DNA of 50,510 nucleotides from Spirogloea muscicola. Its lineage: Eukaryota; Streptophyta; Zygnematophyceae; Spirogloeales; Spirogloeaceae. The notes below the pieces were generated by a model. That model was not told where the DNA came from. It did not search any database and saw nothing but the letters and a program-made list of their open reading frames with translations. Position numbers and translations under genes: made by a program. The stretch is from positions 63,646-114,155 of the forward strand of contig WELB01000324.1 in NCBI GenBank assembly GCA_009602725.1, in the 5' to 3' direction. Below, in pieces: positions 1 through 50,510 of this stretch; within the stretch, counting starts at the first letter, position 1; every line of letters begins with the position of its first letter.

Positions 1-220
1 CGCTGCTGCCTCTGGCTCTGGCCAGGGGACCCACTTCCAGGAGCCCAGCATCTCTGATCTGCGGCTGCTTAGCAGGGGTTACTGAGTGTCTCGTAGCAGC
101 TTTGTTTCTGTTACTTAGCGCTTCCCCTGGCCCCCTTCTCGTACTCTGTTCATTCTTTTTCGGGCTGGTTGTTCCAGTCCCTATTCTCAATGGGCGAGCA
201 CTTTCTTCTATGGGCGAGCT
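1..220 (+). mobile_element. LINE 3' fragment (LSRGY C-terminus, hairpin tail A)
   Basis: Positions 2-85 read in one frame as the end of the retroelement protein found throughout this window, finishing SDLRLLSRGY and a TGA stop at 83-85. The 3' untranslated tail follows. It holds the block GGCCCCCTTCTCGTACTCTG and then the stem-loop at 162-181 (GGGCTGG, short loop, CCAGTCCC), and ends near the CACTTTCTTCT sequence. The left edge is cut by the window, so the 5' truncation point is unknown. Assignment rests on matching copies elsewhere in the window. Confidence 0.75.
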
Positions 221-677
221 CATTCTTCTGAAGAGCCAGCCCGGAAAGAGTACTGTCCCTCCCTCTACCGGGGTGCCTAGCGGCTCAAGTTGCGGCAGGA
301 CCCGACCTCGAGCAGTTGAAAGGATGTGCGCTCCGCAGCAAGCCACTCGGACACTGTGACACTCAGCCTCGCCAGGGCAGCCATCGGCATGCTATCCCTT
401 CTCGGTCTGGTTGCGATGCCACACAGTGGTGGAGGCGTACTCCAGGAGAAGAAGCTTCACCAAGGGGGGGCTATGGCCAGGCTAAGCGCTTCCTATGACT
501 GAAGCCAAGGCCATAGCAACTAACGAGTTCTCAATCACAACCCCCACATCACACGAGGTATAAACTTCTGCACCAGCCCCCGGTGACTCGAACAGCGGTG
601 CTGCTAGCCCGACGAATGTCGGGTGGCGGGCTCAGTCACTCCCCCAAACCCCGAAACCGTTCGATGTAGAATCGACG
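221..677. other. Unassigned sequence upstream of tRNA-Lys
   Basis: No gene recognised. Short open frames here show no domain, no credible splice context and no similarity to anything else in the window. Confidence 0.5.
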
Positions 678-750
678 GCCGGCCTAGCTCAGTCGGTAGA
701 GCGCAAGGCTCTTAACCTTGTGGTCGGGGGTTCGAGCCCCCCGGCCGGCG
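678..750 (+). tRNA. tRNA-Lys (anticodon CTT)
   Basis: A complete cloverleaf can be folded by hand. The acceptor stem GCCGGCC (678-684) pairs with GGCCGGC (743-749), with discriminator G at 750. The D arm is GCTC/GAGC around AGTCGGTA. The anticodon stem CAAGG/CCTTG encloses the loop CTCTTAA, with anticodon CTT at 711-713. The T arm is GGGGG/CCCCC around TTCGAGC. There is no intron. Internal A-box and B-box promoter sequences are intact, so this looks like a functional lysine tRNA gene. Confidence 0.97.
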
Positions 751-765
751 ATAGACCGCTGTTCC

Positions 766-769
766 TTTT
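766..769 (+). terminator. Pol III T-run terminator of tRNA-Lys
   Basis: A TTTT run begins 16 bases after the tRNA discriminator base, the usual place for RNA polymerase III termination. Confidence 0.7.
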
Positions 770-787
770 ATAGGTGAACCTCGATAT

Positions 788-1007
788 TCTTGTGAGACGA
801 TGGCATCGGCTGTAGGCTGTTAAGCATGTCTCGCTGGCTATCAAGGAGTATTGCTATTGTTGACGAACGACTTTGATTCTAAGCAAACAAAATCGTGTGT
901 TTCGTGAGTCGTCAAGGCATCGTCCGTGGACAGATAAGCATCTCTTGCTGGTTATCAGGAAATTGCATCTTGTTGACAGATATCTCGGCTCTAAGCCGAA
1001 AAACCTT
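788..1007. repeat. Two diverged tandem units, period about 114 bp
   Basis: The stretch from 790 (GTGAGACGATGGCATCG, then TAAGCATGTCTCGCTGG) recurs from about 904 (GTGAGTCGTCAAGGCATCG, then TAAGCATCTCTTGCTGG), including the TTGTTGAC and TCTAAGC segments. The two units are clearly related but heavily mutated, so the duplication is old. No coding function is visible. Confidence 0.6.
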
Positions 1008-1730
1008 GTGGCTATGCTATTTATGCTCAAAGATGTTCAAAGAAGCTCTTCCGGAGCTTCATATTAACAACACTACGGGTCCCATCATACTACACGTGAT
1101 GGCCAAGACTCTTGACGCTGAGTAGAGAGGCTGGGTGGAGTTATGCATATGGTCAGCTGTTTGAGTTTGACGCAAAAGAACAGCCACGAACTAATTTGCC
1201 CCACAGCTTTGATCCAAGGTTGGAATTTCAAATTCATAAAAACCATGGAATGGCCCACTTGCCGCTCAAGATGCAAATTAGGAACATAACATTCGTACTC
1301 ATGTACACGAAATTAATTAAGGGAGCACCACGGCAAAACACCATGTCAAAATATTCCAAAAATGTCAACTGCGACTAGCTGCAGTGTCAAGCCAACAGTA
1401 AACTTATCACCCTCACAGTTCTGCATATGTATTTATGGCCTGCTCCTGTAAAGCGTGCGTTGGATTCTCAGTTCGAATATATTTACAGTAGGTCATAAGC
1501 ATTACATGGGTGATCCGTGGGTTATCAAGCAGAACGATATGGGCAACGCCACGCGGCTCCCAATCACCTTTCCTGCTGATCATATTTGCCATCGCATGCC
1601 GGAATATGGAGGCAACTTATAGTTGTGCTGGCAATTGACGACCACGCGGTGTTAAGGACTTGGTGGCTTGACCACCTCCACAACTTGCATGAGGACCCGT
1701 GACCATGCGTTCAGAGCAGCAGGGGGGAGA
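1008..1730. other. Gene-free stretch
   Basis: A-T richer than the neighbouring genes. Short open frames occur on both strands with no recognisable domain. I see no repeat homology beyond weak similarity at the edges. Confidence 0.5.
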
Positions 1731-1790
1731 TCGTGTATTAGAAAGAAATGTAGGCCAAATGGCCAGGTACAAAGGCAAGCACATCTAAAA
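1731..1790 (-). mobile_element. LINE 3' tail type B remnant
   Basis: On the minus strand this reads the tail seen after LTRGY-type fragments: CCTTTGTACCTGGCCATTTG, then GGCCTACATTTCTTTC and TAATACACG. Matching tails lie near 23,835, 42,070, 47,390 and 47,800. No coding part remains. Confidence 0.7.
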
Positions 1791-1819
1791 GCAGGGGGAG
1801 CAGACTGGCTCCCCTATTA

Positions 1820-2080
1820 ATTTGTCGTCTTTGCAACGTCATATGTCAGCCTGTTTGCAGCATGCACAGGCTCATGCATTGGCCCAGAAAGCTGGTCAAG
1901 CTTCAGCTGATGGCCCAAGGGCTTGTCACTTGCCGTCCGGTATTCGGGCATCAGTCAGCGACCTCTACGTGCTGACTCGTGCTTACCGCGCGGGTCGGCT
2001 TAGGAGCAGGCGATGTACATATGTCAGTGTGCTTGCCTTCGTACTTCGCAGGCCCTCCATCACTCAATACAAAATCCATT
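1820..2080 (+). mobile_element. LINE C-terminal fragment with tail B
   Basis: From 1822 one frame reads SACLQHAQAHALAQKAGQAS and finishes SDLYVLTRAY near 1986, where the usual stop has been lost. It matches the copies near 39,600 (minus) and 47,200 (plus). A tail B-like sequence follows (TTGCCTTCGTACTTCG, ending ACTCAATACA). The frame runs on towards the KELP-like start codon, but that continuity is a coincidence of the lost stop. Confidence 0.75.
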
Positions 2081-2211
2081 TCCTCTCCCGCCACCATCGG
2101 GATTCATCGTCCCCTGCCTCGGGCGGTCCGCTACCGCCACACTGGGGCTTGCCGGCAGCTCGCTTGTGGCCTGCACCACCTAGGGGAGGAGCACCGCGGT
2201 GTGCGGCGGCC

Positions 2212-3207
2212 ATGGCCGGCGACGACGACGACGACGAGCGAATCCGCCAAGCCGTCAGGGCGCTTCTAGCGACCGGCGACCTGGACGAGCTCAGCGACCT
2301 CAAGATCTGCACATTAGTGGAGGCAAGCATGGGCCTCGAACTCACGGAGACGTAGAGGAGGATGGTGCGCACGCTGGCGTACGACCGCGTGTTCAATGGC
2401 TGGGGCGTGCGCGACCGAACCAGCAGGAGCAGAGGATGAACACGAGGACCATGGCGCAAATGCAGAGGATGAACACGAGGACCATGGCGCAAATGGCATA
2501 GCACCTGGCCGCAAGCGTAAGCCACCTGCTGCAACCAAGAGTGCCAGCATGACTGAGCGGAAACCGTTCCCAAAGCGTGAAGGTGGTGGCAAAACTTTCT
2601 GCGAGGTGACTTATCGGCAAACTATCTCCTTACCACCACGCGTCAACACAGAGCAAGCAAGCCTGCCCATCCATGGATGAGTGGACTCGTCATGCAGCTG
2701 GACTCTGACGGGAAGCCTATCAACACTCCTACATTACTCTGTGAGATCTCAATGAATTCGCTTCTAGGACGCAGTATTAAGCATGAGACGACCTCCAGGC
2801 TTGGAGACTGCAGTGTGCAGCGCTCCAATGGTGATAAAGTTGACTACGCTCCTCTGTAGTGTACCATGATGTCCATGTTGTCGTGTGCTTATTTCTGTGC
2901 CAGGTATCACCTATAAGGTTTGTTACACGGAGTGAGTGGAAGGGTCAGCAACTCGTGTCAGTACGAGAGTACTATGAGAAAATTGGTGTAAAACGAGTTG
3001 TAAACAATGTTAGCACTATCTCTCTACTCAACACAGCGCCTACCTTCTTTTGGGACTCATGGCATGTCCATAATTACACCCTACAGAGCGACTTCTCGAG
3101 TCCTTCCTGCCACAGTCCTCTTCCTTTCCCTCCTCCGAGCCCCCCAAACATCCCCATGTGCTCCGTTGTATGCAAATGTAAAGTTGATTACTGCTGTTAC
3201 ATCGTAG
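2212..3207 (+). CDS. KELP: KELP-like transcriptional coactivator (DEK_C + PC4), possibly damaged
   Basis: KELP proteins are plant coactivators with an N-terminal DEK_C-type helical domain and a C-terminal single-strand-binding PC4 domain. Exon 1 starts at ATG 2212 with an acidic lead (AGDDDDDERI) and a clear DEK_C domain. An acidic, Lys-rich linker with a 33-bp tandem duplication (EDEHEDHGAN twice, about 2430-2496) runs to 2605. The PC4 core follows at 2904-2987 (TRSEWKGQQLVSVREYYEKI) and 3037 onward (LPSFGTHGMSI). Introns 2606-2903 and 2988-3036 have GT-AG ends and keep frame; the second is only 49 bp. Two faults are visible. A TAG at 2353-2355 sits inside DEK_C, where homologues carry a polar residue, and the frame changes between DEK_C and the linker. 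The extreme C-terminus is weakly conserved. It could be an expressed gene with assembly errors or a decaying gene. Confidence 0.68.
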
Positions 3208-3419
3208 TCCGACTATATTGCAGAAGGATGTCGTAGCCTGAGACTCTATGTCCAAAGAAGTGAAACACCTCTTCCAATGTGAGAGGCCAGCCCCAAACGA
3301 CCATTCGAGGTCTGAAAGTATTAGAAGGTGACAGAAGACGTGACTAATATCTGTGATTCCTGCGAATGCATGCTCAACAAAATCTAGTTGGCGGGTGCAG
3401 ATCGGACTAAGTAAGGGCC
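3208..3419. other. Downstream flank of KELP-like gene
   Basis: Nothing recognised between the end of the KELP-like gene and the next retroelement cluster. Confidence 0.5.
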
Positions 3420-3960
3420 GGGAAGAAGAAATTGTGCTTGCTCATCCAACCTAAAAGTAGACCTTTCCAGTGAAGGGCCATTGCTGTGATTGGCCAACCC
3501 TTAAAAGGATCTAAAATATACATATCGAATATAGAAAATTCGAAGGGGCAATTGAAGTGCTAAACACACAGCGACTCAAGTGGCCACTGTGTGCCCAGTA
3601 CTCCACAATGAGCAGGCGCAGGTCAGAGAAATAGTCTCCGGTAGCAGGTCCCCTGTTTATAGCTTGAGGCTGCAGCCAGGGCGCGACCAGCACGCAGATG
3701 CAACGAATGTGCTATTGACCGTTCAGCGATACTGAGATACTGAGGCGATACTGGGGTGCGTGCGATGCAACTGGGCCTACCGCGTTCAATACGGCCTGCT
3801 CCCGTTGGTGTCATCGGGACACGGCTCTTCGCGCTAGGCAGTGAAGGAGCCACCAAAGAGAAAGACTCTTGGAGGGCGATTGCTGTGATTGGCCAGCCTA
3901 AGAGAAAGTGCCCGCCCACTAAGAAGAGGGGCTGGCAAAGCTAACCCAAAAAGAATGGAC
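3420..3960 (-). mobile_element. Degraded LINE C-terminal fragment with hairpin remnants
   Basis: On the minus strand a frame near 3,740-3,600 reads AHSLHLRAGRALAAASSY, and an overlapping frame ends SDLRLLIVEY, so the shared C-terminus is present but broken by frameshifts. Hairpin-type sequences of the GCTGTGATTGGCCAACCC class flank it at about 3,484-3,502 and 3,886-3,900, with another stem near 3,926-3,946. At least two insertions appear to be fused here. Confidence 0.65.
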
Positions 3961-3999
3961 AATGATCAAAGCCAAAGAAAGAAGTGCCGAAAAAGGACT

Positions 4000-4235
4000 A
4001 CGTTACAAAGTCAAGACGGTGCAGAGGGAGATGCAGATGGATGTCCAGTATCCACGTGTGAGCAATAGCAGATCAGAGTAACTCGGGGCAGGAAAAGCGG
4101 TACTCTGCCTAGACCCGGAAGCAGCAGCCATAGCACGGCCAGCGCGCGCGTGGACCGCATGAGCCAAAGAGCGCTGCAGCGAGACCGCCAGCCTCATCCA
4201 AAAGACCTGTGCGAGGGACCTCAGCACCTCTTTCT
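4000..4235 (-). mobile_element. LINE C-terminal fragment (LTRGY)
   Basis: The minus-strand frame reads SLAQVFWMRLAVSLQRSLAH, then HARAGRAMAAASG and SDLLLLTRGY. The stop after LTRGY has become TGG, so the frame continues for 14 more codons. Copies with the same SLAQV-x-RM-RL lead occur at 25.7, 29.3 and 29.7 kb. Confidence 0.8.
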
Positions 4236-4239
4236 TTGG

Positions 4240-4470
4240 CTTTGAACATTGTCCATTCTTTTTGGGTTGGCTTTGCCAGCCCATCTTCTCAATGGGCGAG
4301 CACCTTCTTCTGTGCGAGGGAGCCGGCAGCATTGAAGAAAGTGCTCGCCCATTGAGAATAGGGGCTGGAACAACCAGCCCGAAAAAGAATGAACAGAGTA
4401 CGAGAAGGGGGCCAGGGGAAGCGCTAAGAAACAGAAACAAAGCAGCTACGAGACACTCAGCATTGAAGCC
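4240..4470. mobile_element. Two tail-A copies in opposite orientation
   Basis: A plus-strand tail (TTGGGTTGGCTTTGCCAGCCC at its core, ending CTCAATGGGCGAGCACC) meets a minus-strand tail that runs to 4,470. The second contains the perfect stem-loop GGGCTGGAACAACCAGCCC at 4362-4380, followed by the AAAAAGAATGAACAGAGTAC flank. The two 3' ends point at each other around 4,310-4,340. Both copies lack coding sequence. Confidence 0.8.
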
Positions 4471-5093
4471 TGGCGAACCCTGCCGCCGTTCGATGGCCTT
4501 CCGGGCAAGCCGCTGGAGGAGATCCAACCAGCCACTGCCGAAGGCCCCGTGTACGTCAATGGCCAGTGCCGCGAAGGCATCGCCTGGAGAGGGAAGGGTT
4601 GGACCAAATGTTCACTCCTTTTCCTCTGGGCTGGCCAATCCCAGCCAAAGCTCTCCACCGGAAAGTCTTTCTCCCCGAAAAAAATGGACACGGCCGGAAA
4701 GTAAGAAGAAATAAATGCCAACAAACAAAGGCCGCTCAAAGTGAGTGGAGCGCGCCCTATTCCTGCACGATGCTGTCGCTGTTCACCATCAGCAAAAGCC
4801 GGTTTGCTCGTATCTCCTGCCACGCTGGCGTCCATGTCGTCTCCTGCCGGGGCTAAGCGCGTTCACACTACTAGCGACGCGAAGGCGCTCCACCGCGCCG
4901 GGGGGCCCCGCGGTCGTCGGGCGGCCGACGGACCGACCAGGCCTCGGGCCGCCCGACGATCGCCGGAAGTTCGGTGGGAGGAGCTGGGGCCGCAATTCCC
5001 CACCGACTTGATCACGCCCCCTCCGACCCACTCCGACTGGGGGAGACCGTCGTTGGTGAAACAACAAAATCAACAAATCCCCACCCGATCTGA
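4471..5093. other. Hairpin remnant and GME upstream region
   Basis: A degenerate tail A hairpin is visible at about 4,625-4,645 (CTGGGCTGGCCAATCCCAGCC) within retroelement-like sequence up to about 4,710. From 4,860 the sequence becomes GC-rich and leads into the GME 5' untranslated region. I do not see a TATA element I would defend. Confidence 0.5.
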
Positions 5094-5094
5094 C

Positions 5095-5126
<32 letters not shown>

Positions 5127-5134
5127 CCGCCGCC
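5094..5134 (+). repeat. CCG trinucleotide run in GME 5' UTR
   Basis: A run of CCG/CCA units ends directly at the GME start codon. Similar GC-rich triplet runs mark the first exons of most genes in this window. Confidence 0.85.
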
Positions 5135-7580
5135 ATGGCCGCCGCTGCCGACCCGAACGCCTTCACGGCCACGGATCTGGAGCGGGAGCCGTACTGGTCC
5201 GACGGCAAGCTGCGCATCTCGGTGACGGGCGCGGGCGGCTTCATCGCGTCACACATTGCTCGCCGCCTCAAGACCGAGGGCCACTACGTCATCGCGTCGG
5301 ACTGGAAGAAGAACGAGCACATGACGGAGGACATGTTCTGCGACGAATTCCACCTCGTCGATCTGCGCGTCATGGACAACTGTCTTAAGGTCACCGACGG
5401 TGTGGAGCACGTCTTCAACCTGGCCGCCGACATGGGCGGCATGGGCTTCATCCAGTCCAACCACTCCGTCATCATGTACAACAACACCATGATCAGCTTC
5501 AACATGCTCGAGGCCGCCCGCCTCAACGGCGTCAAGAGGTTTGGCACGTCAAATCCCTGCACTCCTGCTTCTCCTGCCCATGTGCAGCCACTCTCTCCCG
5601 CACTTGATCTGCCGATCCTTGTCGTGTACGTGTAGCACCGCCGCAGTGCAGAACTCCAGCTGATTAGTGGATCTGCTATTTGTCCAGATTCTTCTACGCC
5701 TCCAGTGCCTGCATCTACCCCGAATTCAAGCAGCTGGAGACGGACATTGTCGCCCTTAAGGAGTCCGACGCGTGGCCAGCTGAGGTGATCAGCTCTTGAT
5801 CACGTGTAGAAGTTGGATCCCTGCTGACCAGATTCATTGACAGCAGGTGTTGATCAATAGGAACGGGAGTGTGTGGCCAGCTACTTGTCTCTAGAAGCTG
5901 TAATTGGTGGTAGAATTCGAAGCTGCTGTTTGTTGGAGACTCTGGCAGTTTGCTAAGTGGCAAGGGCCGCCACCATTGCTTGCTTTACTGCAATCAGCTG
6001 TCAATTGCCACGCAGAATGTGCGGCTCGCTTCGAGCTTCTTTCAAGCTGGATATTGCTGCTCACCAGAATGAGCAACATCTGGTCTTGTTGGTGTTAGAC
6101 GCTAGAGACGCAGAAGGCCTGGTGATTAACATCTTCTCTATCTTGGTACACTCCAGCCCCAAGATGCGTATGGGTTGGAGAAGCTGGCAACTGAGGAGCT
6201 CTGCAAGCACTACACCAAGGACTTTGGCGTCGAGTGCCGGATTGGACGTTTCCACAACATCTACGGCCCCTTCGGCACATGGAAGGGTATCATCAGCACT
6301 GCTCTCTTGATAGCGATGTGCAATTCCACTTTCTTGCGCACTGAGGGCAACTGAAAGGCATTGGAGAGGTGTTCCCCACAGCGTGACGTCTTTGTAGGTC
6401 AGAGTTAATAGAGGTTGTTTCAAAGCCATGGGAGTGTCATAGCTCAACCTACTGGAATTGTGCTGATCACGCCAAGAGTCTCATCAAATGGCTGCTGACT
6501 AATGCAGGTGGGCGCGAGAAGGCTCCCGCTGCCTTCTGCCGCAAGGCCTTGACTTCCCCGGAGCACTTTGAGATGTGGGGCGATGGCATGCAGACGCGGT
6601 CGTTCACCTTCATTGATGAGTGTGTGGAAGGTGTCCTCAGGTACTCACCTCAAGGCGATTGCCAGCGTGATCCTTCAGTAATGACCTGAGACCAGCCTGC
6701 TTTTACTCTTGTGTATGCATATTTCACTGCTGCCGGTGCGACATGCATGGCGAACTGCTGACTTTGGCTCTGGTTGTCCAATGCTCACGATTGATAGTGG
6801 GGTTCAATGTTGGTCCAGGTTGACCAAGTCCGATTTCAGGGAGCCCGTGAATATTGGATCTGATGAGATGGTGAGCATGAACCAGATGGCGGAGATTGTC
6901 CTGAGCTTTGAGTCCAAGGATCTTCCCATCAAGCATATCCCTGGCCCAGAGGGTGTCCGCGGCCGCAACTCTGACAACACACTTATCAAGGAGAAGCTCG
7001 GCTGGGCCCCTTCAATGAGGCTGCGCGTACGCCCCACCCCTCTACTGCCCTCGTGTGCCCTCTAGAGCAGTCTTGGTGTTCATGCTAAGGATTCTGGTGG
7101 TTGGGGGAAGTGGCACTTTTGTCTATCCGAGTCTAGGGGCAACCTTGAGCTAGTAGTCCCCACACAGTATCTAGTGTACCATGCAGAAGGTAAGTCTGTG
7201 TGTCACATGGTCTCATGGCTATGACAGGCAGTCATCCATTGTTTCTGATTCTCGTTGACAGATGTATTTTGTTACTCAGGAACAAGTGCGCTGACAGAGT
7301 GCAGCAAGTCCTAGTCAGTATGGCAGTTGGGACTTCAATGCTGAGGCCCCCACCAGTGCCTAAGTTGACAAATAGTGACGTCGACGTCTCTCTGTCCCCC
7401 TATATCTTCCTTTTACAGGATGGCCTCCAGATCACTTACTTCTGGATCAAGGGGCAGCTGGAGAAGGAGGCGGCCGCGGGTCTGGACACAGCCACCCTTG
7501 CGACCTCCAAGATTGTTGGCACCTCGGCCCCTGTGTCCCTTGGCTCACTCCGGGCAGCCGATGGCAAGGAGAATTTCTGA
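5135..7580 (+). CDS. GME: GDP-mannose 3,5-epimerase
   Basis: Converts GDP-D-mannose to GDP-L-galactose (and L-gulose), supplying ascorbate synthesis and L-galactose for wall polymers; a cytosolic short-chain dehydrogenase-type enzyme. Six exons join in frame: 5135-5538, 5688-5784, 6157-6286, 6508-6640, 6819-7026, 7419-7580, giving 377 residues, the size usual for plant GME. The Rossmann NAD motif GAGGFIASH lies near residue 35. The substrate-site segment FFYASSACIYPEF opens exon 2, and the catalytic YGLEK (Tyr-x3-Lys) opens exon 3. Further family blocks are GRFHNIYGPFGTWKGGREKA, SFTFIDECVEGVLR and GPEGVRGRNSDN. All introns are GT-AG and phases match. The start follows the CCG-rich leader. No lesion is visible. 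It is convergent with the RNFT-like gene. Confidence 0.97.
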
Positions 7581-8771
7581 GCACCCATGAGTGCCATTGG
7601 TGCAGCACGTGCAGGGTATAGCTGGCAGAAGGGAAGTTGGTACAGAGTCTGGGTTTACAGGCTCGCTGGTAGACTTGTGATCATGAGTGGCCAAGGCAGC
7701 CGGAACTTATAGCAGCTTGCCCTGCTCTGAGCTTCGGCCTCTTGCGATCTCATATGACAGCCCGCTGTATTGTCCACTGCCACTTAACTTAGCAAATCCA
7801 GCTGAAGTGGGTGTATGGTGCAGGCTACATGCCCTGCACCTTGTCCCGCCAACACCTCCTTGCTCCTGGACTGGGCAGGACACATTGGCCTTGGCCTTTG
7901 TCAAGGACGATTCATCTCTGCAAGACTCCTCAAAGACATTCAGGCTCTGCAAGAACTCTGGCACATCTCTCGTTTTTTAGCCGTAGTACTATCTGCTGCT
8001 GTTGTGAACCTCTCTGTGCTGGCAAATTGGTGCAAGGTGCAGTAACACTTGAGATAAGTAGTAATGAATGGAGGGCATCTATCAAGGTGCAAACACAGAA
8101 CCCCTGCCATGCCTTCTCGTATGTCAGGCAGGCATGGCGCAATGGGACCGAGTGATGCTGTTCCAAGTCGTCTCAAGCCAATAAGGCAGCATCCAAGAAG
8201 CCGGTTCAGTATCCCTGACTGCTTATCCAGACAGCGTCAGAAGTAGCCCCTGCCCTTGTGCTTGCCCCTTGCGTGGTCACCCAACACGTGCGCGCTTCTG
8301 CAGCTTGTGCTAGGGACATGTGCAGAAACTAGTGGTGGCTGCAGCAGCGATACAGGGCAAGTAAGCCAGCGGCTCACCCTGCATGAAAATGGAGGTCTTC
8401 AGATGGAAGCAACATCAGACTGAGCTTCTACCAGGCGTTCGAGTTCCTCATCACAGAGGTTGACAGCAGAAGGACACATGCCCCTTCAAGGACAATGCTG
8501 TGCTTTGAGTGTCCATGCAGGATGGACGGCCCAGGCCACCGTCAACTCCTTACAGATTGTCGACCAACTGCTGGAGGCGTCGTTGTCATGCAAGGTTAAG
8601 GTCACGCCGATACCATGGTGTGTATTTAAATGGACTCTGTACAAGTCGCTGCAAATGCCATTGAGCACCACGAGGAGCAGCTTGAGCTTGAGCTTCATAA
8701 GGAGCACAATGAAGGGCGGAAAGTGAAAGCATGTAAAGAATAGGTAGGAGAGGAGGTGCGGTAGGGGGCTG
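7581..8771. other. Convergent intergenic region, GME 3' flank
   Basis: Lies between the 3' ends of GME (+) and the RNFT-like gene (-), so it should hold both 3' untranslated regions. Open frames on both strands have no recognisable domain. Confidence 0.5.
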
Positions 8772-11700
8772 TCAGAAAATCTGTGCCAGCAGTGAAGTGC
8801 TGCCATCGCCAAAGGAGCGCAGGCCTGCCGTCCTCACCACCGCTCGGCACAGCGGGCACGTGCGTTCCCTCTCAAACCTGTCAGGTGGCAGACGCAGACA
8901 TCATGAGTACAGTGCGCCAAAAATCCTTCTGCTACTTAAACAGGCAGAAGCTGCACAGAATCACAACACAAGCGACAGTAGAAGGACACGACTCTCACCA
9001 CTCCAGCACACAGTCCTCGCAGAAGACGTGATGGCATCCAAGGGAGATGGGGCTGTGCATCTTCTCCTGGCAGATGGTGCACATGTCCCCCGCCGCCGAC
9101 ACCTGCATCTCCAAGTGCACGGTGATGCGCTTGCTACCTTGAGAGAGCAACAGTCTTAGGGAGGCTCCTGCCGCCTTAGCTCCTTGCAGGGAAGCTCCTG
9201 CGAGCTTTTCTAGATGGGCAAGCTGACTGATCACCTCCTCTGTTGACGCGTACGAGCCATACTGCGTCTCTCTACAGGAGACGGCTTGCAGGGAGGACAC
9301 AAACGCGAGCACCTGCCACAGAACTTAATTCTTGTCAGCAAGCAGCTCAAGTATCAGCAGGTGTGTCTGCAATACAGATCCTGAGAACTAACTTCTCCGC
9401 GCCACAGAAAGGATGGTAGAGACCCAGAACATGTCTCCAGTGTTGGGTGAGAACGTCAAGTGTTAGATTTCAGACCCTATCTCTGAGCAGAAAGCATTTG
9501 TGAGCCAGAGATTGTTTTGCAGCAGTAGTACTGAGTGCTTCCTTCAGAGGTACAAGTGGGCTGCTCACCCTCTCAAACGTTGCAGTCAATTTGAACGTGA
9601 GGTAGAGACCAGTGGTCAAAGAAGAGAAGAGGTGCCCATTGGCCTCATTCAAGAAGAAGCGGTACCAGACGGGAGCCGGCAGTAGGGCTCTGTATAGCAG
9701 GGCTGCGTACTCTACAAGCGACAACCACTGAGCCTGCAAGGAGTGCAAACACATCAGTAATTTAAGCAAGGCATAGTCTAAAAGCCCAAGATAGCTGGAA
9801 AGCTTGAAACAACTTCCAGAAGTCAGATGACATATCACAGTGACCACACAGAAACCTGCTGGCACTGCTGTATGAAGGTGCATTGGCCCACGGACAGATT
9901 GCTGGGCACCTGGCGTCGAAGGGCCTTTCCTCTTTTTCGTCTTGATGAGATAAGAAGAAGGCACTTCAAAGCCATGCTCACGAAGCGCACTTCCGTATCT
10001 GTGACAAGGTGAGGTGATATTTAAGACACTGTCATCCTGATATAAGTGCTGGCAAGGACTCAAAGCCTTGAAGCATCGGCAAATGTGTCTACGAAGAGAT
10101 CAGCATGGGCATGTCACTTGGCTGAGACAGATCAGAGGCCAGGTGACAGGCTGTGGCTTGTCCACCCACTCAACTAACCATGCCCTTACCATTGACAACG
10201 ATGATAAAGAGTGCTTGCCAGAAGCTGGGGATGTGTCGCACAGGGAGGAGCAGCAGCGGCCTCCACAGTGTCAGGCTCTTCTCGCTGGCGAACCACCAGT
10301 ACATGAAGACGACTTGGAGGACGAGGCCAATGGACACCATAATCAAGATAAAACAGCGCATTTCATTCTGCGGGATACAAATGCCACCTCCATCATCAGG
10401 CAGCTGACAACCTTAAACTTTTGGGGTGAGCAGCTAGGCACGTTGCTAGACTTGAAGAAGCTCTGTCAAGGAACCGTGTAGTAGGACCACGAGAGGCAGG
10501 CTCACCTTGAAGGCTGCTTGCCTCCTGATCGTGCCGTCCAGCTTGACGAGGACCACAGTGAGCAGCCCAACAATGAGCAGCCCTGTGCGGCAGCAACACC
10601 AAACGCTTGTCAAGACTAAATGCAAGGAGAGCTTGAACGAGCACTGACACGTATCTGGCAATCCCTGGAAGGGCATACCGGCAACCCCTGAGTCTGCGCA
10701 ACAGCCAGTTGCTAACGGAGTCTTGTAATGCTCTGACCATTATTAAGTACAGTGACTGCACCAACTGGACGTCAAACCAGCGAGACAGAAGTGGAGTGTG
10801 TTTTGAGTTCAGAGGGCCTGAGTGGCCAAGTACGAGAGCAAGGCACATTGACAGATGCACATAACCTGCAGCTGAGCTGACCCGCTAGGTAACCACGAGT
10901 CAGCCCATAGAGGTCGCTAACCGATGCCCAAACGGCAATTGATCAAAAGATAGGTAGGGCGTGGGGGAGGAATTGAACCCTGGGCGTTCTCCCAGATGAA
11001 GACCATGAGGAGGAGGAGCGCGAAGGGCAGCGCCTGCTCCAGCCACCGCGCGGCCTGCTGGAGGTCGTAGCGCTGCGCCGGCGACGCCTCCCTGCCGGCC
11101 ATGGAGCTCGGCTCCTCCGCCGGGCCGCCCAGCTCCGCGGAGGAGCCCTGGGGCGGCCCGGCGGCCAGCCAGTCCGGAGGGCCGTCGCCGCCGCCGTCNN
11201 NNNNNNNNNNNNNNNNNNNNNNNNNNNNNNNNNNNNNNNNNNNNNNNNNNNNNNNNNNNNNNNNNNNNNNNNNNNNNNNNNNNNNNNNNNNNNNNNNNNN
11301 NNNNNNNNNNNNNNNNNNNNNNNNNNNNNNNNNNNNNNNNNNNNNNNNNNNNNNNNNNNNNNNNNNNNNNNNNNNNNNNNNNNNNNNNNNNNNNNNNNNN
11401 NNNNNNNNNNNNNNNNNNNNNNNNNNNNNNNNNNNNNNNNNNNNNNNNNNNNNNNNNNNNNNNNNNNNNNNNNNNNNNNNNNNNNNNNNNNNNNNNNNNN
11501 NNNNNNNNNNNNNNNNNNNNNNNNNNNNNNNNNNNNNNNNNNNNNNNNNNNNNNNNNNNNNNNNNNNNNNNNNNNNNNNNNNNNNNNNNNNNNNNNNNNN
11601 NNNNNNNNNNNNNNNNNNNNNNNNNNNNNNNNNNNNNNNNNNNNNNNNNNNNNNNNNNNNNNNNNNNNNNNNNGGCGGCGGCGGTAACGGTGGCGGCGGC

Positions 11701-11820
11701 GGTAATTGCGGCGCAGGCGGCGGCGGCGGCGGCGATCGCGGCGGCGGCGGCGGCAGCAGCGGACGCGGGGCTGCGGGTTCCGTGGATGGTCAGATCTGGC
11801 GGATTTGGTGGCCAGCCCAT
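8772..11820 (-). CDS. RNFT-like RING-finger transmembrane E3 ubiquitin ligase (5' end in gap)
   Basis: A multi-pass membrane protein with a C-terminal RING domain, the RNFT1/2 family, which in other organisms acts in ER-linked ubiquitination. Exons on the minus strand: 10979 to at least 11198, 10506-10582, 10190-10367, 9910-9998, 9569-9733, 8999-9312, 8772-8877; all phases agree. Hydrophobic segments include [24 protein letters not shown] and [20 protein letters not shown]. Family blocks are [28 protein letters not shown] and [13 protein letters not shown]. The C3HC4 RING reads [17 protein letters not shown] and, after an intron, CPLC, then the closing SFGDGSTS block. The N-terminus is low-complexity; a poly-Ala leader starting at ATG 11820 probably belongs to it, but the 475-N gap prevents a frame check. 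Intron 1 carries a retroelement fragment. Confidence 0.92.
10795..10960 (-). mobile_element. LINE fragment inside intron 1 of the RNFT-like gene
   Basis: On the minus strand this reads [13 protein letters not shown], with the stop replaced by CTA, then a tail B-like sequence (CTCGTACTTGGCCACTCAGG). It lies in the same orientation as the host gene and its upstream edge is within about 20 bases of the exon 1 donor site. Confidence 0.7.
11199..11673. other. Assembly gap of 475 N
   Basis: Unknown sequence inside the GC-rich first exon region of the RNFT-like gene. Flanks are GCC/GGC triplet repeats, which probably caused the gap. The N count need not reflect the true length. Confidence 0.99.
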
Positions 11821-12200
11821 CGCGGCGGCCGGCCCGGCCACCGGGCGTGCTTTGCATCCGTCGTATGATGGTTCAAGAGCTGAGAGGGAACAATCAGAGC
11901 TCATAAGTGATGCTCGTTCCGTTGCTCCCGTCGTTCACGTCTGGCAGCACCTCCGCTTCTTGTCTTCCCCCGCTCTGAGCCACCAGTCAATCTGGCCGCG
12001 CTTTCTCCGAGTCCTCCACTGGACGTTTCCTTGCCTCCGGAGGACCAGCAGACAGCCCTCGTCTCGGCGGGTCAGACGTCATTGCCCTCGTAGCGGCACA
12101 CCGAGTCCGACTCACACAGGATCAGTCACACCGTCACGCAGACAGCTGAGGCTCCGGCCTCACCCAGTTCCGACCTCACACACACATCAAAAAACAGAGC
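11821..12200. other. Upstream flank of RNFT-like gene
   Basis: Short frames only. A fragment near 11,975-12,000 (CCACCAGTCAATCTGGCCGC) matches the sequence that follows the hairpin in tail A copies at 28,040, 29,980 and 40,500, so old retroelement material reaches here. Confidence 0.5.
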
Positions 12201-12600
12201 TTCCAGATTGACAGCAGTGGCTGTGAGGCCAGCCCAAAGGAATGGACAAGGTCTGAAAGGACCGTATGGCGCCAAAAGCAAGATACTAATTTCTAAGACG
12301 TCAGCAAGTAGGCTTTCAGTAACCTCTAGTCAATAAGTGCAAGTCCGAATACCTAGAGGGCGAAAAGACGTCGCCCACACACTGTTGCACAGAGCTGAGC
12401 GAAGAAAGACTCTTCCAGTCTTCCTTCAGCAAGCAGCTTCTCCAGAGGGAGCGAGCCTCTCTCGCCTTGTCTGGCTCGCCAGCCCCACAACATAACAAAG
12501 ATTCCCGCAGCGTAAAGACCACAGAAGCAGGCCTGCTCAGTACCCCCAAGTCAGTCCTAGTCAGTCCTTCTCGACTTAGGGTCCACACTTTGTGTAAGTG
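12200..12600 (-). mobile_element. LINE tail and C-terminal remnant
   Basis: A hairpin-class sequence (GGCTGTGAGGCCAGCCC at about 12,219-12,236, followed by AAAGGAATGGACAAGG) is followed on the minus strand by the end of the shared protein, SRYSDLHLLTRGY with its stop, at about 12,316-12,375. The upstream coding part has no match to other copies. Confidence 0.65.
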
Positions 12601-13983
12601 CTTGCTTTCATTTCAGTAGGCCGTTTTGGCCCTCTCAGTAATTGCTGTTCTGATTATATCTCTGACCTAAGAGGCCTTGGAAAGTGGAAGATAGGCGCCT
12701 GCTGATGTAACAGTGCGGCTGTTTGGTGCCAGCCTAGTGCATACAATGGAGTGGCAAAGCGGAGGGAAGCAACTGCCTAGTCGAGATACCCAGCCAGATC
12801 TTTACCTGCGTGATCTGAGATAGACATAAGGCCAGAAGACTTGCAGCTGCTCAGTAGCCCCTGGCATGGGAAAATGCAGAGGATGCAAAGCAGAACAATT
12901 TTGGCGAGTGGCCAAACCAGCCCTATCCTAAAGATTAGACCTGAGATGTTCCGATTGAGAAGCTTGTCAATGCCCGACATGGAATGAGCAATCAGATTTC
13001 CAATGTGCCAGCCAATTCATCTGCAAACATTACTCATTGGGGATGACGAATGTGCTCAGCGACCGCTTCATGACAAATCGATTGCATCAATGGAGGTAAC
13101 TGACAACGGAGACTTGTGATGATGTCAAAAGAAGCAATTAACAAGCTTTCCCCAGGTCCTAAGTTGCGCTTGGCGTCATGTAGTGACATGGTGCCAGCAA
13201 TTGTGGCCACCATCAAGCCGCAGGCTCAGTTTTTGGGCCTCAAAGGAATGGCTGCTGTGCATGGCGGCCAGTCTCCTCTCTGCCTTACGCAACAGAGCAT
13301 CTCGGACCGCAAACAGGTTCTGCAGAAAGGCTCCTCAAAGGGACTGGCACATCTGGCAACAGAACTCCTGATTGACTCATGCCAGTCTGAGCAGGTCCAT
13401 GCAGCCAACAGCCACCATAAATCAGCTTCTATCCATCATGCTTTAACAGGGCATCTGCATGGATAGAGTGTGTACTGAACATGACACACTCTTTTAAGAG
13501 GTCCTGCAATTGCAGCGAGCTCTTTTACCATTAGGCAATTTTGTTCTCGTATTGTGGTCTTCAGAGTGTAGTACGCCAACAACTGGGCTTTGCAATCAAC
13601 GTACTAGTACAGGCTTCTGCAGACAAAACAAGTCCCGTGATTACTTCTCCCAAACATGTGTTAAGAGATGTCCTCATAACAGTCTGGATGCACCTTATTC
13701 ATGCTACACCACTGATCAGTGTTGCAAAACGTCAAAGTTCAAATCATGTAAGGGCAGCACCTGAGAGCAGCATCTAGCTCCTCATCGTCCCTACAATTGT
13801 ACCCCAAACAGTATGCTCGAGCTGCAAAGTAGACAAGATTGCGACGTCAATATGTGTGGTGCATGTGATCCCAAAACGTTAGTGTATGCGACACACTACA
13901 CACTTAGCTGACATGGCTTATACTGAGAGACACACATTTATGGCTCAAGCTGTGGAGGAATGAAGCTACTGAACAGCACCTGT
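12601..13983. other. Gene-free stretch upstream of SKIP31 3' end
   Basis: Several open frames of 60-116 codons occur (for example 13,116-13,466 on the plus strand), but none shows a domain, splice structure or codon pattern like the real genes. I recognise nothing here. Confidence 0.5.
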
Positions 13984-16411
13984 CTACGAGATTGGCAATG
14001 CTGAGCAAGGGTTTGTTCTCATACCAAGGCGTGCTGTGCCTAGAAAAGGCTCCACTTCTTCTGGTGCACCTGCTACTTCTGCTTGCCTTCGGTCCTGCAC
14101 AAACATTGGATGCGGTGGCTAATATTAAGGGGCGCCTGTGAAAGCCAGCCAAGCTCCAGCCAAGTGTTTACAAAGTGAATTTGGAGTGAAGCCACACTAT
14201 GCGGAGCCGCAGGCTGGGCAACAGGGCCCTCGCAAGATGATGCAACATGCGAGTTAACTTATAGCTGGATAGAAGCAGTAGTGACAGGGTAAGGACTGAC
14301 TGGTCCTTCGTCAATCTCTTCCTGCGGTGTTATCCATCGGTCAAAACACCGGCCAGACACAGCGCAGACGAGTAGCTCATTGTCTGGGTCCAAAACTATC
14401 TCCCGACAAGTATCATCGCAGACTGTCGGCAAAGTCAGAATTCATCTGTCAGTCATGTGAAGGCAATTGCTCCCTCTCAGCCTCTACAAAGAACCCTTCT
14501 GCCTGGAGCATGATCGCACTTGTCTCTAGGATGCCTGTCATGCCATGACCAGGATATGGGCATCTGCGCCTATCACTGACTGGTGTGCTTGCTACTATTG
14601 CTGCAGCAGTTTTAGGTTGCCCATAAGTCGTATGCAACTTCATCATCTTCGCCCCTAAACCCTGAACCCAAAAATCTAAACCCTCAACCAGACATATGGT
14701 GCACACTCGCCAAGTCTCAAGAAATTGGAAAAGCTATTCTGAAGCTTACCATGAGCCTGCCCAGTCACTTCACACAGAAAAACGTCTCCAATTTGATGGT
14801 AGGTGCACAAACGACCATTGCAGGAGTGACTACTAGCATCCAAGTGTTCAAGATGTGACGTACGTCGCCACTCAGAAATCTGCTTTGCAACTGCAGATTC
14901 CACGACTACAAGGTCATCATGTACCTGCAAGCAGATGAGAAGAACAGAGATGTAATATAATCTGCACACCAAAGGACTGTAGGCAAAAAGCAAGCTCACA
15001 GTGTCCCCGTCTCCCTGTTATCACTGATTGAAATGCATTACATCACAACAAGAGCATGTCACAAAAGCTTCCAATCACATCATCACTGGTACTGCCATAT
15101 CATTACTGAGACTGCCATAAGGAAGGCAGGCAACAATGCAGCCTCGTTAAGAGGCATCAGGTTCCTCTCAGACACACAAATTGTGAATACAACATTGCAG
15201 CCCTTGCTTTGAGGATGCTGTCAGACCTGCTGGTGTAAGGGAGCGATGCTTCGCTTTGCAGCTTGAATCTGTACATAGTAGCTGTGGAATTCCAGTGGAG
15301 CATCGCGCACAAATTCATTCATGTCCACTCGATCTCTCTGCAGTAGACAAGGCCCATGACTGTGTGGCCCTGCTTATCTGCACTCTGTGTATCAAAGGAA
15401 TACTGGACAGCCTCATGCAATGATGCTCTCATCCAATGATGAGCTTGCTTGCCCAGTTTGACAGGAGACAACTGATTACTTTCTGTGTAGGAACAGGCAC
15501 CTCATAATACAGCTGCTTCCAGTTCATCATGCGCAGCCGTCCTTTACGGTCTCCAGCAGGAGGCCCCCATCTCAAGCAGTAGCTGTAAAGACAAACGGAG
15601 TAACAAAGGGCCCATTTGAAGTTGCAGTGTAACTGTGTAATCTGTATTGTAGGACGGCAAGGAAAAATATCATCCTCCAGCATGATTGTGACGTTGACCT
15701 ACCCCCGGCGCCACAGGCTGTTGTCGGAGCTTGCCACACGCAAAGCATGGCAGACTGCTGCACAGCTGGCGAGGTCCTGTGCCAGGACGCTCATATAGTG
15801 GTGAGGACAGCACTTCATCGCATTCAGCTGAGATATCAATCTGCTTAGTGACAGAGACAGAGGCAGAGGTGACAATGTCTCAATGCATAAGGACGCCCGC
15901 AACAGACCCTACGACAGGAACTACCTATATTCAAGCGAGTGCATAGAGTTTCAAGGTATACTGACTATATTCTCCTCACCAGAGTCACCACTACAGAGGT
16001 TTGTACAGAAATAACTCTAACATTTGTATTTATCTATACATTTCAAAAATTTACATACAGTTATACATTTGAGATATATTAGAGTTATATATACAATGTC
16101 GTATACGCAGTGTATACACAGTGTTGGACCCCCAGCCACAACGCCCTATATGTATCACTTAGAGAAACCTCCTCCACAAGAGCTTGGCGAGGCATTACTG
16201 AGGGAGTCGGCAGGCTGCAAGTCAAAAGACGACTCACCTCCGGTGAGAGGTACTTGAGGATGTGCGGGAACAGCTCCGGCGGCAGGCGGCCCCACGTGTC
16301 GCTGGTGAGCAGCGGCAGCGGCAGCTCTGACGCCTCGCCAGCCGCGTCGCTGGAGAGGCCCCTCCGGACACGCAGGCTCCGCACGAGGGCCTCGACGCCG
16401 TAGCCCACCAC
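13984..16411 (-). CDS. SKIP31: SKIP31-like F-box protein
   Basis: F-box proteins are the substrate adaptors of SCF ubiquitin ligases. Minus-strand exons: 16238-16411 (F-box first half, RLPPELFPHILKYLSPE), 15703-15776 (second half, DLASCAAVCHALRVASSDNS), 15501-15582 (WGPP, MMNWKQLYYE), 15227-15337 (RDRVDMNEFVRDAPLEF, then YYVQIQAAKRS), 14750-14924 (SCN, then YHQIGDVFLCEVTGQAH) and 14259-14422 (VCDDTCREIVLDP, ELLVCAVSGRCFDRW). The Cys/His-rich end typical of SKIP31 is intact. The last exon either stops at 14259 or splices to a piece ending at 13984 that reads EEVEPFLGTARLG, which resembles the family's C-terminus. No ATG is in frame at the 5' end, since the frame begins with GTG codons at 16411, so an upstream exon or frameshift is missing. 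It is head to head with the zinc-finger gene. Confidence 0.88.
14655..14690. repeat. Degenerate telomere-like run in SKIP31 intron
   Basis: CCCCTAAACCCTGAACCC followed by AAAAATCTAAACCCTCAACC resembles mutated CCCTAAA units, the plant-type telomeric repeat. It lies in the intron between SKIP31 exons 14750-14924 and 14259-14422. It is too short and degenerate to be more than a curiosity. Confidence 0.4.
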
Positions 16412-16529
16412 ACCGGCTTCGGCACGCTTCCTCTGCCATCGCCGAATGCTTCACGTCAACACTAAGACCCTTGTGTTGGCCTCGGCTCGCCGCTTGCGGT
16501 GCAGACAGAGAGCTCGCGCATGTTGGAGC

Positions 16530-16572
16530 TATGGAAAGGCCAGAGTGGCCAAGTGCAAGAGCAAGCACGAGA
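16530..16572 (-). mobile_element. Short tail B remnant in divergent promoter
   Basis: On the minus strand it reads CTTGCTCTTGCACTTGGCCA, then CTCTGGCC, close to tail B. It lies between the 5' ends of the SKIP31-like and zinc-finger genes. Confidence 0.5.
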
Positions 16573-16589
16573 CAGAGAGCACATCGGCC

Positions 16590-17288
16590 ATGGCAATGGA
16601 TGTACGTCAGCCCGTTCCGAAGAGGAAGGCGGAGACGCTACGACGGCGGAGCTACGACGGGCATGGCGGGCATGGCGCAGCCGAGGCGGAGCTGACCTTC
16701 CTCGCGGCGGCGGCCGCGCTGCTGCTGCACGGCGGCTCGACGTCCATCGGCTCCTGGCCGGCGCCGCCGGCGGCCACGGACGCCTCGCCCTCCACCTCCC
16801 GCAGGAGACCGGCCTCCAGCGCCTCCGCCAGCAGGCCGTCCTCGGCGGCCGCTCCGGCGGCCGNTGCGGCGCCCAAGGGCTCGCAGCTTGAGGCGCGCGC
16901 CGCCGCCCTCAAGACCGCCTGCCCCATCTGCAAGGTGCGCCGCCGCCGCCGCCGCCGCCGCAGCCGGCTGGCGCTGCCTTCATGGCCATCTCTCGGCGCG
17001 TCGAGCAGCGGCTCCCCCAGCTCGCCGTTGTGGTCGATGGCCGCCTTATCCTTAGCGCAGCTGCTGGCTGCTGCATGGCGTCTATGTCCATGATCTGCCG
17101 TCACGGCGCGCCGCCTTCTCACGCCTCCGCTCTCGCGCGCCGTTGCCGTCGTCGTCGCCGTCGCCGTCGTCTGCGGCGCGCAGTCGCTCCTGGCGAACCA
17201 CAACCAGCTGGTCGACCACTACAGCTCCAAGCACCCCAAGGAGCCGCCGCCGCCTGCGCTGCCGCCGCCGCCGCCCTCCAGCAAGTGA
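16590..17288 (+). CDS. Small C2H2 zinc-finger protein (4F5/ZNF706-like)
   Basis: Exon 1 ends at 16934 and exon 2 is 17184-17288, joined in phase 0 across a GT-AG intron of 249 bp. The conserved part reads GSQLEARAAALKTACPICK, then SLLANHNQLVDHY and SSKHPKE. This makes one C2H2 finger, Cys-x2-Cys-x12-His-x4-His, preceded by the GSQLEA block found in small plant zinc-finger proteins of the 4F5/ZNF706 type. A proline-rich tail and stop follow. The proposed ATG at 16590 opens a long GC-rich frame that contains an N at 16864, so the true N-terminus and its frame are uncertain; the usual basic N-terminal block is not visible. Function in the family is poorly known. Confidence 0.65.
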
Positions 17289-18459
17289 CGGCTCGGGGAG
17301 AGGTCTCGCCTTCCTGCTGCTGCTTCTGCGGCCGCCGAGGTCGTCGCAAATTGGTCATGGCTGCCTCTGCCTAAGAGGCTGCCCTTTGTCCGGCATGCAT
17401 TCCACAGCTTCCATGGCCCTCCGACGAGGCCTGGGCGCTGTGCTTCTGATGGAAGCTTGGGCATCAGCTCGCCAGTTGACGTCGTTGGTGGGCTCTACTG
17501 AGTTGCTGCGGGAAGCTGCGGGTGTACCCACTCTTCCGCTGCAGCGGTGTGCTCGTCGCTCGTTGCTCATGGCTATGAGAGTGCCTCTGCTGCGCCCTCT
17601 GTGAAGACTAAGCAACTGAAGCAACCAGCGCAGACTCGGCTCAGTCTTCCCTCCTACCAATAAAGGCAAGGCATGCAAGAAAGTGTAGGGGTTTCAGGAG
17701 ATTTAAGAATTCTAATGATGTCATAGAGTAATTCGGTCGCTCTCAGCGAAGCACCAAAGTAAGGGTGCAGCAGATTACCATCACTCATTGGTCAGTGTAG
17801 TGCTCTAGCTCCCTGAGTTGAACACCTCACATGTGACCATTAACGTCTGCAGTGGCCTGCAGGTTTTCCCAGGTGTGACCAGGTCAAAATCATCTCGGCT
17901 TGTTGCCGATTGATGCACAGTGTCATGTACCTGCTATCTGATACACTGCCTGCTCTGCGCATGCCCTAGGTGCTCCACCTTGTCATGTGTCCCTTCAGCT
18001 AGAATCGTTGTTGAGATTGATTAGCAGGCTGTAAAACCCACTGTGAGTGAAGCATCATAGTTCATCTTATCGGCCCCCATCAAGCGAGCTAGCCCCCGCA
18101 AGGATAGGGCAGGCAAGGTGTGTCTGTGTTACAGAGACCTTGAGAATACTGTATTCAATGAATGTGTGAACAACAGTCTCGCATCACTGACACACCCCTA
18201 CCCAAGGAGTGAGGACGTTGTCAGGTGCAACTGCTGCATGATGGGTCATGCAACTATAAGAAAGGCATCGTCCACCTGCTTAGAGTCCTAGGCAATGTCA
18301 TTGCTGCTAGACATCTAGTTCTGCTCGCTCTCCTCAGTTTAATAGAGAAGGCGGGGAAAATATCCACCTCTGCCAAGTCACATACAAAAGTGTCAGGACG
18401 AACTTGCCTAAGTCAAACATCTAACTAATTTCATGACCCTTCCTAAATAGGGCAGATTG
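17289..18459. other. Convergent intergenic region
   Basis: Lies between the 3' ends of the zinc-finger gene (+) and the first BAH-PHD gene (-). Nothing coding or repetitive recognised. Confidence 0.5.
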
Positions 18460-20085
18460 TCATGGGCTGTTTGTACTTGCATCAAGAGCTTTGCTCTTCG
18501 GACTTGAATCTAGAGGGGCCGCCGCCTTCGAGGTTAGTTGCTGGCAGTCAGGGCACACGAAGGGCACATCATCGTCGGCCTCAATGTCCTTTTTGAGCTG
18601 CAAGCACCGGGGATGGTACCTGCGGACAGAAGCACGAGCAGCTACTGTAGCTGACATTTGTTCGCCACCTCCTTTAGCAGCCCATCTAGCAGTCTGCCAG
18701 ATCAACCTGAGTGTGAACCCTGTTCTGGTAGTTGCAATAGCTTGACGTGGCAGCATGAAAGTCTTGCAAAAGAAAGAGCTCTACTGCCAACAAGGCAACC
18801 TCTACTGCAGTCCTGGTGCAAAGCAGGTCATACCATTCGTTGCAGACGCTGCAATGGTACATGGCATCGTCTGGATTGTATGGCATTGCACACTTGCAGA
18901 AGCTGCACAAGAAAACACAGGACCAGAGTGCTCACAGGTCTTCATAATTGTGCATGAATTTTCTTCAACTTCTCTCATGTCTGCAGCTTATAATACTCTG
19001 GCCTTTTCTAAAGCAAGTGTTTGATGCCAACCAAGTTGCCAGGAAGAAAAGGGGCAAGCGTCCTAGTGCTGCAGGTCGCCGGAGCTCACACAGGGATGCG
19101 ATCCGGGATGAAGGCGCCTGTCTGGGCCCGGTACTCAAGCCGGCAGTAAAAGTCCTCAGGCTTCACTGCCTCCAGCCGCACATAGTCGGCAAACGAGTGC
19201 ACATTGCATGTGCTCTCCTCAGCATCTGTGCAAGTGCATGTAGCAGACGATTTGCCGCCTTAACAGTAGTATCCAGCAGATATGAGGATACTATCCGTAA
19301 CAAGTGTCCGGCAACTGCAGCTAATAGGTAACGCTGGAAGTCTCCTACTTCTGTTCATGCCTGCTGCAAGCTGCGACGCCCTGCGTAGCCAATGGTGAAG
19401 GTCCCACAGGCTTGCGGACTATGTGTGACTGTGGATTATGGCATAGATGCCATTTGGTACAATCCAATTCAGGTCTGAGAGTCAGGGTTCAAGGTGGCTC
19501 AAGGGTCGCGGCTCCGAGGGCCAGCAGCTGCGGAGCTAGCTGGTCGTCAGACCTTAGGTTCAGGGCTTCAGGGTCACAAGAGTCAATAAGCTTAGAAGTG
19601 CAAGAGGCGTCAAGTGTCTTCTTCTAGGTTCGAACAGCTGCCCTGCAGATCGTGGTCGCGGCGGTCTTACCCGGGTGCGCGCGGTCGAAGTGGTCGCTGA
19701 GGAAGAGCTCCTTGGCGCCGTGGAAGGAGCGGCGGCCGCACTGCGCCTCCTCGGGGCGGTAGTACCACCGGCAGTAGAGGCGCACGCTGCCGCCGCCGCC
19801 GCCGCCGCCGACGCCGTCGCTCGGCGGGCCCTCGATGCGCTCCACCTGGGCGACGTAGGACAGCGCGCCCTTCTTGTCGGGCCGCAGCAGCACCGAGTCG
19901 CCAGCTGCGCAGGACGCCGCCAGTCCTCTGAGCTCCGGCGAGCCGCCGGCAAGCGCCACGCCGAGAAGGCGGCGGCGGCGGCGGCGGCGGCAGCGGCGCA
20001 GGNGCCTGCGCTTTCTCGGCCCCCTTCGGCCCCTCCCGGCTTTCGGCCTCGCTCGATTCCCGTTCGGAAACTGCCCCACAGCCAT
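18460..20085 (-). CDS. BAH-PHD chromatin reader, EBS/SHL-like, diverged copy
   Basis: Plant EBS and SHL pair a BAH domain (binds H3K27me3) with a PHD finger (binds H3K4me2/3) to repress genes such as floral integrators. Minus-strand exons: 19671 to about 20085, 19090-19225, 18834-18902 and 18460-18619; phases agree. The BAH domain reads [20 protein letters not shown], then [20 protein letters not shown] and [10 protein letters not shown], with a poly-Gly insertion between the first two blocks. It is split by an intron (19226-19670) absent from the paralogue. The PHD reads [24 protein letters not shown] and FVCPDC, with all zinc ligands present. The N-terminus is low-complexity and has an N at 20003, so the start is uncertain. 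A short Ser/Lys tail follows the PHD. Confidence 0.88.
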
Positions 20086-20219
20086 CGCCCCTCTACCTTC
20101 TGGAAGAGTGGAAGAGCTAGCTGATTGGCCCTATATCGATTTAAATAGCTCATTTAATCCGCTCTTTCCATATATTCGTATCCAAATACTTCCCGGTCTT
20201 CCCACGCCGCCGTCAGTGC

Positions 20220-20251
<32 letters not shown>
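20220..20251. repeat. GCC triplet run
   Basis: An almost perfect (GCC)n run of about ten units, just upstream of the diverged BAH-PHD gene. Confidence 0.9.
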
Positions 20252-20253
<2 letters not shown>

Positions 20254-20351
20254 GAGCGGCGCGCCGAGCGGGCGCTGGCCCAGGAGATGGGCCGCGGGAT
20301 GGTTCTGCATGCATGAACTGCCGGCAATTGATACCAATATTGACTAACCGC

Positions 20352-20433
20352 GGCTGTTGATGTTGGAAGGCGGCTGTGTAAAGGCCAGCCAGGTGCATAC
20401 AGAGGGTGTTCATAAGTACATTAGCGGAGCCAC
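20352..20433. repeat. SINE-like hairpin module, copy 1
   Basis: GGCTGTTGATG, then GGCGGCTGTGTAAAGGCCAGCC, then AGGTGCATACAGAGGGTG and TTAGCGGA. The same order of elements occurs at 45,748-45,822, and shorter forms at 23,765, 26,611 and 28,345 (inverted). The core can form a stem between GGCTG and CAGCC-type arms. Confidence 0.65.
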
Positions 20434-21622
20434 AGGCTAGGCAGCCATGGCGCTCGTAGCACCCCCGTGTACCCCCCATATTGACAGTACAGTCGCCAGC
20501 TCTCAGCATGCCTTATGAATAGATTATTGGCATAATCATCAAGGCATTGCGTTCTCTGAAGGGCAGGAGCTGAAGACACACCACCTGCAACGACCACGCT
20601 ACATTGGAACTTCCCAGTACATCTAGACACAGGCAATAGACTAGAGTGCCTTTCATTTGAGATGATTCGGAGTGCGTTCAGAACTGTGACCAATCACTCG
20701 GACTTCGGCTTTGAGCTGAAATATGACGATTACTGGCGATGAGCTTGCGCAGTGATGCATCTGCTGAAGACCGTGATTCGATTACGGCTTGCTCATTGCT
20801 GCTTAATTCTAGGGGTTCACGCTCATTCCAAAACGTGCATCGCCCTTAAGGCCGGGACCCATGTCGCAAGAAAAGAGTGGCCACCTACGCACCCCGAGCA
20901 ACCCGCACAGGGTAGTGTAAATCGTCAAAGGACGAAGTCGTTTGCCAGTGTGCAAGGCTGCAGAGTATCACAAAGTTCATCTGCTCACTTGGCTGTCAGC
21001 CAGCAAGAGGACAACTGACCGTAATTCGGAGAGTCTAGTCTCCAGATTGCTGGCGAGTGACCGTTATTTTGTGAGAGTCTGTATTCGTGGAGAGCCAGAG
21101 GCCACCACATCGACCTCGAGGCTGTCACTACCATTTGGCTAAGACTGGCAACGGAGGCGCCTTGAGAGCGGAGCCGCGCAGGCAACCTCAACGTGACAAA
21201 TCCTTGTACTTAAACAACGCACTGAGGTTGCAAAAATTGAGGGAGCAAGAAGGGGGGAGACTCCCGCATTGGCTAGACCTCACGCTGATCTTTTCTTTAC
21301 ACGTCACGAGTCACAAGAGACAACACATGCCATGCTCGGCCAAAGCGCCAGGAGGGGCCGCTGGATCGTCCTGGCGACACGCCCCCATACTGAGCTAAAG
21401 TCACGAGATGAATAATGTACAACACTGGGAGGAAGGCAGCAGGTTGCAGCTGTCTCGTTGGGGGGCCCTATTGCCAGCCAGCAAGGGCCTCTGACCAGCA
21501 CGACGCGCCGCAGGCAGGGCTGGCAAGTCGTTTCAGAAGCGGCACACTGATAAAGCAGGCGAGCGAGCTTGCAAGCCCTCGAGCAAGTAAGAAGCAGGCA
21601 TCTTCATGCCAGGCCTCCGAGG
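20434..21622. other. Intergenic region between the tandem BAH-PHD genes
   Basis: No gene recognised. The phrase GCGGAGCC(A/G)CAGGCT(A/G)GGCA near 20,425 recurs near 14,199, and a weaker form near 21,170, so dispersed repeat fragments are present. Confidence 0.5.
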
Positions 21623-23286
21623 CTACCTCTTCCGTTTCTTCGCCTCTGCAGGCTCTGGCTGCAGGATAAAGCACCGAAGCACCAAATTTCACGAGATACT
21701 AAAAAGCTGGAATATCACGACCTATATCCAACAACCAAGGAGCAACTCACAAGAACCAAGACACAGAGCCCCTATGACCCTCCAAGAGCATGAAAGGCAG
21801 GCAGGCACCACACTGTACGCATCTAGCACCAATTGGCACCTTGGTCAGGCTGGTGAGCTCGGAGGATTCGTCCTTAGGATTGTGGTTCTGCGTGCCGTTG
21901 CCCACTGCTATGGACCTGGTACCCTTCTCGGTGCACTCGGGGCAGATGTACAGACTGAGCTTCTTTGCCTCCTGGGGAGTGATCTCCAAGCACTGGGGGT
22001 GGAACCTGAATATTGCATGATGGCGAATATCAAATCCCAAGCAACGACTTTCGAGCTTGCTTGCAGTTATTTCGAATCAGCAGTGTCCGAACCTAGCAAG
22101 CTGAGCAAAGCATTCATTAAACTAACCATTGCATGCAAGATGTGCACATCTGCTATGGTCGATCAAGACACATGGGATGCTCAAGCCAGCCCTCATTCCG
22201 AGGCCTTCCTTATAGGCAGAGGATGGATGGTGCGCAAGCTGTCCTAGCTCAAGGGATTGCCGGGCTCTCAGGCCAGGCAATGGCTAGCACTCACCAGTCT
22301 TTGCAGTTCTCACACTGCATCATCAGGTCGTCCGGATTGTATGGCATCTCGCAAAGGCAGTACCTGCACATGCCACCAAGTCGCAGGAATGCTGCTGGCT
22401 CAATGATAGTTCTACCACAGAGTTGCTGCAAGCACGCCTTCTACCATAACACAAGGAACAGCTGCAGCCTGGCCACTGTGCGAGCTCAGAGGCAGCCCTA
22501 AGCGTGACGATTGTGGCCAACGCGCTGGATGGATGAGTACATGTACAGACTCCACAGTCTGCGACAGCTCAAGGGCCTACTCTTCTCAGCTGCTTCAAGA
22601 CTGGCCAGAGGTTTATGGCATTAGCATCACTACAAAGTCGTGTCTCATTACAGAGTAAATATACGTCATCAGCAGCAACAGCATGACAGGCACACCAGTT
22701 GGACCGGCCCGGAGAGTCAGCTTACACTGCCACGCGGTTTGGGGAGAAGGTCCCCGAGGAAGCCTTGTACTCGAAGCGGCAGAAGAAGTCGGTGGGGCCG
22801 ACGGACTTGAGCTTGGTGTAGTTTCGGAACGTGTGCACGGTGCAGAGGGACTCGATGGAGTCACCGGTGCATACGTCGTGGTGGTCGCTAAGGAACAGCT
22901 CCTGCGCGCCGTGGAACTGGCGGCGGCCGCCCGCAGACTCCTCAGGCCGGTAGTACCACCGCACCGAGACGGCCACGTTCTTCCGCTCGTCCTGCTCGAT
23001 GGCGTCCACCTTGGCGACGTAAGGCAGCAGACCCTTGTCCGGCGGCCTCATCAGCACGCAGCTCCCCACTGCGGCAAGTTAAGGAGCGAGGGCACCTTTG
23101 TAGTGGCAGCCGGGGGGGGGGTTCGCTGTCCGTGAGCAGCAGAGAAGCAATGGTGCAGCGCCATGGCGTTGTCGGGAGCTCACCTCTGACGTCCTTCGTC
23201 GTGCCTTTGAGCTTGAACGAGGTCAGCGGCTGGCGGCTGCCGCTGCCGCCGCGGGCTGCGCCGCTGCCGGCCCTCCTCTTCGCCAT
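21623..23286 (-). CDS. EBS: BAH-PHD chromatin reader, EBS/SHL-like
   Basis: Canonical member of the EBS/SHL family. Minus-strand exons: 23184-23286, 22726-23068, 22295-22363, 21840-22005, 21623-21658. All phases match and give 238 residues, very close to plant EBS/SHL length. The start ATG 23286 opens a basic, Gly-rich lead ending [10 protein letters not shown]. The BAH domain (exon 2) reads [52 protein letters not shown] and [16 protein letters not shown]. The PHD (exons 3-4) reads [20 protein letters not shown], then [11 protein letters not shown] and YICPEC. The short last exon encodes a basic tail KKRKR, likely a nuclear signal. Exon 3 has the same length and phase as its counterpart in the paralogue about 3.5 kb away, which shows a tandem duplication. 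Confidence 0.95.
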
Positions 23287-23570
23287 GGCGGCGGCGCCTG
23301 CAGTGCCGCCCTGGCGCCACGCCCCTGCTCGCGCCTCCCCTCCCTCCTCTGCGCTCCGAGCTGCGCCAGGGGCCTCCCGCAGAGCGCACCGGGAGCGCCC
23401 CAGCCAGCGGCAATGGCGGCCCGCGCCCACGCCTCTCTCGCCGCACTCGCCGGCTGCCGCCGCCTGCAGCCGCTCCAACGCCGTCCGGAGGCTCGCTGGC
23501 GCGCCCGCTGCGGCGGCCAAAGCGGCGAGGAGCGGGGCCTCCGACGGCAGGCGAGGGCCTCCAAGGCCTC

Positions 23571-23615
23571 CGGCGGCGGCGGCGGCGGCGGCGACGGCGG
23601 CGGCGGCGGCGGCGA
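23571..23615. repeat. GGC triplet run
   Basis: A nearly uninterrupted (GGC)n run about 290 bp upstream of the EBS-like start codon. Confidence 0.85.
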
Positions 23616-23764
23616 TGGAGGGGCAGGCCTTCGAGAAGAGTACGAGAGTCCAGAGTCCGCCCTCTGCTTCGCGGTTCCCCGCTTCCCGTCTTTGAACTTG
23701 GCGCCTCCGGCGCCTCCGTCGCTCAAGTCAGAAGGCGGCGACAGCTGTATGAAGAAAGAAATGC

Positions 23765-23890
23765 TGCTGCTGATGATAAAGAATCGGCTGTAAACTGCCA
23801 GCCAGATGTATAAGGAGGAAGTGGCTCTCCAGACCTTGCCTTTGTACCTGGCCATTTGGCCTACATTTCTTTCTAATACACGGTCTCGTT
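23765..23890 (+). mobile_element. Hairpin module fused to tail B
   Basis: The module TGCTGATGATAAAGAATCGG, then CTGTAAACTGCCAGCC and AGATGTATA, is followed by GGAGGAAG and a well-kept tail B (CCTTTGTACCTGGCCATTTG, ending TTTCTAATACACGG at 23,882). No coding part remains. Confidence 0.7.
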
Positions 23891-24049
23891 CTCCGGAGCG
23901 GCGTCCTTCCTTCAAGCGGACACGGCAGGGGCAGTTCAACGAGGGCCGCGCGGGGAGCCGAGCGCCAGTCAGCCAACCGCCACAGTGGCGGCAGCCCCAC
24001 CCCGCTTTCCCTCATCTGACTACGCCACTTTTGGCACTAGTGTTTGCCT

Positions 24050-24110
24050 CTATGTATTGGCTAAAAGTTGGCCACCCTTCCATTTCATGCGCACCGCGCG
24101 CCTTCTCTCC
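24050..24110 (+). mobile_element. LINE tail C remnant
   Basis: TGTATTGGC, then CCATTTCATGCGCACCGCGC and GCCTTCTCTC match the end of the two long LINE copies at 27,545-27,633 and 40,303-40,391. Strongly 5'-truncated. Confidence 0.75.
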
Positions 24111-24164
24111 TAATGCTGACGGGGGGGGTACTACGAAGAAAGAAAGCGCGACCAGATTGACTGG

Positions 24165-24375
24165 TGGCTGTGAGAGGCCAGTCCAAAGAGAGGAGCTCAA
24201 AGGAATGGACNGAAGAAAGTGCTCGCCCATTGAGAATAGGGGCTGGAACAACCAGCCCGAAAAAGAATGAACAGAGTACGAGAAGGGGGCCAGGGGAAGC
24301 GCTAAGTAACAGAAACAAAGCTGCTACGAGACACTCAGTAACCCCTGCTAAGCAGCCGCAGATCAGAGATGCAAG
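24165..24375 (-). mobile_element. Tail A copy with LSRGY end
   Basis: Minus-strand order is the codons for DLRLLSRGY and stop (about 24,375-24,340), then CTCGTAGCAGCTTTG, the GGCCCCCTTCTCGTACTCTG block and the stem-loop at 24240-24258 (GGGCTGGAACAACCAGCCC). It ends at an N (24211) placed beside a second hairpin fragment at 24,167-24,186. The N marks a join of unknown size. Confidence 0.8.
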
Positions 24376-24419
24376 GGGACTCTCTCGAAGGGCGCCCTGT
24401 CTGGCCCAGCCTGTGGTTC

Positions 24420-25090
24420 CGCTACCAATAAGCCAGCCCGAACAGAATTGACGAGGTTCGAAGGGGCCAAATTACGAAGGGGGCCAAAAGCGCTATCTCA
24501 GAACTGGGTTAAGTGGGCGCAAGGGCTGTGAGAAGCCAGTCCGATAAAAGTTGACAAGGTTCGAATGGGCCAAAACCACGAAGGGGCCAGAAGCGCTATC
24601 GCAAATATTGGGGTAAGATAAACCACTCAGTAACTGTGAGGGAGGAGCGTCGAATCCGACAAATTAACTGCCGGAAATCAATCCCTGGACGAAAGCCAGA
24701 GGCTACAGCAAGAGTACGGCCAGCACGCAGGTGCAAGGCGTGGGCCATGGACGGCTGAAGGGAGATGGAGAGGCGCATGCGTTAGACCTGGGCCAACGAG
24801 CTAGCGGCACTGAAGTCAGCCTGCTCACCTCGCCCTGCGGGATACAGCGAGCTGCGCAAGCCTGGCTAGCAGGTCGAGCCACTGGGACTTGAGAGCCCCG
24901 TGCACATCCACGTTTAGGGATCAGAACTCGTTTCCAGCCGGGTGTTCTGCACGTTTTGCCGCCTTGCAGCGAGCGGCGTTCACCGCAGCATGGCCAGCGA
25001 AAAGCCAGCCCGAATTGAGATGACAAGGTTGGGAGGGGTCAGAAGCGCTATCGTAGAGCTGGGTGAGGACGAATTACTCATTACCCACAA
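24420..25090 (-). mobile_element. Degraded LINE RLE/C-terminal copy
   Basis: Read on the minus strand with frame changes, the pieces NVDVHGAL, LDLLARLAQLAV, AYRMRLSISLQPSMAHALHL and RAGRTLAVASGFRPG line up with the intact protein end at 27.2-27.5 kb. At least two in-frame stops interrupt it. Tail A hairpins flank it (24,430 and 24,526), followed by the TTGACAAGGTTCGAATGGGCC flank. Confidence 0.7.
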
Positions 25091-25099
25091 ATGAGGAGC

Positions 25100-25480
25100 C
25101 GCAGATGAAAGACTAGCTGCCAGAAAGCAACCCCCCTCACGAAAGCCATAGCTGGGCAAGGCCAGCCCAATGCGCGGACAAGGTCCGCAAAGCCGAAAAG
25201 CGCCTCAACCACACAGCAATGCACGAGATTACTGCAGATGGGAGCTTAGTAAGAACGAGTTAGCAGCAGCAAGTCGGAGTAACTCGCAGCTGGAAAAGAG
25301 GCAACCCCATGAGACCCAGAAGCAGCAGTCATGGGGCAGCCTGCCCGCAAAGTGGACTGCGTGAGCCAGGGTGGAAGGAGACAGACAGCTGCATTCGAAA
25401 GACCTGGGCAAGCGACCTGGCCATTGCCCCCAGGCAGCTAAATTTTTGGGCTGGCTGTGAATAGCCAGCCCAAAACGCAT
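25100..25480 (-). mobile_element. Degraded LINE C-terminal copy with hairpins
   Basis: The minus strand reads SLAQVFRMQLSVSFHP, then LAHAVHFAGRL, with a frameshift between the parts. A long stem-loop at 25448-25471 (GGGCTGG, TGTGAATAG loop region, CCAGCCC) and a second one near 25,151-25,168 are present. Confidence 0.65.
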
Positions 25481-25484
25481 TGAC

Positions 25485-26605
25485 AAGGTCCGAAGGAGCC
25501 AAAAGCGCTGACTCAGAGCTTGAGTAAGATGGATTAATCAGCAAACACGAGTGAGTACTTGCAAAACCGAAAGACTAGCAGCCGGAAAGCAATCCCCCTG
25601 ACGAAAGCCAGAGGCTGCAGCTAGAGCACAGCCGGCAGCAGGTGCGAGGCGTGGGCCATGGACCGCTGGAGGGAGATGGACAGGCACATACGGTAAACCT
25701 GAGCTAGCGAGCCAGCGGCGTTGAGGTCAGCTTGCTCACATCGCCTGCGGTACACAGCACAAGCCGGGCCAACAGGTCGAATCACGGGGACCCAAGAGCC
25801 CCGTGCACATCCACGGCCAGGGGTACGAACTCGTCCCCTGCCGGGTGGTCTGCGTGCTTAGCCGCCTTGCTGCGAGCAGCGTTCGCCGCAGCATGGCCAG
25901 CCCTCGAGACAGAAAGCCCCGGATTAAGGCCGTCCATCACATCAGTGGTGACAACAGCGGCGATGACGCGCGGGCCGCTGTGCGGTGTGCTGGCTAACAG
26001 GTCGGCCCCCCGAGTATGGTGTCTGTCATGCAGGATAGGCATGTTGGACGTGTTTCTAGCGCCACGTTATAACCAGCACCCAGGAACATGGTATCCCTGA
26101 GGAGGTCATGGGCAGCAGGCCGCTTGCCTCCGTTTGCGCAGCGGAGGACATGCGCCGCCAGCTCCGTTGGTTCGCCGCTCGCTTTCTGCACTTGCACTGC
26201 AGCACTCCTAGAAGACAGGGCGGGGAAAGTCCCAGTGAGGCGATAGACGGCCGTGCGGAAGATCTCGTCTGGCATCCACAGTGCGCCGTGAGCGGACGAG
26301 CGGAGAGCCAGGCCGCCGCGCTAGGGGAGGGTGCCGACGGCAGCCAGGCATGCCCGCGCAAGTCTGAGGGGGGGAGTAAGTGCAGCGTGGCCGTAAGGCC
26401 GCCTTGTCGAGCTCGGCCATTTGACGCGCCTGCGCCCGCAAGTCGAGGGAGTGGGCCAGGTGCGCAAAGGGGACCGCGCTCCCTGCTAGGGCCGGGTGCT
26501 CGGCGAGTAGCGCGCGGGGAGCCGAGCGAAGCGCCACTCAGAATGGCAGCGCACCGGTCTCCACTTCCGCCACCGCCTGCTGCAACACAGGCCGCCATTT
26601 GGGAA
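25485..26605 (-). pseudogene. Frameshifted LINE RLE-domain copy
   Basis: The minus strand preserves the RLE region in pieces. A CKC pair lies in one frame. AAHVLRCANGGKRPAAHDLL and RDTMF follow in another. RGADLLASTPHSGPRVIAAV follows in a third, then FVPLAVDVHGALGSP and YRMCLSISLQRSMAHASHL. Compared with the intact copy at 26.7-27.5 kb, the first acidic residue of the Asp-x14-Asp motif is kept as AD, but the second is Ala (about 25,950-25,960). Frameshifts and the lost active-site residue mark it as dead. Confidence 0.75.
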
Positions 26606-26610
26606 TGTGG

Positions 26611-27633
26611 CTGCTGATATCGAAGAATCGGCTGTAAACTGCCAGCCAGATGCATACAGGAGGAGGAAGCCTTGTGACACCGACGCGGCGACCTGTGCCC
26701 AGCTGCATAGGTACGCTGGTCCTGCAGGCGTGGGCGAGCGAGTCCGAGGCCGACATGGCCGAGGGGTAAAGTTGCCTTTCATCCAGGCGCTTCTCTCCCT
26801 CTTCGCCAGTGCGAGTGTGGCCACATTGCCGACGACAAGCTCGCCTTAGCTTCGCACATGCTGAGGTGTGTTGAGGGGGGTGAGCGCATTGCCTCCCACG
26901 ACCTACTAAGGGATACCATGTTTGGCATTGTGCGAGAGGCGGGATATCATCCGGCGATGGAGGTGTCTGGGATGCCAATCTCCTCAAGGCGCGGCAAGCC
27001 ATACGTGCGGCGTCTGGACGTGGTCGCTACCCCGCGGGGCGGTGGGCCTCGTCTGCTCTTGGACGTGGTACTGATCGACGCATACAAGGCTGGCGCACCA
27101 ACGTCAACCGTGTCTGGCTGGGCCACGTCCAGCGCGGAGCGCAAGAAGGAGCGGCACTACCATGATCATCCTCGAGGGGACCATCTTTACCCGTGTGCCA
27201 TGGATATCTATGGAGGCTACGGCGTGAAATGGTCCTCCCTGATCCAGCATCTGGCCCGGCTGGTTGATGCGCGTCGTCGAAGTCGGGGGGGCAGCTTGGG
27301 CCACTCCAGCATTCCGCAGGCCTTAGTTGCATATTATAGAATGCGGCTCTCGCTTAGTTTGCAGCGCTCGCAAGCATTGGCTCTTCATCAACGTGCAGGG
27401 CGCGCTCTAAGTCAGGCCTCCGGCTATCGTGGCGGCGCTCCAGCTCCCCAAGTTAGCTTGTCAGATTTGTTTGTGCTCACCCGTGGGTACTAATGTCATC
27501 TTAGGTACCTTAGATTAGGTCTCCGTATTATGTAGCATTGTTTAGTCTGCACTCGACTCTGCCTGAACAATGTATCGGCTTGAATTGGCCTCCCTTTCAA
27601 TTCATGCGCCCCGCACGCCTTCTCTCTCTTCCC
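26611..27633 (+). mobile_element. 5'-truncated RLE-type LINE with tail C
   Basis: Best-preserved element of the window. It holds a hairpin module at 26,611-26,660, an open reading frame for the endonuclease-like C-terminus (26,711-27,493) and a 3' tail running to 27,633 (TAGATTAGGTCTCCGTATT, then CAATTCATGCGCCCCGCACG and CCTTCTCTCTCTT). The second long copy at 39,841-40,391 diverges from it exactly after the CTTCTCTCTCTT sequence, which defines the 3' end. No reverse transcriptase domain lies upstream, as expected for a 5'-truncated insertion. Confidence 0.82.
26711..27493 (+). CDS. LINE ORF C-terminus: CCHC knuckle + restriction-like endonuclease domain
   Basis: Open for 260 codons after a stop at 26708; the true start lies in the missing 5' part. 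A zinc knuckle C34-x-C36-x12-H49-x3-C53 (LRQCECGH, then HMLRC) is followed by RIASHDLLRDTMF. The pattern RRLD103-x14-D118 (LLLDVVLID) is the K/RPD-x12-14-D/E signature of the restriction-like endonucleases in R2/R4/CRE-type LINEs. A Lys-rich helix (SSAERKKERHY), the strand CAMDIYGGYG and the basic helix YYRMRLSLSLQRSQALALHQ follow. The protein ends SDLFVLTRGY with a TAA stop. The usual role is nicking target DNA for target-primed reverse transcription. The catalytic Asp pair is intact. With no reverse transcriptase in the window, class assignment rests on this domain alone. Confidence 0.75.
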   Translation, partial: VRWSCRRGRASPRPTWPRGKVAFHPGASLPLRQCECGHIADDKLALASHMLRCVEGGERIASHDLLRDTMFGIVREAGYHPAMEVSGMPISSRRGKPYVRRLDVVATPRGGGPRLLLDVVLIDAYKAGAPTSTVSGWATSSAERKKERHYHDHPRGDHLYPCAMDIYGGYGVKWSSLIQHLARLVDARRRSRGGSLGHSSIPQALVAYYRMRLSLSLQRSQALALHQRAGRALSQASGYRGGAPAPQVSLSDLFVLTRGY

Positions 27634-27639
27634 GCTCAA

Positions 27640-28110
27640 GCTGACCAGCGGCGCCGGGAACAGGGTGCAGCCCTTCCCGGTGGCTCGGCGCTTTTTTATC
27701 TTGTTTCCTGCTACCGAATGCGTTTAACTATGTGCTTACAGCGGTCCCAGGCAATTGCTTTGCATCGCCGGGCTGGTCGCGCCTTTGCAGCAGCCTCTGG
27801 TTTGTGCAGCGGGATTGCTATTCCATTGAGGATAGGGAGCCTGAGTGCGAACGACTAGGACTAAGACATCAGCCAGGGAACGCTCAGTAACCTCTAGACA
27901 GGAGATGCAGGTCCGAGAAGCTAGCTGGCGGAAAGACGTCGCCCTGACGGAAGCCGGAGGCCGCCGCCAAAGCTCGGCCTGCGCGCAAGTGAACCGCGAA
28001 TCCCTCAGACTTTGTCCATTCTTTTGGGCTGGCCTTTCCCAGCCACCAGTCAATCTGGCCGCGCTTCCTCTCGGATAGGGGCTGGAAAGCCAGCCCAAAA
28101 AAGAATGAAC
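27640..28110. mobile_element. Two opposed LINE C-terminal fragments
   Basis: Plus strand 27,690-27,858 reads CYRMRLTMCLQRSQAIALHR, then RAGRAFAAASG and a degenerate end. The minus-strand copy from about 28,100 to 27,870 reads the same domain end (codons for SDLHLLSRGY-like residues) behind hairpins at 28026-28044 and 28078-28096. The two copies face each other. Confidence 0.65.
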
Positions 28111-28865
28111 AGAGTACGAGAAGTATTCCTCCCCTCAGATCATCTGACTTCCTACTGCTGACACGGGGGTATTGAGGGCGCCCTGTCTGCCTAGCCTTTG
28201 TCCTCAGGCCCCTTTGTAGCTGCTCACCGCTCTTAGGCCCCTCTGAACCTTTGTGAATTCTTTTTGGGCTGGCTTTTCGCAGCCCTTGCCCCCATTGGGA
28301 GTGCCACTTCTTCTGTCTGCCTAGCCTTTGGCTCCGTCATGAACACCTGTATGCATCTGGCTGGCAGTTTACAACCAATTTAATATCAGCAGCCGCTTTT
28401 TCCCGCGCCGCTTCGAACACCCGCGGCGCCTGGCGGTTCGTCGGACGCGCCCGCCGCTTCTGTCGGACAGGACGCTCCTCGTCAAAAAAGCGTCAGAGAT
28501 CACCTCTGCGATTAATTGACCGAAAGAGAGAAAGACGCTTCCAAGAGGTGGCTCTCCCAATGGAGGCAAGGGCTGTGAAATGCCAGCCCGAAAAAAATTG
28601 ACAAAGGTTCGAAGGGGCCAGGAGAGGGCTGTGGTTGGGAGAGGCCAGCCCAGTGTAACGACAAGGACGCTTCCCTGAGAGGACAGTGGCTGGGAGATGC
28701 CAGCCCTGGGAAAAAGAATGAACACGCAGCCAAGCTACTGGAGACGACAGACTCGTCCAGTAGATGGCGATGGCTGTGATTGGCCAGCCCAGAGAAGAGA
28801 GCTACTTGGTCTCCCAGCCCAGCAAAGGGGGATAGAAAAATAGAAGGGGGGGGCTCTTCGCTCTT
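28111..28865. mobile_element. Array of hairpin tails without coding sequence
   Basis: Tail A stem-loops occur near 28,265, 28,568, 28,633, 28,685 and 28,770, in both orientations, each with an AAAGAAT(T)GAC-type flank. An inverted copy of the hairpin module lies at 28,345-28,395 (TGTATGCATCTGGCTGGC, TTTAATATCAGCAGCC). This looks like repeated insertion of very short 3' fragments into one another. Confidence 0.65.
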
Positions 28866-29700
28866 GCTTTTGCTCTTCTTCTTCCCGCTACCCGCTACCA
28901 GGAGACCAGTTTCTCCGACCTGCGGCTGCTTAGCAGGGGTTACTGGGTGTTTTGTAGCTACTTGACTTCTCTGTGTGCTTCAGAGCTTTCCCTGGCCCCT
29001 TCGAACTTTGTTCATACCTTTCTCTGGGCTGGCCTGTCCCAGCCACCGCCTTCTCCTGGAAGCGTCTTTCCTCTTCCGAAGGGGGCGAGGGCTGCGAAGA
29101 GCCAGCCCTTGTAGATATGGAAAGCAGAGCGCGCAGCCGGGCTTCCGTGCCGTCGAGTCGCTCGCTCGGGTGCACGGGAGGTGAGCCTTGCCATCACCCT
29201 GCAGCATTCCTTGGCTTCTGCCATGCATTTGCGGGCAGGCCGCATTGTGGCTGCTGCTCCACGCCATCGTCCGCCGCTTCCATGGGGAGCCGGGGGACTT
29301 TCCTGCAGCCGGGTCGCTAGCGCAGGTGTACCGTATGCGCTTGGCCGTTTCGCTGCAGAGGTCTATGGCCCGCGCGCTGCACCTGCAAGCCGGGAGAGCC
29401 CTCGCTGCTGCCTATGGCTCTGGCCAGGGGAACCGCTTCCAGGAGCCCAGCTTTTCTGACATTGGGCTGCTTAGCAGGGGTTACTGAGTGCTTCGTAGCT
29501 GCTTTGGCCCCCTTCTCGTACTTTGCTCGTTCTTTTTTGGGCTGGCTTTTCCAGCCCCTATCCTCAATGGGGGAGTCACTTCTTCTTTTTTGTTTCTTCT
29601 TGTGCTTGTTTCCCTTAGCGCTTCCCCTGGCCCCCTTCTCGTACTCTGTTCATTCTTTTTTAGGCTGGCTTTTCCAGCCCCTATCTTCAATGGGGCTTCA
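28866..29700 (+). mobile_element. Three successive LINE 3' fragments (LSRGY type, tail A)
   Basis: The first ends SDLRLLSRGY near 28,944 with the stop changed to TGG, then tail A with a stem-loop near 29,025. The second, from about 29,180, holds LAITLQHSLASAMHLRAG and is fused to GSLAQVYRMRLAVSLQRSMA, ending SDIGLLSRGY with a stop at 29,485-29,487. Two tail A copies follow, with stem-loops at about 29,534 and 29,663. Sequence order shows repeated insertion in one orientation. Confidence 0.75.
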
Positions 29701-30060
29701 ACGTCGCCGGGTCCCTCGCTCAAGTCTTCCGAATGCGTTGGCCATCTCGATGCAGCGGTCCCTTGCCTTCCGGTTCACTTGCGCGCAGGCCGAGCTTTGG
29801 CGGCGGCCTCCGGCTTCCGTCAGGGCGACGTCTTTCCGCCGGCTAGCTACTCAGACTTGCATCTCCTGACTAGAGGTTACTGAGCATTCCCTGGCTGATG
29901 TCTTAGTCCTAGTCCTTCGTACAACCGACTGTATCGACTCCGGCCTTCAGACCTTGTCCATTCCTTAGGGCTGGCTTTTCCGAGCCACCAGTCAATCTGG
30001 CCGCGCTTTCTGCCAATGGGCGAGCCCTTCTCCTCCTAATACAGCACCTGCTACGAAGGT
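29701..30060 (+). mobile_element. LINE C-terminal fragment (LTRGY) with tail A
   Basis: Frame pieces read HLRAGRALAAASGFRQGDVF, then SDLHLLTRGY and a stop at 29,881-29,883, with a frameshift near 29,720-29,770. The tail has the stem GGGCTGGCTTTTCCGAGCC near 29,968 and the CCACCAGTCAATCTGGCC block. Confidence 0.72.
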
Positions 30061-30469
30061 CCTTGCTGCACCCACGCATCCCCGAGCGGGGGAAGGCGCG
30101 CGTGCGCATGAAGTGGAAAGGGTGGCAAGTCTAAGCCAATCCATGGTCCCGGCAAAGACTAGTGCACAACGATTGGGCTACATGATGAAACGAAGCCCTC
30201 TGCTAAGGTGGCTAAGGTGGCAGTGTGACTTTAGTATCACGGGTGAGCACATGCAGATTCGACGAGCTTACTTGAGGAAATACGTAACGGTGCCGGGCTG
30301 GGCGGCAACACCCTGCCCACTCGGATTTCGAAGCCTGTGCTCCGAGCCACCTCCGCTGCTCCCGCATCAAGCTGCGGCGCGCGGCGCGGCGGCGCCGCGC
30401 GCGGCTCGGCGGCGCCGCGCGCGGGCTCCATGCACTCGGCCGCGGTGCCGCGCGCGGGCTTCGCCGGCG
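30061..30469. other. GUX upstream region with GC-rich direct repeats
   Basis: The sequence becomes extremely GC-rich from 30,365. CGGCGGCGCCGCGCGCGG occurs twice in direct repeat, at 30,387 and 30,407, and is nearly self-complementary, so it could form stable hairpins just upstream of the GUX start. No other gene seen. Confidence 0.55.
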
Positions 30470-33400
30470 ATGCCCAAGNCGGCGGCGCCGTTGCTGCCGC
30501 CACCGGGGCGCAGCGCCGGCAAGGCGGCGGCGCGAGGAGCCAGGCCGCTCAGCGGCCGCGGCAAGGCGCTCGTCTTCGTCGTCTGGCTCGTCGTCGTCGT
30601 CACCGTACTCCAGGTGAGCGCCGAGCTCGGTGTTTGGGGTTTGCATGTTGCGGCAGCGGCCAGCCAGCCACAGCAGCGCAAATGGGCCGCCCATAGCCAC
30701 AGGGGGCGTGCGCCAGGAGTGGCGCATCAGCGGGCATCAGCTGTAATAAGGCAATTGGATGTAATCACAGCATCAGCTGTATTTAGGCTCTGCATGGCTT
30801 TGACGTTGCCTCAGGGCCAATGGCTGCGCACAAGGGGTCCAATGGCGCGGCTGCCGTTGCCCAAGTGCCACCTTGCCTCCGGTCCTTGTCCAAATCTCGC
30901 GTCCAGTAGGGGGAGCATCGGGTGACCTCTCTTCGTCTTTTCGCAGGTCCCTACTGTCCTGCATTACCTCCACAACCTGCACGCGCCGCCCGCCGGCGTC
31001 CACAGCCTGCCAGATAGTGAGCTGCCCAGGTACACAGAACTCCAGTTTATCCTACGCTGAAACATCACCTTTGTATTTTGCGGCTAGAGCTGGTGGTGGC
31101 TTGGCAGTCTTTATGGTGCTCTGAAAGGAGTGCAGCTCCAATCTGGAGTGCTGCTCTAGCAATCCAGTCACAAGCTCTCGCTGGACTGGCTGTCTTGAGC
31201 ACCAGGCCCATCCCAACGAGCTCGGGGAGTGGCACGGAGACTGGCGGCAGCTGGGGAGGACGCTCGGAGGCCGCTCCTGGTGACCTAAGGCACAGCAGGT
31301 CACCAGAGATGGGATTGCTGCACTTCGTCGCTGCGACCGAAACCGGCAGCGTGCCGCTGGCGAAAAGCCGCGATGCTGCACTCTTCTCGTGGTTCCTGGG
31401 CCAGTCTTCGGCAGACGGCGGAGGCTCTGCTTCGGCAAGGCGGGAAGGACAAGGTGTAGCGCTGAGACAGGCTGGAAGGAAGACGAGGAGGCGACGGCGG
31501 GCATGGCCCATGGAGCGCCAGGATTCGTTGGAGCGGCTGCAGCAGAGCTGGACGACTGCGCACCAGAGCCTGGCCAACCAGCACAGCCTCAGGCGGCCCC
31601 TGGAGCGCGAGGACGCCCTGGAAGAGGAGCGTAACAATGTCAGCACTGAGCAGGTCCTGACCGCGGAGGCTTCTCCTGGACAAGAGGTCGTCGCAACAGT
31701 TGTGACGGCGGCAGTCGGCGGAGCTCCGACAGCTGTGCTGAAGGCGGAATCCCTGCCGCTCAGCGCCGGGCATGTCAGCACCAGCCCTGGTGACAGAAGC
31801 GGAGCGCTGGAAGTAGGAACTGCTAAGGACGCCGCCGGAGCCAGCGACCGGGCAGGAGGAGGCGCTGAGCTCAATCAACCGGCCCGTGCGAGGCGGCGGC
31901 TGGTGGGCCTGGCCACGCTGCGGGCTTTCCTCTCCCAGGGCAAGGACGTGCGCATGGGACTGCTCAATGTGCCTGAAGCCAACGTGCCGCGCTGGACGAG
32001 CGCCAACAAGGTGACCTGCCCCTCACTGGATGCCCCCAGCAAATTGCAAGCTCATGTTTCCTGTTGAAGATGATGATACCCCAGATTAGGACATGGACCC
32101 TGGATCATAAACATCCCATCTGTCCTCATTGAGATTGTTCCTATGATGCATAAATCGTGATTTTCAATGTCCAATTCAAAGATGGAGGTCCTTATATCCC
32201 GGGGAAATTGAGGGACCCGCTGGGCATTGCAACTGTTGAACAGTAAGTTTCTTGACGGTGCTCTATGGCCATGTTCTATGACCATGTTTTAGATTCCTGA
32301 CTTGGCCTCGTCCCAATGCTGTGTTTGTGGTCTTGCAGATGGGGAGCACGTTCACAATACCCCTGGAAGCCCCCAATCCATCGCTGCAGTGGAGCGACCT
32401 CTACCCCGAGTGGATTGACGAGGAGATTGACTCCTGCCCTCACCTGCCCCTACCGTTGCTGACCAGCCAGGTACTGCTGCCCTTGAGAAGTCCAAACTTG
32501 TCTAGCTGGACGACTCCAGAAGGGGAAAGATCATCTGTGGATCATTGCCCTCGTCAGGCAGCGTACATTGTCAACGCAGCTTCTAATCTGTAGCAAACCG
32601 ATGCTGCCATGGCAGTGCAGATGGCAAGGATCAACGTGGTAGTCGCCTCAGTGCCCTGCGATCCCCACATCGTCAACTCGTCTCGCAGCGTCGCCCACCA
32701 CCACCTCTTTCTCTCGGCAGCGTCAGCGGCGGCCCAGTCCGAGAGACCATTGGTGCGAGTGCTAATCTTGTCGAGCTGTAGGCCAACCTTGACGCTCTTC
32801 CACTGCCGTGACCTGCTCAAGGCCGCCCCTGGTGTGTGGCTGTACCGTGTGGACCCCAAGCAACTGAGGGAAAGCCTCTCTCTTCCAGTGGGTAGCTGTG
32901 CCCTTGCACATCCTTTGAAGCAGGCCGAGGAAGGTACAAGACCCTGACATAGTGTGCACCCACAGCCCACGCACTTGTACTGGCACGCCTACTGGCGCTG
33001 CATATGCTCGTGTAGCTGCCAAGTACAAGCAAATCATACCCATAGCTTGTCCTCTTTGATGCCTTCGCGCTCTGCAGATAATCTATCATGCTTTTGACTG
33101 CCAAAGAAGACGTACTTCCTGCTGCTAGTGGGTGCTGAACAACTGCTCGTTGATTGCACAGATGCTGTGGCGGGCAGCAGAAGCAGCTCCGGCAAGGCAT
33201 ATGCAACACTCTTGCACACCGACAGGACGTACCTGTGTGGTGCCATCATGCTAGCGCAGAGCATTAGACAGTCGGGATCCTTGGCCGATCTTGTCCTGCT
33301 CATTGATGCCAGCTTCACATCTGAGGAACGAAAGGCCCTTGAAGATGCTGGCTGGAGCTTGAGGACAATCACAAGGATTCGCAACCCCCATGCCGAAAAC

Positions 33401-34339
33401 AACACATACAATGAGTGGAATTACAGGTGTGCATACTTTGGTGGGACAACCGGAGCCGTAGTTGCAATGCGCAAGCAGGAACTTGTAGCTCCTCTGTTAC
33501 AGAATCAGGTGGCAGATGGAGTATGATGACTTGCTGCATTGTAAGCTGGACTTTGTTGCAATTGTGTGGTTGTGTCTAATCCTTCAAGGACACTTGATTG
33601 TCTCTTGGACTGCAGCAAACTTCGCCTTTGGGAGCTGACCGAGTATAAAAAGGTCGTATTCATTGATGCCGACATTCTTGTCCTACAAAGCCTGGACTTT
33701 CTTTTCGCCTTCCCCGAGCTTTCAGCTCGAGGCAATCACGGTGACATTTTCAACTCAGGGATATTTGTGTTGGAGCCTGCCAAGTGTACATTTGAGTACT
33801 TAATGCGAAGTGTGGAGCATGTCAGGTCCTACAATGGGGGCGACCAGGGCTACTTGAACGAGCTCTTCACATTCTGGCACAGAGTGCCCAGGCGTGTAAA
33901 TTACTTGAAGGCTAAGTTGGAAAATCTAGACGACAATGTGGACCTCAACAGCAAGCTCTTTGCTGAGGACCCTCCCTCTATTTATACGATCCACTACTTA
34001 GGGTTGAAACCATGGATGTGTTTTCGCGACTACGACTGCAACTGGAACGTGCCAAACCTGCGTGTATTTGCCAATGAAGCCGCACACGCGCGCTGGTGGA
34101 GGGCGCACGACGCGATGGCAGGGGAACTGCAGCAGTTCTGCTTTATGTCCTCCATGACAAAAGCAGCTCGTTTCATTGACACTGAGGATGCAAGCACGCG
34201 CAAGTTCAAGGACCGGCACTGGGCGTTGGCCATCAAGGATCCAAGGCTTGAGTTGTGCTTGCCCGGGCAGCAGTACTGCAACTGGCGGTCCTATCTGGAA
34301 AATTGGGTGCGGAGCCCACCGCCGTCGTCGGCCTTCTAG
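30470..34339 (+). CDS. GUX: GUX/PGSIP-like GT8 glycosyltransferase
   Basis: GUX enzymes are Golgi type II membrane GT8 transferases that add glucuronic acid to xylan; PGSIP relatives were first linked to glycogenin. Seven exons: 30470-30613, 30947-31029, about 31299-32010, 32339-32470, 32621-32933, 33162-33426, 33616-34339; all phases agree, giving about 790 residues. Exon 1 has the signal anchor ALVFVVWLVVVVTVLQ. Exon 4 carries WSDLYPEWIDEE and exon 5 INVVVASVPCD and LPVGSCALAHPL. The catalytic domain reads YLCGAIMLAQSIRQSGS, YNEWNYSKLRLWELTEY and FIDADILVL (the metal-binding DxD), then GDIFNSGIFVLEP, YNGGDQGYLNE and HYLGLKPWMCFRDYDC. The exon 3 acceptor is uncertain, and exon 3 encodes a long low-complexity stem not typical in length. 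The N at 30479 makes the first few residues unsure. Ends with TAG. Confidence 0.93.
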
Positions 34340-35500
34340 CTCTCTGACTGTCCACAGTAATGTGCCAGAGGATCCAATGGACACGACATTCACCAATCTT
34401 ATATGTGGTGCAAGTTGGAGATACTTTTGAGTTCTCACTCAACCTGTAAGCTAGTAGTACCCTGGGAAAAGAAGGCTGCAGCTTCTTGCATCTGTCTGTC
34501 CTCACTTCTGCTAGTGCTATTTGTCCGCTCTGATTGCTTTCAAAGTGGCTAATGCAAGCAGAATAACTTTGTGGATGCAAACAGGGTCTAGCCTAAGCCA
34601 CGCACCGTCGACCAATTTAACTGTCAGCATTCACCTTTGTTGTGTCGACCAATTAAATGGTCAGCATTCACCTTGATGAAGCTAGCTGCTCATGAAGCAA
34701 GAGTATCAGAGGCTCATTATTGCGTGATGTATGTATGAGGCCAGCTAATTGTCAAGTACCTCAGAGGCTCATCATTGCGCAATGTATGTACAAGGCCTGC
34801 TAAGTGTCAAGTGCCCGCAGTGGTTGAGCAGAGTCAAGTGGACATACTGGTAGGACAAGCAGCAATTACTGTGTGTGCGCTGCTTACTGCTGTGCAAAAG
34901 ATGCACTTAGTCAAATTTAGCTTGGCAGACTAGCGCATATAAGCAGCAGCACAAGGAATGAGGCAGCTACACAAGGGCTGGTGCGATCTGCAGCACACTA
35001 AAAGACGGTATCAGAATAGGCAGAAGTGAATTGGGCCAGGAGTTAGTATAAAAAAGGTCAATGGTGATGCCAGAGCTCCATGAGGTCCGACCCTGGCATC
35101 CAGTGACAGTACTGTGAAGGCACTCCGCCTAAATCCGCACTTTGACAAATAATGGGGACAGCTCAGTGATGGCTTATGCTGAGCTCTTTTACCGCAAAGC
35201 GCCAAGGATTTGAAGGAGAACAATGAACGGTCAAACCGACTTGACAAGAGCTTGACGGGTAGGAGCTCGCTATTTGATGTTTCACATACTTTTATCACAA
35301 GACATGCACTCATAATTATACCGTATCATTTAAGCTCGACCTAAATATTATTTACAATAGTGCAAGTGGTGAATAATGCCACTGCAAAAAGACCATCAGC
35401 TGCAAGCCGGAGAGGCTGATATGCATGTCTGAAATTTAGGAGGAGGCTACTGGGTGCACAGGCACTTGCATCTCAGCAATAGCTCTGGAGATGCAGGTAA
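34340..35500. other. Convergent intergenic region with small tandem duplications
   Basis: Lies between the 3' ends of GUX (+) and the twin-LOV gene (-). Apart from the duplications listed separately, nothing is recognised. Confidence 0.55.
34607..34815. repeat. Two short tandem duplications (37 bp and 55 bp)
   Basis: GTCGACCAATTTAACTGTCA at 34,607 repeats as GTCGACCAATTAAATGGTCA at 34,644. TCAGAGGCTCATTATTGCG at 34,706 repeats as TCAGAGGCTCATCATTGCG at 34,761. Each unit occurs twice with a few differences. Confidence 0.85.
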
Positions 35501-38500
35501 CTACGACTCTGACCTACGCAGACCAGCACCTTGAAGACCCCACACTGCTACTCGTACTGCGCCGACACAACCAAGCTGCTTCATTCGGACGGTCATATGC
35601 GACATTTGAGGAGTTACAGCCACCCCTTCTGCAGCAGTGATGTCAAGTTGAACTCCAACAAAGAAAGCTACCTGCAAGGCAACCCACAGACTCAATATTA
35701 ATTGACTTCACTGTATATGAAGTTCCTTAGGTCTCTCTGGATCTCCACAGTGATGAGCAAGAGCAAGAAGACCTCACTGGTAAGGATGGATTGATGACAT
35801 ACCCTGCCTTCTGCATTCCTGACTGGTGATACGTGCAAAGAGTTCCAGAATGGCGTTCCATCCTTCCTGCACCAGTCAAGAATTACGGAATTATGTGCAA
35901 TGCTTTGGCTAACCAAGGAAACAGTGTACAGAAGGATGACAGGAGTTGCAGAGATCTCAATGTTCACTCCTAGCAATGTCCTTGACGGAATCTGTCTCTT
36001 GCTGTGCTACACACAGTAATCAAGGACGAGAGCATGCCATTCATGTCAAGAGAGATTGCATACCTATAATTTAGAAGGCGGGCACTGTAAGCCTTTTCTG
36101 CAGCGATTGCTTCACGGATCTGCAATGTATCATAGTAAGCAAAATGTGACTGTGAAGCGAATGTAAAGTAGATTGGATTGAAGTAATCAACTGCTCAATG
36201 ACAACAGTACTGCACAGAATGCAATCAATTGCAAGTAAGCACTGCTACCACTGTACACAAGGATGCCACCAGAGCATTGAAACCTTCAGAAAGACAGGTA
36301 GCAAATTGTGCTAAGCTAGCTGACTACCACATGCACCTGCTTGATAGTCTGTTGGTCCGTTTCAGGGCCTTGCAAGAATCTACAGTTCCTTCCAACGACT
36401 TCTTCCCTTGGGTATCCTGCTTTCGCAACAATTTTCACCAGCTGTCAGCCTGGTCAAGCTAATATACTAAGCTGGTGAATTATAATGGCCAGATAGGTGC
36501 CTACAAGACGTTCACAAAATCCACACAGAGTAGCTGTTAACATACAACTCTCTACCTGTCAGCTCCCAGAAGACGTCGCTGATGTGAACTATAGGCATGT
36601 CTGGTAGATTAGGATCTGCCCTGAAGGGAGAAGATCAGATGTATCAGCCTGTGACTACAGCCATACTCGTTCTCGTCACACACGTACACTCCAAGAGGTC
36701 CAGTAAGGCCTATAACTGACTACATTTCTACAAGGAAGGCTTGACGAGCTTATGAAGTGCCTACTATCATCAACATTGTTCTGCGATGAGGCAACCTTCA
36801 TAAGTCTCTGCAGCTGCAGCGCACTGGAAGGTGTCTTACAGAACAAAGCTCTGTTGTATGCGTGATAAAGAGCATAGTAGTGAAGAGCAGACCACCCCAG
36901 CTTGCGCGCTTTGTGCCAGCTCCATGCACCGCTCTTGTGACACGGCTCCTTTGCTGGCATGCTGCAGCTCTTTCAGGACAGCAGCAACAGCTGCTTTTGC
37001 GTTTGATCTGTCCTCGTCTGTCACCATAATGTCGGCATTGTCCATTCCTGCCAAAAAAAATAGTGATGTATGGAGCCACACCGAAGCTAAAGGAAGCAGT
37101 CATTTGTCATAGATACACCTGCCTGTAGTGTCCAATTATGGAGCTACCGGTAGTGGAGCTAGGTAAAAGTCAAGGGCAGATCACCTCTGGAAGCACATGG
37201 AATACCTGCTAACAACCTATGCCTGATCCCATTCTACAGGTGAGGCCTTCGCTTGCCTTTTCATGTGAAAGGACAAGTAGCTCACCTTCATCTCGCAAGC
37301 GTTTGGCGATGGATTCCTGAGACCACAGCTCCCTCAACTCGCTGCTGCTGCACCTTTCTGCGCCATCTTGCTTGCTGTTTCTTGCGAGATCCCTCTGAAC
37401 AGCTTGTGCGATGTCGGATGCAGCTGTGTCAACAAGAGGCCGGCAAGGGGACCCGGCCTTGCAGTCCGTTACGGCACAAGGCACGTTGCTCCCACTGGAG
37501 CCTTGATCCCCTGGCGTCGGCACTGCTGTCTGGGAAACTCCTTCGGTGCTGGAACACAGTGCCTCGTCAGCCTCCGCAACCGGCGTCTGAACGCCGACAA
37601 AGTGGATGACGCGACCATCATCCCGGGAGTAGACTGGCGCCAGGTGGAAGAGATTCCAGAATGCCTTGCCCTCCTTACTGTAGTTGAGTATCCTGACTTG
37701 GCAGGGCCGCTCCTCCCTGGCAGCCAACAAGCAGTCAAATGCTGTTGTCAACCTGGATGAACTTTCTCCTGGAACAGATTAAGCTGGATGGAGACAAGTG
37801 CAGCTTGCATAGTGCAGGAGGTAATAGTCGAAGTCATGCCAACGGGTGACCAGCAGTTATCAACCTGATGGCATCTCTAATCTCCAGTACTGTCCTCCTG
37901 TCTGTGTCGGGCCCCTGAAGAAAGCGGCAGTTCCTGCCGATGACCTCGTCTGCCGAGTAGCCGGTCATCATGCAGAAGCCCTCACTCGCGAACACGATGG
38001 GATGGTCCGTTAGGCGAGGGTCACTGCCAGAGACAGGGAGGAGCACTTGAGCTTGGCAGTTCCCGGCTGCCTGACGCAATTGCACGCAGTCTGACAAGTT
38101 AGCTGCTGCCGGACACGGCGCAGCAGTTGCAGGCTGAGGGCGACAAGAAGGTACTAGAATGCTCTCGCGAGCACAACTGCTGGTTGCACTGGCCGCAACT
38201 ACTTCTTCTTAACAACGGCCGTATGCAAGGACGCCAGTAACTAGGTGCTCTTGTGGGCCAATCGCCAGCTTACGACGAGCACGACCCACACCTTCCAGCA
38301 GTCTTGACACTGGCACAGACCTGATGACGAAGTTGTACTGGTGGCGCGTGACAGCGTCAGCGACGAGGACGTCGTAAGGAACGCCCAGGCTGTTGTGCGT
38401 GCCGTTCCGAGGGGACACCGGTTTGCCAATGGCCGCCGCCGCCGCCGAGCCGCCGCCACCGGCGGCAGGGGCGGCCTCCGCCTCCAGTACTGACGTGGTC

Positions 38501-38502
38501 AT
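35501..38502 (-). CDS. TLP1: Twin LOV-domain blue-light receptor (TLP1/PLP-like)
   Basis: LOV domains bind FMN and form a photo-adduct with a Cys under blue light; plant TWIN LOV/PAS-LOV proteins have two without a kinase. Minus-strand exons: 38321-38502, 37865-38023, 37286-37716, 36840-37047, 36556-36620, 36337-36416, 36064-36119, 35803-35866, 35501-35671; every phase fits, giving 471 residues. LOV1 reads HQYNFVISDPRLTDHPIVFA, GRNCRFLQG (Cys about 93), VRILNYSKEGKAFWNLFHLA and HFVGVQ. LOV2 reads QQSFVLADPNLPDMPIV, GRNCRFLQG (Cys about 360), [20 protein letters not shown] and FFVGVQLDIT. Both photoactive Cys are present. The C-terminus RMKQLGCVGAVRVAVWGLQG is typical. The ATG at 38502 gives a compact start; an upstream ATG at 38847 is in frame but crosses the N at 38767 and abuts a retroelement tail. 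Confidence 0.95.
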
Positions 38503-38850
38503 GGCCACAGCAAGGCGGAGGCTTGCCCCGCTGGTGCTCGCCCCGCAGCTCAGTCCCCCTCCGCGGCCCCGCTCCGCCGCGTCACGGTCCTCGAGACGAT
38601 TTCCGCCGGAACTCGGGCCGCAGGAGCAGCCGCTGCCGCCGCCCGAAGTGGTGAAGGCGCCGCCAGCCGGGCCCGCGCCGCGGCACGGCGTCGGAGAGGC
38701 CCTCCACGGGACGCAGTACTGGCGCGGGGCAGGTGAGGCGGCGGCACTGCCGCCCCGGCGGCGCGTNCGCGCCGCGCAGCGCGGCAGGCGGGCCTCGCTT
38801 GCAGACACTGAGGAAGGAGGCGAAGCAGTGTTCCTGACGTACGGCAATGG
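38503..38850. other. GC-rich 5' region of the twin-LOV gene
   Basis: Open on the minus strand up to an ATG at 38847 as an Ala/Gly/Ser-rich stretch with one N (38767). It may be N-terminal coding sequence or 5' untranslated region. Confidence 0.4.
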
Positions 38851-39095
38851 CTGAGAAGAAGGGCTCGCCCATTGAGAATATGGGCTGGAACAGCCAGCCC
38901 AAAAAAGAATGAACAGAGTACAAGAAGAGGGGGGGGGAAGCCAGGCGAAGCCCTAAGGCGAAGCAGCAGAAATGACAAGCACACAAGAAAAAACAAAGCA
39001 GCTACTAACCACTCAGTAACCCCTGCTAAGCAGGCGCAGGTCGGAGAGGCTATGCTCCTGGAAGTATGTCCCCTGGCCCTGAGAAAGACTCTCTT
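38850..39095 (-). mobile_element. LINE 3' fragment (LSRGY, tail A)
   Basis: The minus strand reads SLSDLRLLSRGY and a stop near 39,015, then a tail A with the stem-loop GGGCTGGAACAGCCAGCCC at 38882-38900 and the ATTCTCAATGGGCGAGCCC end. Its 3' end points at the twin-LOV gene and lies only a few bases from that gene's possible upstream ATG. Confidence 0.78.
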
Positions 39096-39840
39096 CCAGT
39101 AATGGGCGACGGCTGGGATTGGCCAGCCCAGGGAGTTGAAATGAGCGAAGGTCGAAGGGGCCAGCTGAATTATACAGCGACTCTAGTGGCCACTGGCTGC
39201 GCGAGGCCGGCCCAAATGTACAAGAAAGACTCTTCCAGTACCGGGTAGGATATGCCAGCCCAGAAAACATGTGACACAAAAAAGAGAAGGCGCCGGAGGG
39301 AACGACACCGGGGCAGAGACCGTGTATTAGAAAGAAACGACACCGGGGGGGCTGCCGCGCCGCGCACTTCGCTGACGCTGACGCTGGCCGCCCACTGGAC
39401 GCCAACACGTCGCGGTGATGTCTTTCTTTCGAAGAAAATGCGTGTATATTAAGAGATGGGGAGGCCATGTGTGGCCAAGTACAAAGGCAAGCACATTGGA
39501 CAAATGTACGTCACCTGCTGCTAAGCTGACCCGCTCAGTAACCACGAGTCAGCACATAGAGGTCGCTAGCTGACGCTCGAATACCGGACGGCAATTGACT
39601 AGCTCTTGTGCCAGCAGCTAAGGCTCGACCAGCTTTCTGATGCAGAGCATACGCCTGAGCTCGTTGCAGACAGGTTGACACTCGACGTCGCAGAAATGAC
39701 AGATAGGCTGCCGGCATCTTCTTGCCGGGCTCTCGGTAGACCCCCGCTTGCAGGGTACCGCGATGCTTATCGGCGACCGGCTGTCTTCGACTCTGACTGC
39801 CGTCAGAGTCCCTTGGCCACTCCTTTCCACTCCTTTCCTT
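39096..39840 (-). mobile_element. Hairpin remnants and LTRGY C-terminal fragment with tail B
   Basis: Hairpin-class stems lie near 39,110, 39,196 and 39,243. A tail B end (CGTGTATTAGAAAG on the plus strand) occurs at 39,323-39,338. From 39,717 down to 39,535 the minus strand reads SFLRRRVSTCLQRAQAYALH, then QKAGRALAAGTRASQ and SDLYVLTRGY with a stop. Its tail B follows to about 39,430. Confidence 0.78.
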
Positions 39841-40391
39841 TCACATACAAGGCTGGCGCACCAACGTCAACCGTGTCTGGCTGGGCCACGTCCAGCGCGG
39901 AGCGCAAGAAGGAGCGGCACTACCATGATCATCCTCGAGGGGACCATCTTTACCCTGTGCCATGGATATCTATGGAGGCTACGGCGTGAAATGGTCCTCC
40001 CTGATCCAGCATCTGGCCCGGCTGGTTGATGCGCGTCGTCGAAGTCGGGGGGGCAGCTTGGGTCACTCCAGCATTCCGCAGGCCTTAGTTGCATATTATA
40101 GAAAGCGGCTCTCGCTTAGTTTGCAGCGCTCGCAAGCATTGGCTCTTCATCAACGTGCAGGGCGCGCTCTAAGTCAGGCCTCCGGCTTCCGTGGCGGCGC
40201 TCCAGCTCCCCAAGTTAGCTTGTCAGATTTGTTTGTGCTCACCCGTGGGTACTAATGTCATCTTAGGTACCTTAGATTAGGTCTCCGTATTATGTAGTAT
40301 TGTTTAGTCTGCACTCGACTCTGCCTGAACAATGTATTGGCTTGAATTGGCCTCCCTTTCAATTCATGCGCCCCGCGCGCCTTCTCTCTCT
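39841..40391 (+). mobile_element. Second RLE-LINE copy, near-identical to 27 kb copy
   Basis: From about 39,849 to 40,391 the sequence matches 27,090-27,633 with only scattered differences, including the SSAERKKERHY block, the LSLQRSQALALHQRAGRALS helix, SDLFVLTRGY with its stop and tail C. One base is missing near 39,956 (ACCCTGTG versus ACCCGTGTG), which breaks the frame. The copy is 5'-truncated inside the endonuclease domain. Such similarity points to recent activity or recent gene conversion. Confidence 0.85.
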
Positions 40392-41000
40392 TTCCAGCCC
40401 CTATTCTCAATGGGCGAGCACTTTCTTCTTTCCTTTCCACTCCTTCCGCACTCAAGCTCCCTCAGACCTTGTCCATTCTTTTGGGCTGCCCTTTCCCAGC
40501 CACCAGTCAATCTGGCCGCGCTTTCTTTCCTTCAGTCCTCGCTCCCTCTTGTCCATTTTTTTTGGGGCTGGCCTTTCCCAACCCCTATTCTCTCTATTGC
40601 TCACCCGCGGGTATTGAGCTTCCTGTGGTTTCGTCATGTCTAGTTGTCTAGATGCCTAGCTGTGTGTTTCCCTTCTTTTCGGCACCTGTTGTAGCTCTTT
40701 GGATTCTGTCCATTCATTTTTGCCTGGCTTCTGCCAGCCCCATCTTCTATTCTCTATGGCCCAGCAAATCCTTATTTGTAAGAGCTCAATCTAGTCCTTT
40801 GGGCTGGCCTTTCACAGCCATCTCCTCTATTCATGTGATGTGTTTCTTCTCTTATTGGTTATTGTTTTCTCGAGATTTCTTTCTTGCCACTCGTAGTGGC
40901 ACTTGCATAGCTGTATTATTTCCTTTCAATTGTGATATTGTGTATCCTGGCCCCTTCAGACCTTGTCCAAATACTTTGGGGCTGTGAAATCACGCAGACA
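40392..41000 (+). mobile_element. Run of tail-A fragments
   Basis: Stem-loop cores appear near 40,485 (CCACCAGTCAATCTGGCC follows), 40,563, 40,719 and 40,801, each preceded by a CTTGTCCATTCTTTTGGG-type block. The last, near 40,945, has GGCCCCTTCAGACCTTGTCC but only half the stem. No coding sequence remains. Confidence 0.65.
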
Positions 41001-41640
41001 TCGGACCCACTGAGGGAGAACTTCCTCTCTGGGCCACTCACTGCCAGTGCCCTTCTTGAGAAGAGCAAGGCGCCTTATTAATCATGGCCCGACCTCTGCC
41101 AAACCCTGTCAAGCTGTTGGAAGAGCGCCCTGCTCCCTCTGGACTGTCTCTTCATTTCGGATGATCTTGTACAGCCATCGCCCTCTATAAATTGGAGACA
41201 TCATCTCGTTTGCCACTTTGGCCCTCATCTTTCGGGCCAATCCACTCAGAGGCGCTGGCTACGTGTAAGGGGCCGTCCTCCCACAGTGCGCCGGCCTCCA
41301 CTGCTGGCGACTTCCGCTCCTGCATCTTCGTGTCCATTCGTCGTGGGATGACGATGTACGGCCACCTGAACAAAGAAGACCTTGCTTCCTCCACTTCAAG
41401 GCAGCTTGTTGCATGATCATTCCAGTTCTTGTGGGCTGGTCATCTGCAGCCATTGTCCCCTGGCATCACACGTGATTCAGATGTATTAGCGGTGGCCACA
41501 TCCTCCTGTCAATCAGGGGGAATGGTGAGGGGCAGGTATGTTGTCAATGTGCAGAGCCAAAAAAGATTGTGAGGAAATCTTTTGCTGTTCTGGATGTGGT
41601 ACCACAATCTTCTGTCATCATGCCCAAGCATTTGGTCAAG
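41001..41640. other. Unassigned, with one hairpin
   Basis: A degenerate stem (GGGCTGGTCATCTGCAGCC) lies near 41,432. An open frame at 41,192-41,416 has no recognisable domain. Confidence 0.45.
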
Positions 41641-42125
41641 GATAGATCATGCTTCAGCAAGTTGCTCCCTTTGACTCGCCTCGTGCAAATTACTCACCTC
41701 AGCCCGTAAGAATAAGTCCGAGTGGGTCCAGAGCTGCCTGGCCAAACGCCAGCGCCAACCGAGGCCTTTATCAAATGGCATTGCACCCTCTAATTGCCAA
41801 TCTAGGCTACACACGACGTGCAGATGTGTTTCCGGCTGAGATGGGCTTGCCAGCTGCACATCTGTCGTCTTGCGACGTCGAGTATCGGCCTGTTTGCAGC
41901 GTGCTCAGGCTAATGCCCTGCACCAGAAAGCTGGGCGAGCTCTAGTTGGTGGCAGGGCGAAGGGCTTCGTATCTGACATCTAGTATTCATGCATCGATTA
42001 GCGACCTTTTATTTTGACCCGTGGTTACTGAGCGGGTCAATCTGCTGTAGTATATATTGATCTTAAGAGGTATTTGCCTTTGTACTTGGCCATTTGGCCT
42101 ACTTTTGTATCAAATACACGACATT
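41640..42125 (+). mobile_element. LINE C-terminal fragment (frameshifted) with tail B
   Basis: Reads ANLGYTRRADVFPAEMGLPA, then a frameshift, then the codons corresponding to AYLQRAQA and HQKAGRAL in another frame. It ends near 42,030 with the CCGTGGTTACTGAGCGGGTC sequence. Tail B follows (CCTTTGTACTTGGCCATTTG, ending AATACACG). Confidence 0.75.
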
Positions 42126-42757
42126 TTTCTGATTGACTGGTAGCGCCTTCTCGCCAGACTGTGATCAAGTATTTCTTCAAACATCCGCCTCCTTTGCTTG
42201 CATTCGGAATGGCTCTCTAGTTGCTTTTAGTGTGCTAAAATATTGGTCTCCAAGTGGCGTGACTATGGAGAGACTTCCTCGCTCAGATTGATCTGGCACA
42301 TTCAGCAGGCAAAGTGAGCAAACATACTGTCGTGTAGCTGGACCAGCATGGCTCTGACATCGTTGCTTTGAAATCACAATTCACGAAGCCTCACTCCTCA
42401 GTGTTGCTGATAAGATCAGGCCCTACAATCTCCACTGCAGTCTGCCTGTACCAGCTGACTTGGTTAGCTTTGACAAGGCAGGGCACCTGCCGCGGACCGC
42501 AACGCAGATGAGTGTCTAAGGCAGGTGATGGATGACGAGGTAATGCGTGACAGATATATGGAAAATTGCGTCTTCAATGTCGGGTACCTGCACCATTGTG
42601 GGCGGCTCCAAGTTCGAAAATTCAAATCGAGCTGGTGCCACCGTCTGCCGTCGCAAAGCCGCCGGCAGCGGCGGCGGCGGCGGCGGCGGCAACGGCGGCG
42701 GCGGCGGTGGCAGCAGAGCCGGAAGCCTGTGGCCGCGCTTGCGCCGTGTCTGCCGGG
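42126..42757. other. Region upstream of XRCC3
   Basis: No gene recognised. From 42,660 a GGC-triplet run leads into the XRCC3 first exon. An upstream coding exon for XRCC3 cannot be excluded. Confidence 0.5.
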
Positions 42758-43805
42758 ATGAGCGCCGGCTCTGGCGGCGGTAGCGGCGGTAGCGGCGGCG
42801 GCGGNAGCTGCCCGCTGCTCGACGCCGCGCTGCACGGCGGCCTGGCCTGCGGCGCAGTCACGGAGTTGGCCGGCGAGAGCGGCGCCGCCAAAACACAGCT
42901 CTGCCTGCAGGCCGCGCTGGCGGCGGCGGCGGCGGCGCCACCTGCTGCCGCTGGCGCCGCGCTATATATACACACCGAGGGCCCCTTCCCCTTCAAGCGC
43001 TTGCGAGAGCTGGCCATCCGTCGTCGGGGCTTGCTTGCCGCAGGCAACGGCCATGGCGACCCCTGTGCTCGCGTCTACGTCCGCAGCCTGCAGACCGCCG
43101 AGGAGCTCCTGCACCTGCTGCTCGCGCTCGCCGAGGACTCAAGCGGCTCTCAGGAGCTCTCCGTCAGGCTACTGGTCGTGGACTCCATCGCGGCGCTCTT
43201 CCGCACAGACTACGACAACACGACCGGTCAGCCGGACGCTGGCAACCCACCTTTGTGGATCTCCATCAAAGCGCTGCATTACATGGCCGTGTCGACGAAG
43301 TCAGGCTCACAGCTGTGGTTGTCTGCGCCTTACACCACGTCGTGTCTGCCTCCGTCTGTGCATGCAGCGGAGTTGCGGCAGCGTACAGCCATGCTCTTCC
43401 GCATCGCCAGCGCCCTCAAGCGGTACGCCTGGCAGCACAACATGGCCGTCCTTGTGACTAACCACGTGGCGGATGTCATGGAGCCCACCAATGGGAGGCT
43501 CAGCGCAGAGCCTTCGACCACCGTGTGTGGAGGCCTCTGGACCTTGGGTCGCCAGGTGGTACCTGCCTTAGGCTTAGCATGGTCCAATTGTGTCAACACG
43601 AGACCTTTCAAGGGGGCAGATTGTATTAGACTGCTCTGCCTCTGACCCCTCAGCAGAGCATGCAGTACTGCCAGAAGGCTCACGAGCTGCTCGGCAAATG
43701 CAGGTGGTGTTTAGTCCCTATCTGCCACAGTCTTCGTGCCATTTCGCCCTGACACGCAATGGGATTAGTGGAGCAAAGCCTTGTGTGACCAGTAGTCCAG
43801 CTTGA
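42758..43805 (+). CDS. XRCC3: XRCC3-like RAD51 paralogue
   Basis: RAD51 paralogue that with RAD51C supports homologous recombination and meiotic repair in the nucleus. The ATP-binding core reads CPLLDAALHGG, ELAGESGAAKTQLCLQAAL (Walker A), ALYIHTEGPFPFKRLREL and VRLLVVDSIAALFR (Walker B). After an intron at 43227-43367 (141 bp, so the frame stays open through it) come ELRQRTAMLFRIASALKRYA, NMAVLVTNHVADVM and VPALGLAWSNCVNTR. The C-terminus MQVVFSPYLPQSSCHFALTR lies in another frame, ending at 43805. A GT-AG intron of only 31 bp (43623-43653) would join them in phase; a frameshift is the alternative. Walker A is GESGAAKT, with Ala where Gly normally precedes the Lys. The N at 42805 sits in the Gly-rich N-terminus, so the start is provisional. 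Confidence 0.88.
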
Positions 43806-44299
43806 AAGACGCAGTCCGTGCGTCAAACATTTTGTGCAATATATGACCATATCGTATAGCAGTAACTAAGGCGTGGAGGTGCTCACCACTTGTTTTTGCA
43901 TCCCACGGTTACGATATCGAAGTAGAACTGGTGAGTTACTTGTCCAACATCCAGCATTTCGTAGCTGCACTTTGACATGTGTGCGATGGCAAGCCTGCAT
44001 AATTCTAGTAAATTGACTTGACTTCGGTATTGTGAACAAATGTTCGCTTGCAAGCACTGCCCGTCATGTCAAGTATCTGAAGTGCATCTTAGCATCTCAC
44101 TACAGCATAGCAACACTACATGGTTGCAGACGAGCATGTGCGTTGCAGCATGGCAAATACAAAGGTGAAGCCAAGAATTTCAGTTTCTAGATCCACATAA
44201 ATTCGCATTATCCCAACAAGAACGTATCAAAGCACTTCCAATGGACACATAAGAACCTCCCCTGTGGCACAAGTCTTTCAATGTAGTCCCACTGTCAAC
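43806..44299. other. Convergent intergenic region
   Basis: Between the 3' ends of XRCC3 (+) and the ECHIDNA-like gene (-). Nothing recognised. Confidence 0.5.
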
Positions 44300-45745
44300 T
44301 CAAACTGCAAATGCTGTCTGGAGTGAGGAAGCTACATGGTCGGCAACGGTGTGCTTAGCAAAGGCTTGAATCTGGCTCTTGGCATCTGCAGGAGAGCAGG
44401 TACTGCAGTGAGGGTTTCATAGCTTCCGCTTCATAAGATTGATTGGCAATGCAAGCTGGCCCTCGTGCTTACCACTACCTATAGCATGTGCATTCAAAAG
44501 ACTTGGAGGTTAAGTAAAAACGAACGTAAACCGACTTGATTGAGGAGATAGCAAATCTCCTCGAGCAGTCGAGCTTGTTGTAGCAGTAGCAATAACATCT
44601 ATATGACCAGTGGCAGGCATCAGGTCCAAAACTAGGTCAAGAAGCTTCCACGTACCTCTTCTGCATTTGATATACCCATAGATGTTGGCTCCATTCAGGA
44701 CAAGGGCCACAGCTATGATGAGCAGCCAGTCAAAGTCCAGCTTGATGAGAGCCATGATTCCAAGGAAAAGCCAAGCGAGAGGCTGTGCACACAGCAACAA
44801 AGTGGTGGAGACCGTGTCATCACTTCTACAGTTTGCCACCGCTGGCAGCAATAAGACGCTCTTCTTCGAGTGCAGACTCACCTGAGGACTGCTGTCTCAA
44901 ACACGTGACGTTGCACCTATGCTGGCCAGGACACGTTGAAGCTATACGAAGCTAGAGACAGTGACGCTAGAGACAGCACGTATAGGTGTTGGCAAAGTAC
45001 CGTCAAGAAGAGGGTCCACCAGAAGAGCCACGAATCCTTGTTATTAAGACGGGCAATGGCCTGCAGCTTGAACCACTCTTTAGTTCGCCAGTCTTGCATC
45101 TTGAAGGTCTAATCGCCATGCAGCTTCTTTGATCATCGAACAATCTAGTCAGGTATGTCCTCAAACGTGGCCAGTGCTCTGCTACTTGCAGCTGTGGGGT
45201 CAAAGGCTTCAGGTGGATCACGTGTCTCAACCAACCAATGGCTGCGCAATTGCCCAAGCGGGAGGGCACACCAGCCAAGGTACACGCAGGCAGCAAGTGC
45301 AGAGGGGGGCCTCACCTCCTGGTCCAGGGATTCAAAGCGCCAGACGCTGTCGCCATTGTCGTCAATGTCGTTCCACCACCTCAGGCCCACCAGGATGCGG
45401 CCGCTGACGTTCTTGACGGTCCAGAAGTCGAGCGCCAGCAGCAGGACGCAGATGACGAAGTCGATGACGAACTCGTTGATGAGCCAGGTGCTCAGAATGT
45501 ACCACACCAGTGCGGCAGCCTGCAACGCCAATGGAGGAGCCTCCTCTGCCCCTTCAGCGAGAAGGCGGCGCCCAATACCGCGACAGGCTTAGTGGAAGAG
45601 CCGCTTTGGCCGGCCCGCGGCCCGAGGGTTGGGTTGACGGCAGCTGCGGCGGCGGTGCATTGGGGGCCATCACCTTGAAGACGACGTGGAAAAAGGCCAC
45701 CTTGGGGTTGGAGTAGTTCTCCTCGGCCTGCCGCCGAAAGAGCAT
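44300..45745 (-). CDS. ECH: ECHIDNA/TVP23 Golgi membrane protein
   Basis: TVP23-family proteins are small four-helix membrane proteins of the trans-Golgi network; plant ECHIDNA is needed for secretion and cell elongation. Minus-strand exons: 45674-45745, 45316-45519, 45001-45060, 44656-44782, 44300-44385; phases agree, giving 182 residues, the family's usual size. Recognisable blocks are ENYSNPKVAFFHVVFK, then LDFWTVKNVSGRILVGLRWW and WRFESLDQE, RLNNKDSWLFWWTLFLT, and LVLNGANIYGYIKCRRD. Hydrophobic spans lie in exons 2, 3 and 4. The C-terminus ends AFAV. The start codon at 45745 directly abuts a hairpin repeat module, so the first six residues and the leader may derive from that repeat. No lesion seen. 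Confidence 0.96.
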
Positions 45746-45747
45746 GC

Positions 45748-45822
45748 GGCTGCTGATGGTCAGAAGAGCGGCTGTGACAGCCAGCCAGGTGCATACAGAC
45801 GGTGCTCATGACTATTTTAGCG
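45748..45822. repeat. SINE-like hairpin module, copy at ECHIDNA start
   Basis: GGCTGCTGATGGTCAGAAGA, then GCGGCTGTGACAGCCAGCC, AGGTGCATACAGACGGTG and TTAGCGAA. It matches the module at 20,352-20,433 along its length. It begins two bases upstream of the ECHIDNA ATG on that gene's strand. Confidence 0.7.
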
Positions 45823-45985
45823 AACGGTGCAGCCAGTGGGGAGCGGCGCCCCGGCGGCAGGGCAGCCCCTTAAGCACACGAGGCAGCGAGAGGCCCGTCG
45901 AAGCCACGTACCATGGCGGCGTGGGCGGGCGCCGCTGGGCGCGGCGGCAGCGGCGGACGGCGGAGGGGCCGGGGAAGCCGCGGGC

Positions 45986-45997
45986 TTAGGGTTTAGG
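45986..45997 (+). promoter_or_regulatory. Telo-box-like element
   Basis: TTAGGGTTTAGG is close to two units of the plant telomeric repeat TTTAGGG. Telo-boxes are known cis-elements in plant promoters, especially of translation and growth genes. It sits between the ECHIDNA start (minus strand) and a possible divergent plus-strand first exon at 46,051. Confidence 0.5.
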
Positions 45998-46050
45998 TCG
46001 TGCTGTCAGCTCGCCGCCGCGGGCCTCGCAGGCGCCGCCGACGGCTGGGT

Positions 46051-46210
46051 CATGAGCGCCAAGGCCGCCGCGGCGAGGCCGGCNGCAATCCCCGGCGCGG
46101 AGAGCGGCGCGGGCGGCGGGCGCCGGGCTCGCGCGCCAGACCTAGGCGCAGCTCTCGACACGGCCCGATCCGGCTTACCGGAATACGTAAAATTGGAGTC
46201 TCTTGTGTAG
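46051..46210 (+). CDS. Possible orphan first exon (Ala/Gly-rich)
   Basis: ATG 46051 opens MSAKAAAARP, then after an N (46084) a Gly/Arg-rich stretch ending EYVKLESLV at a TAG. Its GC-rich, triplet-repeat composition and the N resemble the true first exons of this window. No following exon is recognisable, because retroelement sequence begins at about 46,210. It may be the beginning of an interrupted gene or simply non-coding CpG-rich leader. Confidence 0.25.
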
Positions 46211-46515
46211 CTGTGTGGTTTTGGCGCCTAGTGGCCCTTCTGGACCGTGTTCATTTATTCTGGGCTGGCCATTCCCAGCCCCCGCCCCCTCAACTCCTGC
46301 CAGCTGCAATCGACATCTTTGGCTGTCTGGGTCCTCGCTTCCACACTCTGCTTCAAAGCATTGCCAATCTAGGCTACACTCGACGTGCAGGTGTGTTTCC
46401 GGCTGAGATGGGCTTGCCAGCTGCATATCTGTCGCTCTTGCGACGACGAGTTTCGGCCTGTTTGCAGCGTGCTCAGGCAGTGCCTTGCACCAGAAAGCTG
46501 GGCGAGCTCTAGTAG
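46211..46515 (+). mobile_element. LINE C-terminal fragment, left half of a nested insertion
   Basis: Tail A-like start (GGGCTGGCCATTCCCAGCCC near 46,261), then AAIDIFGCLGPRFHTLLQSI, GYTRRAGVFPAEMGLPAAYL and SLLRRRVSACLQRAQA, followed by a frameshift. It stops at GAGCTCTAGTAGTTGG, where another element begins. The missing part resumes at about 46,673. Confidence 0.78.
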
Positions 46516-46673
46516 TTGGGGGCCAGGGGAAGCGCTAAGTAACAGAAACAAAGCTGCTACGAGACACTCAGTAACCCCTGCTAAGCAGCCGCAGATCAGA
46601 GATGCTGGGCTCCTGGAAGTGGGTCCCCTGGCCAGAGCCAGAGGCAGCAGCGAGGGCTCTGCCGGCACGAAGG
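46516..46673 (-). mobile_element. LSRGY-type fragment inserted inside another LINE copy
   Basis: The minus strand reads RALAAASGSGQGTHFQEPSI, then SDLRLLSRGY and a stop, then CTCGTAGCAGCTTTG and CTTCCCCTGGCCCC. It splits the plus-strand copy on each side. GTTGG is present at both junctions and may be the target-site duplication. The fragment lacks the stem-loop and tail end, so it is short at both ends. Confidence 0.72.
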
Positions 46674-46935
46674 TTGGCAGAAGGGCTCCGTTCCTGGCAT
46701 CTAGTATTCACGGATCGAGTAGTGACCTTTATGTTTTAACCCGTGGTTATGAAGCGGGTCAATTTGGCCTACATTTCTTTCTAATACACGGTCTCCTTCT
46801 TCGGAAAGTGGCTCTCCCTTTGTCAATTCTTTTCGGGCTGGCTTTTCATTGCCTCTGGCTCTGGCCAGGGGACCCACTTCAACGAGCCTAGCATCTCCGA
46901 CCTGCGGCTGCTTAGCAGAGGTTACTGAGTGATTC
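46674..46935 (+). mobile_element. Right half of the split LINE, then an LSRGY fragment
   Basis: 46,674-46,750 continues the interrupted copy (GGCAGAAGGGCTCCGTTCC, then the codons for SSDLYVLTRGY). A shortened tail B follows (GGCCTACATTTCTTTCTAAT). At about 46,836 a half hairpin is fused to codons for SGSGQGTHFNEPSISDLRLL and SRGY with a stop at 46,924-46,926. Confidence 0.7.
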
Positions 46936-47445
46936 GTAGCTGCTTTGTTTTCATAGCCCTTGCCCCCACATTGGGCTGGCCACGCAGTGGGAGGTGCTGA
47001 GTAGAGTATAGCTCCGACACTACTCTGACTACCCCCGCAGCGATCAGCTCCTGCCAGCGGCAATCGACATCTTTGGCTGTCTGGGTCCTCGTTTCCACAC
47101 TCTTCTTCAAAACATTGCCAATCTAGGCTACACTCGACGTGCAGATGTGTTTCCGGCTGAGATGGGCTTGCCAGCTGCATATCTGTCGCTCTTGCGACGA
47201 CGAGTTTCCGCCTATTTGCAGCGTGCTCAGGCTAGTGCCTTGCACCAGAAAGCTGGGCGAGCTCTAGTTGGTGGCAGAAGGGCTCCGTTTCTGGTATCTA
47301 GTATTCATTCATCGATTAGTGACCACTTTGTTTTGACCCGTGGTTATTGAGCGGGTCAATCTGCTGTAGGTTATGTAGATCTTAGATGTGCTTGCCTTTG
47401 TACTTGGCCATTTGGCCTACATTTGTTTCTAATACACGGAATTCC
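46936..47445 (+). mobile_element. Well-kept LINE C-terminal copy (LTRGY) with tail B
   Basis: From about 47,040 an open frame reads LLPAAIDIFGCLGPRFHTLL, QNIANLGYTRRADVFPAEMG, LPAAYLSLLRRRVSAYLQRA, QASALHQKAGRALVGGRRAP and ends SDHFVLTRGY with a stop at 47,348-47,350. Tail B follows (CCTTTGTACTTGGCCATTTG, ending TAATACACGG). This is the best example of the tail B subfamily here. The AIDIFG segment aligns with AMDIYGG in the 27 kb endonuclease domain. Confidence 0.82.
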
Positions 47446-47850
47446 TCCCACAGCGATCACCTTCTACCGGCGGCAATCAACACTTTTGGCTGCAATGGCC
47501 CTCGCTTCCACACCTTACTGCAGAATATTGCAAGCTTGGGGTACGCCCGACGTGAGGATATATGCTTCCAGCTCAGATGAGCATGCCGGCAGCCTATTTG
47601 TCATTCTTGCATTGTCGAGTGTCAGCTTGTCTGCAGCGAGCTCAGACTCATGCGTTGCATCAGAAAGCTGGTCGAGCCTTAGCTGGTAGCTCAAGAGCTT
47701 GTCGTCCGGTATTCGGGCATCAAATAGCGACCTCTATGTGCTGACTCGTGGGATTTGAGCGGGTCAGCTTAGCAGCAGGTGACGTACATTTATCAATGTG
47801 CTTGCCTTTGTACTTGGCCACACATGGCCCTCCATTTCTTAATACACACG
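47446..47850 (+). mobile_element. Second LINE C-terminal copy, tail B, frameshifted
   Basis: Directly follows the previous tail. It reads LLPAAINTFGCNGPRFHTLL and QNIASLGYARRED, then a frameshift, then PAQMSMPAAYLSFLHCRVSA and QKAGRALAGSSRA. The LTRGY end is out of frame near 47,750. Tail B ends near 47,845. Confidence 0.75.
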
Positions 47851-48130
47851 CATTCCCATTGGGAGTGCCACTTCTTCCCAATGGGCTGTGATAAGCCAGG
47901 CCAAAAAGAGTGTTGTCAAGGTCCGAAGGGGCCAAATTACGAAGGGGCCATAAGAAGAAGTGGCACTCCCAATGGGGGCAAGGGCCGTGAAAGCCAGCCC
48001 GAAAAGAATTGACGAAGGTTCGAAGGGGCCAAATGACGGAGGTGCCGAAAAGCGCTTAGCAGCTACGAAGGGGCCTGAATTTGTGCCATAAGCGTTGTAC
48101 CATAAGCGCTAGCTCAGAACTAGGGCAGGA
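47851..48130. mobile_element. Hairpin tail remnants
   Basis: Two hairpin-class stems near 47,883 and 47,979, each followed by the AAAAGAATTGACGAAGGTTC-type flank and GGGGCC repeats. CATTGGGAGTGCCACTTCTT occurs in both orientations around them. Confidence 0.6.
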
Positions 48131-48407
48131 TGAACCACTCAATAACTCGCAGCGCTTCTGATTACTGGATCGAGTGCCGAGCACGGCGTATGATTGCACA
48201 AGGTGTGTGTTCATCGTCTGAACATTCCTTAAAGAACACTGAAATGCACCAGCAATTTAGTGGCTTCTTTGCAGGTTCCCAATGAGCTGCCTACGTGAGA
48301 GAAAGCACAAAGAAGACCAACCAAGCCTACAGAAGCTAAGCGTGGTCACAATTCGGGAAAGAGGTGTGACCAAGCTTAGCCTACAGTAGCTCTTCCTGCT
48401 ACAGCTG
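48131..48407. other. Unassigned sequence
   Basis: No gene recognised. AGCCTACAG(A/T)AGCT occurs twice, near 48,325 and 48,378, as a short direct repeat. Confidence 0.45.
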
Positions 48408-48505
48408 ATGAGGCCTTTCAGAGGAAGAAAGGGCTCGCCCACTGAGGATAGGGGCTGGACAAGCCAGCCCAAAAAGAATCAACAAAGTACACAGAGGAGC
48501 AGGCT
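48408..48505 (-). mobile_element. Tail A copy
   Basis: The stem-loop GGGCTGGACAAGCCAGCCC at 48452-48470 with the AAAAAGAATCAACAAAGTAC flank and the CTCGCCCACTGAGGATAG end. No coding sequence. Confidence 0.78.
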
Positions 48506-49400
48506 AGGGACAGTGAGCTGCCACAGCACTTGTGTGCAGAATCGAAACGGCTTCATGTTCACAAGACTGCTCAAGCCACACTGCAGCTTTCATATAGTGC
48601 ATCTTTGGCGTATGGAGTATAATATAGCGTTTGGCATAATTCTTAGCTGTTAGTCATGAAGGCAACTATGGCAAGTGCTCCTTCAACTTCTGACTATTGT
48701 CCTTTTAAGAGGGCGTGTATTGTTGTAAGTTGTGCTTGTCATATAGCTTTCTTTTAAGTGCTCCTTGACAAAGTCGCAGGATGCCGTCCAAAGACCACAA
48801 TACTGTGATAAGTTGATATGTTTTCATGAAGAAACTGCCCTACTCTTGCTCACATCCGCTGTTGTTATTGGCGGGATAGCAAGTGTGCTCAATAAGATCT
48901 GGCAGGCCAATATCCAGCGTTCATAAGCTTAAGACGTTGTATGAGTGTAATTGCCTTGATGTTACGAACAAAGTTGCTGTGGATTTCATCCCTACATATT
49001 ACCTTCTTTGATTATTACTACTGCAAACTCGTGAATGGCCGATGTAATGTCGAATACAATTAAGGCCACTTGACATATTGACACTCTGCTCGTCCTCTAC
49101 TCAAGGGTGTACGCATTGATTTTGAGCTCATTTCTCCATAAACTGTGTCTTGTAATGAGAACACTTGGCTGTCGTTGAAGACACACGCATCTTCTTTACA
49201 TTTTCGATCTATATCTTCAAAGAGTCGTTGATGATTGGATATCACTAATGTATCTACCCTGTCACGGTAGTCATGTCTCTTAGCTTATAAGCTGGGCGTA
49301 TGCAAGCTATCCACTGTAGACACTTATCTAGCACGCCTGCCAAGTGGCTCGATGGGTGGCATCATTGCAGCTCAAAGGCAGCAGCACCAGCCGCACATGC
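48506..49400. other. Gene-free stretch
   Basis: A-T rich. No domain, repeat or RNA gene recognised on either strand. Confidence 0.5.
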
Positions 49401-49860
49401 CAGCAGCCACCTGCAAACCTAGCCGCCATTGCCACCATCCCAGATGACCAGCAACTTGAGGATGCAGTGCGGAGGCTTCCGCCCCCCTGCAGCACAGCAG
49501 CACGATCACTGCCACAGCTGCCAGCACAAGTAAAGCCCCAGACTCAGAAGCATTGAAGGCAATCTGTGATTTGGCAAGTCGAAGTGCCTCTCTGATTTCG
49601 TGCAACATGTCCTTAACGCAAGCAACTATTGGATGCAAGCACCGTTTGCATTCACCGTATACAGCACCTGCATAAGATTCTCCTCACTGAGAATGTCATT
49701 ACCACTAGCCCTGTTGCTGACTTAACATCGCATCTTCGTCGCTGCAACTGCTGGTAATATGCACTGAGGCATGAGCAGCCTGCACAGACGCTGTGACTCT
49801 GCGTCAAGCTGCGGCTCCTCCCCCCATTGCCGACGCTCGAAATCCTGATGCCCTTTCTGG
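49375..49860 (-). CDS. Possible gene fragment with a membrane segment, unidentified
   Basis: Two minus-strand pieces look like exons. One, around 49,850-49,775, reads KGHQDFERRQWGEEPQLDAE then SQ. The other, from about 49,670, reads AVYGECKRCLHPIVACVKDM, LHEIREALRLAKSQIAFNAS and the hydrophobic ALLVLAAVAVIVLLCC. A GT donor after AGTCACAGC and an AG acceptor before GTGCTGTATACGG would join them in phase (phase 1). The amphipathic, charged stretch followed by a membrane segment is more protein-like than random frames nearby. I do not recognise the family, and start and end are undefined. Confidence 0.35.
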
Positions 49861-50249
49861 AGGATCACAATTGGGTGTCAATGAGTGACAACTGCAGGGC
49901 AAGCATTCTACGCCGCGAACCTGACCACACTGACCTTATAACCACGTTCATACAAGAGCAGGCTCTTCCAACATGGCAGGGACTCGTTGTAAGACGTTGT
50001 CCCCGTTCCCGTAGCATCGACTGCAAACGCAGAAGCACCTTGACACACTCACACGAGCACGTAATGCTTTCTCAAAGGAGTGATGGCTATGGGTTGGTAA
50101 TTGCCACGGAGCATCGACAAATGCGCGCATGCCAGAGGGCATTGAGACGCAGAGCGTTGGCAAGGGTAGGGGCCTCAGCTCGACGCAGCAAGCAAATGCT
50201 TCTGTGCAGGTTGCTGATGCGTCGTGAAGCAAGTAACGGGAACAACTTT

Positions 50250-50510
50250 TGAGCACATCAGCGCGTCAGGGCAATATCGCAAGAATGAACAAATTTCGAA
50301 GCGCCATTAAGCGCCAAAACCACACTGCAATGGAAGAGACTACAGCGAATGGGAAGTCGAGACAGCAGCCGCAAGTTGCAGATTGCAGCAACTTGCAGCA
50401 CTGTTAGCGATTGCAACGACAAGAGCCAATGAGGAGTAAGAATCAAACACGGCCAACAAGGTGTAGAGAGAAGGCGCGCGGGGCGCATGAATTGAAAGGG
50501 AGGCCAATTC
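50250..50510 (-). mobile_element. LINE tails at the right edge (tail C and tail A-like)
   Basis: The last 45 bases on the minus strand read GAATTGGCCTCCCTTTCAAT, then TCATGCGCCCCGCGCGCC and TTCTCTCT, which is tail C, so a plus-size element may extend beyond the window. Near 50,282 AAGAATGAACAAATTTCGAAG resembles the flank of tail A, without its hairpin. Confidence 0.65.

What the first reader, a model, noticed from the sequence alone, without database searches (positions are those of the whole stretch)
26711..27493. A retroelement family with an RLE-like domain and a fixed LTRGY/LSRGY C-terminus
More than fifteen fragments across the window end in SDL-x-x-L(T/S)RGY followed by a stop, preceded by a basic helix of the form R-x-RLSxSLQRSxAxALHxRAGRAL. 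The longest copy adds a CCHC knuckle and an Asp-x14-Asp motif matching the K/RPD-x12-14-D/E signature of R2-type LINE endonucleases (established family knowledge). The invariant C-terminal pentapeptide is unusual, and I do not know it from described RLE LINEs. No copy reaches a reverse transcriptase, consistent with 5' truncation. This is the strongest candidate here for an undescribed system.
Basis: partly seen in the sequence, partly recalled or inferred. Interest (0 to 1): 0.75.

Follow-up and report, generated by a model that had tools for sequence, protein, structure and literature searches.

The report
R2-like jumping gene in green alga
The fragment is the tail end of a self-copying genetic element related to the R2 family, present in this green genome in many copies, some apparently intact; the general kind is known, but this branch has an unusual conserved protein tail and tends to land in short runs of C and T.

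Summary
The window carries 18 SDxxxL(T/S)RGY motifs (14 followed by a stop; none in resampled sequence), and the 260-codon frame holds a knuckle and an endonuclease-like domain. The copy starts at 26804; the first 31 codons are flank. Elsewhere in the genome the same frame continues upstream into full-length copies (frames of 1,271-1,517 codons) in seven families that I named: Pro-rich N-terminus, one or two zinc fingers, reverse transcriptase (RT), knuckle, endonuclease, tail. The endonuclease model matches R2 retrotransposon proteins (Z 11.7-14.0) well above everything else (8.1). So it is a LINE of the R2 group with only a restriction-like endonuclease (RLE). Insertions are dispersed, often 5'-truncated, flanked by short direct repeats and biased to pyrimidine tracts; 3' ends are CT-rich. 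The tail appears to be kept at the protein level; its helix has a counterpart in R2, but the last ~20 residues run past the R2 C-terminus. Whether it belongs to CRE, R2, R4, NeSL, HERO or a new clade could not be tested. Known kind, possibly a new lineage.

The parts
26804..27626 (+). Family A copy, 5'-truncated: knuckle, endonuclease, C-terminal tail, stop, 3' UTR and CT-rich 3' end
   Evidence: 97% DNA identity to a full-length family A copy; the 3' end ...CGCCTTCTCTC is shared in the family
26711..26803 (+). Open flank in the same frame, not part of the element
   Evidence: homology to family A starts at 26804
26810..26869 (+). Zinc knuckle C-x-C-x12-H-x3-C
   Evidence: alignment A2: the three Cys in 13 of 13 rows, the His in 12 of 13
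26879..27283 (+). [quoted passage not shown] invariant H32, R36, R69, D72, D87, K115 (numbered from 26804)
   Evidence: model with pLDDT 87-93 in most core blocks and 64-75 in loop blocks; R2 endonuclease fold; invariance in 13 of 13 rows
27311..27418 (+). Basic helix of the C-terminal tail (contains RMRLSLSLQRSQALALHQRAGRAL)
   Evidence: predicted helix 170-205; within the range aligned to the C-terminal part of R2 chains
27455..27493 (+). C-terminal extension SLSDLFVLTRGY plus stop
   Evidence: same residues spelt with different codons in other families; low model confidence
39844..40389 (+). Second family A copy, more truncated, its endonuclease part split over two frames
   Evidence: 96% identity; split tblastn match
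46967..47847 (+). Two family H copies in a row
   Evidence: 92% and 72% identity to family H
25595..26584 (-). Old copy related to family F, the longest fragment in the window, still short of the RT
   Evidence: 65% identity, reference positions 2942-3960 of 4144
29259..29587 (+). Family F related tail (SDIGLLSRGY) and 3' UTR
   Evidence: 81% identity
38854..39078 (-). Family F related tail (SDLRLLSRGY) and 3' UTR
   Evidence: 74% identity
39472..39716 (-). Family H related tail (SDLYVLTRGY)
   Evidence: 74% identity
27834..28000 (-). Family G tail (SDLHLLSRGY)
   Evidence: 99% identity
3924..4220 (-). Family E related tail (SDLLLLTRGY)
   Evidence: 74% identity
24212..24372 (-). Family F tail and 3' UTR
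   Evidence: 98% identity

Best explanation
It is the 3' end of a LINE (non-LTR retrotransposon) of the R2 group that encodes one protein: N-terminal zinc finger(s), reverse transcriptase, zinc knuckle and a restriction-like endonuclease, with a lineage-specific C-terminal tail. Mechanism: the protein binds its own RNA near the 3' end, the endonuclease nicks the purine-rich strand of a short pyrimidine tract, the CU-rich 3' end of the RNA pairs with the freed GA-rich DNA end, and the RT copies the RNA from there (target-primed reverse transcription). A staggered second cut leaves a short direct repeat, and early stops leave the many C-terminal fragments. Shown: domain order, RT and endonuclease homology, open full-length frames, dispersed insertion, 5' truncation, short repeats, pyrimidine bias, conserved tail peptide with changing codons. 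Inferred: the enzymatic steps, which strand is nicked first, tail pairing, and the parts played by the 3' hairpin and the LTRGY tail.
For: Open full-length frames with RVT_1 in 4 of 4 copies scanned. The profile of 8 copies finds three R2 protein sequences best in the PDB (2.3e-14 to 4.7e-14), then 8c8j 2.8e-6 and LINE-1 ORF2 5.9e-6 to 1.3e-5. Foldseek of the 1,036-residue model: 5 hits at E <= 0.001, all R2. Endonuclease plus tail: 7 hits at E <= 0.001, all R2; Z 11.7-14.0 for seven R2 chains, next 8.1 for a spliceosome chain that I take to be Prp8. Direct repeats at 24 copies: mean longest shared word 7.6 against 5.5 when flanks are re-paired, 0 of 2000 shuffles as high. Pyrimidine share of the last 10 bases before the 5' junction 0.72 in 23 copies, against 0.52 further upstream in 22. 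One empty site seen in uninterrupted copies of another family. Four-fold sites agree in only 0.31-0.44 of comparisons while the tail helix keeps 0.74 amino-acid identity.
Against: The full-length model is poor (mean pLDDT 55.9, TM to R2 0.13-0.16), so the fold evidence rests on the endonuclease part. That part has no sequence match in the PDB. It lacks the P of R/K-P-D, and the knuckle spacing (CX1CX12HX3C) differs from the published CX2-3CX7-8HX4C. Shared words between flanks can be partly microhomology with the CT-rich tail; only 13 of 24 copies share 7 bases or more (up to 10 in shuffles, mean 3.8). No activity was measured.
Confidence: 0.93

Rival explanations
1. A Dualen/RandI-type LINE, with both an AP-like endonuclease and an RLE, plus RNase H, as reported from Chlamydomonas.
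For: The host is a green plant or alga (rbcS split by introns on four contigs; GDP-mannose 3,5-epimerase), and Dualen LINEs are reported in green algae (PMC8226300, passages).
Against: Only RVT_1 passes its Pfam cut-off in 4 of 4 full-length copies from 4 of 7 families; no AP-type endonuclease or RNase H model appears. The region before the RT is Pro-rich with zinc fingers.
Confidence: 0.03
2. A member of one of the named RLE clades, most plausibly HERO (dispersed insertions) or NeSL/Utopia (one to three N-terminal zinc fingers, RT, zinc finger, RLE).
For: The domain order fits the description of Utopia (PMC4640811, passages) and of the R2 group (PMC3636483, passages); HERO contains many non-specific elements (PMC4640811, passages).
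Against: No single fixed target: of 1,128 pairs among 48 3' flanks, 8 share a word of 14 bases or more, and those words read as the 3' UTR of other copies of this element. Utopia is reported there from Amoebozoa, SAR and Opisthokonta. No clade reference sequences are on hand, so the tree was not tested.
Confidence: 0.45
3. The LTRGY ends are kept because the DNA/RNA there is a cis signal for reverse transcription, not because the peptide matters.
For: Truncated copies keep their 3' end, and a GC hairpin recurs in the 3' UTR.
Against: Across 13 copies the same residues are spelt with different codons (R as CGN or AGR, S as TCT or AGC); four-fold sites in the last 16 alignment columns agree in 134 of 399 comparisons, 0.34, within the 0.31-0.44 seen elsewhere (no formal dN/dS was run).
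Confidence: 0.05

Closest known systems
R2 retrotransposon protein (Bombyx mori, Taeniopygia guttata, Platysternon megacephalum)
   Same: Order zinc finger(s)-RT-knuckle-RLE in one frame; endonuclease fold Z 11.7-14.0, aligned range reaching the last residues of the R2 chains; RT profile E about 1e-14.
   Different: Dispersed, not fixed to one 28S rDNA site; R-x-x-D in place of R/K-P-D; knuckle spacing differs; about 20 further residues after the R2 C-terminus.
HERO clade LINEs
   Same: RLE-encoding, with many non-site-specific members (PMC4640811, passages).
   Different: No reference sequence on hand; relationship untested.
NeSL clade / Utopia
   Same: One to three N-terminal zinc fingers, RT, zinc finger, RLE (PMC4640811, passages).
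   Different: Utopia mostly sits in U2 snRNA genes; here insertions are dispersed. No green plant host is in the part of its host table seen.
Dualen/RandI
   Same: LINE with an RLE, known from green algae.
   Different: Dualen also has an AP-like endonuclease and RNase H; neither was found in 4 of 4 copies scanned.
Prp8
   Same: Distant RT plus RLE-fold relative; next after R2 (9dtr_A, Z 8.1; that this chain is Prp8 is my reading).
   Different: Cellular splicing factor, not mobile.

Membership tests
RLE-encoding LINE (R2 group) | Single ORF with a non-LTR type reverse transcriptase | tested here: met
   PF00078 in 4 of 4 copies scanned; R2 RTs best PDB match; frames of 1,271-1,517 codons between stops in the 11 frames
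RLE-encoding LINE (R2 group) | PD-(D/E)XK endonuclease downstream of the RT | tested here: met
   [quoted passage not shown] R2 endonuclease Z 11.7-14.0
RLE-encoding LINE (R2 group) | (K/R)PD-x12-14-(D/E) spelling | tested here: inconclusive
   R-x-x-D-x14-D in the window copy; R69, D72 and D87 invariant in 13 of 13, but V, A or L stands where P is expected
RLE-encoding LINE (R2 group) | CCHC knuckle between RT and RLE | tested here: met
   C-x-C-x12-H-x3-C, the three Cys in 13 of 13 and the His in 12 of 13; spacing differs from the published CX2-3CX7-8HX4C (PMC5678591, passages)
RLE-encoding LINE (R2 group) | N-terminal zinc finger(s) | tested here: met
   one or two C-x2-C...H...C motifs before the RT in 11 of 11 frames checked; Pfam's zinc-finger models do not pass their cut-off
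R2 clade proper | Insertion at the fixed 28S rDNA site | tested here: not met
   48 3' flanks (28 of family A, 20 of family H) share no common site; the rDNA itself was not examined (one search failed)
NeSL/Utopia | RT phylogeny within the NeSL clade | not testable with these tools
   no NeSL reference sequences on hand
HERO | RT phylogeny within the HERO clade | not testable with these tools
   no HERO reference sequences on hand
Dualen/RandI | AP-like endonuclease upstream of the RT, and RNase H | tested here: not met
   only RVT_1 passes the Pfam cut-off in 4 of 4 full-length copies, from families A, C, F and H

The most novel reading that the evidence does not exclude
A new clade of RLE-only LINEs that has radiated into several families in a green alga. 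It is marked by a conserved C-terminal extension ending (T/S)RGY that sits beyond the R2-like last helix and may contact the 3' UTR hairpin or a host factor. It has given up fixed-site targeting for priming of its CU-rich RNA end on pyrimidine tracts across the genome, with the T-run before the hairpin of sister copies as one favoured landing site.
Probability: 0.4. Interest if true: 0.6.

Novelty: new member of a known kind. Interest (0 to 1): 0.42.

Why it matters
R2-type proteins are being developed as site-specific insertion tools (recalled, no call), and how the group moves between fixed-site and dispersed insertion is open. A genome with several recently copied families that share one protein layout but insert at pyrimidine tracts offers natural variants of target choice, RNA recognition and the C-terminal tail. 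It would also place RLE-only LINEs in a green plant or alga, a group not among the three supergroups named for Utopia in PMC4640811 (passages).

Tried and rejected
Relatives in other collections: no relative by tblastn in viral contigs (90 pattern matches) or genome contigs (70 pattern matches); both are poor places for an algal LINE, so this says little. Sequence search of the endonuclease alone in the PDB: nothing. Pfam on the window frame: nothing.

Host name: rbcL was not found, rbcS was; paper searches by assembly size gave one unrelated paper and none.

Fixed target: rejected. RNA-level constraint on the LTRGY codons: disfavoured. An RT tree of the RLE clades was not built, because only R2 references are available.

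Papers: search listings; passages of PMC4640811, PMC5678591, PMC3636483, PMC7650587 and PMC8226300; no paper was read whole. LTRGY or LSRGY with 'retrotransposon' gave 14 papers, 8 listed; in those I take LTRGY to be an abbreviation of LTR-Gypsy, from titles alone. I do not claim that the lineage is absent from print.

Rows dropped. Direct-repeat test: 16 of 20 fetched family H copies (4 had the 5' end outside the stretch) and 8 family A copies; left out were L003 (5' end outside), L009 (N), L011 (no match), L016, the second window copy, and all 20 family F copies (13-18% from the reference). Pyrimidine test: 23 of those 24 5' flanks, 48 3' flanks. Second model: the window and 12 of the 14 references (L019 and L091 left out); of the 17 stretches, 10 were not used because the frame was broken, short or N.

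Names: families A, C, D, E, F, G and H are mine. C and D are 95% identical in DNA, so six would be as fair a count.

Full report
What was reported and what is there. The 260-codon open frame at 26711-27493 is real. The part that belongs to the element begins at 26804, directly before the knuckle; the first 31 codons are flank. SDxxxL[TS]RGY occurs 18 times in the six frames of the window, 14 times followed by a stop; the strict spelling with a stop occurs 11 times and bare L[TS]RGY with a stop 16 times; 100 Markov resamples of the window gave none of these. Seven single-copy family references cover 8,776 of 50,510 bases of the window, 17.4%, in 44 segments at E <= 1e-6. No reverse transcriptase of six families is found in the window.

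Full-length copies. The window lies in a 153-Mb genome of 471 contigs. A search with the 230-residue fragment had 19,443 first-look candidates, of which only 150 were scored; many of the listed copies are about 99% identical. The longest open frames in such tables come from runs of N, so stretches without N were used. In those, one frame runs from a Pro/Ala-rich N-terminus through one or two zinc fingers (11 of 11 frames), a reverse transcriptase with Y-, F- or C-ADD, the knuckle, the endonuclease and the tail. These 11 frames are 1,271-1,517 codons from stop to stop, which can include upstream flank. One of the fetched copies, L018, is frameshifted just before the tail. Pairs of near-identical copies set the length of families C, E and H at about 4.0-4.3 kb. 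A query from finger to RT returned 88 matches of 1,603 first-look candidates; in 54 of these 88 rows the frame is open for 1,100-1,600 codons without a stop, N runs not checked (recounted). I call the families A, C, D, E, F, G and H; C and D are 95% identical in DNA. Seven copies from the other families are 47-58% identical to A from finger to end.

What the protein is. Pfam finds RVT_1 in 4 of 4 copies, from families A, C, F and H (E 8.5e-15 to 1.9e-17), and no AP-type endonuclease or RNase H. A profile of eight copies finds three R2 protein sequences first in the PDB (2.3e-14, 4.0e-14, 4.7e-14), then an RNA-directed DNA polymerase (8c8j, 2.8e-6), LINE-1 ORF2 (5.9e-6 to 1.3e-5), and retron-type or group II intron RTs (0.014-0.045). 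A model of 1,036 residues was poor overall (mean pLDDT 55.9), yet its only Foldseek matches at E <= 0.001 were five R2 chains (TM 0.13-0.16, so weak by itself). A model of the window copy's 229 residues with 13 aligned copies was better (mean 75.4; [quoted passage not shown] Its seven Foldseek matches at E <= 0.001 are all R2. Re-alignment of 996 of Foldseek's top 1,000 chains gives Z 14.0, 13.9, 13.2, 12.2, 12.1, 12.0 and 11.7 for R2, then 8.1 for chain A of a spliceosome (9dtr, which I take to be Prp8) and 7.9 or less for viral cap-snatching nucleases. Published work already links the R2 and Prp8 endonucleases (PMC5678591, passages).

The tail. The three best R2 alignments run to model residue 206-209 and to residue 1121 of 1121 (9nl2), 1169 of 1169 (9nl3) and 1389 of 1390 (9dou), so the basic helix 170-205 has a counterpart in R2. 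The last 20 or so residues, with SDLFVLTRGY, run past the R2 C-terminus and are not modelled with confidence. The tail ends in [TS]RGY in 11 of 13 aligned copies; the others end TCGY and TRNH. Amino-acid identity is 0.74 in alignment columns 183-207 (within the helix) and 0.61 in the last 16, against 0.36-0.62 in the other seven blocks, while four-fold sites agree in only 0.31-0.44 of comparisons throughout. I read this as selection on the peptide; no formal dN/dS was run.

How it inserts. The 3' ends are CT-rich...CGCCTTCTCTC with extra CT or T in family A...GAGCCCTTCTCTCT in relatives of F...ACACGATCTCT in H. Among 48 3' flanks (28 family A, 20 family H; the CT run removed), 8 of 1,128 pairs share a word of 14 bases or more, and these words read as the 3' UTR of other copies of this element. 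Insertion is thus dispersed. Short direct repeats are present: at 24 copies the longest word shared by the 5' and 3' flanks averages 7.6 bases against 5.5 after re-pairing (0 of 2000 shuffles as high); 13 of 24 share 7 or more (shuffles: mean 3.8, at most 10), the longest 22. Some of this can be microhomology with the tail. Bases before the 5' junction are pyrimidine-rich (0.72 in the last ten, 0.65 in the ten before; 23 copies; 0.52 further upstream in 22). For the family A copy on contig C105 the empty site is seen in uninterrupted family E copies, giving a repeat of four to seven bases. A GGCTGG-loop-CAGCC hairpin recurs in the 3' UTRs of families C to G (by eye), and the window holds 40 strand-matches at 27 places, against 0.89 strand-matches expected.

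Model and limits. The simplest account is target-primed reverse transcription as in R2, with a relaxed target: a pyrimidine tract whose purine strand, once nicked, pairs with the CU-rich RNA end. The nick, the pairing, the hairpin's role and the tail's role are inferred. The lineage cannot be placed among CRE, R2, R4, NeSL and HERO, the five clades named in PMC4640811 (passages), without reference sequences. Dualen is disfavoured by domain content. The host is a green plant or alga by rbcS, split by introns on four contigs, and GDP-mannose 3,5-epimerase; that a nuclear rbcS marks the green lineage is established knowledge, not a call. rbcL was not found in the assembly, as expected if the plastid genome is left out.

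Verdict. It is a new member, possibly a new clade, of a known kind.

Noticed in passing
window, 27 places, e.g. 4363, 24241, 28027, 29540, 48453: Hairpin GGCTGG-loop-CAGCC, 40 strand-matches against 0.89 expected. Stem constant, loop variable. Some (12717, 28571, 28688, 28772, 29090, 41434) have no RGY motif just upstream and may be 3'-end-only copies or SINE-like riders.
   Followed up: partly
window 678-750: tRNA-Lys (CTT) gene.
   Followed up: no
window 5060-5632, 33545-34336, 42551-43642: Host exons: GDP-mannose 3,5-epimerase, glycosyltransferase family 8 and a Rad51-like ATPase.
   Followed up: no
L002 (strand opposite to the locus), 3' flank of the family A copy: Family A copy flanked by a 22-base repeat just upstream of an ATG whose frame reads like a 2-Cys peroxiredoxin (by eye, no search).
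   Followed up: no
L023 716-1031, L024 748-1063: Two family F full-length copies share about 300 bases upstream of their frame, including a family F 3' end: 5' transduction or a tandem source copy.
   Followed up: no
L026 frame, RT motif: Family G copy has CADD where the other frames have YADD or FADD.
   Followed up: no
L003, L008, L034, L036 3' flanks: Four family A copies landed in the T-rich run just before the GGGCTGG hairpin of another copy's 3' UTR: a possible nested hot spot.
   Followed up: partly
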